Positions 1 to 44,105 of a stretch of DNA of 44,105 nucleotides are shown here, in pieces. This stretch comes from Myxococcota bacterium. Lineage in GTDB: Bacteria > Myxococcota_A > Polyangia > HGW-17. Positions within the stretch are counted from its first letter, which is position 1. Each line of letters opens with the position of its first letter. The notes beneath the pieces are model-generated. The model searched no databases. It worked only from the letters and a program-made list of their open reading frames with translations, and was not told where the DNA came from. The stretch spans positions 1 to 44,105 of the forward strand of contig JAHJMN010000131.1 of assembly GCA_018821305.1 (NCBI GenBank), written 5' to 3'. Made by a program: the position numbers and the translations under genes.

Positions 1-1
1 A

Positions 2-143
2 GTTCGTGTCCTGTAATTCGCTTCGCGAAGGATTTTATTAAAAATCCTAACAGGCCACTAGTAATAAATTCAACACCTTGCGGTTACTGTCCTGAGCAAA
101 AAATCGGCGAAAAATTTGATTTTCGGTATTTCAGGACAGTAAC
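2..143 (-). repeat. 142 bp MITE-like element, copy 1
   Basis: This stretch aligns base for base with the reverse complement of 8521-8662, and both copies are exactly 142 bp. The ends form a 16 bp imperfect terminal inverted repeat: GTTCGTGTCCTGTAAT at 2-17 against GTTACTGTCCTGAAAT read inward from 143 (13 of 16 match). One half (83-143, 61 bp) is itself palindromic with perfect 13 bp arms GTTACTGTCCTGA/TCAGGACAGTAAC. The other half folds as an outer 5 bp stem (10-14 with 50-54) and an inner 7 bp stem (30-36 with 41-47, loop ATTA), plus a CTTCGCGAAG palindrome at 21-30. A further end-like sequence, GACACGAAC, lies at 171-179. The left flank is outside the window, so no target duplication can be checked here. 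Confidence 0.85.
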
Positions 144-189
144 TAAATAAATCGATATTTTTTAGTTCAAGACACGAACAGAGCTGTGT

Positions 190-315
190 CTATTGATCCA
201 TATTTTTTAATTTTTCAAGGATTTCCTTCCAAATCATTTTATCAATATTTTTTGAAATATCTCTGACTCTTCTTTCAAAATTGGGATTTTCAGTTGATGT
301 GGTTGTAGTATTCAT
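190..315 (-). CDS. Small 41-residue protein, unrecognised
   Basis: This short reading frame starts with ATG at 315-313 and is preceded by a near-perfect Shine-Dalgarno, AGGAGGT, about 5 bases upstream, which is the main reason for calling it. The product begins with a Thr-rich stretch (MNTTTTSTENPN) and continues as a charged helix (FERRVRDISKNIDKMIWKEI, then LEKLKNMDQ). It has no signal peptide, membrane segment or Cys. It lies just beyond repeat copy 1 and diverges from lgt. Upstream of its start, ACTACATGATACTACAATATGGTAG is rich in repeated TACTA/TAGTA units, which could be an operator. The size and helical C-terminus would suit an antitoxin or a small regulator, but no toxin partner is visible, so no function is assigned. 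Confidence 0.55.
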   Translation of the reverse strand: MNTTTTSTENPNFERRVRDISKNIDKMIWKEILEKLKNMDQ

Positions 316-471
316 GGTTACCTCCTACTACATGATACTACAATATGGTAGAAAATAGATCAAAAAACTGATGAAAAAAATGAAAATATGGTTTAAATTC
401 AGTATGTCTACGAAATTGATTTTACATTATTTCATGAGAGCAATTAATTTTTTTATTTCCGGCAGGTTTGA

Positions 472-1263
472 ATGTTTCCACTGATAGGCGGTAAATTTCC
501 TGTATATGGTTTAACGTTACTATTTGGAATAGCAATTTCACTTTATGTATTCAGGATATATGCAAAGCGACAGTTTTCGGATTTTGAAACTGTCTTTGAT
601 TTTGCATTGATAACGCTACTGGCAGGATTAGCTGGAGCCAGAATATTGCATGTAGCAGTTTCCGGTGGAAGGTATTTTTCTAATCCCTTAAATATCTTTA
701 AAGTAAATGATGGCGGGTTCACATTCCTTGGAGGTGTAATTGGTGCGTTTATAGTTATTTTTATAATAAGGAAGAAAATTTCGATTTATCGTTTTGCAGA
801 TTTATGCGCAATTGGGGTAAGTATCGCCCACTTTTTTGGTCGCCTTGGTTGTAATTTTGCTGGCTGCTGCTGGGGAAAGAAAACTTCCTGTGAAGCTTGC
901 GGTCTTAAATTTAATCAGTTCAGTGCAGTAGAGGAATATTATCGGGCTTCGGGATTAGAAACAGGCTTATTCAGATATCCTTCACAACTGATTGAAGCAA
1001 CATTTGTATTTTTAATTTTTGTGTTTTTAATTTTTAGAAATGTCAGGAAAAAATTTGATGGCGAACTTCTTATTATTTATCTTATTATTTATGGTTTTGG
1101 AAGAATTCTCATTGAAATAATCAGGGGGGATCCTGGTAGAGGCGTTCTCATTGAATTAAAAACAGTTGATATGGGTGTTGTTGGGATTTATACGTCTCAG
1201 ATAATTGGATTTGCAATGATAACAGCAGGATTTTTTCTGTTTAATAAGATCAGGAAGCCTTAG
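472..1263 (+). CDS. lgt: Prolipoprotein diacylglyceryl transferase (Lgt)
   Basis: Lgt is the inner-membrane enzyme that moves a diacylglyceryl group from phosphatidylglycerol onto the lipobox Cys of prolipoproteins. The 263-residue product has about seven hydrophobic segments. It carries the family signature HFFGRLGCNFAGCCWG (about 120-135), then RYPSQLIEA, GRILIEIIRGDPGRG and SQIIG near the C-terminus, and its length is normal. The segment that in E. coli reads GG-x2-FHGG (with the important His103) here reads GGFTFLGG, so the His position is Leu. The ATG at 472 is preceded only by a weak GGCAGG. The 3' end overlaps the convergent clpX by 14 bp. Several substrates are encoded in this window (2939, 21976, 23224, 29581, 42426, 43494). 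Confidence 0.93.
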   Translation: MFPLIGGKFPVYGLTLLFGIAISLYVFRIYAKRQFSDFETVFDFALITLLAGLAGARILHVAVSGGRYFSNPLNIFKVNDGGFTFLGGVIGAFIVIFIIRKKISIYRFADLCAIGVSIAHFFGRLGCNFAGCCWGKKTSCEACGLKFNQFSAVEEYYRASGLETGLFRYPSQLIEATFVFLIFVFLIFRNVRKKFDGELLIIYLIIYGFGRILIEIIRGDPGRGVLIELKTVDMGVVGIYTSQIIGFAMITAGFFLFNKIRKP

Positions 1264-2464
1264 CTTGAGTCTCCAGTTTGGGCATTGATCTTTCTACAAC
1301 AACATCCCGATCAATTATGCATTTTGTAACATTGTCCATTGACGGTATTTCATACATAATTTCAAGCATAATATCTTCAATAATAGCTCTCAATCCCCTT
1401 GCTCCCATTTTTCTATTATAAGTTTCTTCAGCAATCGTTCTGAGAGACTCCGGGGTAAAAATCAACTCTACATTTTCCATAGAGAAAAGTTTTTTATACT
1501 GAGAAACCAAGCTGTTTCTAGGTTTCCAGAGAATTTCGGTAAGATCATCAACACTCAGATCATCAACGGTAACTATAATTGGAACACGACCCATAAATTC
1601 AGGAATCATTCCATATTTAAAAAGATCTTCATTACGTACTTGACGACGCAACTTGTTCAGATCTTCTTCTTTAGGTTGAATATTGGCACCAAATCCCATG
1701 CCTTTATCTCCAAGCCGTCTTTTGATATTTTCTTCAACACCATTAAAGGCCCCTGAAAGAATAAAAAGAATATCTGTAGTGTCAATTTGCACAGGATTTG
1801 AAGATCTTATTTTACTGTTGTCAGGTTGAATAGTTACACTTTTCCCCTCAAGAAGCTTCAATAGAGCCTGTTGTACGCCTTCACCGGAAACATCCCTTCC
1901 GCTTCCGCTTCCTGTACCTCGTTTGGCAATCTTATCAATTTCATCAATGAAGACAATTCCTCGTGATGTCTTATCAATATCATTGCCCGCAGCTCTATAA
2001 AGGTTTTTAATAATGCTTTCAACGTCTTCACCAACATATCCAGCTTCGGTTAAAGTAGTTGCATCACCGATTGCAAGCGGAACGTCAAGTTTTTTTGCAA
2101 GAGTTTCAACAAGCAACGTCTTTCCTGTTCCCGTGGGGCCTATGAGCAGGATGTTTCCCTTGGTTAATTCAACTTTTTTTGAGGCCCCTCTTTTTCTTGA
2201 ATCAAGACGTTTATAATGATTGTAGACGGCCACAGAGAGCACCTGTTTTGCTCGAGCCTGGCCGATAATATACTTTTCAAGTTCGTCAAATATAATTTTG
2301 GGGCGATATTCGGAAACAGATTTTGCAAATTCTTCACGTAATAATAAATCATTACATACAGTTACGCATTCATCGCAAATATAAACTTTGGGGCCACTTA
2401 TCAATTTTTTAACGTCTGATCTCTTTTTTGAACAGAATGAACATTTGATTTCATCAAGTCGCAT
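1250..2464 (-). CDS. clpX: ATP-dependent Clp protease ATP-binding subunit ClpX
   Basis: ClpX is the AAA+ unfoldase that feeds ssrA-tagged and native substrates to ClpP. I place the start at ATG 2464 because AGGAG lies five bases upstream. The reading frame is open for 24 more codons, but that extension has no family counterpart. The 404-residue product shows the N-terminal zinc-binding domain (C8, C11, C30, C33) and Walker A GPTGTGKT at 109-116. It also has the GYVGEDVE pore loop, Walker B IVFIDEIDKI, the EGVQQALLKLLEG segment and a KGMGFGA loop matching the IGF loop that docks on ClpP (Met for Ile). It is not beside clpP, tig or lon, unlike the common arrangement. Confidence 0.96.
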   Translation of the reverse strand: MRLDEIKCSFCSKKRSDVKKLISGPKVYICDECVTVCNDLLLREEFAKSVSEYRPKIIFDELEKYIIGQARAKQVLSVAVYNHYKRLDSRKRGASKKVELTKGNILLIGPTGTGKTLLVETLAKKLDVPLAIGDATTLTEAGYVGEDVESIIKNLYRAAGNDIDKTSRGIVFIDEIDKIAKRGTGSGSGRDVSGEGVQQALLKLLEGKSVTIQPDNSKIRSSNPVQIDTTDILFILSGAFNGVEENIKRRLGDKGMGFGANIQPKEEDLNKLRRQVRNEDLFKYGMIPEFMGRVPIIVTVDDLSVDDLTEILWKPRNSLVSQYKKLFSMENVELIFTPESLRTIAEETYNRKMGARGLRAIIEDIMLEIMYEIPSMDNVTKCIIDRDVVVERSMPKLETQAKAS

Positions 2465-2938
2465 TATAACTCCTGCCCTGTCTTGTAGATCAGGGCCTGT
2501 ATTTAACATATATCGGAAAACCTGTGATGCAACCACTGAATTGCACCAGCAAGAGTACTTCTACACGAAAACAGAACAAAAAGTCCATACTCTACAAGAA
2601 CTAAAAATCGTGCGAATCCAGAAAAAATTTAAAAAATTGTAAAAATATTTAAAAATCTAGCTGGATCGACATGGTATAAGTCAAAGATCCAATTCCGGAC
2701 TTTATCAAAAAATAATAAAAAGATCCAGAATTCAAGATTTTTATAAAGGTTATGAAATTTCGCAGTTTTAATGGAAAGTATGACAAAAATGTCAGGTTTT
2801 GATTGGTTAAATGAGCAAATCAGTAGTTGAAAAAAAATAAAATGGAGTTATTTAAACAGTAATATTGATTGTTTATGAATTCAGAAGTCTCCACTGGCAT
2901 GGAGAATGCTCTAAGGTGCCACGACCAGGAGGTTAGTT
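2465..2938. other. Intergenic region between clpX and vWA lipoprotein
   Basis: This AT-rich divergent spacer of about 470 bp contains no convincing gene. A 16-codon frame at 2751 (MKFRSFNGKYDK...) follows AAAGG but is too short to call. It holds the near-duplicated words AAAGATCCAATTCC and AAAGATCCAGAATTC about 40 bp apart, a TGACA-AAAA-TGTCA palindrome (2781-2794), and a possible leader hairpin TCTCCA-ctggca-TGGAGA (2888-2905) just before the Shine-Dalgarno of the lipoprotein gene. No standard promoter stood out. Confidence 0.5.
2781..2794. promoter_or_regulatory. GACA-N4-TGTC palindrome, possible operator
   Basis: TGACAAAAATGTCA is a palindrome with 5 bp arms and an AAAA spacer, about 145 bp upstream of the vWA lipoprotein start. 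Related sites with 3-base spacers occur upstream of gspC (two) and between the Cys-rich lipoprotein and aconitase genes. The recurrence in intergenic DNA suggests a shared regulator, which is inference. Confidence 0.4.
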
Positions 2939-4597
2939 ATGAAAAAATTTCTTATTCTCAGTTTTCTTATCTTAATTTTTTCCAGTTGTTCAGCAGGGGA
3001 CGATTCCTCAGATTCCAATAACAGTTTCAATAACATGAACAATAATAACAACACCAATGGTGGAAATGTTAATATTGGAGGGGTACAGGATATTGGTCTT
3101 TTCAGGGATATAATTGATAATGGTGGTGTTCCTGCTCCGTCCACTTTTTCTGACAACGGATTCTTTTCAGAGCATTACATTGAATATCCGTTTGAAAATT
3201 GTGGGGAAAATATCTGCATGAATGGCATGCTTGGAAGAGATATTTCGGTAATAAGCAATGATTATATGAATGTTATTCAGGTTGTTCTCAAGTCGTGGCT
3301 TGATCCATCTGATTATGAGAGGCCTCCTACAGATTTTATTATGGTCATCGATGTTTCAGGTTCAATGGATTCGGATCAGAAAATGGTAAAAGTAAGGGAA
3401 GGTCTCCATCTCATGGTGGATGGTCTGAAATCAACGGATCGTATGTCAATCATTTCTTTTTCTGATTGGGCAACACAAAAAATGGATTTGGTGTTTGCAG
3501 ACTCTCAGGAAAACCGTGATATGATGCATTCGGTTGTAAGCACTCTTATTCCAGGTGGTTCTACTAATATTTATGAGGGTCTGGAGTATGGATTTGATAA
3601 GTCATTAATATCTCAAGAAGAAAATAGAAATGCACGAATTGTACTTTTATCTGATGGTGTTCCTACCTCAGGTAACACTGATGCTGAAGAAATACTGAAT
3701 TTTGCCAAAGGAAGTGTTTCTGAAGAAGTCCAGTTGACATCAATAGGCGTTGGGCAGGATATCAATTATGACCTGATGAAAAATCTAGCCCTTGAAGGTG
3801 GTAATTTTTACTTTATCGAAAACTCGAGTGCACTTACGGATATTTTTGTAACAGAATTGAATTATTTCTCTTTCCCGATAGCTAAAGAAATGACTCTTAC
3901 TGTTCATTCGCAAGGAAATATTCAAATTGGAGATTCCGTTGGGTTTGGGGATAACTGGATTCAGGAAGGAAACGGAGGGAGTGCTTCATTTCCTACTCTT
4001 TATCTTGCTTCTCGTAATTCCAATACCATTGAAGATCCTTATTCAAGAAGAGGTGGTGGAAGTGCTTTATTTTTAAGAGTGACTGGTGTTGATGGATATA
4101 CCGATCTTGGCTCAGTAAATATAAATCTTCGCTATCTCGATCCTGAAATTGACGATTATGTAGAGCAATATATTACTCTTGGAGAATTGACATCTGGTGG
4201 AGTAATGCCGGTTGATTCATATTATAGTGATTATGAAATGAAAAAGAGCACGGCAATGCTCAACGCATACCTTGGTCTTTTGCAGACGATAACATATGCT
4301 CAGAACTGGCAATACCAGAATGGAATAGATGTTCTTTTAACTACTAGAAACTGGGTACAGGCCGTTAACGAACAACTGGATGACGATGATCTTGAGGCAG
4401 ATATACTGTTAATGGATAAACTTTATTTGAATATGCTTCCTTACACAAATGGGGATAACCCTTGCTATAACTGCTATTACAACGAACGAGAGGATGTTCA
4501 TTATGGGTGTTCTCAAGGAAATGGGAAAAATTCGGGGGGTACCATATTATTTCTCATTTTAGGTATTCTTTTCACTTTCAGGCGCAAGCAAGCCTAG
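2939..4597 (+). CDS. von Willebrand factor A lipoprotein with C-terminal sorting-like tail
   Basis: The ATG is preceded by AGGAGG at six bases. The 552-residue product starts with a lipoprotein signal peptide (FLILSFLILIFSSC, Cys17), followed by an Asn/Ser/Asp-rich tether to about residue 50. A vWA domain spans roughly 131-310 with a complete metal-ion-dependent adhesion site: DVSGS at 138-142, Thr209 and the SDG at 238-240. A beta-rich region follows, and the C-terminus reads GCSQGNGKNSGG, then a hydrophobic stretch and RRKQA. That Cys, then hydrophobic, then Arg-rich pattern resembles MYXO-CTERM or GlyGly-CTERM sorting signals, which in myxobacteria direct T2SS-exported proteins to the surface. 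Having both an N-terminal lipobox and a C-terminal anchor is odd. Its ligand or role is unknown, and a surface adhesion or assembly function is inference. Confidence 0.85.
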   Translation: MKKFLILSFLILIFSSCSAGDDSSDSNNSFNNMNNNNNTNGGNVNIGGVQDIGLFRDIIDNGGVPAPSTFSDNGFFSEHYIEYPFENCGENICMNGMLGRDISVISNDYMNVIQVVLKSWLDPSDYERPPTDFIMVIDVSGSMDSDQKMVKVREGLHLMVDGLKSTDRMSIISFSDWATQKMDLVFADSQENRDMMHSVVSTLIPGGSTNIYEGLEYGFDKSLISQEENRNARIVLLSDGVPTSGNTDAEEILNFAKGSVSEEVQLTSIGVGQDINYDLMKNLALEGGNFYFIENSSALTDIFVTELNYFSFPIAKEMTLTVHSQGNIQIGDSVGFGDNWIQEGNGGSASFPTLYLASRNSNTIEDPYSRRGGGSALFLRVTGVDGYTDLGSVNINLRYLDPEIDDYVEQYITLGELTSGGVMPVDSYYSDYEMKKSTAMLNAYLGLLQTITYAQNWQYQNGIDVLLTTRNWVQAVNEQLDDDDLEADILLMDKLYLNMLPYTNGDNPCYNCYYNEREDVHYGCSQGNGKNSGGTILFLILGILFTFRRKQA

Positions 4598-4610
4598 TGA
4601 TTATTTCATT

Positions 4611-4624
4611 TCCTGTAATTCGCG
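4611..4624 (+). repeat. Possible remnant of the 142 bp element end
   Basis: TCCTGTAATTCGCG matches the inner part of one element terminus (TCCTGTAATTCGCT in copy 1) and sits in the spacer between two convergent genes. Nothing around it extends the match clearly, so this is a weak call. Confidence 0.3.
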
Positions 4625-4698
4625 AGCACATGATTTCTTAGAAAATATTAGCATTAAATAAATAATAAAAAATCGGGTATCTGCAGGGGAGTAATAGG

Positions 4699-5919
4699 TC
4701 AAGTTGATTTTTCAGGGCGGCATTTTTCACAGAGAGCTTCAGGTTTTTCTCTTGTTCCAAGTTTAATTCTGAGATTATCTTCAGCAGAAAGACTGATAAT
4801 AAAATCTCCACATTCCCGACAAGCAATTTCAATGCTACCGGAATTCTCACGTAGAAATTTTTCACAAGAGATACAGGCTCTTGTTTGATCACCAAAATCT
4901 TTTTCACCGGATTTCTTAAAAACACGAAGTTGAGTTTCCTTTTTTAAAATCCATGACCCGGTGCATCCAAATTTTTTATATTTACAGGGCAATTCAAGAT
5001 CAGAATAATTTTCCAATTCGTGATAACATTCATCACAAAGTCTTTTGGGTGCTGCCTGATTATTTATTTTCCTCGCAAATACACTTCCACGTTTTTCGGT
5101 CCAGATTCCTTTGCACTCTGGAATTCGACATGAATGTTTGATATCAGAGACTTGTGAGTAAAGAGTAGAACAATCTGGACACATTCGCTGAGGAGCTGTG
5201 TTTATATCATGACCCAAAACCGCAGCTTCAAGTTGGGAAAATCTGGTCCATACCCAGGTATTGTTACATTCTTCAACTCTGCAGTTTACGACTTTATCCT
5301 CAAGAGAATTAATAATTTCACTGCAGGAATTGCAAAGTTTACGAGGTGGTGTTTTCCGACCCTTCAAGTGTGACTCAAGTTGGCTGATTCTTGTCCAAAG
5401 CCATTTTCCATTGCAACCACGAACTTTACAGTCAATTTCCAGATCTTTAAGAGATTTAAAAATTCCATAGCAGGAATCACACATTTTTGAAGGAGGATTA
5501 TCATGACCATGACCATGAACCATCTGATCCATGGGTGTCCAGATCCATTTATTTTCACATCCACTAATCTTACAAGGAAGTTCAATAGGTGAATAACCGG
5601 TTCCTTCAGTCTGACATGATATGCAAAGACGACGGGGTGGATCAGTTCTTCCATTTATCTGGTCTGCAACCTGAGCAATACGGTTATACTTCCATGTATT
5701 TTCACAGTCAGGATTTGCACATTTTATTTCCCGGTCATCCATGTCACGAAAAATTTCGAAACATCGTTCACACATACGCTGAGGTGGTTCCAGATTGCCT
5801 GACGTCATGGCTTTAAGTTGTTCTTCGCCAGTCCACATCCAGGAATTTGAACATCCAGAAATACGACACGGGACTTTTTTTTCTTTCAGTCCCATCATGA
5901 GGGACCCGACATTTTTCAT
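4699..5919 (-). CDS. Protein of eight tandem zinc-ribbon-like modules
   Basis: The start is placed at ATG 5919, where GAGGAG lies seven bases upstream. The frame is open for 15 more codons. The 406-residue product is almost entirely a tandem array with a period of about 49 residues. Each unit has two Cys pairs: C18/C23 with C50/C53, C67/C72 with C99/C102, C116/C121 with C147/C150, C164/C169 with C196/C199, C213/C218 with C247/C250, C264/C269 with C295/C298, C312/C319 with C349/C352, and C367/C370 with C397/C400. The consensus is C-x4-C-x3-W-x-W-T-x4-Q, then PP-x-R-x-C-x2-C. The last unit is a canonical C-x2-C ribbon resembling the zf_Tbcl family (my recollection of that family). No signal peptide or membrane segment is seen, so it is probably cytoplasmic. 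Its partner (nucleic acid or protein) is unknown. It is convergent with the vWA gene. Confidence 0.8.
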   Translation of the reverse strand: MKNVGSLMMGLKEKKVPCRISGCSNSWMWTGEEQLKAMTSGNLEPPQRMCERCFEIFRDMDDREIKCANPDCENTWKYNRIAQVADQINGRTDPPRRLCISCQTEGTGYSPIELPCKISGCENKWIWTPMDQMVHGHGHDNPPSKMCDSCYGIFKSLKDLEIDCKVRGCNGKWLWTRISQLESHLKGRKTPPRKLCNSCSEIINSLEDKVVNCRVEECNNTWVWTRFSQLEAAVLGHDINTAPQRMCPDCSTLYSQVSDIKHSCRIPECKGIWTEKRGSVFARKINNQAAPKRLCDECYHELENYSDLELPCKYKKFGCTGSWILKKETQLRVFKKSGEKDFGDQTRACISCEKFLRENSGSIEIACRECGDFIISLSAEDNLRIKLGTREKPEALCEKCRPEKST

Positions 5920-6199
5920 GACTGCGCTCCTCGAAAAATAAAGATCAAGTTTAAGGTTAAGCACATGTTTTCAGAACTTACATTTAAAAATCAGTACCAG
6001 AAGCATTTCCATAACAAAGGAATTGCAAATCTATCTGAATTTGAAAACAGTCAAATAAATTTATACTTAACCCCGGTGTAATTGACACGGGATAATTATA
6101 CAAAATTATTTGTTGTCACAAATTGTGATCATCGCTGAAAAATACAGTGCATCAGTTGTGAGGGTAGCAGATGTGAAAACCACGTCAATACAAAAGATT

Positions 6200-7333
6200 C
6201 TAAAACCCGAAAACCATAACGCCATATCCCACAAGAAGAGCAACAGAAATATTTATTGCTTTAACAATGAAAAAGTCTCGTCTGCTATGGGCCAGGAGTG
6301 GCAAAGTACCATGACCATCTTGAGAAATAGATGAAGCTAAAAGAACAGAAAAAGGAACAAGTCCGTTGGCAAACATTGTGACAAAGACAAGATGAGGACC
6401 TGATTCGGGAATAATTCCTATTAAAACAGCAAGAAGTAGTATAATGGCCGAGTTGCCCTGAATGGCAGTATCAAATCGGTTATGAATTAGAATATTTATT
6501 ATAATGAAAGCACTTGCGGTCCATAAAAATATTTTCGGTCCATGTTTTTTTATTATATGATCCCATAGATGCTCGGAGATAAAGTGTTCATCGGAGCTTA
6601 TAACAATCATAAACGCCAGAAAAGAAACTAATGAAAAAATAAAGTTCTGTAACGTAATTCCACGCGATATCAGTTTGTATGTAAAGAAACTGAAAATAAT
6701 AATAAGCACTACAGAAATAATAAGAAAATAGGGATTTTTACTCTTCAAATTGGGAATTGCTCTGGATAAGGAAAAACCCGGAGATTCTTTTCTTTCGTGT
6801 ACAATAAATTGTTCATCACACGGACAGTTTATTGTTCTATTTTTTACAAAACTATCTGTAATAAAACCAGATACCAAACCAACACCAAACAGGATTAATG
6901 TCAGTAATAGAGCAGTTTCAGGAAACATTGCAAACATTACAAACGCTTCATCTCCGCTAGTCGCGATTGTTGCAGCAACTACGGCCCCTATTCGAAATAT
7001 TTTATGGGAGTACATAGATATTACAACAAAAACACCAAGGCATCCAGGAGTAGCTCCGAGAAAAGCACCAATAAAATTTTGTCCCATAACATATTTTTTA
7101 AGTTTTTCTTGCCACTTTCCCGTAGTAGCAATGTTTAAATAATCAATAAAAACCATCATTGACAAAACAAAAATACTTATAGTTATGGCATGAATTAATG
7201 AATGAGTAATTGTATGGGCGTAATTATGGAACATGATTAATATTATCAGTTCGGATGGGATTTCAGATAAAATTTCTTGAAAAGCTCCTCTACCGGACAC
7301 GATGTATATAAGACCTGTCGAAAACCTTGTCAA
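6200..7333 (-). CDS. Putative metal permease, ArsP_2-like 10-TM family
   Basis: The product is a very hydrophobic protein with about ten membrane segments. It contains two internally similar blocks: GATPGCLGVFVV...ATSGDEAFVMFA (first half) and GIIPESGPHLVFV...SQDGHGTLPLLA (second half), the pattern I associate with the ArsP_2 family of putative heavy-metal or manganese exporters. A loop near the middle carries CPCDEQFIVHE, a plausible metal-binding site. The frame as given starts with TTG at 7333, with AGGAAG close upstream. An in-frame ATG at 7234 (MFHNYAHTITH) matches the usual family start better but has no clear Shine-Dalgarno. The gene diverges from the gsp operon across about 280 bp containing two GACA-N3-TGTC palindromes. 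Family assignment is from memory, and the substrate is unknown. Confidence 0.72.
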   Translation of the reverse strand: MTRFSTGLIYIVSGRGAFQEILSEIPSELIILIMFHNYAHTITHSLIHAITISIFVLSMMVFIDYLNIATTGKWQEKLKKYVMGQNFIGAFLGATPGCLGVFVVISMYSHKIFRIGAVVAATIATSGDEAFVMFAMFPETALLLTLILFGVGLVSGFITDSFVKNRTINCPCDEQFIVHERKESPGFSLSRAIPNLKSKNPYFLIISVVLIIIFSFFTYKLISRGITLQNFIFSLVSFLAFMIVISSDEHFISEHLWDHIIKKHGPKIFLWTASAFIIINILIHNRFDTAIQGNSAIILLLAVLIGIIPESGPHLVFVTMFANGLVPFSVLLASSISQDGHGTLPLLAHSRRDFFIVKAINISVALLVGYGVMVFGF

Positions 7334-7394
7334 ATACTTCCTGAAAAGAAAATAGAAAAGGAGATCTCCTAATTATTCTTTTAAAATCTGTAAT

Positions 7395-7448
7395 TGACAA
7401 AATGTCACAATCAATAGTTTAAATATAAAACTCGTGGACAAAATGTCC
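7395..7448. promoter_or_regulatory. Paired GACA-AAA-TGTC palindromes upstream of gspC
   Basis: TGACAAAATGTCA (7395-7407) and GGACAAAATGTCC (7436-7448) are near-identical palindromes whose centres are 41 bp apart, about four helical turns, which would put them on the same face of the DNA. They lie in the divergent spacer between the permease and gspC. A TATAAT (7486-7491) follows downstream but without a good -35 at normal spacing. An operator pair for the gsp operon, the permease or both is inference. Confidence 0.5.
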
Positions 7449-7615
7449 GATTTTAGGATTCAAAATACTATTGTCACAATTAAGATATAATAGGTGCATG
7501 GTGATTATGTTATTGTAATTGTTGATATTAATAAAAGTTTTTTCTAATCAGAATTTCTTTTGATTTGGATCGGTTTTTGCCTAATATAGTGCCGCCCTGT
7601 GGCAAAGGTTTAATT

Positions 7616-8521
7616 ATGGAGAAATTATCTAAGTTTTATCCTGTTTTAGTAAGTCTTCTGGCAATTGGTCTTATAAATGCCGGAGCTGGAATCGCATTTG
7701 CGGATATAGTGAGTTATTATTTATACTCAAAACCGGTTTATGAGCCACCACAAAAAATGTTATCCGGTAAGCCTGTGAAAGTGGAAAAAGAAAAAGTACA
7801 CACAGGCGATTTGCTTTCGGTACTTAAAAGAAATATGTTCTGCAGTACCTGTGAGCCAATATCCTTGGATGATATAAATAAAAGTGGAAAACCCGGTGAG
7901 GCCACTGCTGTTGTTGACAGTCTGGAAAATGCGGCCTTGCTGACTACAATGGTTGCAGATAATCCTAAATATTCTCTTGCGGCTATTTCTGTTGAAAAGC
8001 CAGAGGAAAAAACTCTTCTCGTGGGAATTGATGATGACGTCAGTGGGGCTAAAGTTACGCTGATTGAAGATAAAAAAGTTACGTTTATTAAGGATGGCAA
8101 AGAAAAAGTCCTGTTTTTACTTAAAACAGCACCTGCTCCAATTGCTAAACCTGTACCAGGGGCTGTGTCTAGCCCGGAAGATGATCTCGCCAGTAAAATT
8201 AAGAATATTGGGCCCAATAAATATGAGGTTGAACGTAGTGTTATTCTTGAATTTATGAAAAATATGGCCGGTGGAGTTAAGGGGGCCAGAGTTATGCCGG
8301 ATCCAAATGGTGGATTCAGGGCAGCTTTTGTAAGATCAAATAGTATTTTCTATAAATTAGGACTTCGATCAGGAGATGTGATTAAGTCCGTAAACAACAT
8401 ACAATTGGATTCATTTGATAAGGCCCTGCTGATGTACACACAGATGAAAAATGCAAATCATATAACTGTGTCGGTAAACAGGCGTGGGAAAACTGAAAAT
8501 ATAGATTTTTCAATTAGATAG
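7616..8521 (+). CDS. gspC: T2SS inner-membrane protein GspC
   Basis: GspC links the inner-membrane platform to the GspD secretin. I use ATG 7616, preceded by AAAGG, rather than the upstream in-frame TTG at 7565. The 301-residue product has one N-terminal membrane helix (about 6-33) and then a periplasmic homology region (LLSVLKRNMFC, through a beta-rich stretch ending KVTFIKDGKEKVLFL). A C-terminal PDZ domain contains FRAAFVRSNSIFYKLGLRSGD and VIKSVNNIQL. This is the usual GspC layout. It opens the gsp operon. The last base of its TAG stop is the first base of repeat copy 2. Removing the element plus one target copy restores a TAA stop at the same codon, so the protein end is unchanged. Confidence 0.88.
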   Translation: MEKLSKFYPVLVSLLAIGLINAGAGIAFADIVSYYLYSKPVYEPPQKMLSGKPVKVEKEKVHTGDLLSVLKRNMFCSTCEPISLDDINKSGKPGEATAVVDSLENAALLTTMVADNPKYSLAAISVEKPEEKTLLVGIDDDVSGAKVTLIEDKKVTFIKDGKEKVLFLLKTAPAPIAKPVPGAVSSPEDDLASKIKNIGPNKYEVERSVILEFMKNMAGGVKGARVMPDPNGGFRAAFVRSNSIFYKLGLRSGDVIKSVNNIQLDSFDKALLMYTQMKNANHITVSVNRRGKTENIDFSIR

Positions 8522-8662
8522 TTACTGTCCTGAAATACAGTTTTTCAAATTTTGCGCAGATTTTTTACTCAGGACAGTAACCGCAAAGTGTTGAAAATAT
8601 TAATAGTGGCCGGATAGAATTTTTAATAAAATTCTTCGCGAAGCGAATTTCCGGACACGAAA
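8521..8662 (+). repeat. 142 bp MITE-like element, copy 2, with 6 bp target duplication
   Basis: This is the full-length counterpart of copy 1 in the opposite orientation. It is flanked by perfect direct repeats TAGATA at 8515-8520 and 8663-8668, the sign of a transposition-type insertion. The 61 bp palindromic half is at 8521-8581 and the structured half at 8582-8662. The stems CCGGA/TCCGG (8610-8614 with 8650-8654) and GAATTTT/AAAATTC (8617-8623 with 8628-8634) replace CCTGT/ACAGG and GGATTTT/AAAATCC of copy 1 with both sides changed together. It sits inside the operon between gspC and gspD and carries no reading frame for a transposase, so it would have to be mobilised in trans. Its RNA hairpins could alter the gspC to gspD transcript ratio. 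Confidence 0.92.
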
Positions 8663-8681
8663 TAGATAATGAGAGGGCACA

Positions 8682-11288
8682 TTGAAAGTACTTTCTTCTT
8701 TAACAGTAATAGCAATTTTATTAACACTTTCTTTTGACGCGGCAGGACAGCGAACTCGGGATTATGGTAAATACAAATCTCGTCCATATAACAGGCCTGG
8801 TGTAACCAAACCTGGTGCAACAGGAGCTGGCACTGAAGGAGCCGTCGGAAGTGCCAAAGATGATCCTAATTTCAATGAGTGTAAAAACATTCCTCAATAC
8901 CGCCGGATGAAAGTCACTCTTAAACCGGAAGCAAAACTTACGGAACTCATTGGTTGGATCAGTTCCCTTACATGCCGCAAGTTTATACTTACAAAAAACA
9001 TTCGCGCTCAGGAAGTTACAATCTATTCACCCACCGCTGTTACGCCAAACGAAGCATATAGAGCATTTTTAAGTGCTCTTGAAGCTATGGGGCTCATGGT
9101 AGTAAAAAGTGGGGCTTATTGGAAAATTACTGAGTCTGATAAAGCTAAAAACATGGTTCATCCAGTGATTGGACCCGGTGGTAATGCAGGAACTGGTGAG
9201 GTTCTTGTTACAGCTATGCTTCGAGTAAAATATGCTGATCTTCAGGATGTCAGTGATACTCTTGGTAAATTTAAAAGCAAATATGGTGAAATTACTGTTT
9301 ATAAGCCCACTAACCTCATAATCATTACGGATCTTGCAGATAGTATAAACAGGCTTAAGAGAATATTGAATTACCTTGATGTTGAAGGGGTAAATAATGA
9401 AAAAATCTGGGTTGTAAATGTTAAATATGGTGATGCAGACGAAATTGCAAATAAATTAAAGGAAGTTTTTGATACTCAGGGTGGTTCGACAAAACCCACG
9501 ACACCGACGGCCTCTACTTATCAAAGAAACACAAGAAGGAAAGTTTATACACCTGCCACCGCAACTCAATCAAAACCAAGTACTGTTGGAAGCAAGTCAT
9601 CCCTGTCAAAAATAATCAGTGATCAGCGTACTAACAGTCTTATTATTAAAGCAGACGATACGTCATATTTACAAGTTCTTTCTCTCATAAGAAAACTGGA
9701 TGTACAACTACCCGGTGGTGAGGAGAAAATACACATCGTCTACCTTGAAAATGCCGATGCTGAAGAAATGGCTGGTCTTTTATCCACTTTGACTGGTTCG
9801 GGGACCGGGACAAGACCATCTACATCCAGAAGAACAACATCACGAAGTACTTCAAGTCGGTCTACCACCTCTTCTTACCGTAGCCCTTACGGTGGTGGGT
9901 ATGGTTCGTACGGCAGGGGAAATACTCAGCAAACGCAGAGTATTTTTAAAGGTCCCGTCCAGATGCAGGCTGATCGCAGTACAAATGCTCTAGTTATAAT
10001 GGCTTCCAGCAAAGATTTTCTTCAGTTAAGAAGAATTATAAAAGAACTTGATAAACCGAGACGACAGGTATTTGTTGAAGTTACAATAATGGAAGTCAGT
10101 CTTACAAAAACTCAGAATCTGGGTATGTCCTTCCATGGTGGAAACACCGTTGGAACTGGCGATCAGCAGTCGATTTTATTTGGAGGGTCAATCTCCAATC
10201 AGGCAACAAACTCGATTATAATGAATCCCCTTTCTCTCATGGGTTTTGCCGTGGGTCTTCGCGGACCGGAAATTGCTGAAGCTGAAAGTCTGTTAGGCAT
10301 TCCCGGTATCACATTCCCATCTTTTGGTGTGTTTTTTCAGGCTCTTCAGACAAATAATGCAGTAAATGTTATCTCAACCCCACATCTTTTGACAACAAAC
10401 AATGAGGAAGCTGAAATTTCTGTTGGAGAAAACGTACCTTTTCAGGCTGGTGTATCTGGAATTTCTGGTCTCGCAAGTTCTCTTGGGGCTTCTTCAGGTT
10501 TGCTATCCACAGGTGTTGCTCCAATTCAGCGCCAAGACGTTGTTTTGAAGTTAAAAATAGTGCCGCATGTCAATCAGAGCAATTTCGTACGCATGGAAGT
10601 TGATCAGGAAATAAATGAAGTTAAGTCGATTGATCAGATAGTAGGTCCAACAACATCAAAGAGGAAAGCTTCCACAGTTGTTGTTGTTAAAGATCAGCAG
10701 ACTGTTGTTATTGGTGGACTTATGACCGAAAAATTAAAAACTACGGCTACGAAAGTTCCACTTCTCGGAGATATTCCACTTTTCGGTTACCTGTTCAAGT
10801 CTACGGTTAAAAATGTAGAAAAAACAAATCTTTTGATTTTTATTACTCCATATATCATACGTGATGAAAGCGATTTAAGGCGGATTTTTCAGGAAAAAAT
10901 TAAGCAAAGGAAAGAGTTTATAGAAAAATTTGCCGCGTTTAAGGATCATGATATTGATCAAACTATAAATTATAAACACAAGTGTGGAATGTTCGAGGAA
11001 ATAAATCGCGAAGCCCGGAAGATGGAAAACGAATCAGAATTGAAACGCAAAGCCATGGAAGAATATAAAGAAATAAATACAGGTGGTCCTGTTGTGGTCA
11101 GAACTTCGGATAGCCAGAATCTCACAAAAACTCTGAAAAAAATAAGAGATGAAGATGAGAAAGCTGAAAAAGATGAAGAAAAAGACCTAAAAAAAGAAAA
11201 AGACTTAAAAAAAGGAAAAGAAGATAAAAAGATTATAAAACCTGTAGATTCAAAGAAAACGGACAAGAAAAAAGGGAAGACGAGGTAG
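8682..11288 (+). CDS. gspD: T2SS outer-membrane secretin GspD
   Basis: GspD forms the outer-membrane export channel. The start is a TTG at 8682 preceded by GAGAGG. The first codons give a good Sec signal peptide (KVLSSLTVIAILLTLSFDAAG) and no ATG would preserve it. The 868-residue product shows N0 (about 75-150), N1 (about 170-230), N2 (about 240-345), N3 split by a Ser/Thr/Gly-rich loop (about 350-465), and then the secretin barrel domain, including VPFQAGVSGISG, the KIVPHVN segment and VVIGGLMTEKLKTTATKVPLLGDIPLFGYLFKS. After about residue 730 comes an unusually long charged tail rich in Lys, Glu and Asp. A pilotin-type S-domain role for that tail is possible but not shown. It lies directly downstream of repeat copy 2. 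Confidence 0.95.
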   Translation: MKVLSSLTVIAILLTLSFDAAGQRTRDYGKYKSRPYNRPGVTKPGATGAGTEGAVGSAKDDPNFNECKNIPQYRRMKVTLKPEAKLTELIGWISSLTCRKFILTKNIRAQEVTIYSPTAVTPNEAYRAFLSALEAMGLMVVKSGAYWKITESDKAKNMVHPVIGPGGNAGTGEVLVTAMLRVKYADLQDVSDTLGKFKSKYGEITVYKPTNLIIITDLADSINRLKRILNYLDVEGVNNEKIWVVNVKYGDADEIANKLKEVFDTQGGSTKPTTPTASTYQRNTRRKVYTPATATQSKPSTVGSKSSLSKIISDQRTNSLIIKADDTSYLQVLSLIRKLDVQLPGGEEKIHIVYLENADAEEMAGLLSTLTGSGTGTRPSTSRRTTSRSTSSRSTTSSYRSPYGGGYGSYGRGNTQQTQSIFKGPVQMQADRSTNALVIMASSKDFLQLRRIIKELDKPRRQVFVEVTIMEVSLTKTQNLGMSFHGGNTVGTGDQQSILFGGSISNQATNSIIMNPLSLMGFAVGLRGPEIAEAESLLGIPGITFPSFGVFFQALQTNNAVNVISTPHLLTTNNEEAEISVGENVPFQAGVSGISGLASSLGASSGLLSTGVAPIQRQDVVLKLKIVPHVNQSNFVRMEVDQEINEVKSIDQIVGPTTSKRKASTVVVVKDQQTVVIGGLMTEKLKTTATKVPLLGDIPLFGYLFKSTVKNVEKTNLLIFITPYIIRDESDLRRIFQEKIKQRKEFIEKFAAFKDHDIDQTINYKHKCGMFEEINREARKMENESELKRKAMEEYKEINTGGPVVVRTSDSQNLTKTLKKIRDEDEKAEKDEEKDLKKEKDLKKGKEDKKIIKPVDSKKTDKKKGKTR

Positions 11289-11291
11289 AAA

Positions 11292-13040
11292 ATGCCCCAG
11301 CATGAACTTCTCGGTGAGATTCTTGTAAACAATTATGGTCTGGATCCTTTTGAAATGAGAAGGGTTCTGGAAAAGCAGGTTGAAGAAAAAATTCGACTGG
11401 GTGAGCTCTTGCTCAAAGAGAAGAAAATTACTGAAAAAGATCTTCTTATGGCCCTTTCAGTACAGCAGCATATTGCTTTCAGGAGTGATGATCCAAAGCC
11501 TGAAGATGTAGATCTTTCTCTCATTGAGCTTATCCCAATCAATTATGCAAAGCAGAATAAAGTTTTACCATTGTGGGATAATAAAGATGGATCAGTTGAT
11601 GTCGTGATAAATGATCCCTCTTCCTGGTGGATTATTGACGATATTTCTTCTCGGTTACGTCGGCGCATTGTTGTCTCATTGATGGAAGCTCAACGGATAA
11701 CTGATTTAATAAATAAGACGTATACGAGAAGGGTCACAACGGTAGATTTAGGCAATGAAAATGATGAGTTTACTGATGGAGACGTAGAAGATCTTGCTGA
11801 TAATATTGATATAAAAGATGAAGCTCCGATTATACGCTGGGTTAATGCAATTATATACAATGCCGCCAAAGAACGTGCTAGTGATATTCATGTTGAACCG
11901 GGAGACAGACAAGTTGTCGTCCGATATCGTATTGACGGTGTGCTATATGAAACAAAGCATGCTGATAAAAATTATCTGAGTGCTATTGTTGCCCGTATTA
12001 AAATTATGTCCGGCCTTGATATTGCGGAAAAACGTCTTCCTCAGGATGGACGTATTCGAAGGAAAATTGCCGGAAGAGACATAGATTTTCGTGTTGCTAC
12101 GATTCCCACAGCCAGGGGAGAGCGCATTACAATTCGTCTTCTGGATCAGAGCAGTATTTTACTTGGTCTTGGTGATATCGGTTTTGCTCCCAGAGAGCTC
12201 AATTTTATGGAAGAGCTTATTGTGCGGCCTCATGGTATTATTCTTGTTACAGGGCCTACAGGAAGTGGTAAAACAACGACGCTTTACGCTTCACTTAACA
12301 AAATAAATAGTCCCGAACTTAATATTCTTACCATTGAAGACCCCGTTGAATATCAGCTTGAAGGAATAAGTCAGGTACAGGTAAATCCCAAAATTCACCT
12401 TACTTTTGCGGCGGGACTGCGCTCTTTCCTTCGCCACGATCCCGATGTCATAATGGTTGGTGAAATCCGAGATCTTGAAACAGCAGAAATTGCTATTCAG
12501 GCTTCTTTGACCGGTCACCTGGTGTTATCCACAATTCACACCAATGACAGTGCTGGTGCTTTGACTCGTTTGGTGGATATGGGTGTTGAGCCGTTCCTGG
12601 TTGCTTCATCTTTGAATGGAATTTTAGCTCAGCGACTTGTACGTAGATTGTGCCCAGTTTGCAAAGAAGAATATGAACCAACTGCCGAGGAAATTCTTGA
12701 TGTCGGACTGGATCCGGGAGAGTTTTTTGCGGGTATGCTTCAGGGTTATCCTGTAAAACCAACTTTTAAAAAACCCACTCCAGGAAGGCTTTTTAGAGCA
12801 AAAGGATGCTCATCATGCCTCAATACCGGTTATCAGGGGCGAACTGGTATTTATGAACTACTGATGATGGATGATGACGTAAGGGCACTATCCATGAAGA
12901 AGATTGATGCGAATCAAATTAAAAAACTGGCAATGACTAAGGGATTGAAGTCTCTTCGTCAGGACGGTGCTTTTAAGGCTATCAGCGGTATTACCAGTTT
13001 GTCTGAAATTATGCTGGTTACAGCAGAGGATATTGCATAG
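11292..13040 (+). CDS. gspE: T2SS assembly ATPase GspE
   Basis: GspE is the cytoplasmic hexameric ATPase that powers pseudopilus extension. The 582-residue product has an N-terminal N1E-type domain (about 1-140), Walker A GPTGSGKTTT at 321-330, an Asp box around TIEDPVEYQLEG, Walker B VIMVGEIRD at about 386-394, the His box LSTIHTNDS, and a tetra-Cys zinc motif (C454, C457, C506, C509). The stretch between the two Cys pairs is longer than in classical GspE. It starts three bases after gspD with GAGGT upstream, so translation is probably coupled. Pilus PilB proteins are similar, but the gsp context settles the assignment. Confidence 0.96.
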   Translation: MPQHELLGEILVNNYGLDPFEMRRVLEKQVEEKIRLGELLLKEKKITEKDLLMALSVQQHIAFRSDDPKPEDVDLSLIELIPINYAKQNKVLPLWDNKDGSVDVVINDPSSWWIIDDISSRLRRRIVVSLMEAQRITDLINKTYTRRVTTVDLGNENDEFTDGDVEDLADNIDIKDEAPIIRWVNAIIYNAAKERASDIHVEPGDRQVVVRYRIDGVLYETKHADKNYLSAIVARIKIMSGLDIAEKRLPQDGRIRRKIAGRDIDFRVATIPTARGERITIRLLDQSSILLGLGDIGFAPRELNFMEELIVRPHGIILVTGPTGSGKTTTLYASLNKINSPELNILTIEDPVEYQLEGISQVQVNPKIHLTFAAGLRSFLRHDPDVIMVGEIRDLETAEIAIQASLTGHLVLSTIHTNDSAGALTRLVDMGVEPFLVASSLNGILAQRLVRRLCPVCKEEYEPTAEEILDVGLDPGEFFAGMLQGYPVKPTFKKPTPGRLFRAKGCSSCLNTGYQGRTGIYELLMMDDDVRALSMKKIDANQIKKLAMTKGLKSLRQDGAFKAISGITSLSEIMLVTAEDIA

Positions 13041-13047
13041 GTGAAAT

Positions 13048-14277
13048 ATGCCTGTTTATTTATATAAATGTCTCGATGCAAGCGGTAAGGTAGTTTCCGG
13101 TTCAAGGGATGCCGATACCGATCGTATGCTTAGAGCATTGCTTCGAAAGGAAGGTTTGTTTCTTCAGGAGTTTAAAAAGGCCGACGAAAAAGGAAAAGGC
13201 CTTCAACGTGAAATAAATATAAGTATATTCAGTGCTATCAGTGTTGCTGATATTTCTTTGATCACCAGACAGCTCGCCACTCTTCTCAAAGCCAGTGTTC
13301 CGCTTACGGAATCTCTGGGCGCCATCGCTGAGCAGCTCGCCAGTGATAAAAAACGGCAAAAACTTGGAACTATTGTTTCTGAAATAAAGCGCAGCGTTAA
13401 TGAAGGCCTTTCTCTGGCGGAATCTCTAGCAAAACATCCTAAAGAATTTAATGAGTTTTATGTGAGCATGGTTCGAAGTGGTGAAGCTGCTGGAAATCTT
13501 GACGAAGTACTCAGAACGCTGGCAGAGTTTTTAGAAAAACAGAAAAAACTGAAAGATAAAATAAAGTCAGCTATGACGTATCCCATGGTTATGGGCGTGA
13601 TTACAGCAATAATTATTGGTATATTAATGACAACAGTAGTTCCTAATGTTGTTGCAGTATTTCAGGATATGGATCAATCCTTACCAATATATACAAAGAT
13701 TCTTATTGGAACTAGCGAATTTGTGACAAACTGGTGGTGGGGTATAATTATAGCATTCATCACTTCTGTGATTTTGTTTAAAAGATGGAAAAGCGGAAAA
13801 GGCAGAGAATCATGGGACAGATTTGTTCTCAGGATGCCTGTGGTTGGTGACCTTGCAAGAAAAGTTTCTATTTCCCGTTTTTCTGCAACACTTGGCACCA
13901 TGCTCAAAAGTGGAGTTCCTATCCTGAAAGCCCTGGATATTGTCAAAACAGTTATGACAAACATCATTCTTCAAAAAGTTATCGACGATGTTGAATCCGC
14001 TATTCGAGAAGGTAAGGGTATTGGAACCACACTTGCTGCCAGTGGTGAGTTTCCGCCTCTTGTAACTCATATGATTTCCATTGGCGAAAAGAGTGGGCAA
14101 CTGGAAGAAATGTTACGCAATGTTTCTCTCGCATATGAAGATGAAGTTGATACGGCAATAACACGTCTTACAAGCGTATTAGAACCACTTATGATTGTCA
14201 CAATGGGCGCTGTTGTAGCGTTTGTTGTTTTCTCAATTCTCATGCCAATTATGCAAATGAACAATATAGGCCTATAG
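13048..14277 (+). CDS. gspF: T2SS inner-membrane platform protein GspF
   Basis: GspF is the polytopic platform protein that couples GspE to pseudopilus assembly. The 409-residue product has two related cytoplasmic T2SF domains. The first includes DISLITRQLATLLKASVPLTE and FYVSMVRSGEAAGNLDEVL; the second includes RFSATLGTMLKSGVPILKAL and HMISIGEKSGQLEEML. They are separated by membrane helices (about 176-200 and 225-245), with a last helix near the C-terminus ending MQMNNIGL. It follows gspE after seven bases and shares its transcript. Confidence 0.95.
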   Translation: MPVYLYKCLDASGKVVSGSRDADTDRMLRALLRKEGLFLQEFKKADEKGKGLQREINISIFSAISVADISLITRQLATLLKASVPLTESLGAIAEQLASDKKRQKLGTIVSEIKRSVNEGLSLAESLAKHPKEFNEFYVSMVRSGEAAGNLDEVLRTLAEFLEKQKKLKDKIKSAMTYPMVMGVITAIIIGILMTTVVPNVVAVFQDMDQSLPIYTKILIGTSEFVTNWWWGIIIAFITSVILFKRWKSGKGRESWDRFVLRMPVVGDLARKVSISRFSATLGTMLKSGVPILKALDIVKTVMTNIILQKVIDDVESAIREGKGIGTTLAASGEFPPLVTHMISIGEKSGQLEEMLRNVSLAYEDEVDTAITRLTSVLEPLMIVTMGAVVAFVVFSILMPIMQMNNIGL

Positions 14278-14288
14278 GAGAAGTTAAA

Positions 14289-14711
14289 ATGAACAGAAAA
14301 TCAATAACATCCGTTGCTTTAAAAAAATACAATGCTCAGGCAGGTATGACACTCATCGAAATTATGATCGTTATCGTTATTCTTGGGTTGATTATCGGTG
14401 CCATTACCTTTGGTGTTATGCCCAGGTTTAAAAAAGCAAAAGTAAAAACTACTCAGTTAAAACTGGATAATATTGCAAGTATACTAACTGAGAGTGCTGA
14501 AGAGCCTGAGCATGCTGGAAAAGAAGGAAATGCACTTTTAGAAGCCCTCGTAGCCGAAGGTATGATAAAAAAGGGTGATCTAAAAGACGCATGGGGTCAG
14601 GATGTTAAAGCTGAAAAGGCTGGAGACGGATTCTGTGTGCGCAGCGCTGGTGCTGATAAGAGTTTCGGTACTGCAGATGATGTTCTCAGCAAGGATTGTG
14701 CTGAGAAATAA
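14289..14711 (+). CDS. gspG: T2SS major pseudopilin GspG
   Basis: This is the major pseudopilin of the T2SS piston. The 140-residue precursor has a 19-residue leader ending NAQAG, and cleavage is predicted before Met in G/MTLIEIMIVIVILGLI, with Met rather than Phe at +1 and Glu at +5. The C-terminal loop SAGADKSFGTADDVLSKDC matches the calcium-binding loop typical of GspG. AGGAG lies upstream of the ATG. No prepilin peptidase (GspO) is encoded in this window, so processing must depend on a gene elsewhere. Confidence 0.95.
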   Translation: MNRKSITSVALKKYNAQAGMTLIEIMIVIVILGLIIGAITFGVMPRFKKAKVKTTQLKLDNIASILTESAEEPEHAGKEGNALLEALVAEGMIKKGDLKDAWGQDVKAEKAGDGFCVRSAGADKSFGTADDVLSKDCAEK

Positions 14712-14767
14712 TTTCCTGGTGTGCCTAAAAAATGTAATCTTGGCTGGAAATAAAGCCCAAAAATCTG

Positions 14768-15499
14768 GTGATTACTTTGCATGTATCTTTATCTGGAAAA
14801 AAACAAGGAAATAAAGGTTTTACCCTTATAGAGATACTTATTGTAATGGTAATTCTTGGTTTGATTGTGAGTGGAGTTGCTTTTTATTTCAGGGCAATTC
14901 CAAAAATGCAGATGAAGGAAAGTACAAGAAAATTTGCTTCCGCAATCCGCTTTGTAGCATCACATGCCAGAACCACAAAAGCCTTTCACAGGATAATACT
15001 GGATTTGGATGCTCAGGACCCATCTGTGGAATTGGAAATACTTCCGACCGGTGAAGTACTTCCCGATTTGGATCCTCAAGTTTCTGAAGATATAGAAGAA
15101 ATTATTTTATATGAAGAATGGCCTGAGTATGATCCATCAAAGGCTGCGGGACCCACTGGAAGTGCTGATAAAGGAAAACCTTTCAGACCGAAATCCGGTG
15201 GCTGGAAAAAGCCCGAAAAAAAATTCATGCAATCTCTTAAATTGAAAGGTTTACATATAAAAAGAGTGACATTCCCATGTATTGGAAAAGAGTATGATGG
15301 CGGTAAAGTTGCTCTACATTTTTTTCCAAATGGGCAAAATTTTGGTGCTGTAATTGAAATGACTGGACCATCCGGTTCCCCTGTAACAATGATGGTGCAT
15401 GCAGCTACAGCTCAGGTTAAATTTATTGAGTCGGATATGAATTTTCAATCCATGTGCTGGGATGATCAGGGTCGCCCCGTGGAAAAACCACCGGGTTGA
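14768..15499 (+). CDS. gspH: T2SS minor pseudopilin GspH
   Basis: The product has a prepilin signal with predicted cleavage in GNKG/FTLIEILIVMVILGLIVSG and Glu at +5, followed by a beta-rich domain of GspH/FimT type. At 243 residues it is longer than usual, with an acidic and Pro/Gly/Lys-rich insertion in the middle (about 90-155, SKAAGPTGSADKGKPFRPKSGG). Start codons are non-ATG: GTG at 14768 or TTG at 14777, both with weak ribosome-binding sites, so the start is uncertain by three codons. The stop overlaps the first possible ATG of gspI. Confidence 0.87.
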   Translation: MITLHVSLSGKKQGNKGFTLIEILIVMVILGLIVSGVAFYFRAIPKMQMKESTRKFASAIRFVASHARTTKAFHRIILDLDAQDPSVELEILPTGEVLPDLDPQVSEDIEEIILYEEWPEYDPSKAAGPTGSADKGKPFRPKSGGWKKPEKKFMQSLKLKGLHIKRVTFPCIGKEYDGGKVALHFFPNGQNFGAVIEMTGPSGSPVTMMVHAATAQVKFIESDMNFQSMCWDDQGRPVEKPPG

Positions 15500-15510
15500 T
15501 GAGGATGACC

Positions 15511-16239
15511 ATGAATTTTTCGAGAAGAGGATTTACATTATTGGAAGTTGTCATGTCTTTGGCAATTCTAAGTATGTCTCTTTTATGGGTTTTAAAAGGT
15601 CAATCGGATAGTGTTACTCGAAATATTCGTGCAAGGATGCTTAGTCAAGGAATGCGTCTTGCTCAATCAAAACTTCTTGAAACTGAAACCACAATGCGTA
15701 GAGAGGGATTCGGTTTTTTTGAAGATCAGCAGTGTGGTGATTTTCAGGGCGAATATGAAGGGGCAGAACGGTTTCGGTTTTGTGTTACAATCGAAAAAAT
15801 AGAGTTACCTGATATTACAATGCTTCAGGAAAAAATCATGGGGGGTTCTCTTGGTGCCGGAAACGAGGAGTCTGGATCACCATTTTCAAATATTTTAAGT
15901 CAGTACATGCCTGGGGGAGGGTCATCATCCGAAGTTTCTGAGGGATTTGGACGTATGGCATCAAGTTTTATGGGTCAGGCTATGTCAATGATTCAGACCG
16001 TTCTTGAAAATGCAGTTCGTCGAGTAACAGTTCGTGTAATGTGGAAAGTAGCAAAGAAAGAACGGCATTTTGAGATAGTTTCTTACTTTACGGATCTTGA
16101 CGAACTTGATCGTTCACTTCTCGGGGGTGCTATGGGTGGAAGCAGTTCCGGCTCCACCTCCGGTACTTCAGGTTCTGGAAATTCAGGCATAACAGGAGCA
16201 AAAATTGGTGGTTCCACGAAGAGAGGTTCTTCAAGATGA
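15511..16239 (+). CDS. gspI: T2SS minor pseudopilin GspI
   Basis: Three in-frame ATGs occur at 15499, 15505 and 15511. I choose 15511 because GAGGA lies six bases before it and it gives a standard short leader, MNFSRRG, with cleavage before FTLLEVVMSLAIL. The body has paired Cys (QQCGDFQG and RFCVTIEK) and a Gly/Ser/Met-rich insert around residues 115-150. The C-terminus is a low-complexity Gly/Ser/Thr tail ending ITGAKIGGSTKRGSSR, which closely resembles the tail of the neighbouring GspJ. GspI, J and K form the tip of the pseudopilus in known systems. Confidence 0.88.
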   Translation: MNFSRRGFTLLEVVMSLAILSMSLLWVLKGQSDSVTRNIRARMLSQGMRLAQSKLLETETTMRREGFGFFEDQQCGDFQGEYEGAERFRFCVTIEKIELPDITMLQEKIMGGSLGAGNEESGSPFSNILSQYMPGGGSSSEVSEGFGRMASSFMGQAMSMIQTVLENAVRRVTVRVMWKVAKKERHFEIVSYFTDLDELDRSLLGGAMGGSSSGSTSGTSGSGNSGITGAKIGGSTKRGSSR

Positions 16240-17033
16240 TGAAAAACTATTCTTCTCATTCAGGAATGACACTTATCGAAGTTCTGGTATCACTTGCAAT
16301 TATTGCTCTCATGACTGCAACAGTCTACTCAACCATTGCTACTTCAAGAAAAGTTCAGCAGGCAAACGATGATAAGGCAAGGCAGTATCAATTAATTCGG
16401 GCAGGGCTTACTATGCTTGAAGATGATCTCACAATGGCGTACCTGAGTCTCGGGGAAGACACTGCTGCACCCGAAAGGAGAACCTATTTCAGGGCAAAAA
16501 TGGATGGCCCAGGAATAAGACTTGGGTTTTCAACATTTTCCCATATCAGAACTAGTCGAAAAACAAGGGAATCGGATAACTCCGCAGTTGAATATTTCTT
16601 AACAGATGATCCGGAAAATCCTGGAAGGCTTGCATTAATGAGGCGAGAAACCCGTCGCCTTGAACAGATACCAGTAGAGGATATTCCTGGTGAGACATGG
16701 CTATCTATACCAGGTGTAGAAAGTCTTACTTTTGAATTTTACGATCAAACACGTGATGAGTGGCTTGACGAATGGGATACAACAACCATTGATGGCCAGA
16801 TAAATCGCTTACCAAATCAGGTAAAAATTCATCTGATCGTCGAGGATGGGCGTAAAAACCTTATGCATTTTACTACTATTGTGAATCCAAAGTTAATTGA
16901 TGCGATAAATTTGACTCCATCAAGTAACGTATCTTCCGGGACTACAGGGACCAAGGGAAGTACAGGCACAACGGGAAAAACAGGAGTTACAGGACCTAAT
17001 ATTGGAAAAACCACCCGGAGTAAGATAAAATGA
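16236..17033 (+). CDS. gspJ: T2SS minor pseudopilin GspJ
   Basis: The prepilin leader MMKNYSSHSG is followed by MTLIEVLVSLAIIALMTATVY, with Glu at +5. The rest fits GspJ, including ESLTFEFYDQTRDEWLDEWD, the domain's closing strand region (RLPNQVKIHLIVED) and a final FTTIVNP. The C-terminal 30 residues are a Gly/Thr/Lys-rich tail (GTTGTKGSTGTTGKTG) ending VTGPNIGKTTRSKIK, matching the end of GspI. The start overlaps the gspI stop (ATGATGA) and the stop overlaps gspK, indicating translational coupling. Confidence 0.88.
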   Translation: MMKNYSSHSGMTLIEVLVSLAIIALMTATVYSTIATSRKVQQANDDKARQYQLIRAGLTMLEDDLTMAYLSLGEDTAAPERRTYFRAKMDGPGIRLGFSTFSHIRTSRKTRESDNSAVEYFLTDDPENPGRLALMRRETRRLEQIPVEDIPGETWLSIPGVESLTFEFYDQTRDEWLDEWDTTTIDGQINRLPNQVKIHLIVEDGRKNLMHFTTIVNPKLIDAINLTPSSNVSSGTTGTKGSTGTTGKTGVTGPNIGKTTRSKIK

Positions 17034-18250
17034 ACCGGAAAAATTCTCAAAAAGGATATGCACTTTTAATCGTCACGATGGCAATTTCAGTTATATCCGT
17101 GCTGGTTCAGATATTTATAGTATCGTCTCAAAATGAACTTTCAAGTGTAAAAACAGAAGCAGACAGGATAAAAGCCAGGCATATAAGTTATAGCGTGCTG
17201 GAAATAACCAAATTGTTTCTTAAAGTACAATCTAAATTTCTTGATAACAATGCCATGTTAAGTCAAATGGGACTTGATATGGAACAGTTTCTTCCCATGC
17301 TTTTGCCGATCTTTTTCGGGGATACAGCAATGGTTTCCAGTTTTGTGGGTACGGATACAGTGGGTCTTGGTATGAAAGAGGGGCAGGGAACCGGGGGTCT
17401 TGAGTCCATGCACGCAGAAGAGGGCAAAATTAATTTAAATTGCGCAATTTCTGATTCAAATATTGAGCAATTAAATACAAATCTTACTGCACTTTTTGTA
17501 AGCAGGAGATATGATGAGCTTTTCGGTCGCATTTTGAGTGATTCAGACACGCTTGACAGGACTCAACAGGTTGGAGCACTGATTGATTTTATTGATCTTG
17601 ATCAGTCTGGTATTGCAGGAGGCGATGAAGATGGTTATTATCGTAGTCTCCCGGAACCATATAGTTCAAAAAACAATCTCCTTGATTCTACAGAAGAAAT
17701 TCGGCTTATAAGAGGCGTTGATGATATTTTTTGGGTAAACTTTGGAAATTCATTAACAGTATATGGGGGTTGCAAAGTAAATCTTTGTGCTGTGAAAACT
17801 GATAATTGGCAACTTGTAGCAGGGATAATTGCTGCAAGCGCAAAAGAAATCACACATCCTGTTATTAATGATCCTGTAAAACTTAAAATGTTAGCAACCA
17901 CCATTGCCCCTCAGATTCCGGGCATATGTAAAGATCCAAATACCTTTGCTCAAGCGGTGGCAAATCCTGGAGTAGCGTCAAACGTTATGGCGGGAATGCT
18001 GGGTGTGAGTGTGGATGAGATGAGTGATCTTGGTGGTGATGGAGTTAACGATGCAGAAGTTCAGGGTGTGGAATTGGATCAAGGTAAGCTTGCTAAAATT
18101 GTTACATCCGGGGCTAAGCGTTTTTATAGATTAAAAGTTTTTGGTGTTGCTGGTAAAGCAAAGCATAGGATTAATTCCGTTTGGGATCAAAAAGTTGTTT
18201 CAACATCCACCGGAAAAACCGGGGGATTTGTTTACTGGAGAGAAGAATAA
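17030..18250 (+). CDS. gspK: T2SS minor pseudopilin GspK
   Basis: GspK caps the pseudopilus tip. The leader MNRKNSQKG is cleaved before YALLIVTMAISVISVLVQIF, and the +5 position is Ile rather than Glu, which is characteristic of GspK. The large globular domain follows, with DRTQQVGALIDFIDLDQSGIAG and a nearby EEIRLIRGVDDIFW that match the GspK helix and calcium-site region. Total length is 406 residues, longer than E. coli GspK. ATGA overlap with gspJ. Confidence 0.9.
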   Translation: MNRKNSQKGYALLIVTMAISVISVLVQIFIVSSQNELSSVKTEADRIKARHISYSVLEITKLFLKVQSKFLDNNAMLSQMGLDMEQFLPMLLPIFFGDTAMVSSFVGTDTVGLGMKEGQGTGGLESMHAEEGKINLNCAISDSNIEQLNTNLTALFVSRRYDELFGRILSDSDTLDRTQQVGALIDFIDLDQSGIAGGDEDGYYRSLPEPYSSKNNLLDSTEEIRLIRGVDDIFWVNFGNSLTVYGGCKVNLCAVKTDNWQLVAGIIAASAKEITHPVINDPVKLKMLATTIAPQIPGICKDPNTFAQAVANPGVASNVMAGMLGVSVDEMSDLGGDGVNDAEVQGVELDQGKLAKIVTSGAKRFYRLKVFGVAGKAKHRINSVWDQKVVSTSTGKTGGFVYWREE

Positions 18251-18269
18251 TCTCTTCTGAGGATGGACT

Positions 18270-19955
18270 ATGAGTGGAAGAGTCTATGTAGTTGATGCAG
18301 GTTCAAGCGGCATACGTGGTGCCGTTTGTGATGTCAAGAAAAAAGAAATTAGCGTAATTGATACCAAAATATTGGAACTACCTGAATTTCCAGGAGAATT
18401 ACCTGATAGAATTAGGCAGATGATTGAAATTCTTGGGGGAAAAAGTTCACAGAATATAATTGTCTCTATTTCAGAAGGTATTTATGTCCGTAACATGACT
18501 TTTCCGTTTTCTGATCGAGCAAAAGTAGAACCATTGATTTTGTATGATTTTGGAGATCAATTGCCGGCTGAAATTGATGATATGGCCACAACATGGACCT
18601 ATTGGCATAATACACCAAATTCTTCCCTTGTATTGTGTGCCGCCGCGTCGAGTGAGTTGGTTAGCAACATTATAAATACAGTCACATTAAATGGTGGAGA
18701 TGTTGCTCGCCTCGTTATTTCCGCTGCAAGATCATGTTCTTTAGCTCCTGTGCCGGAAAAATATTCACTGATTATTGATATTGGAGCAAAAGTAACTGAG
18801 CTTTCTGTAGTAACTGCGGAAAAAACTGTTATGTCCAGAACAATGTTTTCCGGGATTGATAATATAATAAGTGCATTATCTAACTACAGTCCTATGGATC
18901 CTGGCTCTATTCGAAACTGGCTTATAACTTCAGGAACAGTTTCCGATCCCGCTCCCGGCGAGGAGGGATTTGAAGAATTAATCCGAGAAGAAATCATACG
19001 GCAAGCTGAAGACTGGAGAAAGTTTATTCTTTATTGCAATGGTATTTTACCAGCCAAAATTGATAATATAATTCTTACCGGGGGAGGCTCTGAGCTCAAC
19101 AGAATCTCTGAATTTACATCACAGATTACCGGTCTTCCTGCATCACATGCATCGATTGTGGGTGTCAATCTACCACAAAGTTGGATATCTACAGTATCAC
19201 TCGCTTTTCTTGAAGAGAAATATTCCTCGGACATTTGTGATTTCCGAAGAGGTGAATTTGCCAGGGGAGCTGGAGACTCACTTGTGAAAAGGAAGGCTCT
19301 GACTGTTTTGCTATCAATGATGATTTTCTTTTCATCATTGGTTGTTTCAGGAATTTTTTCAATGAAGAAAATGGAGACACAAGAACGGGATCTGCTGGGG
19401 CTTACAGCCCTGCTTTCTAAAGAGGTTCTTGGAAAGCGGATGATGGATCCGGAAGGAATTACGAGGACGATTAAGAAAAAATCCAAGCAGAATAAGGGTG
19501 ATTTATCAAAGAATCCCATACCATCCATGAGTGCGTACACGCTTTTAGGACTTATTTCAAAAAACCTTCCTCCGGCTAAAGTAGCTAAAAAAGACGAAGG
19601 CGATACCAGTGATAAGAAAGATCCGAAAGAAGAAAAAAAGGATAAACCAGATATTAATCCCGCTGTTGGAAAACCACCATTGAAGAAGACTCCCGTTGAC
19701 AGTGCCTTGAAAAATAAGGAAGAAGTTGTTCCAATATCAGAGATAACACTGGATATTACAAAAATACAAATAAAGCCCGGAAAGATAACTATCACCGGAA
19801 CAGTTGAAAAAGCTCAGGATGTTGATGAAATAATAAAAGGTTTAAAAAGAATTGAATGTTTTCAGGAACTCAGACCTGGAAAAATAAAGACTGTAGGAAG
19901 TAAAGAAAGTGAAAAGAGAGAATTTACTCTCGATATAACTATGACATGCTTGTAA
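18270..19955 (+). CDS. gspL: T2SS protein GspL (PilM-like cytoplasmic domain)
   Basis: GspL recruits GspE to the inner membrane. The 561-residue product begins with an actin-like fold (YVVDAGSSGIRGAV phosphate-1-like loop; SLIIDIGAKVTELSVV at about 166-181; NIILTGGGSELNRI at about 266-279). One membrane helix lies at about 343-364. The periplasmic part has a Lys/Asp/Glu/Pro-rich linker (about 425-485) and ends in a small ferredoxin-like domain (SEITLDITKIQIKPGKITITG onward). GAGGA precedes the ATG. The PilM-like style of the cytoplasmic domain is usual in deltaproteobacterial loci. Spacing to gspM is 113 bp, the second largest gap in the operon after the repeat-bearing gspC-gspD gap, and it holds two hairpins. 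Confidence 0.88.
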   Translation: MSGRVYVVDAGSSGIRGAVCDVKKKEISVIDTKILELPEFPGELPDRIRQMIEILGGKSSQNIIVSISEGIYVRNMTFPFSDRAKVEPLILYDFGDQLPAEIDDMATTWTYWHNTPNSSLVLCAAASSELVSNIINTVTLNGGDVARLVISAARSCSLAPVPEKYSLIIDIGAKVTELSVVTAEKTVMSRTMFSGIDNIISALSNYSPMDPGSIRNWLITSGTVSDPAPGEEGFEELIREEIIRQAEDWRKFILYCNGILPAKIDNIILTGGGSELNRISEFTSQITGLPASHASIVGVNLPQSWISTVSLAFLEEKYSSDICDFRRGEFARGAGDSLVKRKALTVLLSMMIFFSSLVVSGIFSMKKMETQERDLLGLTALLSKEVLGKRMMDPEGITRTIKKKSKQNKGDLSKNPIPSMSAYTLLGLISKNLPPAKVAKKDEGDTSDKKDPKEEKKDKPDINPAVGKPPLKKTPVDSALKNKEEVVPISEITLDITKIQIKPGKITITGTVEKAQDVDEIIKGLKRIECFQELRPGKIKTVGSKESEKREFTLDITMTCL

Positions 19956-19985
19956 TATAACTAGATCTTTAGAAAGTTGCCATGC

Positions 19986-20043
19986 GATCTGGTTTTAACA
20001 GATCTCATAATGATTCTGGTAGGTTCCTGAAACTTTTCAGGAA
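19986..20043 (+). other. Two hairpins between gspL and gspM
   Basis: GATCT-ggttttaac-AGATC (19986-20004) and a perfect 8 bp stem TTCCTGAA-ACTT-TTCAGGAA (20024-20043) lie in the gspL-gspM spacer. Neither is followed by a T-run, so they are not obvious terminators. They may be RNA processing or stability elements that set expression of gspMN relative to the upstream genes. Confidence 0.45.
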
Positions 20044-20068
20044 ATAAGTTTGACTGGAGGCCCAGCAG

Positions 20069-20695
20069 GTGAAAATATTTACGATTATTGAACGAAATTA
20101 CGATAATTTAAGTCCGAGAGAACAGAAAATGATTGTTGCAACTGTAATCAGCAGTTTATTTCTGATATGCGGTTTTTTTATTTTCCTTGTGAGTGATTCC
20201 TTTATGGAAAGAGAACTCCGAATAAAGAATCTTAAAAATGCTCTTAATCTTATGTATAAAAACCGGGGAAAAGTTGAAGAAGCGCGAACTTTGATGGCTT
20301 CCTATGAAATGAAAGCCGTAAAGAAACCACCGATGTTACAAGGACATATAGATACTCTTGCACAAACTCTTGAGTTAACTGGTTTGAATTACAATCCTAA
20401 AAAACCGAAAGATCTTGGAGAGACTAAAGAATATCATCAGGAAAGTGTAGAAGTCAAATTGGTCGATGTGGACCTGAAAAAAATATCCCTCCTAATGGAT
20501 AAAATTGAAAAAGGTCAACATTTACTTATGGTTACTGAACTTACGGTAACGGCGAGGAGATCACATCATGATCGTCTCGATGGAACACTGGTGGTATCTT
20601 CTTTTTTCAAACGAAGCGCAGCCGAATTGAAGGAAATATCGGATAAGAAGAAAAAAGAATCTGCATCCAAGAAGAAGAAAAAAACTGAAAAATAA
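20069..20695 (+). CDS. gspM: T2SS inner-membrane protein GspM
   Basis: GspM is the bitopic partner of GspL. The start is GTG at 20069 with GGAGG eight bases upstream. The 208-residue product has a short cytoplasmic segment (IIERNYDNLSPREQKM), a membrane helix at about 22-43, a coiled-coil region, and a PilO-like ferredoxin fold (ESVEVKLVDVDLKKISLLMDKIEKG onward, ending VTELTVTARR). The C-terminus is an extreme Lys-rich tail. A 20 bp stretch inside it (20508-20527) recurs with one mismatch at 23956-23975. Confidence 0.85.
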   Translation: MKIFTIIERNYDNLSPREQKMIVATVISSLFLICGFFIFLVSDSFMERELRIKNLKNALNLMYKNRGKVEEARTLMASYEMKAVKKPPMLQGHIDTLAQTLELTGLNYNPKKPKDLGETKEYHQESVEVKLVDVDLKKISLLMDKIEKGQHLLMVTELTVTARRSHHDRLDGTLVVSSFFKRSAAELKEISDKKKKESASKKKKKTEK

Positions 20696-20719
20696 AGAAT
20701 CGAAAAATGAGGCAATATT

Positions 20720-21913
20720 ATGCTGATTAAAAATATTGGAATAAAGTTACTCAAGTACAGTGGGTATTCACTGTTCGGCAGTTTTATTTTTTTCCTGACT
20801 TTCTGGATGTTTATGGACTGGTCACTGATCAAAGAGCGTGTAGAGCGTGAACTGTCAAAAGTGTCTGGATATACGGTTACAATAGGTGATTTTAATTTGG
20901 GCATTGGATCTATTACACTCAAGGATATGCTTTTTATAAGTAATCCAGAAAAGCCAGATGAAAAACCTACTAGATTCAAAGTTTCCTCTCTTGAAATAAA
21001 TTCATCAATTATGAAACTTGCCAGCGGAAATCAGAATTTGTCTTTTATAATGAAAGCAATGGGCGGTAGTGTTTCAGGAAGTTATAGTCAGCAAGAAGAG
21101 GAAAAGTTATTTTCAATAAAAATATCAAGTGTTAAGGTGAGTGAAATTCCCGGAATGAAATCATTTATAACACTGCCCATGGTTGGAAAAATTAGTGGTG
21201 GTGGAGAAATCAAGATTCCGAAAGTTGGGTTCCGGCGCTCCAATGGTAAATTTGATATTACATGTGCTAATTGTATAATAGGCGATGGAAAAACTAAAGT
21301 GAAGGCAACATTTCTTGCCAATCCTAAAAATAAAGCAAGTTCAAAATGGTCCGCGGAAGGAGTTACTTTTCCGCCGATGAACCTTGGAAAATTTGCCGGT
21401 AATATAGAAATTAAAACTGGAACCGCTCATTTTAATGATTTTATTGCCTCAAGCAAAGATGGCGAAGCGGAGTTGGGTGGAAATATAAAATTAAGAGATC
21501 CTCTAAAAAACTCCATGGCAGATCTGTACTTCAAATTTAAATTTTCTGATGAAGCTAAAAAGAAAAATGACTCCCTTGAGGCTATTGAATTGTCCCTTTA
21601 CCAGAAAGGCAAGAGAGCCGATGGTTATTTTGGTATAGTAATTAACGGCCTTGTATCAAAAATTATAATTAAACCACAGAAAACAGGAATCCTTGATTAT
21701 AAGCGTCCCAAAAATGGTCGACCCGGTGCTAAGAACAGCATGAGACCTCCTATTATGCGGCCAGGAAATATGATTGGTCCTAAACAAAAAACGCCCCGAG
21801 TTCCTCGAAATCCCAATCCCAGACCTTCAATGCTGACTAATGGTATTAAAGGATTGAAAAAGTCACTTAATTCAAAAATTAACGTTATGACTCCGAAAAT
21901 GGAAGACAAGTAG
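20720..21913 (+). CDS. gspN: T2SS protein GspN
   Basis: The 397-residue product has an N-terminal membrane helix (about 12-33), then a long beta-rich periplasmic region of the AsmA-like GspN type (SGYTVTIGDFNLGIGSITLKD; GKISGGGEIKIPKVGFRRSNG; AELGGNIKLRDPLKNSMADLYFKF). It ends in a Pro/Arg/Asn-rich basic tail (RPPIMRPGNMIGPKQKTPRV). It closes the operon. GspN is not universal in T2SS and its role is unsettled; in deltaproteobacterial loci it is commonly the last gene. A CANC pair (about 176-179) could form a disulfide. Confidence 0.82.
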   Translation: MLIKNIGIKLLKYSGYSLFGSFIFFLTFWMFMDWSLIKERVERELSKVSGYTVTIGDFNLGIGSITLKDMLFISNPEKPDEKPTRFKVSSLEINSSIMKLASGNQNLSFIMKAMGGSVSGSYSQQEEEKLFSIKISSVKVSEIPGMKSFITLPMVGKISGGGEIKIPKVGFRRSNGKFDITCANCIIGDGKTKVKATFLANPKNKASSKWSAEGVTFPPMNLGKFAGNIEIKTGTAHFNDFIASSKDGEAELGGNIKLRDPLKNSMADLYFKFKFSDEAKKKNDSLEAIELSLYQKGKRADGYFGIVINGLVSKIIIKPQKTGILDYKRPKNGRPGAKNSMRPPIMRPGNMIGPKQKTPRVPRNPNPRPSMLTNGIKGLKKSLNSKINVMTPKMEDK

Positions 21914-21975
21914 AACGCTTTTTTTTTAAACGAGTCACTGTCGTATTATTCTGAAAGCGGTATTATTAATGGAAA

Positions 21976-23220
21976 TTACTTTTTTTGTATAAGCATCAAT
22001 GTGGTGAAAAACGAATAAGTGCCATCACTATAAGATTTCCGGCAAACGCCAATACCAGCAGCAGAAAAGGGGCTGATTAAATTCTGTCTATGAGTTTCAG
22101 ATGAGATCCATCCTTTTACTATTTCATCCGGAGTATTTCCGGAAGCGACATTTTCCGCAACGGAATGTACTTCTATTTCTGATTTTTTCAGACGATCTTC
22201 AGGCTTCCCGGTGGTTGGAGAAACATGAAGAATACTGTCGAGAGCGCACATTTCTTGTGAATGACTCTGACTGACGGTGTTAAGGCTTTTATCAGTACTG
22301 AAAATTGAGAGACCCAGTGATTTGCGATATTGGTTTATTCTTAAAATAACTTCGCTGGCAAATTCTGACTCTGAAATTTCTGCAGTACTACCCATAAGCA
22401 TAACAACAGGTCTTTCTGGTTTATATAGTCGTTTACAGTAAATGGGAAAATCAGCTACTACTGAGGCTCCAGTGTGAGAGGAAGCAAGAAACTGAAAAAC
22501 ATACATTTTGTCTTCTGATTTGTTACATAATTTAAATGAAAGCTTGAAGTAGTTGTTTGCTGAAAGTGCAATTTGCCATGTTTTAAAAGTATTGTTACTG
22601 AATTTAACTGTTACTTCCAGATTATCATAGTTTTTATTAAGGACACCTTCAATTTTGGAAGGAATTTTGCCCTCCATTATCCGTGGAATAACTGGGAAAA
22701 GTATATTGCGCTTCTGAGACAATATTAAAATTCTGCTTTTATTTTTGTCCTTGAATCGAGCTATACCAAAATGAGTGATTTTTCGTTTTTCAATCAGATA
22801 CTTTAACGTTTCATTAACAGATGCAGGTGAAAAATCATCTTTTGATTCAAGCCATGTTTGAAAAACCCATGGAACTGTAATTCCATAATGCTGGCTGAGA
22901 TTATAAATATAGTAGGGAGATACAAGGTTTTTTGTTATACTGCTTATGTGGTAGGCCATAAGTGAAAGATTTTGGCTATAAACAGGTATTATTTCCTCAG
23001 AATCCAGTGAATTTTTTAGATTAAGCATGAAAGTTTCATCACCACTGAGAGCAGTTTCACTGTCTGAATAGTAATTTTCTGAATCTATAGTTCCTCTCCA
23101 GTGAATTGGAACAACAGGTTTTGTAAATTTTTTTGATTGCTGACCTGAGGATGGAGCAATATTACTCTGCGAGCAAGATATTAATAAAAATATAATTGAG
23201 AAAGCAGAGTAACGAAACAT
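21976..23220 (-). CDS. Lipoprotein with C-terminal CAP/SCP domain
   Basis: The signal peptide SAFSIIFLLISC gives lipid attachment at about Cys16. Residues 20-280 are not recognised and carry a beta-rich segment. A CAP (SCP/PR1-like) domain occupies about 285-414: LRINQYRKSLGL, HSQEMCALDSILHVSP (first His), AENVASG, ETHRQNLISPFSAAGIGVC (second His region). CAP domains in bacteria are extracellular or periplasmic with unclear biochemistry. It starts four bases after the upstream Cys-rich lipoprotein gene, with AGGAG in that gene's end, so the pair is one operon convergent with the gsp operon. Both are candidates for surface display. Confidence 0.82.
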   Translation of the reverse strand: MFRYSAFSIIFLLISCSQSNIAPSSGQQSKKFTKPVVPIHWRGTIDSENYYSDSETALSGDETFMLNLKNSLDSEEIIPVYSQNLSLMAYHISSITKNLVSPYYIYNLSQHYGITVPWVFQTWLESKDDFSPASVNETLKYLIEKRKITHFGIARFKDKNKSRILILSQKRNILFPVIPRIMEGKIPSKIEGVLNKNYDNLEVTVKFSNNTFKTWQIALSANNYFKLSFKLCNKSEDKMYVFQFLASSHTGASVVADFPIYCKRLYKPERPVVMLMGSTAEISESEFASEVILRINQYRKSLGLSIFSTDKSLNTVSQSHSQEMCALDSILHVSPTTGKPEDRLKKSEIEVHSVAENVASGNTPDEIVKGWISSETHRQNLISPFSAAGIGVCRKSYSDGTYSFFTTLMLIQKK

Positions 23221-23223
23221 TTT

Positions 23224-23721
23224 TCAGGGGAGATCTCCTGGGGCACAGAATTTAGTTGTTCCAGCGTTAAAGATGTTTTCGCCTTCTCCTGGTACCTTCT
23301 GGGATCCATGAACTCCACTGACGCGACATTCATATCCGGATCTGCAGTCACCATTTCCGGAGCATTTTTTCATACAATATCTTTTCTCGTATATTTTGGG
23401 AGCGCAAAAACCATTTTGAAGACAGATTTCATCTTGACTGCAGTCATCTGTTGAGTTTTCACTATCCAGAAGATCTTCGGTGTCAGGTTGGCAAGTGTAA
23501 AATAACGATTCTACAGGAAAAAACGCAATGCATCTGGATCCGCTTGGGCAACTGGATGCTGTGCAGCCTTCGATTGTGCAGTAACCACCAGGAGAAGCTG
23601 TATCACAAATTCGATCTCCCTTGGTTGAACAATCAGAGTTAACAGAACAACTGTCGCCAATTTCTTCATCACATGCGAATAAAAATAAAAAAGAAAGGAA
23701 GATAAAAAGATAGTTTTTCAT
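23224..23721 (-). CDS. Cys-rich lipoprotein
   Basis: A 165-residue precursor with a clear lipoprotein signal (YLFIFLSFLFLFAC). The mature part is dense in paired Cys: CSVNSDCSTKGDRIC, GGYCTIEGC, SCPSGSRC, CSQDEICLQNGFC, RYCMKKCSGNGDCRSGYEC. The pattern C-x3-SDC-x(n)-C resembles disulfide-rich repeats that are common in myxobacterial surface lipoproteins. About 18 Cys imply oxidative folding in the periplasm or outside the cell. No catalytic motif is seen. Upstream gene of the CAP-lipoprotein operon. Confidence 0.78.
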   Translation of the reverse strand: MKNYLFIFLSFLFLFACDEEIGDSCSVNSDCSTKGDRICDTASPGGYCTIEGCTASSCPSGSRCIAFFPVESLFYTCQPDTEDLLDSENSTDDCSQDEICLQNGFCAPKIYEKRYCMKKCSGNGDCRSGYECRVSGVHGSQKVPGEGENIFNAGTTKFCAPGDLP

Positions 23722-23738
23722 TACGGAATACCTGTCCA

Positions 23739-23754
23739 GTGCGTGTCTTGTAAT
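23739..23754 (+). repeat. Remnant terminus of the 142 bp element
   Basis: GTGCGTGTCTTGTAAT matches the copy 1 terminus GTTCGTGTCCTGTAAT at 14 of 16 positions. A TAAAAATC word follows, as in the internal stem of the element, but the rest is not recognisable, so this looks like a decayed copy. Confidence 0.45.
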
Positions 23755-23845
23755 TCAATTTCAATAAAAATCGAACATGTTTACAAAAACATATTATCCA
23801 GAACACTATAATAATTTCAAGGTCTTCATTCTTAATGACCTGTAT

Positions 23846-23858
23846 TGACATTTTGTCC
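23846..23858. promoter_or_regulatory. GACA-N3-TGTC palindrome
   Basis: TGACATTTTGTCC is the inverted-spacer form of the palindromes upstream of gspC and lies between the divergent Cys-rich lipoprotein and aconitase genes, about 125 bp upstream of the lipoprotein start. Possible operator of the same regulator. Confidence 0.4.
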
Positions 23859-24256
23859 AAACGTGAAAAGAACGTTTTTCAGAACACTAACTGTCTAACA
23901 GAAATCTCAACCCCGGAGAAGTCCTGATTATTCTCGATAAGATAGAGAAAAAATAAAAAAGGGCAACATTTACTTGATACGGGTATTCAGAAACTGATAA
24001 AATTCATTTTGTAGCCCAAATATACAATCGTGTAAAAAGTAACGAATATAAATATGAAAAATTTTCAATTTATCCTGTTGTCAAAGCCATATGATTAGTT
24101 ATAAATAGCTGAACGAAGTTTTTTTGATATTACAACATCGCAATATTCTGACCGAACGGCAGTGAGCGAAATGAATTAAAAAACCATGATTCACCAGGCT
24201 ATGTCGCCTGTTACAACAAATTTGAAACCCCTGAAAACAACCATATGGAGGAACGA

Positions 24257-26173
24257 ATGGGTCTAACCGTTACGGAAAAAGTACTATCTACACATGTTGG
24301 TGATGGCAAACTTGAAAAAGGTGGAGTTATCGGACTAAAAATCGATCAATGCCTTACTCAGGATTCCACTGGAACTATGGCCTGGCTTCAATTTGAATCT
24401 CTTGGAATTCCACGAGTTAAATGCGAAGTAGCCGTTTCATATGTCGATCACACATCTCTTAGTTTCAAGGGAGAATCCAGTGATGATCATCTCTTCCTTA
24501 TGACATCCGCAAAGAAATTCGGTGCATTTTACTCGAAACCCGGAAATGGAGTATGTCATCAGGTTCATTATGAAAGATTCGCCGCACCGGGTAAAACACT
24601 GTTAGGATCTGACTCCCACACGCCGACGTCTTCTTCTCTTGGAATGATTGCAATTGGCGCTGGTGGTGCAGATGTAGCTGTTGCTATGGGTGGCGGGTAT
24701 TTTTACATGAAAGTACCAAAGATTATGAAGATCCACCTTGAAGGAAAGCTTCAGAAGGGGGTCAGTGCTAAAGATGTAATTTTAGAGGTTCTCCGACGAA
24801 TCAGCGTTAAGGGCGGAGTTGGATATATTCTTGAATATACTGGTCCAGGAGTTGAAACACTGTCTATCCCTGAGAGGGCAACCATTACAAACATGGGAGC
24901 TGAAACCGGTGCGACGACTTCAATTTTTCCATCTGACGAAGTGACAAGAGAGTTTCTCAGGATGCAAGGTCGGGAGAGAGACTGGGTCGAACTTAAAGCT
25001 GATGTTGATTGTGTTTACGATGTTGAGCATACAATAGATCTCAATAGCCTTGAACCCATGGTAGCTATGCCCGGTAGCCCTGATAATATCAAACCTATCA
25101 GTGAAGTAGAAGGTTTTGAGATTCAACAGGTTTACATTGGATCCTGTACCAATGGATCATATAGAGATCTCGCAATTGGAGCTCTTATGCTTGAAGGTCG
25201 CAGAGTAAATAAGGAAATAGAAGTAGTACTCAGTCCCGGATCGCGTCAAGTTGAACAACTTCTGCTGGATGATAACAGTTATAGTACATATGTTCGGTCC
25301 GGAGTACGTATTGTTGAACCGGGATGTCATGCATGTATCGGCATGGGGTATGTGCCGGGATACGGACATCACAGTGTCAGGACAGTTAACCGTAACTGGT
25401 TTGGTCGTGGTGGATCCAACGATGCACGTCTTATTCTCACTTCCGTCGAAACAGCTATTGCATCAGCAATCGCTGGGAAATTAGCCGATCCTCGAAAACT
25501 TGATTTTGATGATTTTGACGATTATTACTATGAAGACGGATACATTGTTGATGACTCAATGCTTATATCACCAGTTGCACAAGCTGATGCTGCAAGAGTA
25601 GAAATTGTTCGAGCTCCAAATATTAAACCTATTAGGGCACAAGTAGGTCCAGAAAAAGTTCTTAAAGGCGAAGTGCTTCTTAAAGTGGGAGACGGGATCT
25701 CAACAGACGATATCTTACCAGCAGGTTCACTTACACAACATTTAAGGTCAAATCTTCCGGAAATATCAAAATTTACATATTATTACATTGATAAAGGTTT
25801 TGCCTCAAGAGCCATAGAAAAAGGTGGTGGGTTTATTGTTGGAGGTGAGAATTATGGTCAGGGTTCCAGTCGTGAGCATGCAGCTCTTGCCCCATGGCAA
25901 TTAAATGTTAAGGCCGTGATTGCAAAAAGTTACGCACGAATTCATAAAGCAAACCTCATCAACGCTGGTGTAATACCCTTTGTTACCGTTGATGAAATTG
26001 ACATGGGTGATCAGGTAGAAATTAATCTGGATACACTTGCTTCTGGTAAAGTAACCGCTAAAAATTTAACAAAAAACAAAGATATGTCATTAACAGTCGA
26101 ACTCGGTGACCGGGATTATGACATCATAATGTGTGGCGGTCTTCTGGCATATACAAGATCAAAACATTCATGA
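24257..26173 (+). CDS. Aconitate hydratase
   Basis: Aconitase interconverts citrate and isocitrate through cis-aconitate using a [4Fe-4S] cluster. The start is ATG 24257, because GGAGG lies six bases before it; an ATG at 24245 would contain that Shine-Dalgarno. The 638-residue product has the cluster ligands C297 (in GSCTNGS), C357 and C360 (GCHACIGMG). It has LLGSDSHTPTSSSLGMIAIGAGG in the N-terminal part (around 115-137) and a C-terminal swivel domain with GDGISTDDILPAGS and ENYGQGSSREHAALAP. The length fits the shorter aconitase type, not the roughly 900-residue AcnA. It is followed by both ATP-citrate lyase genes, so it probably supplies or drains citrate for that enzyme. Confidence 0.93.
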   Translation: MGLTVTEKVLSTHVGDGKLEKGGVIGLKIDQCLTQDSTGTMAWLQFESLGIPRVKCEVAVSYVDHTSLSFKGESSDDHLFLMTSAKKFGAFYSKPGNGVCHQVHYERFAAPGKTLLGSDSHTPTSSSLGMIAIGAGGADVAVAMGGGYFYMKVPKIMKIHLEGKLQKGVSAKDVILEVLRRISVKGGVGYILEYTGPGVETLSIPERATITNMGAETGATTSIFPSDEVTREFLRMQGRERDWVELKADVDCVYDVEHTIDLNSLEPMVAMPGSPDNIKPISEVEGFEIQQVYIGSCTNGSYRDLAIGALMLEGRRVNKEIEVVLSPGSRQVEQLLLDDNSYSTYVRSGVRIVEPGCHACIGMGYVPGYGHHSVRTVNRNWFGRGGSNDARLILTSVETAIASAIAGKLADPRKLDFDDFDDYYYEDGYIVDDSMLISPVAQADAARVEIVRAPNIKPIRAQVGPEKVLKGEVLLKVGDGISTDDILPAGSLTQHLRSNLPEISKFTYYYIDKGFASRAIEKGGGFIVGGENYGQGSSREHAALAPWQLNVKAVIAKSYARIHKANLINAGVIPFVTVDEIDMGDQVEINLDTLASGKVTAKNLTKNKDMSLTVELGDRDYDIIMCGGLLAYTRSKHS

Positions 26174-26221
26174 AAATGAATTGGGTATAATTATTTTATT
26201 ATAAAAAGGAGAGTTTGAAAG

Positions 26222-27508
26222 ATGGCAGTTAGAGGAATAAGAGAATATGATGGAAAAATGCTCATGTCTTCTCTCATGGGACGTTTTTCCAATAACACCA
26301 TATCCGTTCGTGGAGATTTCGCTCTTATAGATCCAACGACAGATATGGATTCATTACCACAGTCCATGCCCTGGTTGCTAACAGATAAGCTTGTTGCAAA
26401 ACCCGATATGCTTTTCGGAAAAAGAGGTAAAAATAATCTGTTGAAACTCAATGCAACCTGGGAAGAAGCGAAAGCCTGGATCCAGGAGAAAATGACTGTA
26501 GACACTACTTTAAGTGGCGTTACAGGTAAGCTAACCCATTTTTTAGTTGAACCATTTATTCCCCACGATAAAGAATACTATATTGCGATGCGAAGTTTCA
26601 GAAATGAGGACACTTTGTACTTCAGTACTGAAGGTGGAATCAATGTTGAAGAAAATTGGGACAAAGTTAAGGAAATACATGTCCCAGTAATGAGGGATGG
26701 AAATATTCTGGATGCAGGAAATTTTGATGTAACTAGAGAACTTCCCCTTGAAGGATCTGAACTTTCCGCTGTTGCTTCTTTTGTTAATGCCCTTTACAGG
26801 TTTTATGCGGATCAAGGGTTCAGTTATCTTGAAATCAACCCGTTTGCTATAAAAGATAATGTTGTTATTCCTCTAGATCTTGTCGCCAAAATCGACGATA
26901 CGGCAGCCTTTGAAAATCTGGATTCCTGGGGACGGTCACTGGAATTCCCTTCTGGATTTGGAAAAACACCTACAAAAGAAGAAGCATTCATCAAAGAACT
27001 TGACTCTAAGACAGGTGCTTCACTTAAATTAACTGTTTTAAATCCTGATGGTCATATCTGGCCGATGATTGCTGGAGGTGGGGCTTCTGTTATTTATGCT
27101 GATACCGTAGCAGATCTTGGTTATATGAATGAACTTGGAATGTATGGCGAATACAGTGGGGATCCAAACGAGGAATTAACTTATCAGTATGCCTGTACGG
27201 TAATAGATCTAATGACTCGAAAATCTGACGTCCGGGGTAAGGCTCTTCTCATAGGTGGCGGTATTGCAAATTTCACTGACGTTGCAAAAACCTTTACTGG
27301 AATCATTAGAGCAATAGAAAAATACCAGGATGCTCTACGCACGGCAAAAGTTAAAATATTTGTTCGTCGTGGCGGACCTAATTATAAAGTAGGACTTGAT
27401 AAAATGAGAGCTCTCGGTGGAAAACTGGGTATCCCCATCGAAGTTTATGGACCAGAAACCCACATGACCAGGATAGTTCCAATGGCTATCGATTACATCA
27501 AGGCATAA
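26222..27508 (+). CDS. aclB: ATP-citrate lyase, ATP-grasp/citrate-binding subunit
   Basis: Together with the next gene this cleaves citrate, using ATP and CoA, to acetyl-CoA and oxaloacetate. The 428-residue product aligns along its length with the N-terminal part of animal ACLY as I recall it: MPWLLTDKLVAKPDMLFGKRGK, THFLVEPFIPHDKEYY, FSYLEINPFAI, KTGASLKLTVLNPDGHIWPM with IAGGGASVIYADT, NELGMYGEYSGDPNEE, GGGIANFTDVAKTF and IFVRRGGPNYKVGL. AAGGAGAG precedes the ATG. Chlorobium-type split enzymes place this small subunit directly before the large one, as here. Symbol follows the Chlorobium convention. Confidence 0.93.
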   Translation: MAVRGIREYDGKMLMSSLMGRFSNNTISVRGDFALIDPTTDMDSLPQSMPWLLTDKLVAKPDMLFGKRGKNNLLKLNATWEEAKAWIQEKMTVDTTLSGVTGKLTHFLVEPFIPHDKEYYIAMRSFRNEDTLYFSTEGGINVEENWDKVKEIHVPVMRDGNILDAGNFDVTRELPLEGSELSAVASFVNALYRFYADQGFSYLEINPFAIKDNVVIPLDLVAKIDDTAAFENLDSWGRSLEFPSGFGKTPTKEEAFIKELDSKTGASLKLTVLNPDGHIWPMIAGGGASVIYADTVADLGYMNELGMYGEYSGDPNEELTYQYACTVIDLMTRKSDVRGKALLIGGGIANFTDVAKTFTGIIRAIEKYQDALRTAKVKIFVRRGGPNYKVGLDKMRALGGKLGIPIEVYGPETHMTRIVPMAIDYIKA

Positions 27509-27524
27509 GGAAAAGGAGCGGAAA

Positions 27525-29390
27525 ATGAGCAGACCTGATTACCAGTTGTTTACCCGTGAAACACGGTCTATAGTATTTAATTTACAGACAAATGCCATTC
27601 AGAGAATGTTGGATTTCGACCATGTATGTCGCCGGGAAAAACCTTCCGTGGCCGCAATAGTTAATCCAAGTGCAAAACAGGGTGGTTATCACAAAGTATT
27701 CTGGGGAACAAAAGAAATTCTTATTCCCATATATCCCACAACTGAGAAAGCTTCGGCAAAACACCCTGATGCTGATGTTCTTATAAATTTTGCTTCATTT
27801 CGAAGTGCATATTCCACAAGTATGGAAGCCCTTGCTATTTCCACTATTCGAACTGTAGTCATTATTGCAGAGGGTGTTCCGGAGCGAAGAGCCAGAGAAC
27901 TTGCTTCCACAGCAGAAAAACTCGGAAAAAATATTATCGGCCCTGCAACGGTCGGTGGAATTCTTGCTGGAGGTTTTAAGATCGGTAATACTGGTGGTAC
28001 TATTGAAAACATTATTGAATCCGGTCTTCATAGATCCGGAAGTGTAGGTTTTGTTTCCAAGTCGGGTGGTATGAGTAATGAAGCTTATAATATCATTTAT
28101 CATAACTCCGATGGCCTTTACGAAGGTATTGCCATAGGTGGGGATTCATACCCGGGAAGTACTCTTTTAGAACATCTTCTCAGATTTGAGGCTAATCCTG
28201 ATGTTAAAATGTTAGTTTGCCTTGGTGAAGTAGGTGGAACAGAAGAATATCGGATTGTTAATGCTCTCAAAGAAAAGAAGATCACAAAACCACTTGTTTG
28301 CTGGGTAACGGGGACGATTGCCTCCAAAATGACAGGAGAAGTCCAGTTTGGACATGCAGGAGCAAAGGCTGGAGCATCCAATGAGACTGCGGAAGCCAAA
28401 AATAAAGCATTAACCGAAGCAGGGGCAATGGTTCCAGATTCATTCGATGACTATGGTGAAAAAATCCGACAGGTTTACGAAAAACTTGTTGGTGAAGGCA
28501 AAATAGTCAAAAAACCTGAGCCAGAGATTCCACCTATTCCAGTGGATTTCAAGGCTGTATCCAATACTGTACGTAAATCCACTGAATTTATATGTACAAT
28601 CACCGACGACACTGGTGATGAACCCCTTTACAGTGGTGTTCCCATGAGCAAAGTCGTCGAGATGAACATGCCTTTAGGCGAACTCATAGGTCTTCTCTGG
28701 TTTAAGAAAAAATTACCAGCATTTGCCGCTGAATATATCGAAATGGTTCTCAGGCTTACAGCGGATCATGGTCCATGTGTAAGCGGTGCTCATAATGCTA
28801 TAGTTACCGCAAGGGCAGGACGTGACCTTATGAGTGCCGTGGCAAGTGGCATACTCACTATCGGACCAAGATTCGGTGGAGCAGTCAGTGGGGCTGCAAA
28901 AGCCTTTTCTGATGCCCTTAAGCGTGGACTGACACCTTTGGAATTTGTAAATGAGATGAAAGTCAAGGGAGTAAATATACAGGGTATTGGTCATCGAATT
29001 AAAAGTGCTACAAATCCTGATATTCGTGTGACTCTGATCAAGCAGTTTGCCAAAGAAAAATTTTCAGCAACTCCATATCTTGATTACGCTCTGGAAGTTG
29101 AAAAAATTACCCTCACAAAACGCAATAATCTCATTCTTAACGTTGATGGTGCTATAGGTGTATTGTTCCTCGATCTTATGGAAAGCTGTGGAGATCTATT
29201 CTCAGAACAGGAAAAATCAGAAATCGTTGAATTTGAGATCCTTAATGGTTTATTTATGCTTGGTCGTACAATTGGAATGATCGGTCATTTCTTTGATCAG
29301 AAACGACTAAGAAGTGCTCTGTATAGACATCCTATGAATGATGTTCTCTATGATCTTCCTGATCCTGCGGATCTTGGCTACGATTTTTAG
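27525..29390 (+). CDS. aclA: ATP-citrate lyase, CoA-ligase/citrate synthase-like subunit
   Basis: This 621-residue subunit carries the CoA-binding and phosphohistidine domain (IGPATVGGI, FKIGNTGG, GFVSKSGGMSNE and VQFGHAGAKAG, whose His277 is the predicted phosphorylated residue) followed by a citrate synthase-like domain (TADHGPCVSGAHN, IGPRFGGAVSGAAKAF, GIGHRIKSATNPDIRV, LILNVDGAIGV). It lies 16 bases after aclB. Split ACL is a marker of the reductive TCA cycle, but the other marker enzymes (2-oxoglutarate:ferredoxin oxidoreductase, fumarate reductase) are not in this window. An acetyl-CoA-producing role in biosynthesis is therefore equally open. Confidence 0.94.
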   Translation: MSRPDYQLFTRETRSIVFNLQTNAIQRMLDFDHVCRREKPSVAAIVNPSAKQGGYHKVFWGTKEILIPIYPTTEKASAKHPDADVLINFASFRSAYSTSMEALAISTIRTVVIIAEGVPERRARELASTAEKLGKNIIGPATVGGILAGGFKIGNTGGTIENIIESGLHRSGSVGFVSKSGGMSNEAYNIIYHNSDGLYEGIAIGGDSYPGSTLLEHLLRFEANPDVKMLVCLGEVGGTEEYRIVNALKEKKITKPLVCWVTGTIASKMTGEVQFGHAGAKAGASNETAEAKNKALTEAGAMVPDSFDDYGEKIRQVYEKLVGEGKIVKKPEPEIPPIPVDFKAVSNTVRKSTEFICTITDDTGDEPLYSGVPMSKVVEMNMPLGELIGLLWFKKKLPAFAAEYIEMVLRLTADHGPCVSGAHNAIVTARAGRDLMSAVASGILTIGPRFGGAVSGAAKAFSDALKRGLTPLEFVNEMKVKGVNIQGIGHRIKSATNPDIRVTLIKQFAKEKFSATPYLDYALEVEKITLTKRNNLILNVDGAIGVLFLDLMESCGDLFSEQEKSEIVEFEILNGLFMLGRTIGMIGHFFDQKRLRSALYRHPMNDVLYDLPDPADLGYDF

Positions 29391-29580
29391 TATCTTTACC
29401 TTTGCCACAATAATAACAACTTTTTAGTACCAATACTCAATCCCGTCATTTTTTTAAACATGAATGTTTTTAATAAACGGTGAGGATAAAACAAAGATAT
29501 TGGACCAGAGATGAAGAAATAGATTGTCTCAAATCCTTTTTGTATCTTGAAAACTGTCAGGGTAGTGATAAACAGAAGGT

Positions 29581-31236
29581 ATGAAAAATATTTATTCCTG
29601 TTTGTTGATAGTTATGCAACTAGTTATTTTTGTTTCCTGTGACAATGATCCAGAAAACAATAACATAAACTCTTTCAATAATAATACGGGCGTTGTTTAT
29701 AGAATGATTTTCGTTTCGCCTGCATCCGGGGAAGCAAGTGTCAGTGCAGGATCTGTAACTCCTTTAATGATCCAGATTGTCGATGAAGAAGGATCTCCTG
29801 TAAAAAACAAACGTATTGATTTCATGATTACCGGTCAAGCTGGCGGAAGTTCTCTTGAAACAAACTCTTCAGTATCAGGAAATCAAGGGATTGCACTGGC
29901 TAATCTCAGGTCTGGAAATACGAGTTCTCACTTTAATATTGTCTGTGAGACAGAAAAAGCCCCAGATGTTTTTTTTGATGTTACTGTTTCAGATGAAGGG
30001 ACAGTTGATTTCAATGTTTCGTTGAACTATTCAGGGAACTACTCCCCTGAGGAAATTCGAAGTATTACAACAGGGATAATATTTTCGGAAACTTGTCCGG
30101 AAAGTATCAGTGGTACCACAATTTCACGGATCAGAAATCCCGAGGATCTTGACGAAATATCTATTTTTGAAGGGCTTCCAGTGGATATTCCATTTGTTAT
30201 TGCAGGAAAATTAGAAGGGGTTGATTCGAAACTTCTTGCCTGGGGATGTCAAGAGCCGGATCCTGAAACACTTATAAGTGGAAATACTGTTGCTTTTGAA
30301 CTTGAATTAAATGATTATAGTATGAATCTCGAATCTGATTATCCTGTGACATATCAGATTACTACATCAGTATATACCGACTTTCTGGAAACTTATCTGG
30401 AAAAATGGTTTGACATGGGGAAATGTGCCCATGGAATGCCATCACTATTTTTGGATTGTCTGGTATCCTGGCTTGAAGGAGGTCTTAATTGTCAGAGAGG
30501 AATTCCAAACGTTTTAAGTGAAGAGATAATTGCTAAAAGGGGAACTTTTAATATTGATGGCTGTAGGGGAGTTTACGATTCTGAGGGATATTACAGTCTG
30601 GAATATATTTTCCAGAACATGGCTGATGGCATTGATGAAATACAATATTCTCTTGTTCGCACCGTTGATTTTATGGATGTTAAGCCATTTCAGACGATCG
30701 AAATAAACAGTCTTATGTCCTATAGTGATTTGTTACTTAAAAATTCAATTGAAAGTTTTTCCTTTCCAAGGAATACCGTTGAAAAATGGCCTGTTATAAA
30801 TAGCTTCAAAGATACATGCGGATGGGAATTACTTCAGGAATACTTAACCGGTGAGCTTGAAATAAGCGATACTTATATGAATTGTGGTCTTATCTATACC
30901 ATAATTAATGTAATTCATCAGGAACATCTAAATCTTGCCGGAGTGTCTTTTTATGGCGATTCTATCAAAAATAGAATTCTTGAATGTGTTGATGAGGTTT
31001 ATATTGGAGAGCCCAATGAAAATATAGCGGCTTTTATTCATCCATCACTTACAGCATTTGATATTCAGAGGGCAATGGAAGCATTTCAATCCAGAGTAAA
31101 CGTAGAACCTATATTTTTTGAAAACGGAGATGTTGTTTTTTCTGGATCATATTCTTTTACTGATTCTGATCTTAATGGGAAGATTGAGCAGATCTCCTGG
31201 AATGTTGATGTAGATTTGTTTCCGCAAGGATACTAA
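29581..31236 (+). CDS. Large lipoprotein with Ig-like domain, unrecognised body
   Basis: The signal peptide YSCLLIVMQLVIFVSC places lipidation at about Cys21, followed by an Asn-rich tether (DNDPENNNINSFNNNTG). Residues about 40-130 look like a Big_1/invasin-type Ig fold (PLMIQIVDEEGSPVKNKRID, then NQGIALANLRSGN). The remaining 420 residues are not recognised and contain several Cys (for example WFDMGKCAHGMPSLFLDCLVSW and GWELLQEYLTG), probably disulfide bonded. AGAAGGT lies immediately before the ATG, which is closer than ideal. The tether resembles that of the vWA lipoprotein at 2939 (shared NSFNN). A surface role is inference. Confidence 0.75.
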   Translation: MKNIYSCLLIVMQLVIFVSCDNDPENNNINSFNNNTGVVYRMIFVSPASGEASVSAGSVTPLMIQIVDEEGSPVKNKRIDFMITGQAGGSSLETNSSVSGNQGIALANLRSGNTSSHFNIVCETEKAPDVFFDVTVSDEGTVDFNVSLNYSGNYSPEEIRSITTGIIFSETCPESISGTTISRIRNPEDLDEISIFEGLPVDIPFVIAGKLEGVDSKLLAWGCQEPDPETLISGNTVAFELELNDYSMNLESDYPVTYQITTSVYTDFLETYLEKWFDMGKCAHGMPSLFLDCLVSWLEGGLNCQRGIPNVLSEEIIAKRGTFNIDGCRGVYDSEGYYSLEYIFQNMADGIDEIQYSLVRTVDFMDVKPFQTIEINSLMSYSDLLLKNSIESFSFPRNTVEKWPVINSFKDTCGWELLQEYLTGELEISDTYMNCGLIYTIINVIHQEHLNLAGVSFYGDSIKNRILECVDEVYIGEPNENIAAFIHPSLTAFDIQRAMEAFQSRVNVEPIFFENGDVVFSGSYSFTDSDLNGKIEQISWNVDVDLFPQGY

Positions 31237-31360
31237 AAATATTGAAAATATTGAACTTATTGCAATTGATAATGTCGATTTTAGCTGTTTTTTTATACAA
31301 TAAACACCTGAAAAACTTTTAAAATCTGAAAAGAAACATGTTGATTAAACGAATTAACTC

Positions 31361-31388
31361 TTGACAGGAATCTTAAAATCATTATCAA
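31361..31388 (+). promoter_or_regulatory. Candidate sigma-70 promoter of rpsD
   Basis: TTGACA (31361-31366), a 16 bp spacer and TATCAA (31383-31388) form the best housekeeping-type promoter seen in the window, about 85 bp before the rpsD start. It makes rpsD an independent transcription unit. Confidence 0.55.
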
Positions 31389-31409
31389 TACCGTGTCTTA
31401 ATTTATGCG

Positions 31410-31429
31410 TGGAAGAATTTGTTCTTCCA
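31410..31429 (+). promoter_or_regulatory. Perfect hairpin in the rpsD leader
   Basis: TGGAAGAA-TTTG-TTCTTCCA is a perfect 8 bp stem with a four-base loop between the candidate promoter and the rpsD ribosome-binding site. S4 represses its own operon by binding leader RNA in other bacteria, so an autoregulatory role is plausible, but the known S4 leader folds are more complex and I cannot match one here. Confidence 0.45.
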
Positions 31430-31473
31430 GAAATTGTTTGAACGAACCACTTCAGGTTTTTAAAGGTAGAGAT

Positions 31474-32088
31474 ATGGCAAGATATACTGGCCCTAGAGTA
31501 AAGGTTTTAAGGTCCCTCGGACTTGATCTTCCCGGTTTAACTTCAAAATCAATGCAGAGAAGGCCTTCAAAGCCCGGACAGCACGGAGCTAAGAGAAAAG
31601 GTCGTAAATCAGATTACGGAAATCAGCTCTCTGAAAAACAGAAAATCAGATTCAATTATGGAATCGGTGAGAGACAACTTCGTCGTTATATGAAGGAAGC
31701 ACGTCGATCCAAACAGGCAACAGGTGATAAACTTGCTGAGCTCCTCGAAAGACGTCTTGATAACGTTGTTTTCAGAGCTGGCTATGCCAAAACTATTCCT
31801 CAAGCACGTCAACTTGTGAACCATGCCCATTTTATTATTAATGGTAAAAAGGTTGATATTCCTTCCTACCGTGTAAATGTAGGAGATAAAATTACCCTTC
31901 GTACAGCAAGTGAGAATCTTGGCGTAGTTATTGAATCGCTTGAATCCCCCTCCCTCACAAGACCCGATTGGATGGATGTGGATGCTGGTAAAAAACTTGC
32001 AAATATCAAGTCAATGCCTACAAGAGATTCAATTCCGTTTGAACTTGATCTTCAGGCAGTAGTAGAATTCTACTCCAAGAGAATGTAG
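31474..32088 (+). CDS. rpsD: 30S ribosomal protein S4
   Basis: S4 binds 16S rRNA early in 30S assembly. The start is ATG 31474 (MARYTGPRVKVLRSLG) with AAAGGTAGAG upstream; the frame is open for 23 more codons that have no family counterpart. The 204-residue product has the N-terminal S4 domain and the S4 RNA-binding motif (LAELLERRLDNVVFRAGYA, ARQLVNHAHFIINGKKVDIPSYRV). It contains no Cys at all, so it is the zinc-independent form. It stands alone rather than in the usual rpsM-rpsK-rpsD-rpoA operon. A second, zinc-binding S4 elsewhere in the genome is possible. Confidence 0.95.
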   Translation: MARYTGPRVKVLRSLGLDLPGLTSKSMQRRPSKPGQHGAKRKGRKSDYGNQLSEKQKIRFNYGIGERQLRRYMKEARRSKQATGDKLAELLERRLDNVVFRAGYAKTIPQARQLVNHAHFIINGKKVDIPSYRVNVGDKITLRTASENLGVVIESLESPSLTRPDWMDVDAGKKLANIKSMPTRDSIPFELDLQAVVEFYSKRM

Positions 32089-32207
32089 TTTCTCAAAAAA
32101 AGTGAAGAAAATCCCCTGATGGGTCTCCCCTCATAACCCATTGTGTATTCAGTGTAATCCAACTAATATTTATTTTATCAAAGACAAGAATTATAAGTAT
32201 AAAAGTC

Positions 32208-32609
32208 TTAGACTTTAAACTTATCAAAAGTCTCAATGATGGTTGATTCAGCATAGGGACCAAGCAATATTTCCTGAATTGTGTTTTTACTGACAATAAT
32301 TGATGTTGGGGTTGCCAGTACACCAAAAGCTCGAGCAGCAGCAAGATCTGAAGTAAGATCGTATGTAAAAATATTTTGATGTTTCTTTTCAAGTTCACGC
32401 ATGAATGGTGTCATCTTTTTGCAGGCACTGCACCGTGGAGAGTGAAAATAAAACAGAGCGGTCCCACCATTTTCAATTATTTTTCCGGCTTTACCATCGA
32501 TATTAGGAGCAGGCTTTCCTTTTTGTTTTTTAATTTTCATAACCGTAAGTAATTGAATGCCTATAAAAAAAACAAACAAACCGGCAATTATAAATAATAC
32601 AATGTGCAT
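32208..32609 (-). CDS. Membrane-anchored thioredoxin-like protein
   Basis: The start is placed at ATG 32609, where an N-terminal membrane helix begins (MHIVLFIIAGLFVFFIGIQL). An upstream extension of the frame has no support. The 133-residue product then shows a thioredoxin fold with active site CSACKKM (C60 and C63) in ALFYFHSPRC, and the cis-Pro segment LATPTSIIV. The domain should face the periplasm. It could supply electrons or oxidise thiols of the Cys-rich exported proteins in this window (inference). The downstream spacer to rpsD has a weak ATGGGT/ACCCAT inverted repeat (32119-32141) without a T-run. Confidence 0.8.
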   Translation of the reverse strand: MHIVLFIIAGLFVFFIGIQLLTVMKIKKQKGKPAPNIDGKAGKIIENGGTALFYFHSPRCSACKKMTPFMRELEKKHQNIFTYDLTSDLAAARAFGVLATPTSIIVSKNTIQEILLGPYAESTIIETFDKFKV

Positions 32610-32950
32610 AAATTCAATCTTTCTTTGAGTTGCATGCAAATTAATTGCAAAGCAGTAATAATAAGTTTTTATAAAACAGACGCCCAATTCGGAAAGTTAA
32701 TTCGTTTATTTTCATTGTCAAAGGTAGAACTGAATTAATCTGTATAGTATTTCTTGAAAAAATTGACCTGATTCGAAAAGAGTAAGGATTATCAATCATA
32801 GTGAGATATCTAGTGGGCATATTATATAAAACAATGATTATTTTAAGGTCTTGTGATTGAAAAGCCTTTTTACATCTGATATGTTGAGGTCCATAAAATC
32901 CGGAATTGTAGTATTTCCGCGATAAATCGGTTTTTTTGAAAGGTGATCCA
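32610..32950. other. Intergenic region between thioredoxin and ftcD
   Basis: About 340 bp of divergent AT-rich spacer. No gene is supported. It contains a weak leader hairpin, CGGAA-ttgtagtat-TTCCG (32901-32919), before ftcD, and a TTGACC followed by TATCAA about 20 bp later (around 32763-32794), too widely spaced to call as a promoter. Confidence 0.4.
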
Positions 32951-33991
32951 ATGGATAAAATTGTTGAATGCGTCCCCAATTTTTCTGATGGAGTGAACCA
33001 TGAAGTTCATGAAGCAATTGGTCGTGCCATATCCTCCGTTGAAAATGTAAAACTACTGGATATTGATCCGGATGCTTCTTACAACCGCGTGGTTGTAACT
33101 TTTGTGGGTGAACCGGATGCTGTAGTTGAGGCAGCTTTAAGAGCCACGGAAGTTGCTGTTGAAATGATCGATATGACAAAACACAAAGGTGAGCATCCTC
33201 GCTTTGGTGCACTGGATGTCTGTCCCTTTGTTCCTATCCGTGGTGTAACTATGGCGGATTGTGCGAAACTTGCTAATATTTATGGTGAAAAGGCAGCTCA
33301 AAAATTTGGAATACCAGTTTATTTGTATGAGCAGGCTGCGATAAAGCCCGAACGTAAGAATCTTGCAACGGTAAGAGCCGGGGAATATGAAGGCCTGGAA
33401 AAGAAATTGGCAGATCCCGAGTGGATTCCAGACTATGGGCCTGCTAAGTTTGTGCCCCGCTTTGGCGCAGTTGCAACGGGAGCAAGGTTCTTTCTAGTAG
33501 CCTACAATGTGAATGTTGCGACATCTGATGTTTCCGTTACAAATGATATTGCTTTAACTATTCGTCAAATGGGCAAACCACGCATGAAGAATGGTGTTCC
33601 AGTATTGAATTCCGCCGGGAAAAAAATCTTTGATCCTGGAAAACTCAGGATGGTTAAAGCTATGGGCGTTCCTCTGGAAAATGATCCAAGAACGCAGATT
33701 TCGATGAATTTGAATAATTATCTTATTACACCACCACATGTGGCCTTTGAAGAAGCAAAATTTGAGGCTGCAAAACATGGAGTCGAAATTACTGGTTCAG
33801 AAATTGTTGGTCTGGTTCCAATTGAACCCCTGCTGATGGCAGCACATTGGCATCTTTTTAATATTGGAGAAGATGGTCGTAAAATGACAGATGAAGAACT
33901 GGTTTCCATTGCCCAAAAATACCTTGGTTTGTCTGACTATAAACCTTTTGACAGAAATAAAAAAATAATTGAATTTGCCATCAGGCAATGA
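32951..33991 (+). CDS. ftcD: Glutamate formimidoyltransferase
   Basis: The enzyme transfers the formimino group from N-formimino-glutamate to tetrahydrofolate (histidine degradation; folate one-carbon supply). The start is ATG 32951 with AAGGTGA upstream; the frame is open back to a TTG at 32936. The 346-residue product shows the family start IVECVPNFSDGVN, then DIDPDASYNRVVVTFVG, GEHPRFGALDVCPFVP, GIPVYLYEQAA and GAVATGARFFLVAYNVNV. The cyclodeaminase that completes the reaction is the next gene, so the two functions fused in animal FTCD are separate here. No hutH, hutU or hutI is present nearby. Confidence 0.92.
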   Translation: MDKIVECVPNFSDGVNHEVHEAIGRAISSVENVKLLDIDPDASYNRVVVTFVGEPDAVVEAALRATEVAVEMIDMTKHKGEHPRFGALDVCPFVPIRGVTMADCAKLANIYGEKAAQKFGIPVYLYEQAAIKPERKNLATVRAGEYEGLEKKLADPEWIPDYGPAKFVPRFGAVATGARFFLVAYNVNVATSDVSVTNDIALTIRQMGKPRMKNGVPVLNSAGKKIFDPGKLRMVKAMGVPLENDPRTQISMNLNNYLITPPHVAFEEAKFEAAKHGVEITGSEIVGLVPIEPLLMAAHWHLFNIGEDGRKMTDEELVSIAQKYLGLSDYKPFDRNKKIIEFAIRQ

Positions 33992-34003
33992 CAGGAGTTT
34001 AAA

Positions 34004-34660
34004 ATGGCTGATAAATCGAATGCTTCTTTGCTTGGAAATATACCAGTTGCAAGTTTTATTCAGAATGTTTCTTCCCGCAGTCCAGCACCTGGTGGTGGTT
34101 CAGTAGCTGCTTTAGCAGGTTCTCTCGGTGCTGCTCTTGGAACTATGGTGTGCCGATTGACTATTGGGAAAAAGAAATATAAAGATGTCGATGAAATCAT
34201 GCGTCAACATGAAAAAGATATGTTACCAATCCGGGATATTCTGAAGGATCTGATTGATAAAGATACGGATGCTTTTGACATGGTTATGGCTGCATTCGAT
34301 CTTCCCTCAGATACTCCTGAGGAGAAGGCTGATAAGGAAACAGCTATAGTTCAGGCAAGTATGCAAGCCGCAGAAGTACCACTTGAGGTAATGAAGAATT
34401 GTCTCGCAGGCGCAGAAATTCTTACGAATGTTGCTGAATTCGGTAATGTGAATTCAATTTCTGACGCAGGAGTAGCAAATTTATGTTTTAAAACCGGTTT
34501 TGAAGGTGCAAAACTTAATGTTTTAATAAATATAAAGGATCTCGTGGATTCTGAGTGGAAGCAGAATATTGAAACAGAACTTCATGTATTGACAGATAAA
34601 TTTAATGAAATTTTTGTTAAAAACGAGAAACATGTGACAGGAAGACTTTCTAATGGTTGA
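34004..34660 (+). CDS. Formimidoyltetrahydrofolate cyclodeaminase/cyclohydrolase
   Basis: The product acts on the formimino-THF made by FtcD, releasing ammonia to give methenyl-THF; some relatives (FchA) are methenyl-THF cyclohydrolases. The 218-residue all-helical protein has the family hallmark SRSPAPGGGSVAALAGSLGA at about 29-48 and the conserved central region KDTDAFDMVMAAF. AGGAG precedes the ATG, 12 bases after ftcD. Its stop overlaps the next gene by eight bases. Confidence 0.88.
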   Translation: MADKSNASLLGNIPVASFIQNVSSRSPAPGGGSVAALAGSLGAALGTMVCRLTIGKKKYKDVDEIMRQHEKDMLPIRDILKDLIDKDTDAFDMVMAAFDLPSDTPEEKADKETAIVQASMQAAEVPLEVMKNCLAGAEILTNVAEFGNVNSISDAGVANLCFKTGFEGAKLNVLINIKDLVDSEWKQNIETELHVLTDKFNEIFVKNEKHVTGRLSNG

Positions 34661-35543
34661 TGGCTGGTTCCGGGCTTCAGATGGGATTCGGCTTAAATAT
34701 CAGATCTACGGCACCGGACCAGCTATAGTAATCGCTAATGGTCTTGGAGGCAGTTTTCCTGCGTGGAAATTCATTGTTGAATCTTTTAAGGACAGATTCA
34801 CGTTTTACAGTTGGGATTACCGGGGGCTTTTTGAAAGTGAAAAACCCACGGATATTTCTTCGATAACAGTGGATGCTCAGACTCAAGACCTTATTGAGTT
34901 ACTGGATTTCTGGAAAATTGAATCAGCTATATTTGCGGGATGGTCTTACGGTGGCCAGGTAATTGTAGACCTTTATTCAAAAAAACCTGAAGTTTTCAAT
35001 GGTATTGTTTTCCTCAATGCGATGGTTGGAAGTGCATCTGATTCTCAGAGTATTCCATCTGTTCTCTTGCCACTTTATGATCGCTTTTTGAGTTTATGGT
35101 CTTTGGGCTGGAAATTTCTTAAGCCTGTTGCGGGAAGAGCAGTTTCAAGCGGTATTTTTCTGACATTTGTTAAAAATACAGGGTTGGTAGCATCGGAACT
35201 GGATGAAGACATCTTCGAAGAAATGGCCCTGAAGTTTATTCTTCTGGATCATGAGATTTTTCAGGCCACTCTGTTGAGCGCTCAAAATTTCACTGGGATT
35301 CAAATACTTGAAACGATAACTGTGCCATGTATGGTTATTGCTGGAACCAGGGATTTTGTTGTTTTGCCATCTTCTTCAAGAATCATTGCTTCAAAAATTC
35401 CTCAATGCCAATTAAAACTGATAAAAAATACAAGTCATTACAGCGCAGTTGAAAAGCCTGCTGAAGTAGTTGCCTGTTTTAATGAGTATCTCAATTCTCT
35501 AAATCAAATTAAAGGCTACAATGAAAATATTACTCACCAATGA
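34653..35543 (+). CDS. Alpha/beta hydrolase
   Basis: A 296-residue alpha/beta-hydrolase fold protein. The nucleophile elbow is GWSYGG (Ser about 99), the acid is probably the Asp in AGTRDFVV (about 232), and the base is His in NTSHYSAVE (about 263). An oxyanion-hole stretch NGLGGS lies near residue 29. The lid region (about 130-190) is hydrophobic. No signal peptide is present. The substrate cannot be read from sequence. It overlaps both neighbours (eight bases with the cyclodeaminase gene, 23 with surE), so it belongs to the same transcript. Confidence 0.85.
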   Translation: MVDGWFRASDGIRLKYQIYGTGPAIVIANGLGGSFPAWKFIVESFKDRFTFYSWDYRGLFESEKPTDISSITVDAQTQDLIELLDFWKIESAIFAGWSYGGQVIVDLYSKKPEVFNGIVFLNAMVGSASDSQSIPSVLLPLYDRFLSLWSLGWKFLKPVAGRAVSSGIFLTFVKNTGLVASELDEDIFEEMALKFILLDHEIFQATLLSAQNFTGIQILETITVPCMVIAGTRDFVVLPSSSRIIASKIPQCQLKLIKNTSHYSAVEKPAEVVACFNEYLNSLNQIKGYNENITHQ

Positions 35544-36294
35544 TGATGGAATTACTTCTACTCATCTTCAAATCTTGTCCGATACTCTGGTCGATAATGG
35601 TTTCGAGTTAACTGTAGTAGCTCCAGATTCTGAAATGAGTGCTGTTTCTCACAGTATATCTCTTCGTAATCCTGTTCGAATGCGGAAAATTGATGACCAG
35701 AAATACGCTGTTTCAGGGACCCCTGCAGATTGTACGTATATGGGCATGTTCCATATTATGGAAAAAAAACCGGATCTGGTTATTTCAGGTATTAATAACG
35801 GTTACAATCTTGGTCTTGATGTTTATTATAGTGGAACTGTAGCTGGAGCAATGGAAGGTGTTTTGCGAGGTATTCCTGGAATAAGCGCCAGTATCGATAG
35901 AAAAGTCTCTGAACTCTGGATTCGAAATTTTTCACAAAAAATATCGGATTTTGCAAAAGAATTGCTGAAAAGCAATAGAAAACCAATACTTTATAATTTA
36001 AACTGTCCCCCTGTTGACAAGATTAACGGTTTTATGTTTACAGGAATCGGATATCGACATTACAAGGATGAAGTATTAGTAAAGCATGACCCTAAAGGGG
36101 TTGAGTATTATTGGCTTGGAGGACCTGTCTCAAAAGGTTACGATAATCTTGAAGATGGTGAAAGGAGAGCTCTTGAAGATGGATATGTGAGTGTTACCCC
36201 TATGGATCCTCTTATATTTTCATCCCGAAAAGATTATATGTATACTCCTTTAATTGATACTCAAACCATTAGCGAAGTACTTATCAGTATCTGA
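35521..36294 (+). CDS. surE: 5'/3'-nucleotidase SurE
   Basis: SurE is a metal-dependent phosphatase acting on nucleoside monophosphates. The 257-residue product has the catalytic N-terminal LLTNDDG (D8, D9), the EMSAVSHSIS loop supplying the Ser ligand, VSGTPADC, and SGINNGYNLGLDVYYSGTVAGA, a block conserved in the family. AAAGG lies before the ATG, inside the end of the hydrolase gene. surE is often near pcm and nlpD in other Proteobacteria; here it sits with one-carbon and purine salvage genes. Confidence 0.94.
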   Translation: MKILLTNDDGITSTHLQILSDTLVDNGFELTVVAPDSEMSAVSHSISLRNPVRMRKIDDQKYAVSGTPADCTYMGMFHIMEKKPDLVISGINNGYNLGLDVYYSGTVAGAMEGVLRGIPGISASIDRKVSELWIRNFSQKISDFAKELLKSNRKPILYNLNCPPVDKINGFMFTGIGYRHYKDEVLVKHDPKGVEYYWLGGPVSKGYDNLEDGERRALEDGYVSVTPMDPLIFSSRKDYMYTPLIDTQTISEVLISI

Positions 36295-36308
36295 CTGGAA
36301 TAATTTAT

Positions 36309-37238
36309 ATGAGCAAAATAAAAGAATATGGACTTCTTTTTTCAAAGGGTTTTATCATGGGAGCGGCAGATGTCGTTCCCGGTGTAAGTGGCGGGACAAT
36401 TGCTTTCATTACAGGTATATACGACCGACTTATAAATGCAATTAACAGTATAAATATCAAAGCGTTTAAATTACTTTTTACTGGACGTATTCGTGAAGCT
36501 TTTTCAAGTGTTCATACTTCTTTTTTAATTCCCCTTGGATTAGGTGTATTTATTTCAATACTGTCCTTTGCCAGAACAGTAACATGGTTGATCACGAAAT
36601 ACCCTGTTTTGGTCTGGTCATTTTTTTTCGGATTAATTATAGCATCAACTGTTATTGTTATAAGGCATATGGGTAAACTCACACTCAAAACGGGGCTATC
36701 CTTTCTTGTTGGTGCAATTGCTGCCTGGTACATAGTGAATATAATCCCAGTGAAAACTCCAGAAACGTGGTATTTTACGATTTTTGCAGGAGCCATATCA
36801 ATTATCGCCATGATACTTCCTGGAATAAGTGGATCATTTATTTTGCTTCTACTGAGTCAGTATGAACGGATTATGAACGCAGTAAAAAGCCTTGAACTTT
36901 CTACTATGCTCCTGTTTTCAACAGGTAGTGCTATAGGGATCCTGTCTTTTTCAAGAGTTTTGGGCTGGCTGCTGGAAAAACACAGGGCCGTAACTATGGC
37001 AATGCTTGGTGGTTTTATGGCGGGTTCTCTTCGTAAAGTGTGGCCTTATAAAAATGTGCTTGAGTATAAAATTATTAATGGAAAGCAGATAGATATAAAA
37101 ACGGAAAACATAATCCCTTCGCAATTTGATTCTTCAGTGCTCTTTGCGCTTTTACTTATGGTTTCAGGTATTATAATAGTTTTCGCAATAGAGTATATTT
37201 CCCATAGAATCCAAGGAGTAGCCGATGAAAATTCTTGA
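36309..37238 (+). CDS. DUF368 membrane protein (PopT-like)
   Basis: A 309-residue polytopic membrane protein with about eight to nine hydrophobic segments. The DUF368 signature is present in two related copies: GFIMGAADVVPGVSGGTIAFITGIY near the N-terminus and SIIAMILPGISGSFILLLLSQY in the second half, implying an inverted internal repeat. DUF368 proteins have been implicated as undecaprenyl-phosphate translocases (PopT) in other bacteria, so recycling of the cell-wall lipid carrier is a reasonable proposal here, by family knowledge only. It starts 14 bases after surE and overlaps apt by 14 bases. Confidence 0.85.
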   Translation: MSKIKEYGLLFSKGFIMGAADVVPGVSGGTIAFITGIYDRLINAINSINIKAFKLLFTGRIREAFSSVHTSFLIPLGLGVFISILSFARTVTWLITKYPVLVWSFFFGLIIASTVIVIRHMGKLTLKTGLSFLVGAIAAWYIVNIIPVKTPETWYFTIFAGAISIIAMILPGISGSFILLLLSQYERIMNAVKSLELSTMLLFSTGSAIGILSFSRVLGWLLEKHRAVTMAMLGGFMAGSLRKVWPYKNVLEYKIINGKQIDIKTENIIPSQFDSSVLFALLLMVSGIIIVFAIEYISHRIQGVADENS

Positions 37239-37746
37239 AGATAATATTAGAGCGATACCTGATTTTCCTAAAAAAGGTATCATTTTCAGAGATATAACAC
37301 CGCTTCTTGCAAATCCAAATTCTTTCAAGGCCACAATAGATGCCCTTTGCGAACTTGCAATAAAATCTGATTGTAATAAAATTGTTGCAATTGAAAGTCG
37401 TGGCTTTTTGTTTGGCAGTGCTATGGCATATAAACTCAGTATGCCTCTTGTTATTGTCAGGAAACCAGGAAAGCTGCCATGGAAAAAATTACGAGAAGAA
37501 TATTCTTTAGAATATGGTACAGATGCAATTGAGATCCACGAAGATTCTATCACAACCTCTGACAAAGTTGTCATAGTTGATGATTTATTGGCTACAGGTG
37601 GAACAGCTCATGCTTGTGCAAATCTGATAAGGAAAGCTGGCGGTTCAGTTAGTTCTTTTATTTTTGTTGTTGAACTTGAGGGTCTGGGTGGTCGAGAAAC
37701 ACTTTCGGAGCCCGTTCAATCATTGATTCGTTATAAAGAGGAGTAA
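37225..37746 (+). CDS. apt: Adenine phosphoribosyltransferase
   Basis: Apt converts adenine and PRPP to AMP (purine salvage). The 173-residue product has IPDFPKKGIIFRDITPLLA at the N-terminus, IVAIESRGFLFGSAMAY, the flexible loop region RKPGKLPWKKLREEY, and the PRPP-binding motif VVIVDDLLATGGTA. Length and motif order are typical. Its start lies within the end of the DUF368 gene, indicating translational coupling. Confidence 0.95.
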   Translation: MKILEDNIRAIPDFPKKGIIFRDITPLLANPNSFKATIDALCELAIKSDCNKIVAIESRGFLFGSAMAYKLSMPLVIVRKPGKLPWKKLREEYSLEYGTDAIEIHEDSITTSDKVVIVDDLLATGGTAHACANLIRKAGGSVSSFIFVVELEGLGGRETLSEPVQSLIRYKEE

Positions 37747-37748
37747 AA

Positions 37749-38048
37749 ATGGACGAAATTACATATGATTATGAAGAAAATGGCGTGCTTGTTAGAAAAG
37801 AAATAGCAAAAGAGTTTCTCTCAAAGGGTGCTTGGTCCACGGTTATGTTCAAATATCAGGAATTTGATGCGAAGACCAGTACATATCGGGCTCCGAAGGT
37901 TGCACTTGTGAGATTTAAGAAGTCCGGTGGAAAATTTATAAAGCAGTCAGGATTTAATATAACCAATAAAAAACAAGCGTTGCAAATATCAGATATTCTT
38001 CAAAAATGGTTTTTGGAAGAAGAAAATGATGAAGAGGAATCCGTATAG
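37749..38048 (+). CDS. Conserved-looking small protein, unrecognised
   Basis: A 99-residue protein beginning two bases after the apt stop, with GAGGAG before the ATG. It has mixed alpha/beta character (APKVALVRFKKSGGKFIKQ, GFNITNKKQALQISDILQKWF) and an acidic C-terminus (EEENDEEES). It has no signal peptide or Cys. It overlaps the next gene by 23 bases. Not recognised. Confidence 0.72.
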   Translation: MDEITYDYEENGVLVRKEIAKEFLSKGAWSTVMFKYQEFDAKTSTYRAPKVALVRFKKSGGKFIKQSGFNITNKKQALQISDILQKWFLEEENDEEESV

Positions 38049-38511
38049 AGGCGCACTTCTTAATATAAAAACGGCAAGATCTGACATCATTGAAAAAATA
38101 AAAGCATGCCATAGAAATCTTGCTGAACTAAGCACTATTGCAGTGCAACTTAATGATTTTCTAGAAAAAACACAGCTTGAATGTGAAGAACAGAAAGAAA
38201 AGCTTTTCCGAAAATCTCCCGAACTATCTGGAAATATTTTTCACCACAGACTCATTCTGGATGGAAAAATAAAATCTCTTGCCGAAATAAAAAATAAAAT
38301 TGATGAAAATCAGTGTAAAATTAATGATTTAGAATTAAAAGTAACAACCTTATCTTTGGAACTGAATATTATAAATGAGAAAGAGAAGATTTTTCTGGAA
38401 AAAACAGAAAAGTGGTTGATGGACGAAAAATTGAAGCAAGAAGATAAGGAAATGGAGGAAATTTCCGAACTGGTAACACTTAAAAGAAAAGATCTTAAAA
38501 AAGATCAGTGA
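38026..38511 (+). CDS. Coiled-coil protein, FliJ/SctO-like in size and composition
   Basis: The 161-residue product is almost wholly predicted coiled coil, rich in Lys, Glu and Leu, with long heptad-like stretches (IIEKIKACHRNLAELSTIAV; HRLILDGKIKSLAEIKNKID; KINDLELKVTTLSLELNIIN). Two adjacent ATGs (38026, 38029) follow GGAAGAAG. Such stalk-like proteins include FliJ and SctO of flagellar and type III export, but the similarity here is only general and no other export gene is adjacent. It ends three bases from the convergent gene at 38515. Confidence 0.65.
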   Translation: MMKRNPYRGALLNIKTARSDIIEKIKACHRNLAELSTIAVQLNDFLEKTQLECEEQKEKLFRKSPELSGNIFHHRLILDGKIKSLAEIKNKIDENQCKINDLELKVTTLSLELNIINEKEKIFLEKTEKWLMDEKLKQEDKEMEEISELVTLKRKDLKKDQ

Positions 38512-38514
38512 GAT

Positions 38515-38844
38515 CTAGTCAAGATTAATCAGGATTTCTTCAAATTTCAGAGAATGTTCAAGCATATCATTAAGATGATCTTCCTGCGAAACATTTTCTT
38601 CGAGAAGATCATAAATAATTGCCCTCATTGCCAGATTTAAGGTTCTCAGCCTGATTATACGATTCAGCCAATCATAGTGAAGTATATCCAGGTGAAGTTT
38701 ATCCAGAGCTTGACCAACAGCTTCACACTCCCAGCGTTCTACTCTAGACGATGGTTTTAATTTTATTAGTGAATTGTTGATCTTGCGAAGGATAAGAATA
38801 AGATTTTCGCGGTCGATTTCTTTTGCTCTAGCTAGTGTTACCAT
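38515..38844 (-). CDS. Small helical protein, unrecognised
   Basis: A 109-residue product with GGAGGT five bases before the ATG, a strong ribosome-binding site. The sequence is all-helical in appearance, with a Trp/Tyr/Leu-rich centre (KLHLDILHYDWLNRIIRLRT, LNLAMRAIIYDLLEENV) and an acidic C-terminus. No signal peptide or Cys pattern is seen beyond a single WECEAVG. It is downstream of, and on the same strand as, the gene at 38918 with a 73 bp spacer. A chaperone-like role is conceivable; function unknown. Confidence 0.68.
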   Translation of the reverse strand: MVTLARAKEIDRENLILILRKINNSLIKLKPSSRVERWECEAVGQALDKLHLDILHYDWLNRIIRLRTLNLAMRAIIYDLLEENVSQEDHLNDMLEHSLKFEEILINLD

Positions 38845-38917
38845 AATAAACCTCCGTTGGGGTAGTGATCTCGCACAATATATACATCGGCAAATTACAT
38901 GCCATTTTTAATTTTTT

Positions 38918-39295
38918 TTAAACTCTCATATTATTTATCGCTGATTTTGCTGTATCATGACGAGCTTTAGAAATGTTGCTTAAAGTAGTATATTTCCGAT
39001 TTTCTGTTTGTATATCATTCTGCAGTTTCAGAAAATCCATGTTGAACTTCTGATTCTGCTCCTGGAGAGTTTTCTGCATTAGAGTATCACTGCTTACTGA
39101 TGAACCAGTAGCAGAAGAAGCTGCGCTTGCCAGACTCATTAAAGGGCCTCCGGATAGTCCAGTGGCGGTTGTGGCAGCAGAAGAAATAATATCACGGGCA
39201 TGACTTAGAGTTTCTTTAAACTGCTTTTCTCTGTCAGGCTGATAGTTAAGGCTTTCATTTGTTCTGGAAATATTAGTTTTTTCTGTGATTTTCAT
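38918..39295 (-). CDS. Small Ser/Ala-rich helical protein, possibly secreted
   Basis: A 125-residue product with AAAGG before the ATG. It lacks a Sec signal. The middle is a low-complexity small-residue stretch (SSAATTATGLSGG, SLASAASSATGSSVSSD) and the C-terminus is a polar amphipathic helix ending ENRKYTTLSNISKARHDTAK and SAINNMRV. Small Ser/Ala-rich proteins without a Sec signal and with an amphipathic C-terminal helix are typical of needle or filament subunits exported by type III-like systems, but I cannot assign a family. It is preceded by a GAACCA/TGGTTC inverted repeat. Confidence 0.65.
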   Translation of the reverse strand: MKITEKTNISRTNESLNYQPDREKQFKETLSHARDIISSAATTATGLSGGPLMSLASAASSATGSSVSSDTLMQKTLQEQNQKFNMDFLKLQNDIQTENRKYTTLSNISKARHDTAKSAINNMRV

Positions 39296-39308
39296 AGGAA
39301 ACCTTTCT

Positions 39309-39326
39309 GAACCAATGGTATGGTTC
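39309..39326. promoter_or_regulatory. GAACCA-N6-TGGTTC inverted repeat
   Basis: A perfect 6 bp inverted repeat with a 6 bp spacer lies 14 bases upstream of the small gene at 38918-39295, before its Shine-Dalgarno. It could be an operator or a leader hairpin. Confidence 0.4.
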
Positions 39327-39451
39327 GGTGATTGTTACTTTTGTATTTTCGCGACTCTCAGACAAAAGTTGCAAAAAAAAATTAATAAAGTATTTTTTGT
39401 GAAGATTTTTATGTTTTTCTGGAAATTTACAAAGTTTAAATGAGAGCTATT

Positions 39452-39763
39452 ATGGATAATCAGAAGAAGAACGATCCGACATTTTTTGAATATCTGATTG
39501 TATATGTTGTTTTAACTGCAGTGTTTTTTGGAGTTTATAAGGCAGTTCTAAAACCTCGGGGATATACGCCTGGCAAACTCTATAGTTTAGTGACAGGACA
39601 GAATAAAAATAGTAAAAAAACAGTTCCTGTTAAGTCTGTTTCACAAATGAAATCAGATACTAATGATATGAAAGTTAACACAGAAGTCAAGCCGGTCGAA
39701 ATGAAGCCAGTGTTAAAGAAACCCACCCCAATGTCCATGGAACTAAGCGAAGATGACGATTAA
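39452..39763 (+). CDS. Small single-pass membrane protein, unrecognised
   Basis: The start is placed at ATG 39452 (MDNQKKND), with GAGAG upstream; the frame also opens at ATG 39440, which has no ribosome-binding site. The 103-residue product has one membrane helix (FFEYLIVYVVLTAVFFGVYKAV), a short basic segment (LKPRGYTPGKL), and a long Lys/Pro/Met-rich tail ending ELSEDDD. The orientation and role are unknown. The stop codon abuts the element fragment at 39764-39780. Confidence 0.65.
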   Translation: MDNQKKNDPTFFEYLIVYVVLTAVFFGVYKAVLKPRGYTPGKLYSLVTGQNKNSKKTVPVKSVSQMKSDTNDMKVNTEVKPVEMKPVLKKPTPMSMELSEDDD

Positions 39764-39780
39764 AGTGGCCTGTTAGAATT
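39764..39780 (-). repeat. Internal fragment of the 142 bp element
   Basis: AGTGGCCTGTTAGAATT matches the inner part of copy 1 (reverse complement AGTGGCCTGTTAGGATT) at 16 of 17 positions. It fills the space between the stop of the small membrane protein gene and the end of the HMG-CoA reductase gene, and overlaps the latter's stop codon by two bases. Confidence 0.5.
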
Positions 39781-40897
39781 ATACCTGTTTTTTTTGGTGT
39801 AGTTTCATATGACCCTTTTGAATACCAACAGTTGAAATAGCCAAAATTGCAGCAAAATTATTAGCAAGACCACAGCATGCAGCAGCGCAACAAACATCTT
39901 TATAAGTATTGAAATTAAAATGATTTTTGAGATATGAAACAAGGGGGTGATGGGAAGTTAACCCACCTATGCTCGCCCCCGCAACAGGAAGAGATAAAAC
40001 CCCTTCCAGATATCCATCTTCAGTTAGTTTCCAATGAGAGAGAGGCCTATATTTCCCATTTGAAACTGCCCTGAAATGAGCAGCAGCTTCAGTCGCCCTT
40101 GTATCATTTCCAAGAGCAGTGAGTACAGCACAGACACCGTTCATAATACCTTTATTGTGAGTAACTGCCCTCATTGGATCTATTTCGGCCCATTGAGCAA
40201 CGGTCATAAAAGAGCTCACCCAGCCCGGATTCAGATCAGTAAGCTCTTCAATGTTGAAGCGAACTGAAGCTGTTGAAGTTCGCTGTGGAAAAGAATTTGT
40301 GATGATAGTACCAACTACCTCAAAACCGTTTTCTTTAAGGATATCTGAAAGTTTTTCTCCAGCGGTATTAACAGTATTTGCTCCCATGGCATCTCTTACG
40401 TCCATATGAAGAAGTAACACTGTATTTGATTCAGAAATCTCATTTATATCAATACCTCTGAGTCCTCCTCCAAGGCTTAACAAAAGAGGGTCACAGTAAT
40501 TAATTTCGTTCCAGATAAAATCTCTTTTAGCTTCAAGAAATTCCGAGACTTTGTTCAAGGAATTTGTTGTAAGAATTTCACAGGTGGTAACCGGCTGTTC
40601 ACATTCACACCGGAATCCACCACAGGATCTGCTTAAACGGGCTGCATTTGATGCTGCTGCAATTATAGAAGGCTCTTCGGTAACCATCGGAATGAGTAGT
40701 TCGATATCGTTAATTATAAAATTCGTGGCTACTCCAATAGGTAAAGCGAAAACTCCTATCGCATTCTCAATAAATGAGTCAGCATTGATATTTGTAAGTC
40801 CGCCACTTGAAAGAAGTTCTGGATTTTCCGTTAAAATTAATCGTTGTCTTTCACTTAGACTGAGTTTGTGAAGGCCGGGTAATCTACTGGTTTTCAT
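39779..40897 (-). CDS. mvaA: Class II hydroxymethylglutaryl-CoA reductase, C-terminally short
   Basis: The enzyme interconverts HMG-CoA and mevalonate with NAD(P)H. Family landmarks are clear: FIENAIGVFALPIGVATNF, IPMVTEEPSIIAAASNAARL (catalytic Glu75), DVRDAMGANTVNT, HNKGIMNG (catalytic Lys), LPVAGASIGGLTSHHPLV and QKGHM (catalytic His363). At 372 residues it is shorter than the roughly 428 of Pseudomonas mevalonii HMGR. It ends nine residues after the GHM motif, so most of the C-terminal flap helices are missing. The end is an A8 run followed by the repeat fragment; no alternative frame restores the flap. It begins one base after guaB, so the two are cotranscribed. Activity is uncertain. 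Confidence 0.87.
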   Translation of the reverse strand: MKTSRLPGLHKLSLSERQRLILTENPELLSSGGLTNINADSFIENAIGVFALPIGVATNFIINDIELLIPMVTEEPSIIAAASNAARLSRSCGGFRCECEQPVTTCEILTTNSLNKVSEFLEAKRDFIWNEINYCDPLLLSLGGGLRGIDINEISESNTVLLLHMDVRDAMGANTVNTAGEKLSDILKENGFEVVGTIITNSFPQRTSTASVRFNIEELTDLNPGWVSSFMTVAQWAEIDPMRAVTHNKGIMNGVCAVLTALGNDTRATEAAAHFRAVSNGKYRPLSHWKLTEDGYLEGVLSLPVAGASIGGLTSHHPLVSYLKNHFNFNTYKDVCCAAACCGLANNFAAILAISTVGIQKGHMKLHQKKQV

Positions 40898-40898
40898 A

Positions 40899-42356
40899 TC
40901 AATTCATCTTATAATTTGGAGCTTCTTTTGTAATTATTACATCATGAACATGACTTTCTTTAAGCCCGGCATTGCTGATACGGACAAACTCAGTATTTTG
41001 TCTTAGTTCGTTGATATTCCGTGCCCCAACATATCCCATCCCGCTCCTTAACCCACCAGACAATTGAGCAATGGTTTGGCTTACAGGCCCTTTTGATGGA
41101 ACCCTTCCTTCAATTCCCTCTGGTACAAGTTTTCCCGGTGGAGAGTCGGCCTGAAAATAACGATCTGCACTTCCTTCCCTCATTGCTCCTAGACTACCCA
41201 TTCCGCGATACTGTTTGTAAGAGCGTCCCTGGTAGAGTATTGTTTCACCGGGAGTTTCATCGGTGCCAGCAAACATGCTGCCCATCATCACACTTGAGGC
41301 TCCTGCAGCGAGAGCTTTGACAATGTCTCCACTGTATTTAATTCCACCATCTGCAATTACAGGAATGTCAAATTTAGATGCTATTTCATGTACATCCATA
41401 ATGGCTGTCAACTGAGGAACACCAATTCCACTAACAATTCGCGTTGTACAGATGCTCCCAGGCCCAATTCCTACTTTCAGTGCATTTACACCTGTGTTTA
41501 TGAGCCAGGAGGCAGCTTCTCCTGTTGCAATGTTTCCAGCAATAATTTGCAAATCAGGCCATTTCGAGCGGATCCATTCAATCATAAGGCCAACACCGCG
41601 AGTATGTCCATGAGCAGTGTCAATACAGATCACATCAACGCCAGCGGAGACCAAAAGCTCAACCCGTTTTTTTTCCCTGTCAGAAATTCCTGCGGCGGCT
41701 CCAACCAGTAAGCGACCACGGTTATCTTTTGCGCTGTCCGGAAATTTCTCCCGATTCTGTAGATCCCGCAAAGTCAATAATCCTCCCAGAGAATTGTCTG
41801 AATTTAGAAGTATCAATTTTTCAATGCGATTGTGATGAAGAAGTTCAAGTGCCGTATCCATGGGTGTATCAATGGCAGCGGTGACAAGATTTCTTGTCAT
41901 AATTTCGCTGACTTTTCGGGATAGATCATTTTCGAAGCGGACGTCGCGGGCAGTAACAATTCCTACAGGAATTCCATTTTCATTTAAAACAGGAAGACCA
42001 GAAATAGAATGTACGGTCATGAGTTCAAGAGCATCTTTAATAGCGTGGTCTGGTTTTATACTTACGGGGTTTAAAATTATCCAACTTTCACTGCGCTTGA
42101 CTCTTCTAACCTGTTCAGATTGAGCTTCCGGAGAAAGATTTTTGTGAATAATTCCAATTCCTCCCTGATGTGCCATTGTTTGAGCCATGGCAAACTCGGT
42201 GACCGTATCCATGGCAGCAGAAATAAATGGAATTTTAAGTTTTATTTGGGGCGTTAATTCAGTGGAAATACATGTTTCAGAAGGCAGGACCTCGCTGAAT
42301 GCGGGTTTTATAAGTACGTCATCAAAAGTAAGTGCTTCACGGAAATTTTTAATCAT
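40899..42356 (-). CDS. guaB: Inosine-5'-monophosphate dehydrogenase
   Basis: GuaB oxidises IMP to XMP, the committed step to GMP. The start is ATG 42356 ([16 protein letters not shown]) with AAGGAT upstream; the frame is open for 20 more codons. The 485-residue product has [19 protein letters not shown], a pair of CBS domains (about 95-205), [14 protein letters not shown], the catalytic Cys loop [33 protein letters not shown], and the flap [12 protein letters not shown]. Length and motifs are normal. It is translationally coupled to the HMG-CoA reductase gene, an unexpected partner; guaA is not adjacent. Confidence 0.95.
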
Positions 42357-42376
42357 TTTAAAGATCCTTCTGATTT

Positions 42377-42392
42377 GTTTGTGTCCTGAATC
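42377..42392 (+). repeat. Possible remnant terminus of the 142 bp element
   Basis: GTTTGTGTCCTGAATC matches either terminus of the element at about 12 of 16 positions and sits in the spacer upstream of guaB. No internal sequence of the element follows, so this could be chance. Confidence 0.25.
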
Positions 42393-42425
42393 AATATTTG
42401 ATGGCAAAAGACACACTATATAAAG

Positions 42426-43178
42426 TTATAACCCATTTTTTTCCTTTATGGCCTGATTGCAAAGTAGATTATGTTTTTTATACCATTGCCTTGTTTTTTT
42501 ACTGAAGCGATTTATTATATCTTTACCTGATTTGCCCCAGAAACCATTGCCTTTTTCTCTCGCCTCTGATTCACTGATGCAATATTTCCATCTCATTTTA
42601 CTTGGGTATTTAGTGAAACTGAGGGCATGCCCTTCAGCAACAATCTTGTTATTTATATTAACCTCGTTTAGATAAATCGTAGAAAGAACTCTTCCATATG
42701 TATCTTCAATACAGTTTTTAGTATTTTTATTACCAGAACAGATAAATTTTACATTTTTGCCTTCAATCAGGTTTTTAAGGAACAGATAAGCACTGTAACC
42801 ACCAGGTTCATCGTCCGAAATGCAGGCAGAAGAGATTTTCCCATCAAGAGTCTTTATGCGCTTTTTATGACATTCCGGAGCATTAATTCCATCAAGCCTT
42901 GACTTGTGCCGATCTCCCGATTCTGAAAGAAAATGGACAGTATCTGCATCCACTACATGGACTATTCTGCCGTTCATCTGAATTGTATCAGACATTGATG
43001 AGGGCGAATTCCATTTCTTCCTTCTTTTCCTGCTACTTTTTTTTGACCTGACTTTTTCAAAAGATTTTTTAGAGGTCAATCGCGGGGGACTGTCATTTTT
43101 CTCAGTGTTGGAATTTTCTTTACACGATATAGGAAATGCCAGATACAGACATATGGTAGCAAGTATTAGTAATTTCAT
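42426..43178 (-). CDS. Lipid-anchored thermonuclease-family nuclease
   Basis: The product has a lipoprotein signal (LLILATICLYLAFPISC, Cys19) and then a strongly basic linker (SKKSFEKVRSKKSSRKRRKK). A staphylococcal nuclease-like domain follows (about 68-220): GRIVHVVDADTVHF, SRLDGINAPECHK with catalytic Arg and Glu, and YGRVLSTIYLN with the second catalytic Arg. Extra Cys pairs (for example in CISDDEPGG and FICSGNKNTKNCIED) suggest disulfides. AGGAG lies seven bases before the ATG. The enzyme would be tethered to a membrane in the periplasm or on the surface, where it could degrade DNA or RNA. Whether it is sorted outward is unknown. Confidence 0.86.
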   Translation of the reverse strand: MKLLILATICLYLAFPISCKENSNTEKNDSPPRLTSKKSFEKVRSKKSSRKRRKKWNSPSSMSDTIQMNGRIVHVVDADTVHFLSESGDRHKSRLDGINAPECHKKRIKTLDGKISSACISDDEPGGYSAYLFLKNLIEGKNVKFICSGNKNTKNCIEDTYGRVLSTIYLNEVNINNKIVAEGHALSFTKYPSKMRWKYCISESEAREKGNGFWGKSGKDIINRFSKKTRQWYKKHNLLCNQAIKEKNGL

Positions 43179-43403
43179 AAAGTTACTCCTGAAGCAGTTG
43201 AATACTTCACAACAACTGAACGCTGGACAGAAACAAACCAGTCACTATCCATAAAAGTCTGAGTCGGCTTCAGGATACATATCATACCCAACGCACGAGC
43301 AAAAACAATTTTGCTACTTTTTATATTTCTTTAATGTATTTTATCTTTAACAGTCTTTTTTGCTATATTCTCTAAACTAAAATAGTGGTGAAAAAATTAA
43401 TTA
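43179..43403. other. Spacer between nuclease gene and repeat copy 3
   Basis: With copy 3 this makes about 315 bp without a gene. It contains AGCAAAA-ACAA-TTTTGCT (43298-43315) followed by ACTTTTTATATTTCTTT, which looks like a weak factor-independent terminator for the plus strand, although no plus-strand gene precedes it here. No reading frame with a ribosome-binding site was found. Confidence 0.35.
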
Positions 43404-43464
43404 GTTATTGTCCTTATCCAAAATTCGGTAAAAAATTTGATTTCTTGTATTTCAGGACAGTAAC
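43404..43464 (-). repeat. 61 bp palindromic half-element, copy 3
   Basis: This is the same length as, and aligns with, 83-143 of copy 1, including AAAAAATTTGATTT in the centre and the perfect terminus TTTCAGGACAGTAAC. The other arm has changed to GTTATTGTCCTTA. The structured half found in copies 1 and 2 is absent. Flanking hexamers TAATTA (43398-43403) and TAACTA (43465-43470) differ by one base and may be a degraded target duplication. The element lies 29 bases before the next gene's start. Confidence 0.85.
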
Positions 43465-43493
43465 TAACTAATTTCAAGAAAGGAATTTGATAG

Positions 43494-44105
43494 ATGCGGG
43501 TTTGGAATTTATTAATTATATGTACACTGATAGCAATTTTTTCATGTTCAAATAAGCCAGAGAAAAATAAAAATGTTACTAAGGACAAGCAGGCGCCTGC
43601 CATTGCTAATCCTTCAAAAAATGTAAGTTTAAAGAATGAATCAAAGAGTTTAACAACAGAAAATAAAATTTTTGGAAAAATTGATATTAAAACAGTAATG
43701 GGAATTAAATTAATAAGTAAAAAAGTAGAGGAAGCTCTTAATCTTCCATCTGCGGGAGGCTTCATTGGATTTTTGTCAAAGTGTGATATAAATGCAATGA
43801 AAGACATTGATTCCATTGAATTTATTATTCCGAGATTGAAAGGGGAGAAAAAGGGAACAATCAAATTATCCGGTTCATTTGATGTAACAAAATCCACTTT
43901 ATGCCTGAAAAAACTTATCAATACATCTCAAGTTCCGACGAACTCGCCATTTATAAAGACTTCATCCATATTGGATTCTTCAGGTAAAGATATTATAATA
44001 AAAAACGGTGAACTTAATTTGCCAGATAGAAAAAACTTAAAAATGGAATATGGTTTTAGTGAAAACCTTAATGATTATTCAGTTGTTATTGCTATTATGA
44101 ATCCA
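43494..44105 (+). CDS. Lipoprotein, 3' end cut by window edge
   Basis: The ATG at 43494 follows AAAGGAA, and the frame is open for 204 codons to the end of the window. The signal peptide MRVWNLLIICTLIAIFSC gives lipidation at Cys18, followed by a Lys/Asn/Ser-rich tether (SNKPEKNKNVTKDK). The body contains KVEEALNLPSAGGFIGFLSK with a CDINAMKDIDSIEFIIPRLK segment and KKGTIKLSGSFDVTKSTLC. The arrangement of a small strand-rich domain is not one I can name. The promoter region includes repeat copy 3, so the element may influence its expression. Confidence 0.75.
   Translation, partial: MRVWNLLIICTLIAIFSCSNKPEKNKNVTKDKQAPAIANPSKNVSLKNESKSLTTENKIFGKIDIKTVMGIKLISKKVEEALNLPSAGGFIGFLSKCDINAMKDIDSIEFIIPRLKGEKKGTIKLSGSFDVTKSTLCLKKLINTSQVPTNSPFIKTSSILDSSGKDIIIKNGELNLPDRKNLKMEYGFSENLNDYSVVIAIMNP

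Follow-up and report, generated by a model that had tools for sequence, protein, structure and literature searches.

A MITE family with a likely ISNCY-type mobiliser, one copy of which completes the gspC stop codon in a Myxococcota bacterium

In the 44,105-nucleotide stretch of Myxococcota DNA analysed here (the window), a 142-bp non-coding element lies between gspC and the secretin gene gspD of a T2SS operon, and its first base completes the gspC stop codon. This one genome holds several hundred non-coding copies of the element and a multicopy insertion sequence (IS) with the same ends; insertions follow a TANNTA target rule, and a sister genome retains the empty site. The element is very probably a non-autonomous MITE that depends for its movement on the DDE transposase of the resident ISNCY-type IS, acting in trans, and sequence comparison gives good support for a new MITE family with a likely mobiliser.

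The insertion at the gspC stop codon

The features at this place are as follows.

7565–8521, + strand: gspC-like gene (PDZ domain), whose TAG stop takes its G from the MITE
8515–8520, + strand: left target-site duplication TAGATA, read directly and supported by family data
8521–8662, + strand: MITE, subfamily A, 142 bp
8521–8538, + strand: left terminal inverted repeat GTTACTGTCCTGAAATAC; its first 17 bases are those of the right end of the insertion sequence
8521–8581, + strand: hairpin 1, with a 13-bp perfect stem that holds the terminal repeat and its inverted copy
8606–8658, + strand: hairpin 2, with an outer stem, two inner stems and compensatory changes between copies
8645–8662, − strand: right terminal inverted repeat, inward TTTCGTGTCCGGAAATTC; family form GTTCGTGTCC[TG]GAAATTC
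8663–8668, + strand: right target-site duplication TAGATA, read directly and supported by family data
8671–8677, + strand: secretin-gene ribosome-binding site GAGAGGG (conserved in the same-genus genome)
8682–11288, + strand: gspD secretin gene, TTG start

Direct reading confirmed that perfect TAGATA direct repeats bracket the 142 bp, as the preliminary description had stated. GspC ends in D-F-S-I-R, followed by a TAG whose G is base 1 of the MITE. When the MITE and one repeat are removed, the flanks join as CAATTAGATAATGAGAGG, giving AGA-TAA and then TGAGAGGG. TAGATA is not a rare hexamer in the window (14 matches as compared with 23 expected), and because it is common by itself the pair alone proves nothing; what carries the claim of an insertion is the family together with the empty site.

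A protein search found a GspC match in 55 of 59 genomes. In the one genome of the same genus, GspC is 64% identical and has the same end, DFSIR, and the gspC–gspD site is empty, reading GATTTTTCAATCAGG-TAA-CGAGAGGG...TTG. The joined flanks of the window (GATTTTTCAATTAGA-TAA-TGAGAGGG...TTG) align to this junction with a sole gap of 3 bases past the ribosome-binding site, and nearby relatives also lack the element there. The empty site that had been suggested as a check thus exists, and the same comparison upholds the proposals that the ancestral gspC ended in TAA and that the MITE supplied the G of the present TAG while leaving the protein intact. The secretin ribosome-binding site does begin just beyond the element, outside the right repeat, as had been noted. 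GspC is unchanged by the insertion, and the gspC–gspD spacing grew by 148 bp.

Architecture of the element

The 142-bp element can be classed as a type-II-like MITE. Its terminal inverted repeats are imperfect (GTTACTGTCCTGAAATAC / GTTCGTGTCCTGAAATTC); it is shorter than about 500 bp, with no transposase gene and no ORF of 100 aa inside; its duplication is of fixed length, its site is empty in a relative, and its ends are common to an autonomous element. The two hairpins are non-random (z −5.2 as DNA, −3.7 as RNA). Both halves fold, 98.2% of stem cells pair over 34 copies, and double-sided changes occur at five stem pairs, mainly as G-C/A-U and U-A/A-U exchanges in hairpin 2. This pattern indicates that the hairpins persist between copies; the changes may go back to few independent events, and they do not demonstrate an RNA function. 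No Rfam family matches the MITE, and a terminator function was rejected because its operon strand carries no consensus terminator.

The family may be modular. Under this reading, which we consider rather unlikely, the 142-bp element would comprise two hairpins, each with the terminal repeat facing both ways, and a single 61-bp hairpin would be a minimal mobile unit, moved by a DDE transposase and assembled into longer composites. Solitary copies of 61–63 bp have near-matching flanks, and composites at one locus (L040) swap halves between subfamilies; both observations fit modularity without proving it.

Copies, target and age

Three further members of the family lie in the window.

2–143, − strand: second complete subfamily A copy, then TAAATA
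23739–23891, − strand: degenerate 153-bp copy of subfamily B type, flanks TGTCCA / TGTCTA
43404–43464, − strand: 61-bp solitary hairpin of the family, flanks TAATTA / TAACTA

The genome as a whole contains 117 perfect left hairpins and 341 right ends followed by TANNTA (at most one mismatch). The exact terminal motif occurs 605 times (320 and 285 by strand), as compared with 1 match per strand for a control motif, and 0 times in 19 relatives, the same-genus genome and 18 others. A sample of 1.63 Mb, about 31% of the genome and made up of contigs chosen partly for known copies, yielded 235 non-overlapping matches, of which 109 are full-length, 66 belonging to subfamily A and 43 to subfamily B. 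This suggests some 300–350 complete copies in the genome, a figure drawn from sampling that partly favoured copy-bearing contigs. Subfamily A copies typically measure 141–142 bp and subfamily B copies 153 bp; forms of about 61, 89, 206–207 and 245–273 bp are rarer. Tandem copies have one common 6-mer between them (e.g. L009, L017).

Within several MITE copies lies another hairpin, unrelated to those of the family and about 65 bp long (CTCTCACTGTTTTC...GAAAACAGTTG...GTTTTAGAC), mostly at the same spot in the left hairpin (L110 440–720, L111 1280–1530, L160 16203–16447, L213 9015–9221, L216 12603–12875, L220 9224–9429, L224 18212–18483). It apparently has a GAC repeat and could be a nested small element or part of an amplified composite. 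A further palindrome, short and GC-rich (CTTACGCTTCCGCGCTTCGCTGCGCGAGAGCGCTATA and variants), lies in the spacer of some copies (L160 16203–16447, L216 12603–12875, L231 4298–4514).

Among 101 end pairs, picked by spacing only, 54 had an exact 6-bp duplication, one had 5 bp and none had 7 bp, while control sets with swapped partners averaged 4.5 exact 6-bp matches and never exceeded 10. The duplicated sites have the consensus TANNTA. These counts support the 6-bp target duplication claimed at gspC and agree with the expectation that other genomic copies would carry 6-bp repeats.

None of the 102 assessable full-length copies was spanned by an ORF, though about 85% of the sampled sequence was called coding by a crude caller. 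A gene ended at the duplication in 16 of these 102 copies, as compared with 9.3% of non-coding TANNTA sites (Fisher p = 0.054), a difference that is not significant, and a preference for stop codons was rejected. Landing on a stop codon, which the preliminary description had emphasised, is recurrent and not clearly enriched, and follows largely from the TANNTA target and the intergenic location. The description of the element as caught in the act was likewise too strong: the gspC copy is 91.7% identical to its nearest sampled sister, whereas copies have a median of 95.7%, with identity as high as 99% in some pairs, so that it is older than most and not among the newest.

With the whole element as query, no match was found at the DNA level in 58 other genomes. 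The left hairpin pattern of subfamily A had no exact match in 84,980 species genomes or in viral contigs, a set that possibly leaves out the source genome, and no relative of the IS transposase was found in the same-genus genome at E 1e-10. Since the same-genus genome lacks both the MITE and the transposase, the MITE expansion may be recent and specific to the source lineage.

The likely mobiliser

A Pfam search of the genome found one DDE_Tnp_1 gene, at the start of contig C216. It encodes a transposase of 450 aa from the likely start, with no internal stop, whose best match in the NCBIfam library is NF033593, 'ISNCY family transposase' (E 1.2e-87, 294 bits); the cut-off of 325 bits is not reached, and the protein is accordingly classed as related to that family and not as a member. 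The right part of the IS, on C216, ends in ...CAGGACAGTAAC, followed directly by TATTTA, and the left part, which begins GTTCGTGTCCTGAAATT, overlaps contig C33 by exactly 76 bp, giving a reconstructed IS of about 1,679 bp (about 1.68 kb). The IS is split over contigs, with no single assembled copy seen with both flanks; its left end occurs at no fewer than six contig termini and its right end at four places. Immediately beyond the IS, the flanking sequence is TATTTA or TAACTA at all the left ends and at three of the four right ones, and the fourth right end (C154) has a variant CGAAC, then TAACTA.

One IS end has GTTCG and the other GTTAC, an asymmetry that matches subfamily A. The MITE has two different ends, and over about 17 bp the left IS end GTTCGTGTCCTGAAATT corresponds to one of them and the right IS end GTTACTGTCCTGAAATA to the other; beyond this, MITE and IS have no resemblance, so that the likeness is confined to the ends, as is reported for type II MITEs and their partners (PMC10969869). 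The earlier claim of a non-coding mobile element is borne out by the multicopy family, the lack of a gene in the 142 bp and the location of a likely mobiliser.

The six near-identical left ends suggest that the IS spread recently. Assembly breaks fall inside IS copies at the ends of contigs C33, C83, C170, C172, C175 and C182, hiding copy number and places. A 121-bp degraded IS fragment, 87% identical, lies at L240 1484–1604 (contig C116) and suggests an older presence of the IS. At two loci (L250, L251) the sequence directly outside the IS right end is a (TAAC)n run that can reach about six units.

We infer that transposition occurs in trans, through a staggered cut and with little effect on the operon. 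The transposase would bind the ends of about 17 bp (GTT..TGTCCTGAAAT), cut the TANNTA target with a 6-bp stagger and join the element, and gap repair would leave a TANNTA copy on each side. Where the T and A that open a TAA or TAG stop are also the last two bases of the target, as happened at gspC, insertion would rebuild TAG: the TA comes from the target and the G from the element, which in most cases has this base at the start of either end. A TA-ending target combined with a G-starting element can thus make stop-codon insertions silent.

Relatives of the insertion sequence

A scan of genome contigs for the transposase yielded no confirmed relative because the search patterns were short; among plasmid records, 131 contain relatives. 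Terminal repeats and flanking duplications were sought in eight relatives, four of them distant and from the same phylum and four on named plasmids. In five, elements of 1.66–1.70 kb were found, with ends GTTCCCACCCGGAAACCC (two), GTGCCCATCCAGAAAC, GTGCCCGTCCATAAACG and GTTTCCGTCCATAAA, and also including GTGCCCGTCCATAAACGG, and with duplications TACCTC, TACCCA, TAGCTA, TAGGCTA and TAGCCTA. These five thus have GTKNNNGTCCNNAAA-type ends and duplications of 6–7 bp; two have A-C-C for G-T-C-C. A sixth (L236) gave a similar result that is ambiguous, another (L234) has ends CAACTTCCCGTCTTGAAA / CTACTTCCCGTCTTGAAA with GCTAG outside, and in the last (L253) the same search found no terminal-repeat and duplication structure. 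Many end positions were scored per locus, so that a single duplication is weak; the support lies in the fact that the loci agree with one another in length, in end sequence and in having a TA-type duplication. Both MITE ends, GTTACTGTCCTGAAA and GTTCGTGTCCTGAAA, conform to the approximate shared form GTKNNNGTCCNNAAA.

The resident IS therefore resembles the ISNCY insertion sequences matched by NF033593 (Sinorhizobium, Microvirga, Marinobacter) in full-length transposase homology, in a length of 1.66–1.70 kb, in GTKNNNGTCCNNAAA-form ends and in TA-type duplications of 6–7 bp, and differs from them in that the transposases are only 27–31% identical. The ISDol1 group, another ISNCY group with duplications of 6–7 bp, is a further lead.

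The IS1202 family is likewise filed under ISNCY and has a transposase of similar length (394–507 aa), but its ends are 5'-TGT...ACA-3' and its duplications 3–5, over 15 or 0 bp (Harmer et al., 2023, PMC10132070); membership was rejected for the IS described here, which has GTT... ends and 6-bp duplications.

Comparison with known MITEs

A limited literature search turned up no published MITE that belongs to an ISNCY-type element. As described in a review, the Chunjie MITE of Geobacter uraniireducens (Chen et al., 2008, via PMC10969869) is similar in its direct repeats and many intergenic copies; by the same description it differs in sequence and in size, at 178–235 bp with 38 fuller copies. 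Presence of a MITE in an operon without disturbance of that operon was reported earlier for Chunjie, to judge from a title cited in the review, and one Chunjie copy disrupts a phosphate uptake operon according to the text of that review (PMC10969869). Correia elements of Neisseria and ERIC elements of enterobacteria are also short, intergenic elements with terminal inverted repeats, high copy number and hairpin-forming transcripts (PMC10969869); they have other ends and hosts, whereas the MITE here has a TANNTA (6-bp) duplication.

Alternative explanations

Two stable hairpins between two operon genes might be expected if the sequence were an original component of the T2SS operon with a regulatory or structural task, such as an attenuator or processing hairpin, and the direct repeats were due to chance. 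The direct gspC–TAA–ribosome-binding site–gspD junction of the same-genus genome and the absence of the element from nearby relatives speak against such an origin, as does the presence of the same element at well over a hundred unrelated places; the empty site refutes it, and we consider it extremely improbable, while a later regulatory role is possible. One such role, suggested by analogy with Correia elements cut by RNase III, would be that of a MITE since recruited between gspC and gspD for the processing or folding of RNA. The stable hairpins, the compensatory changes between copies and the position inside a transcribed operon are consistent with co-option; the terminal-repeat architecture may, however, maintain hairpins alone, and with 91.7% identity to its nearest sister the gspC copy is no more conserved than others. 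On balance we regard co-option as unlikely.

The palindromic repeats, their abundance and the presence of three Y1_Tnp genes in this genome could also recall REP/BIME-type repeats moved by a Y1 (HUH) tyrosine transposase (RAYT). HUH insertion is not known to make a target duplication, and the family here has one of 6 bp; moreover, the three Y1 genes are IS200-type-like, of about 147–161 residues, and are not bounded by MITE ends, and the ends of the MITE match the DDE insertion sequence. Membership of the REP/RAYT group was rejected on these grounds, and that origin has very little probability beside transposition by the DDE enzyme. An IS200-type transposase gene adjoins an apparent CRISPR array on contig C8 (L169), the repeat of which translates as ATGGAGCCGCTTCTTTC...
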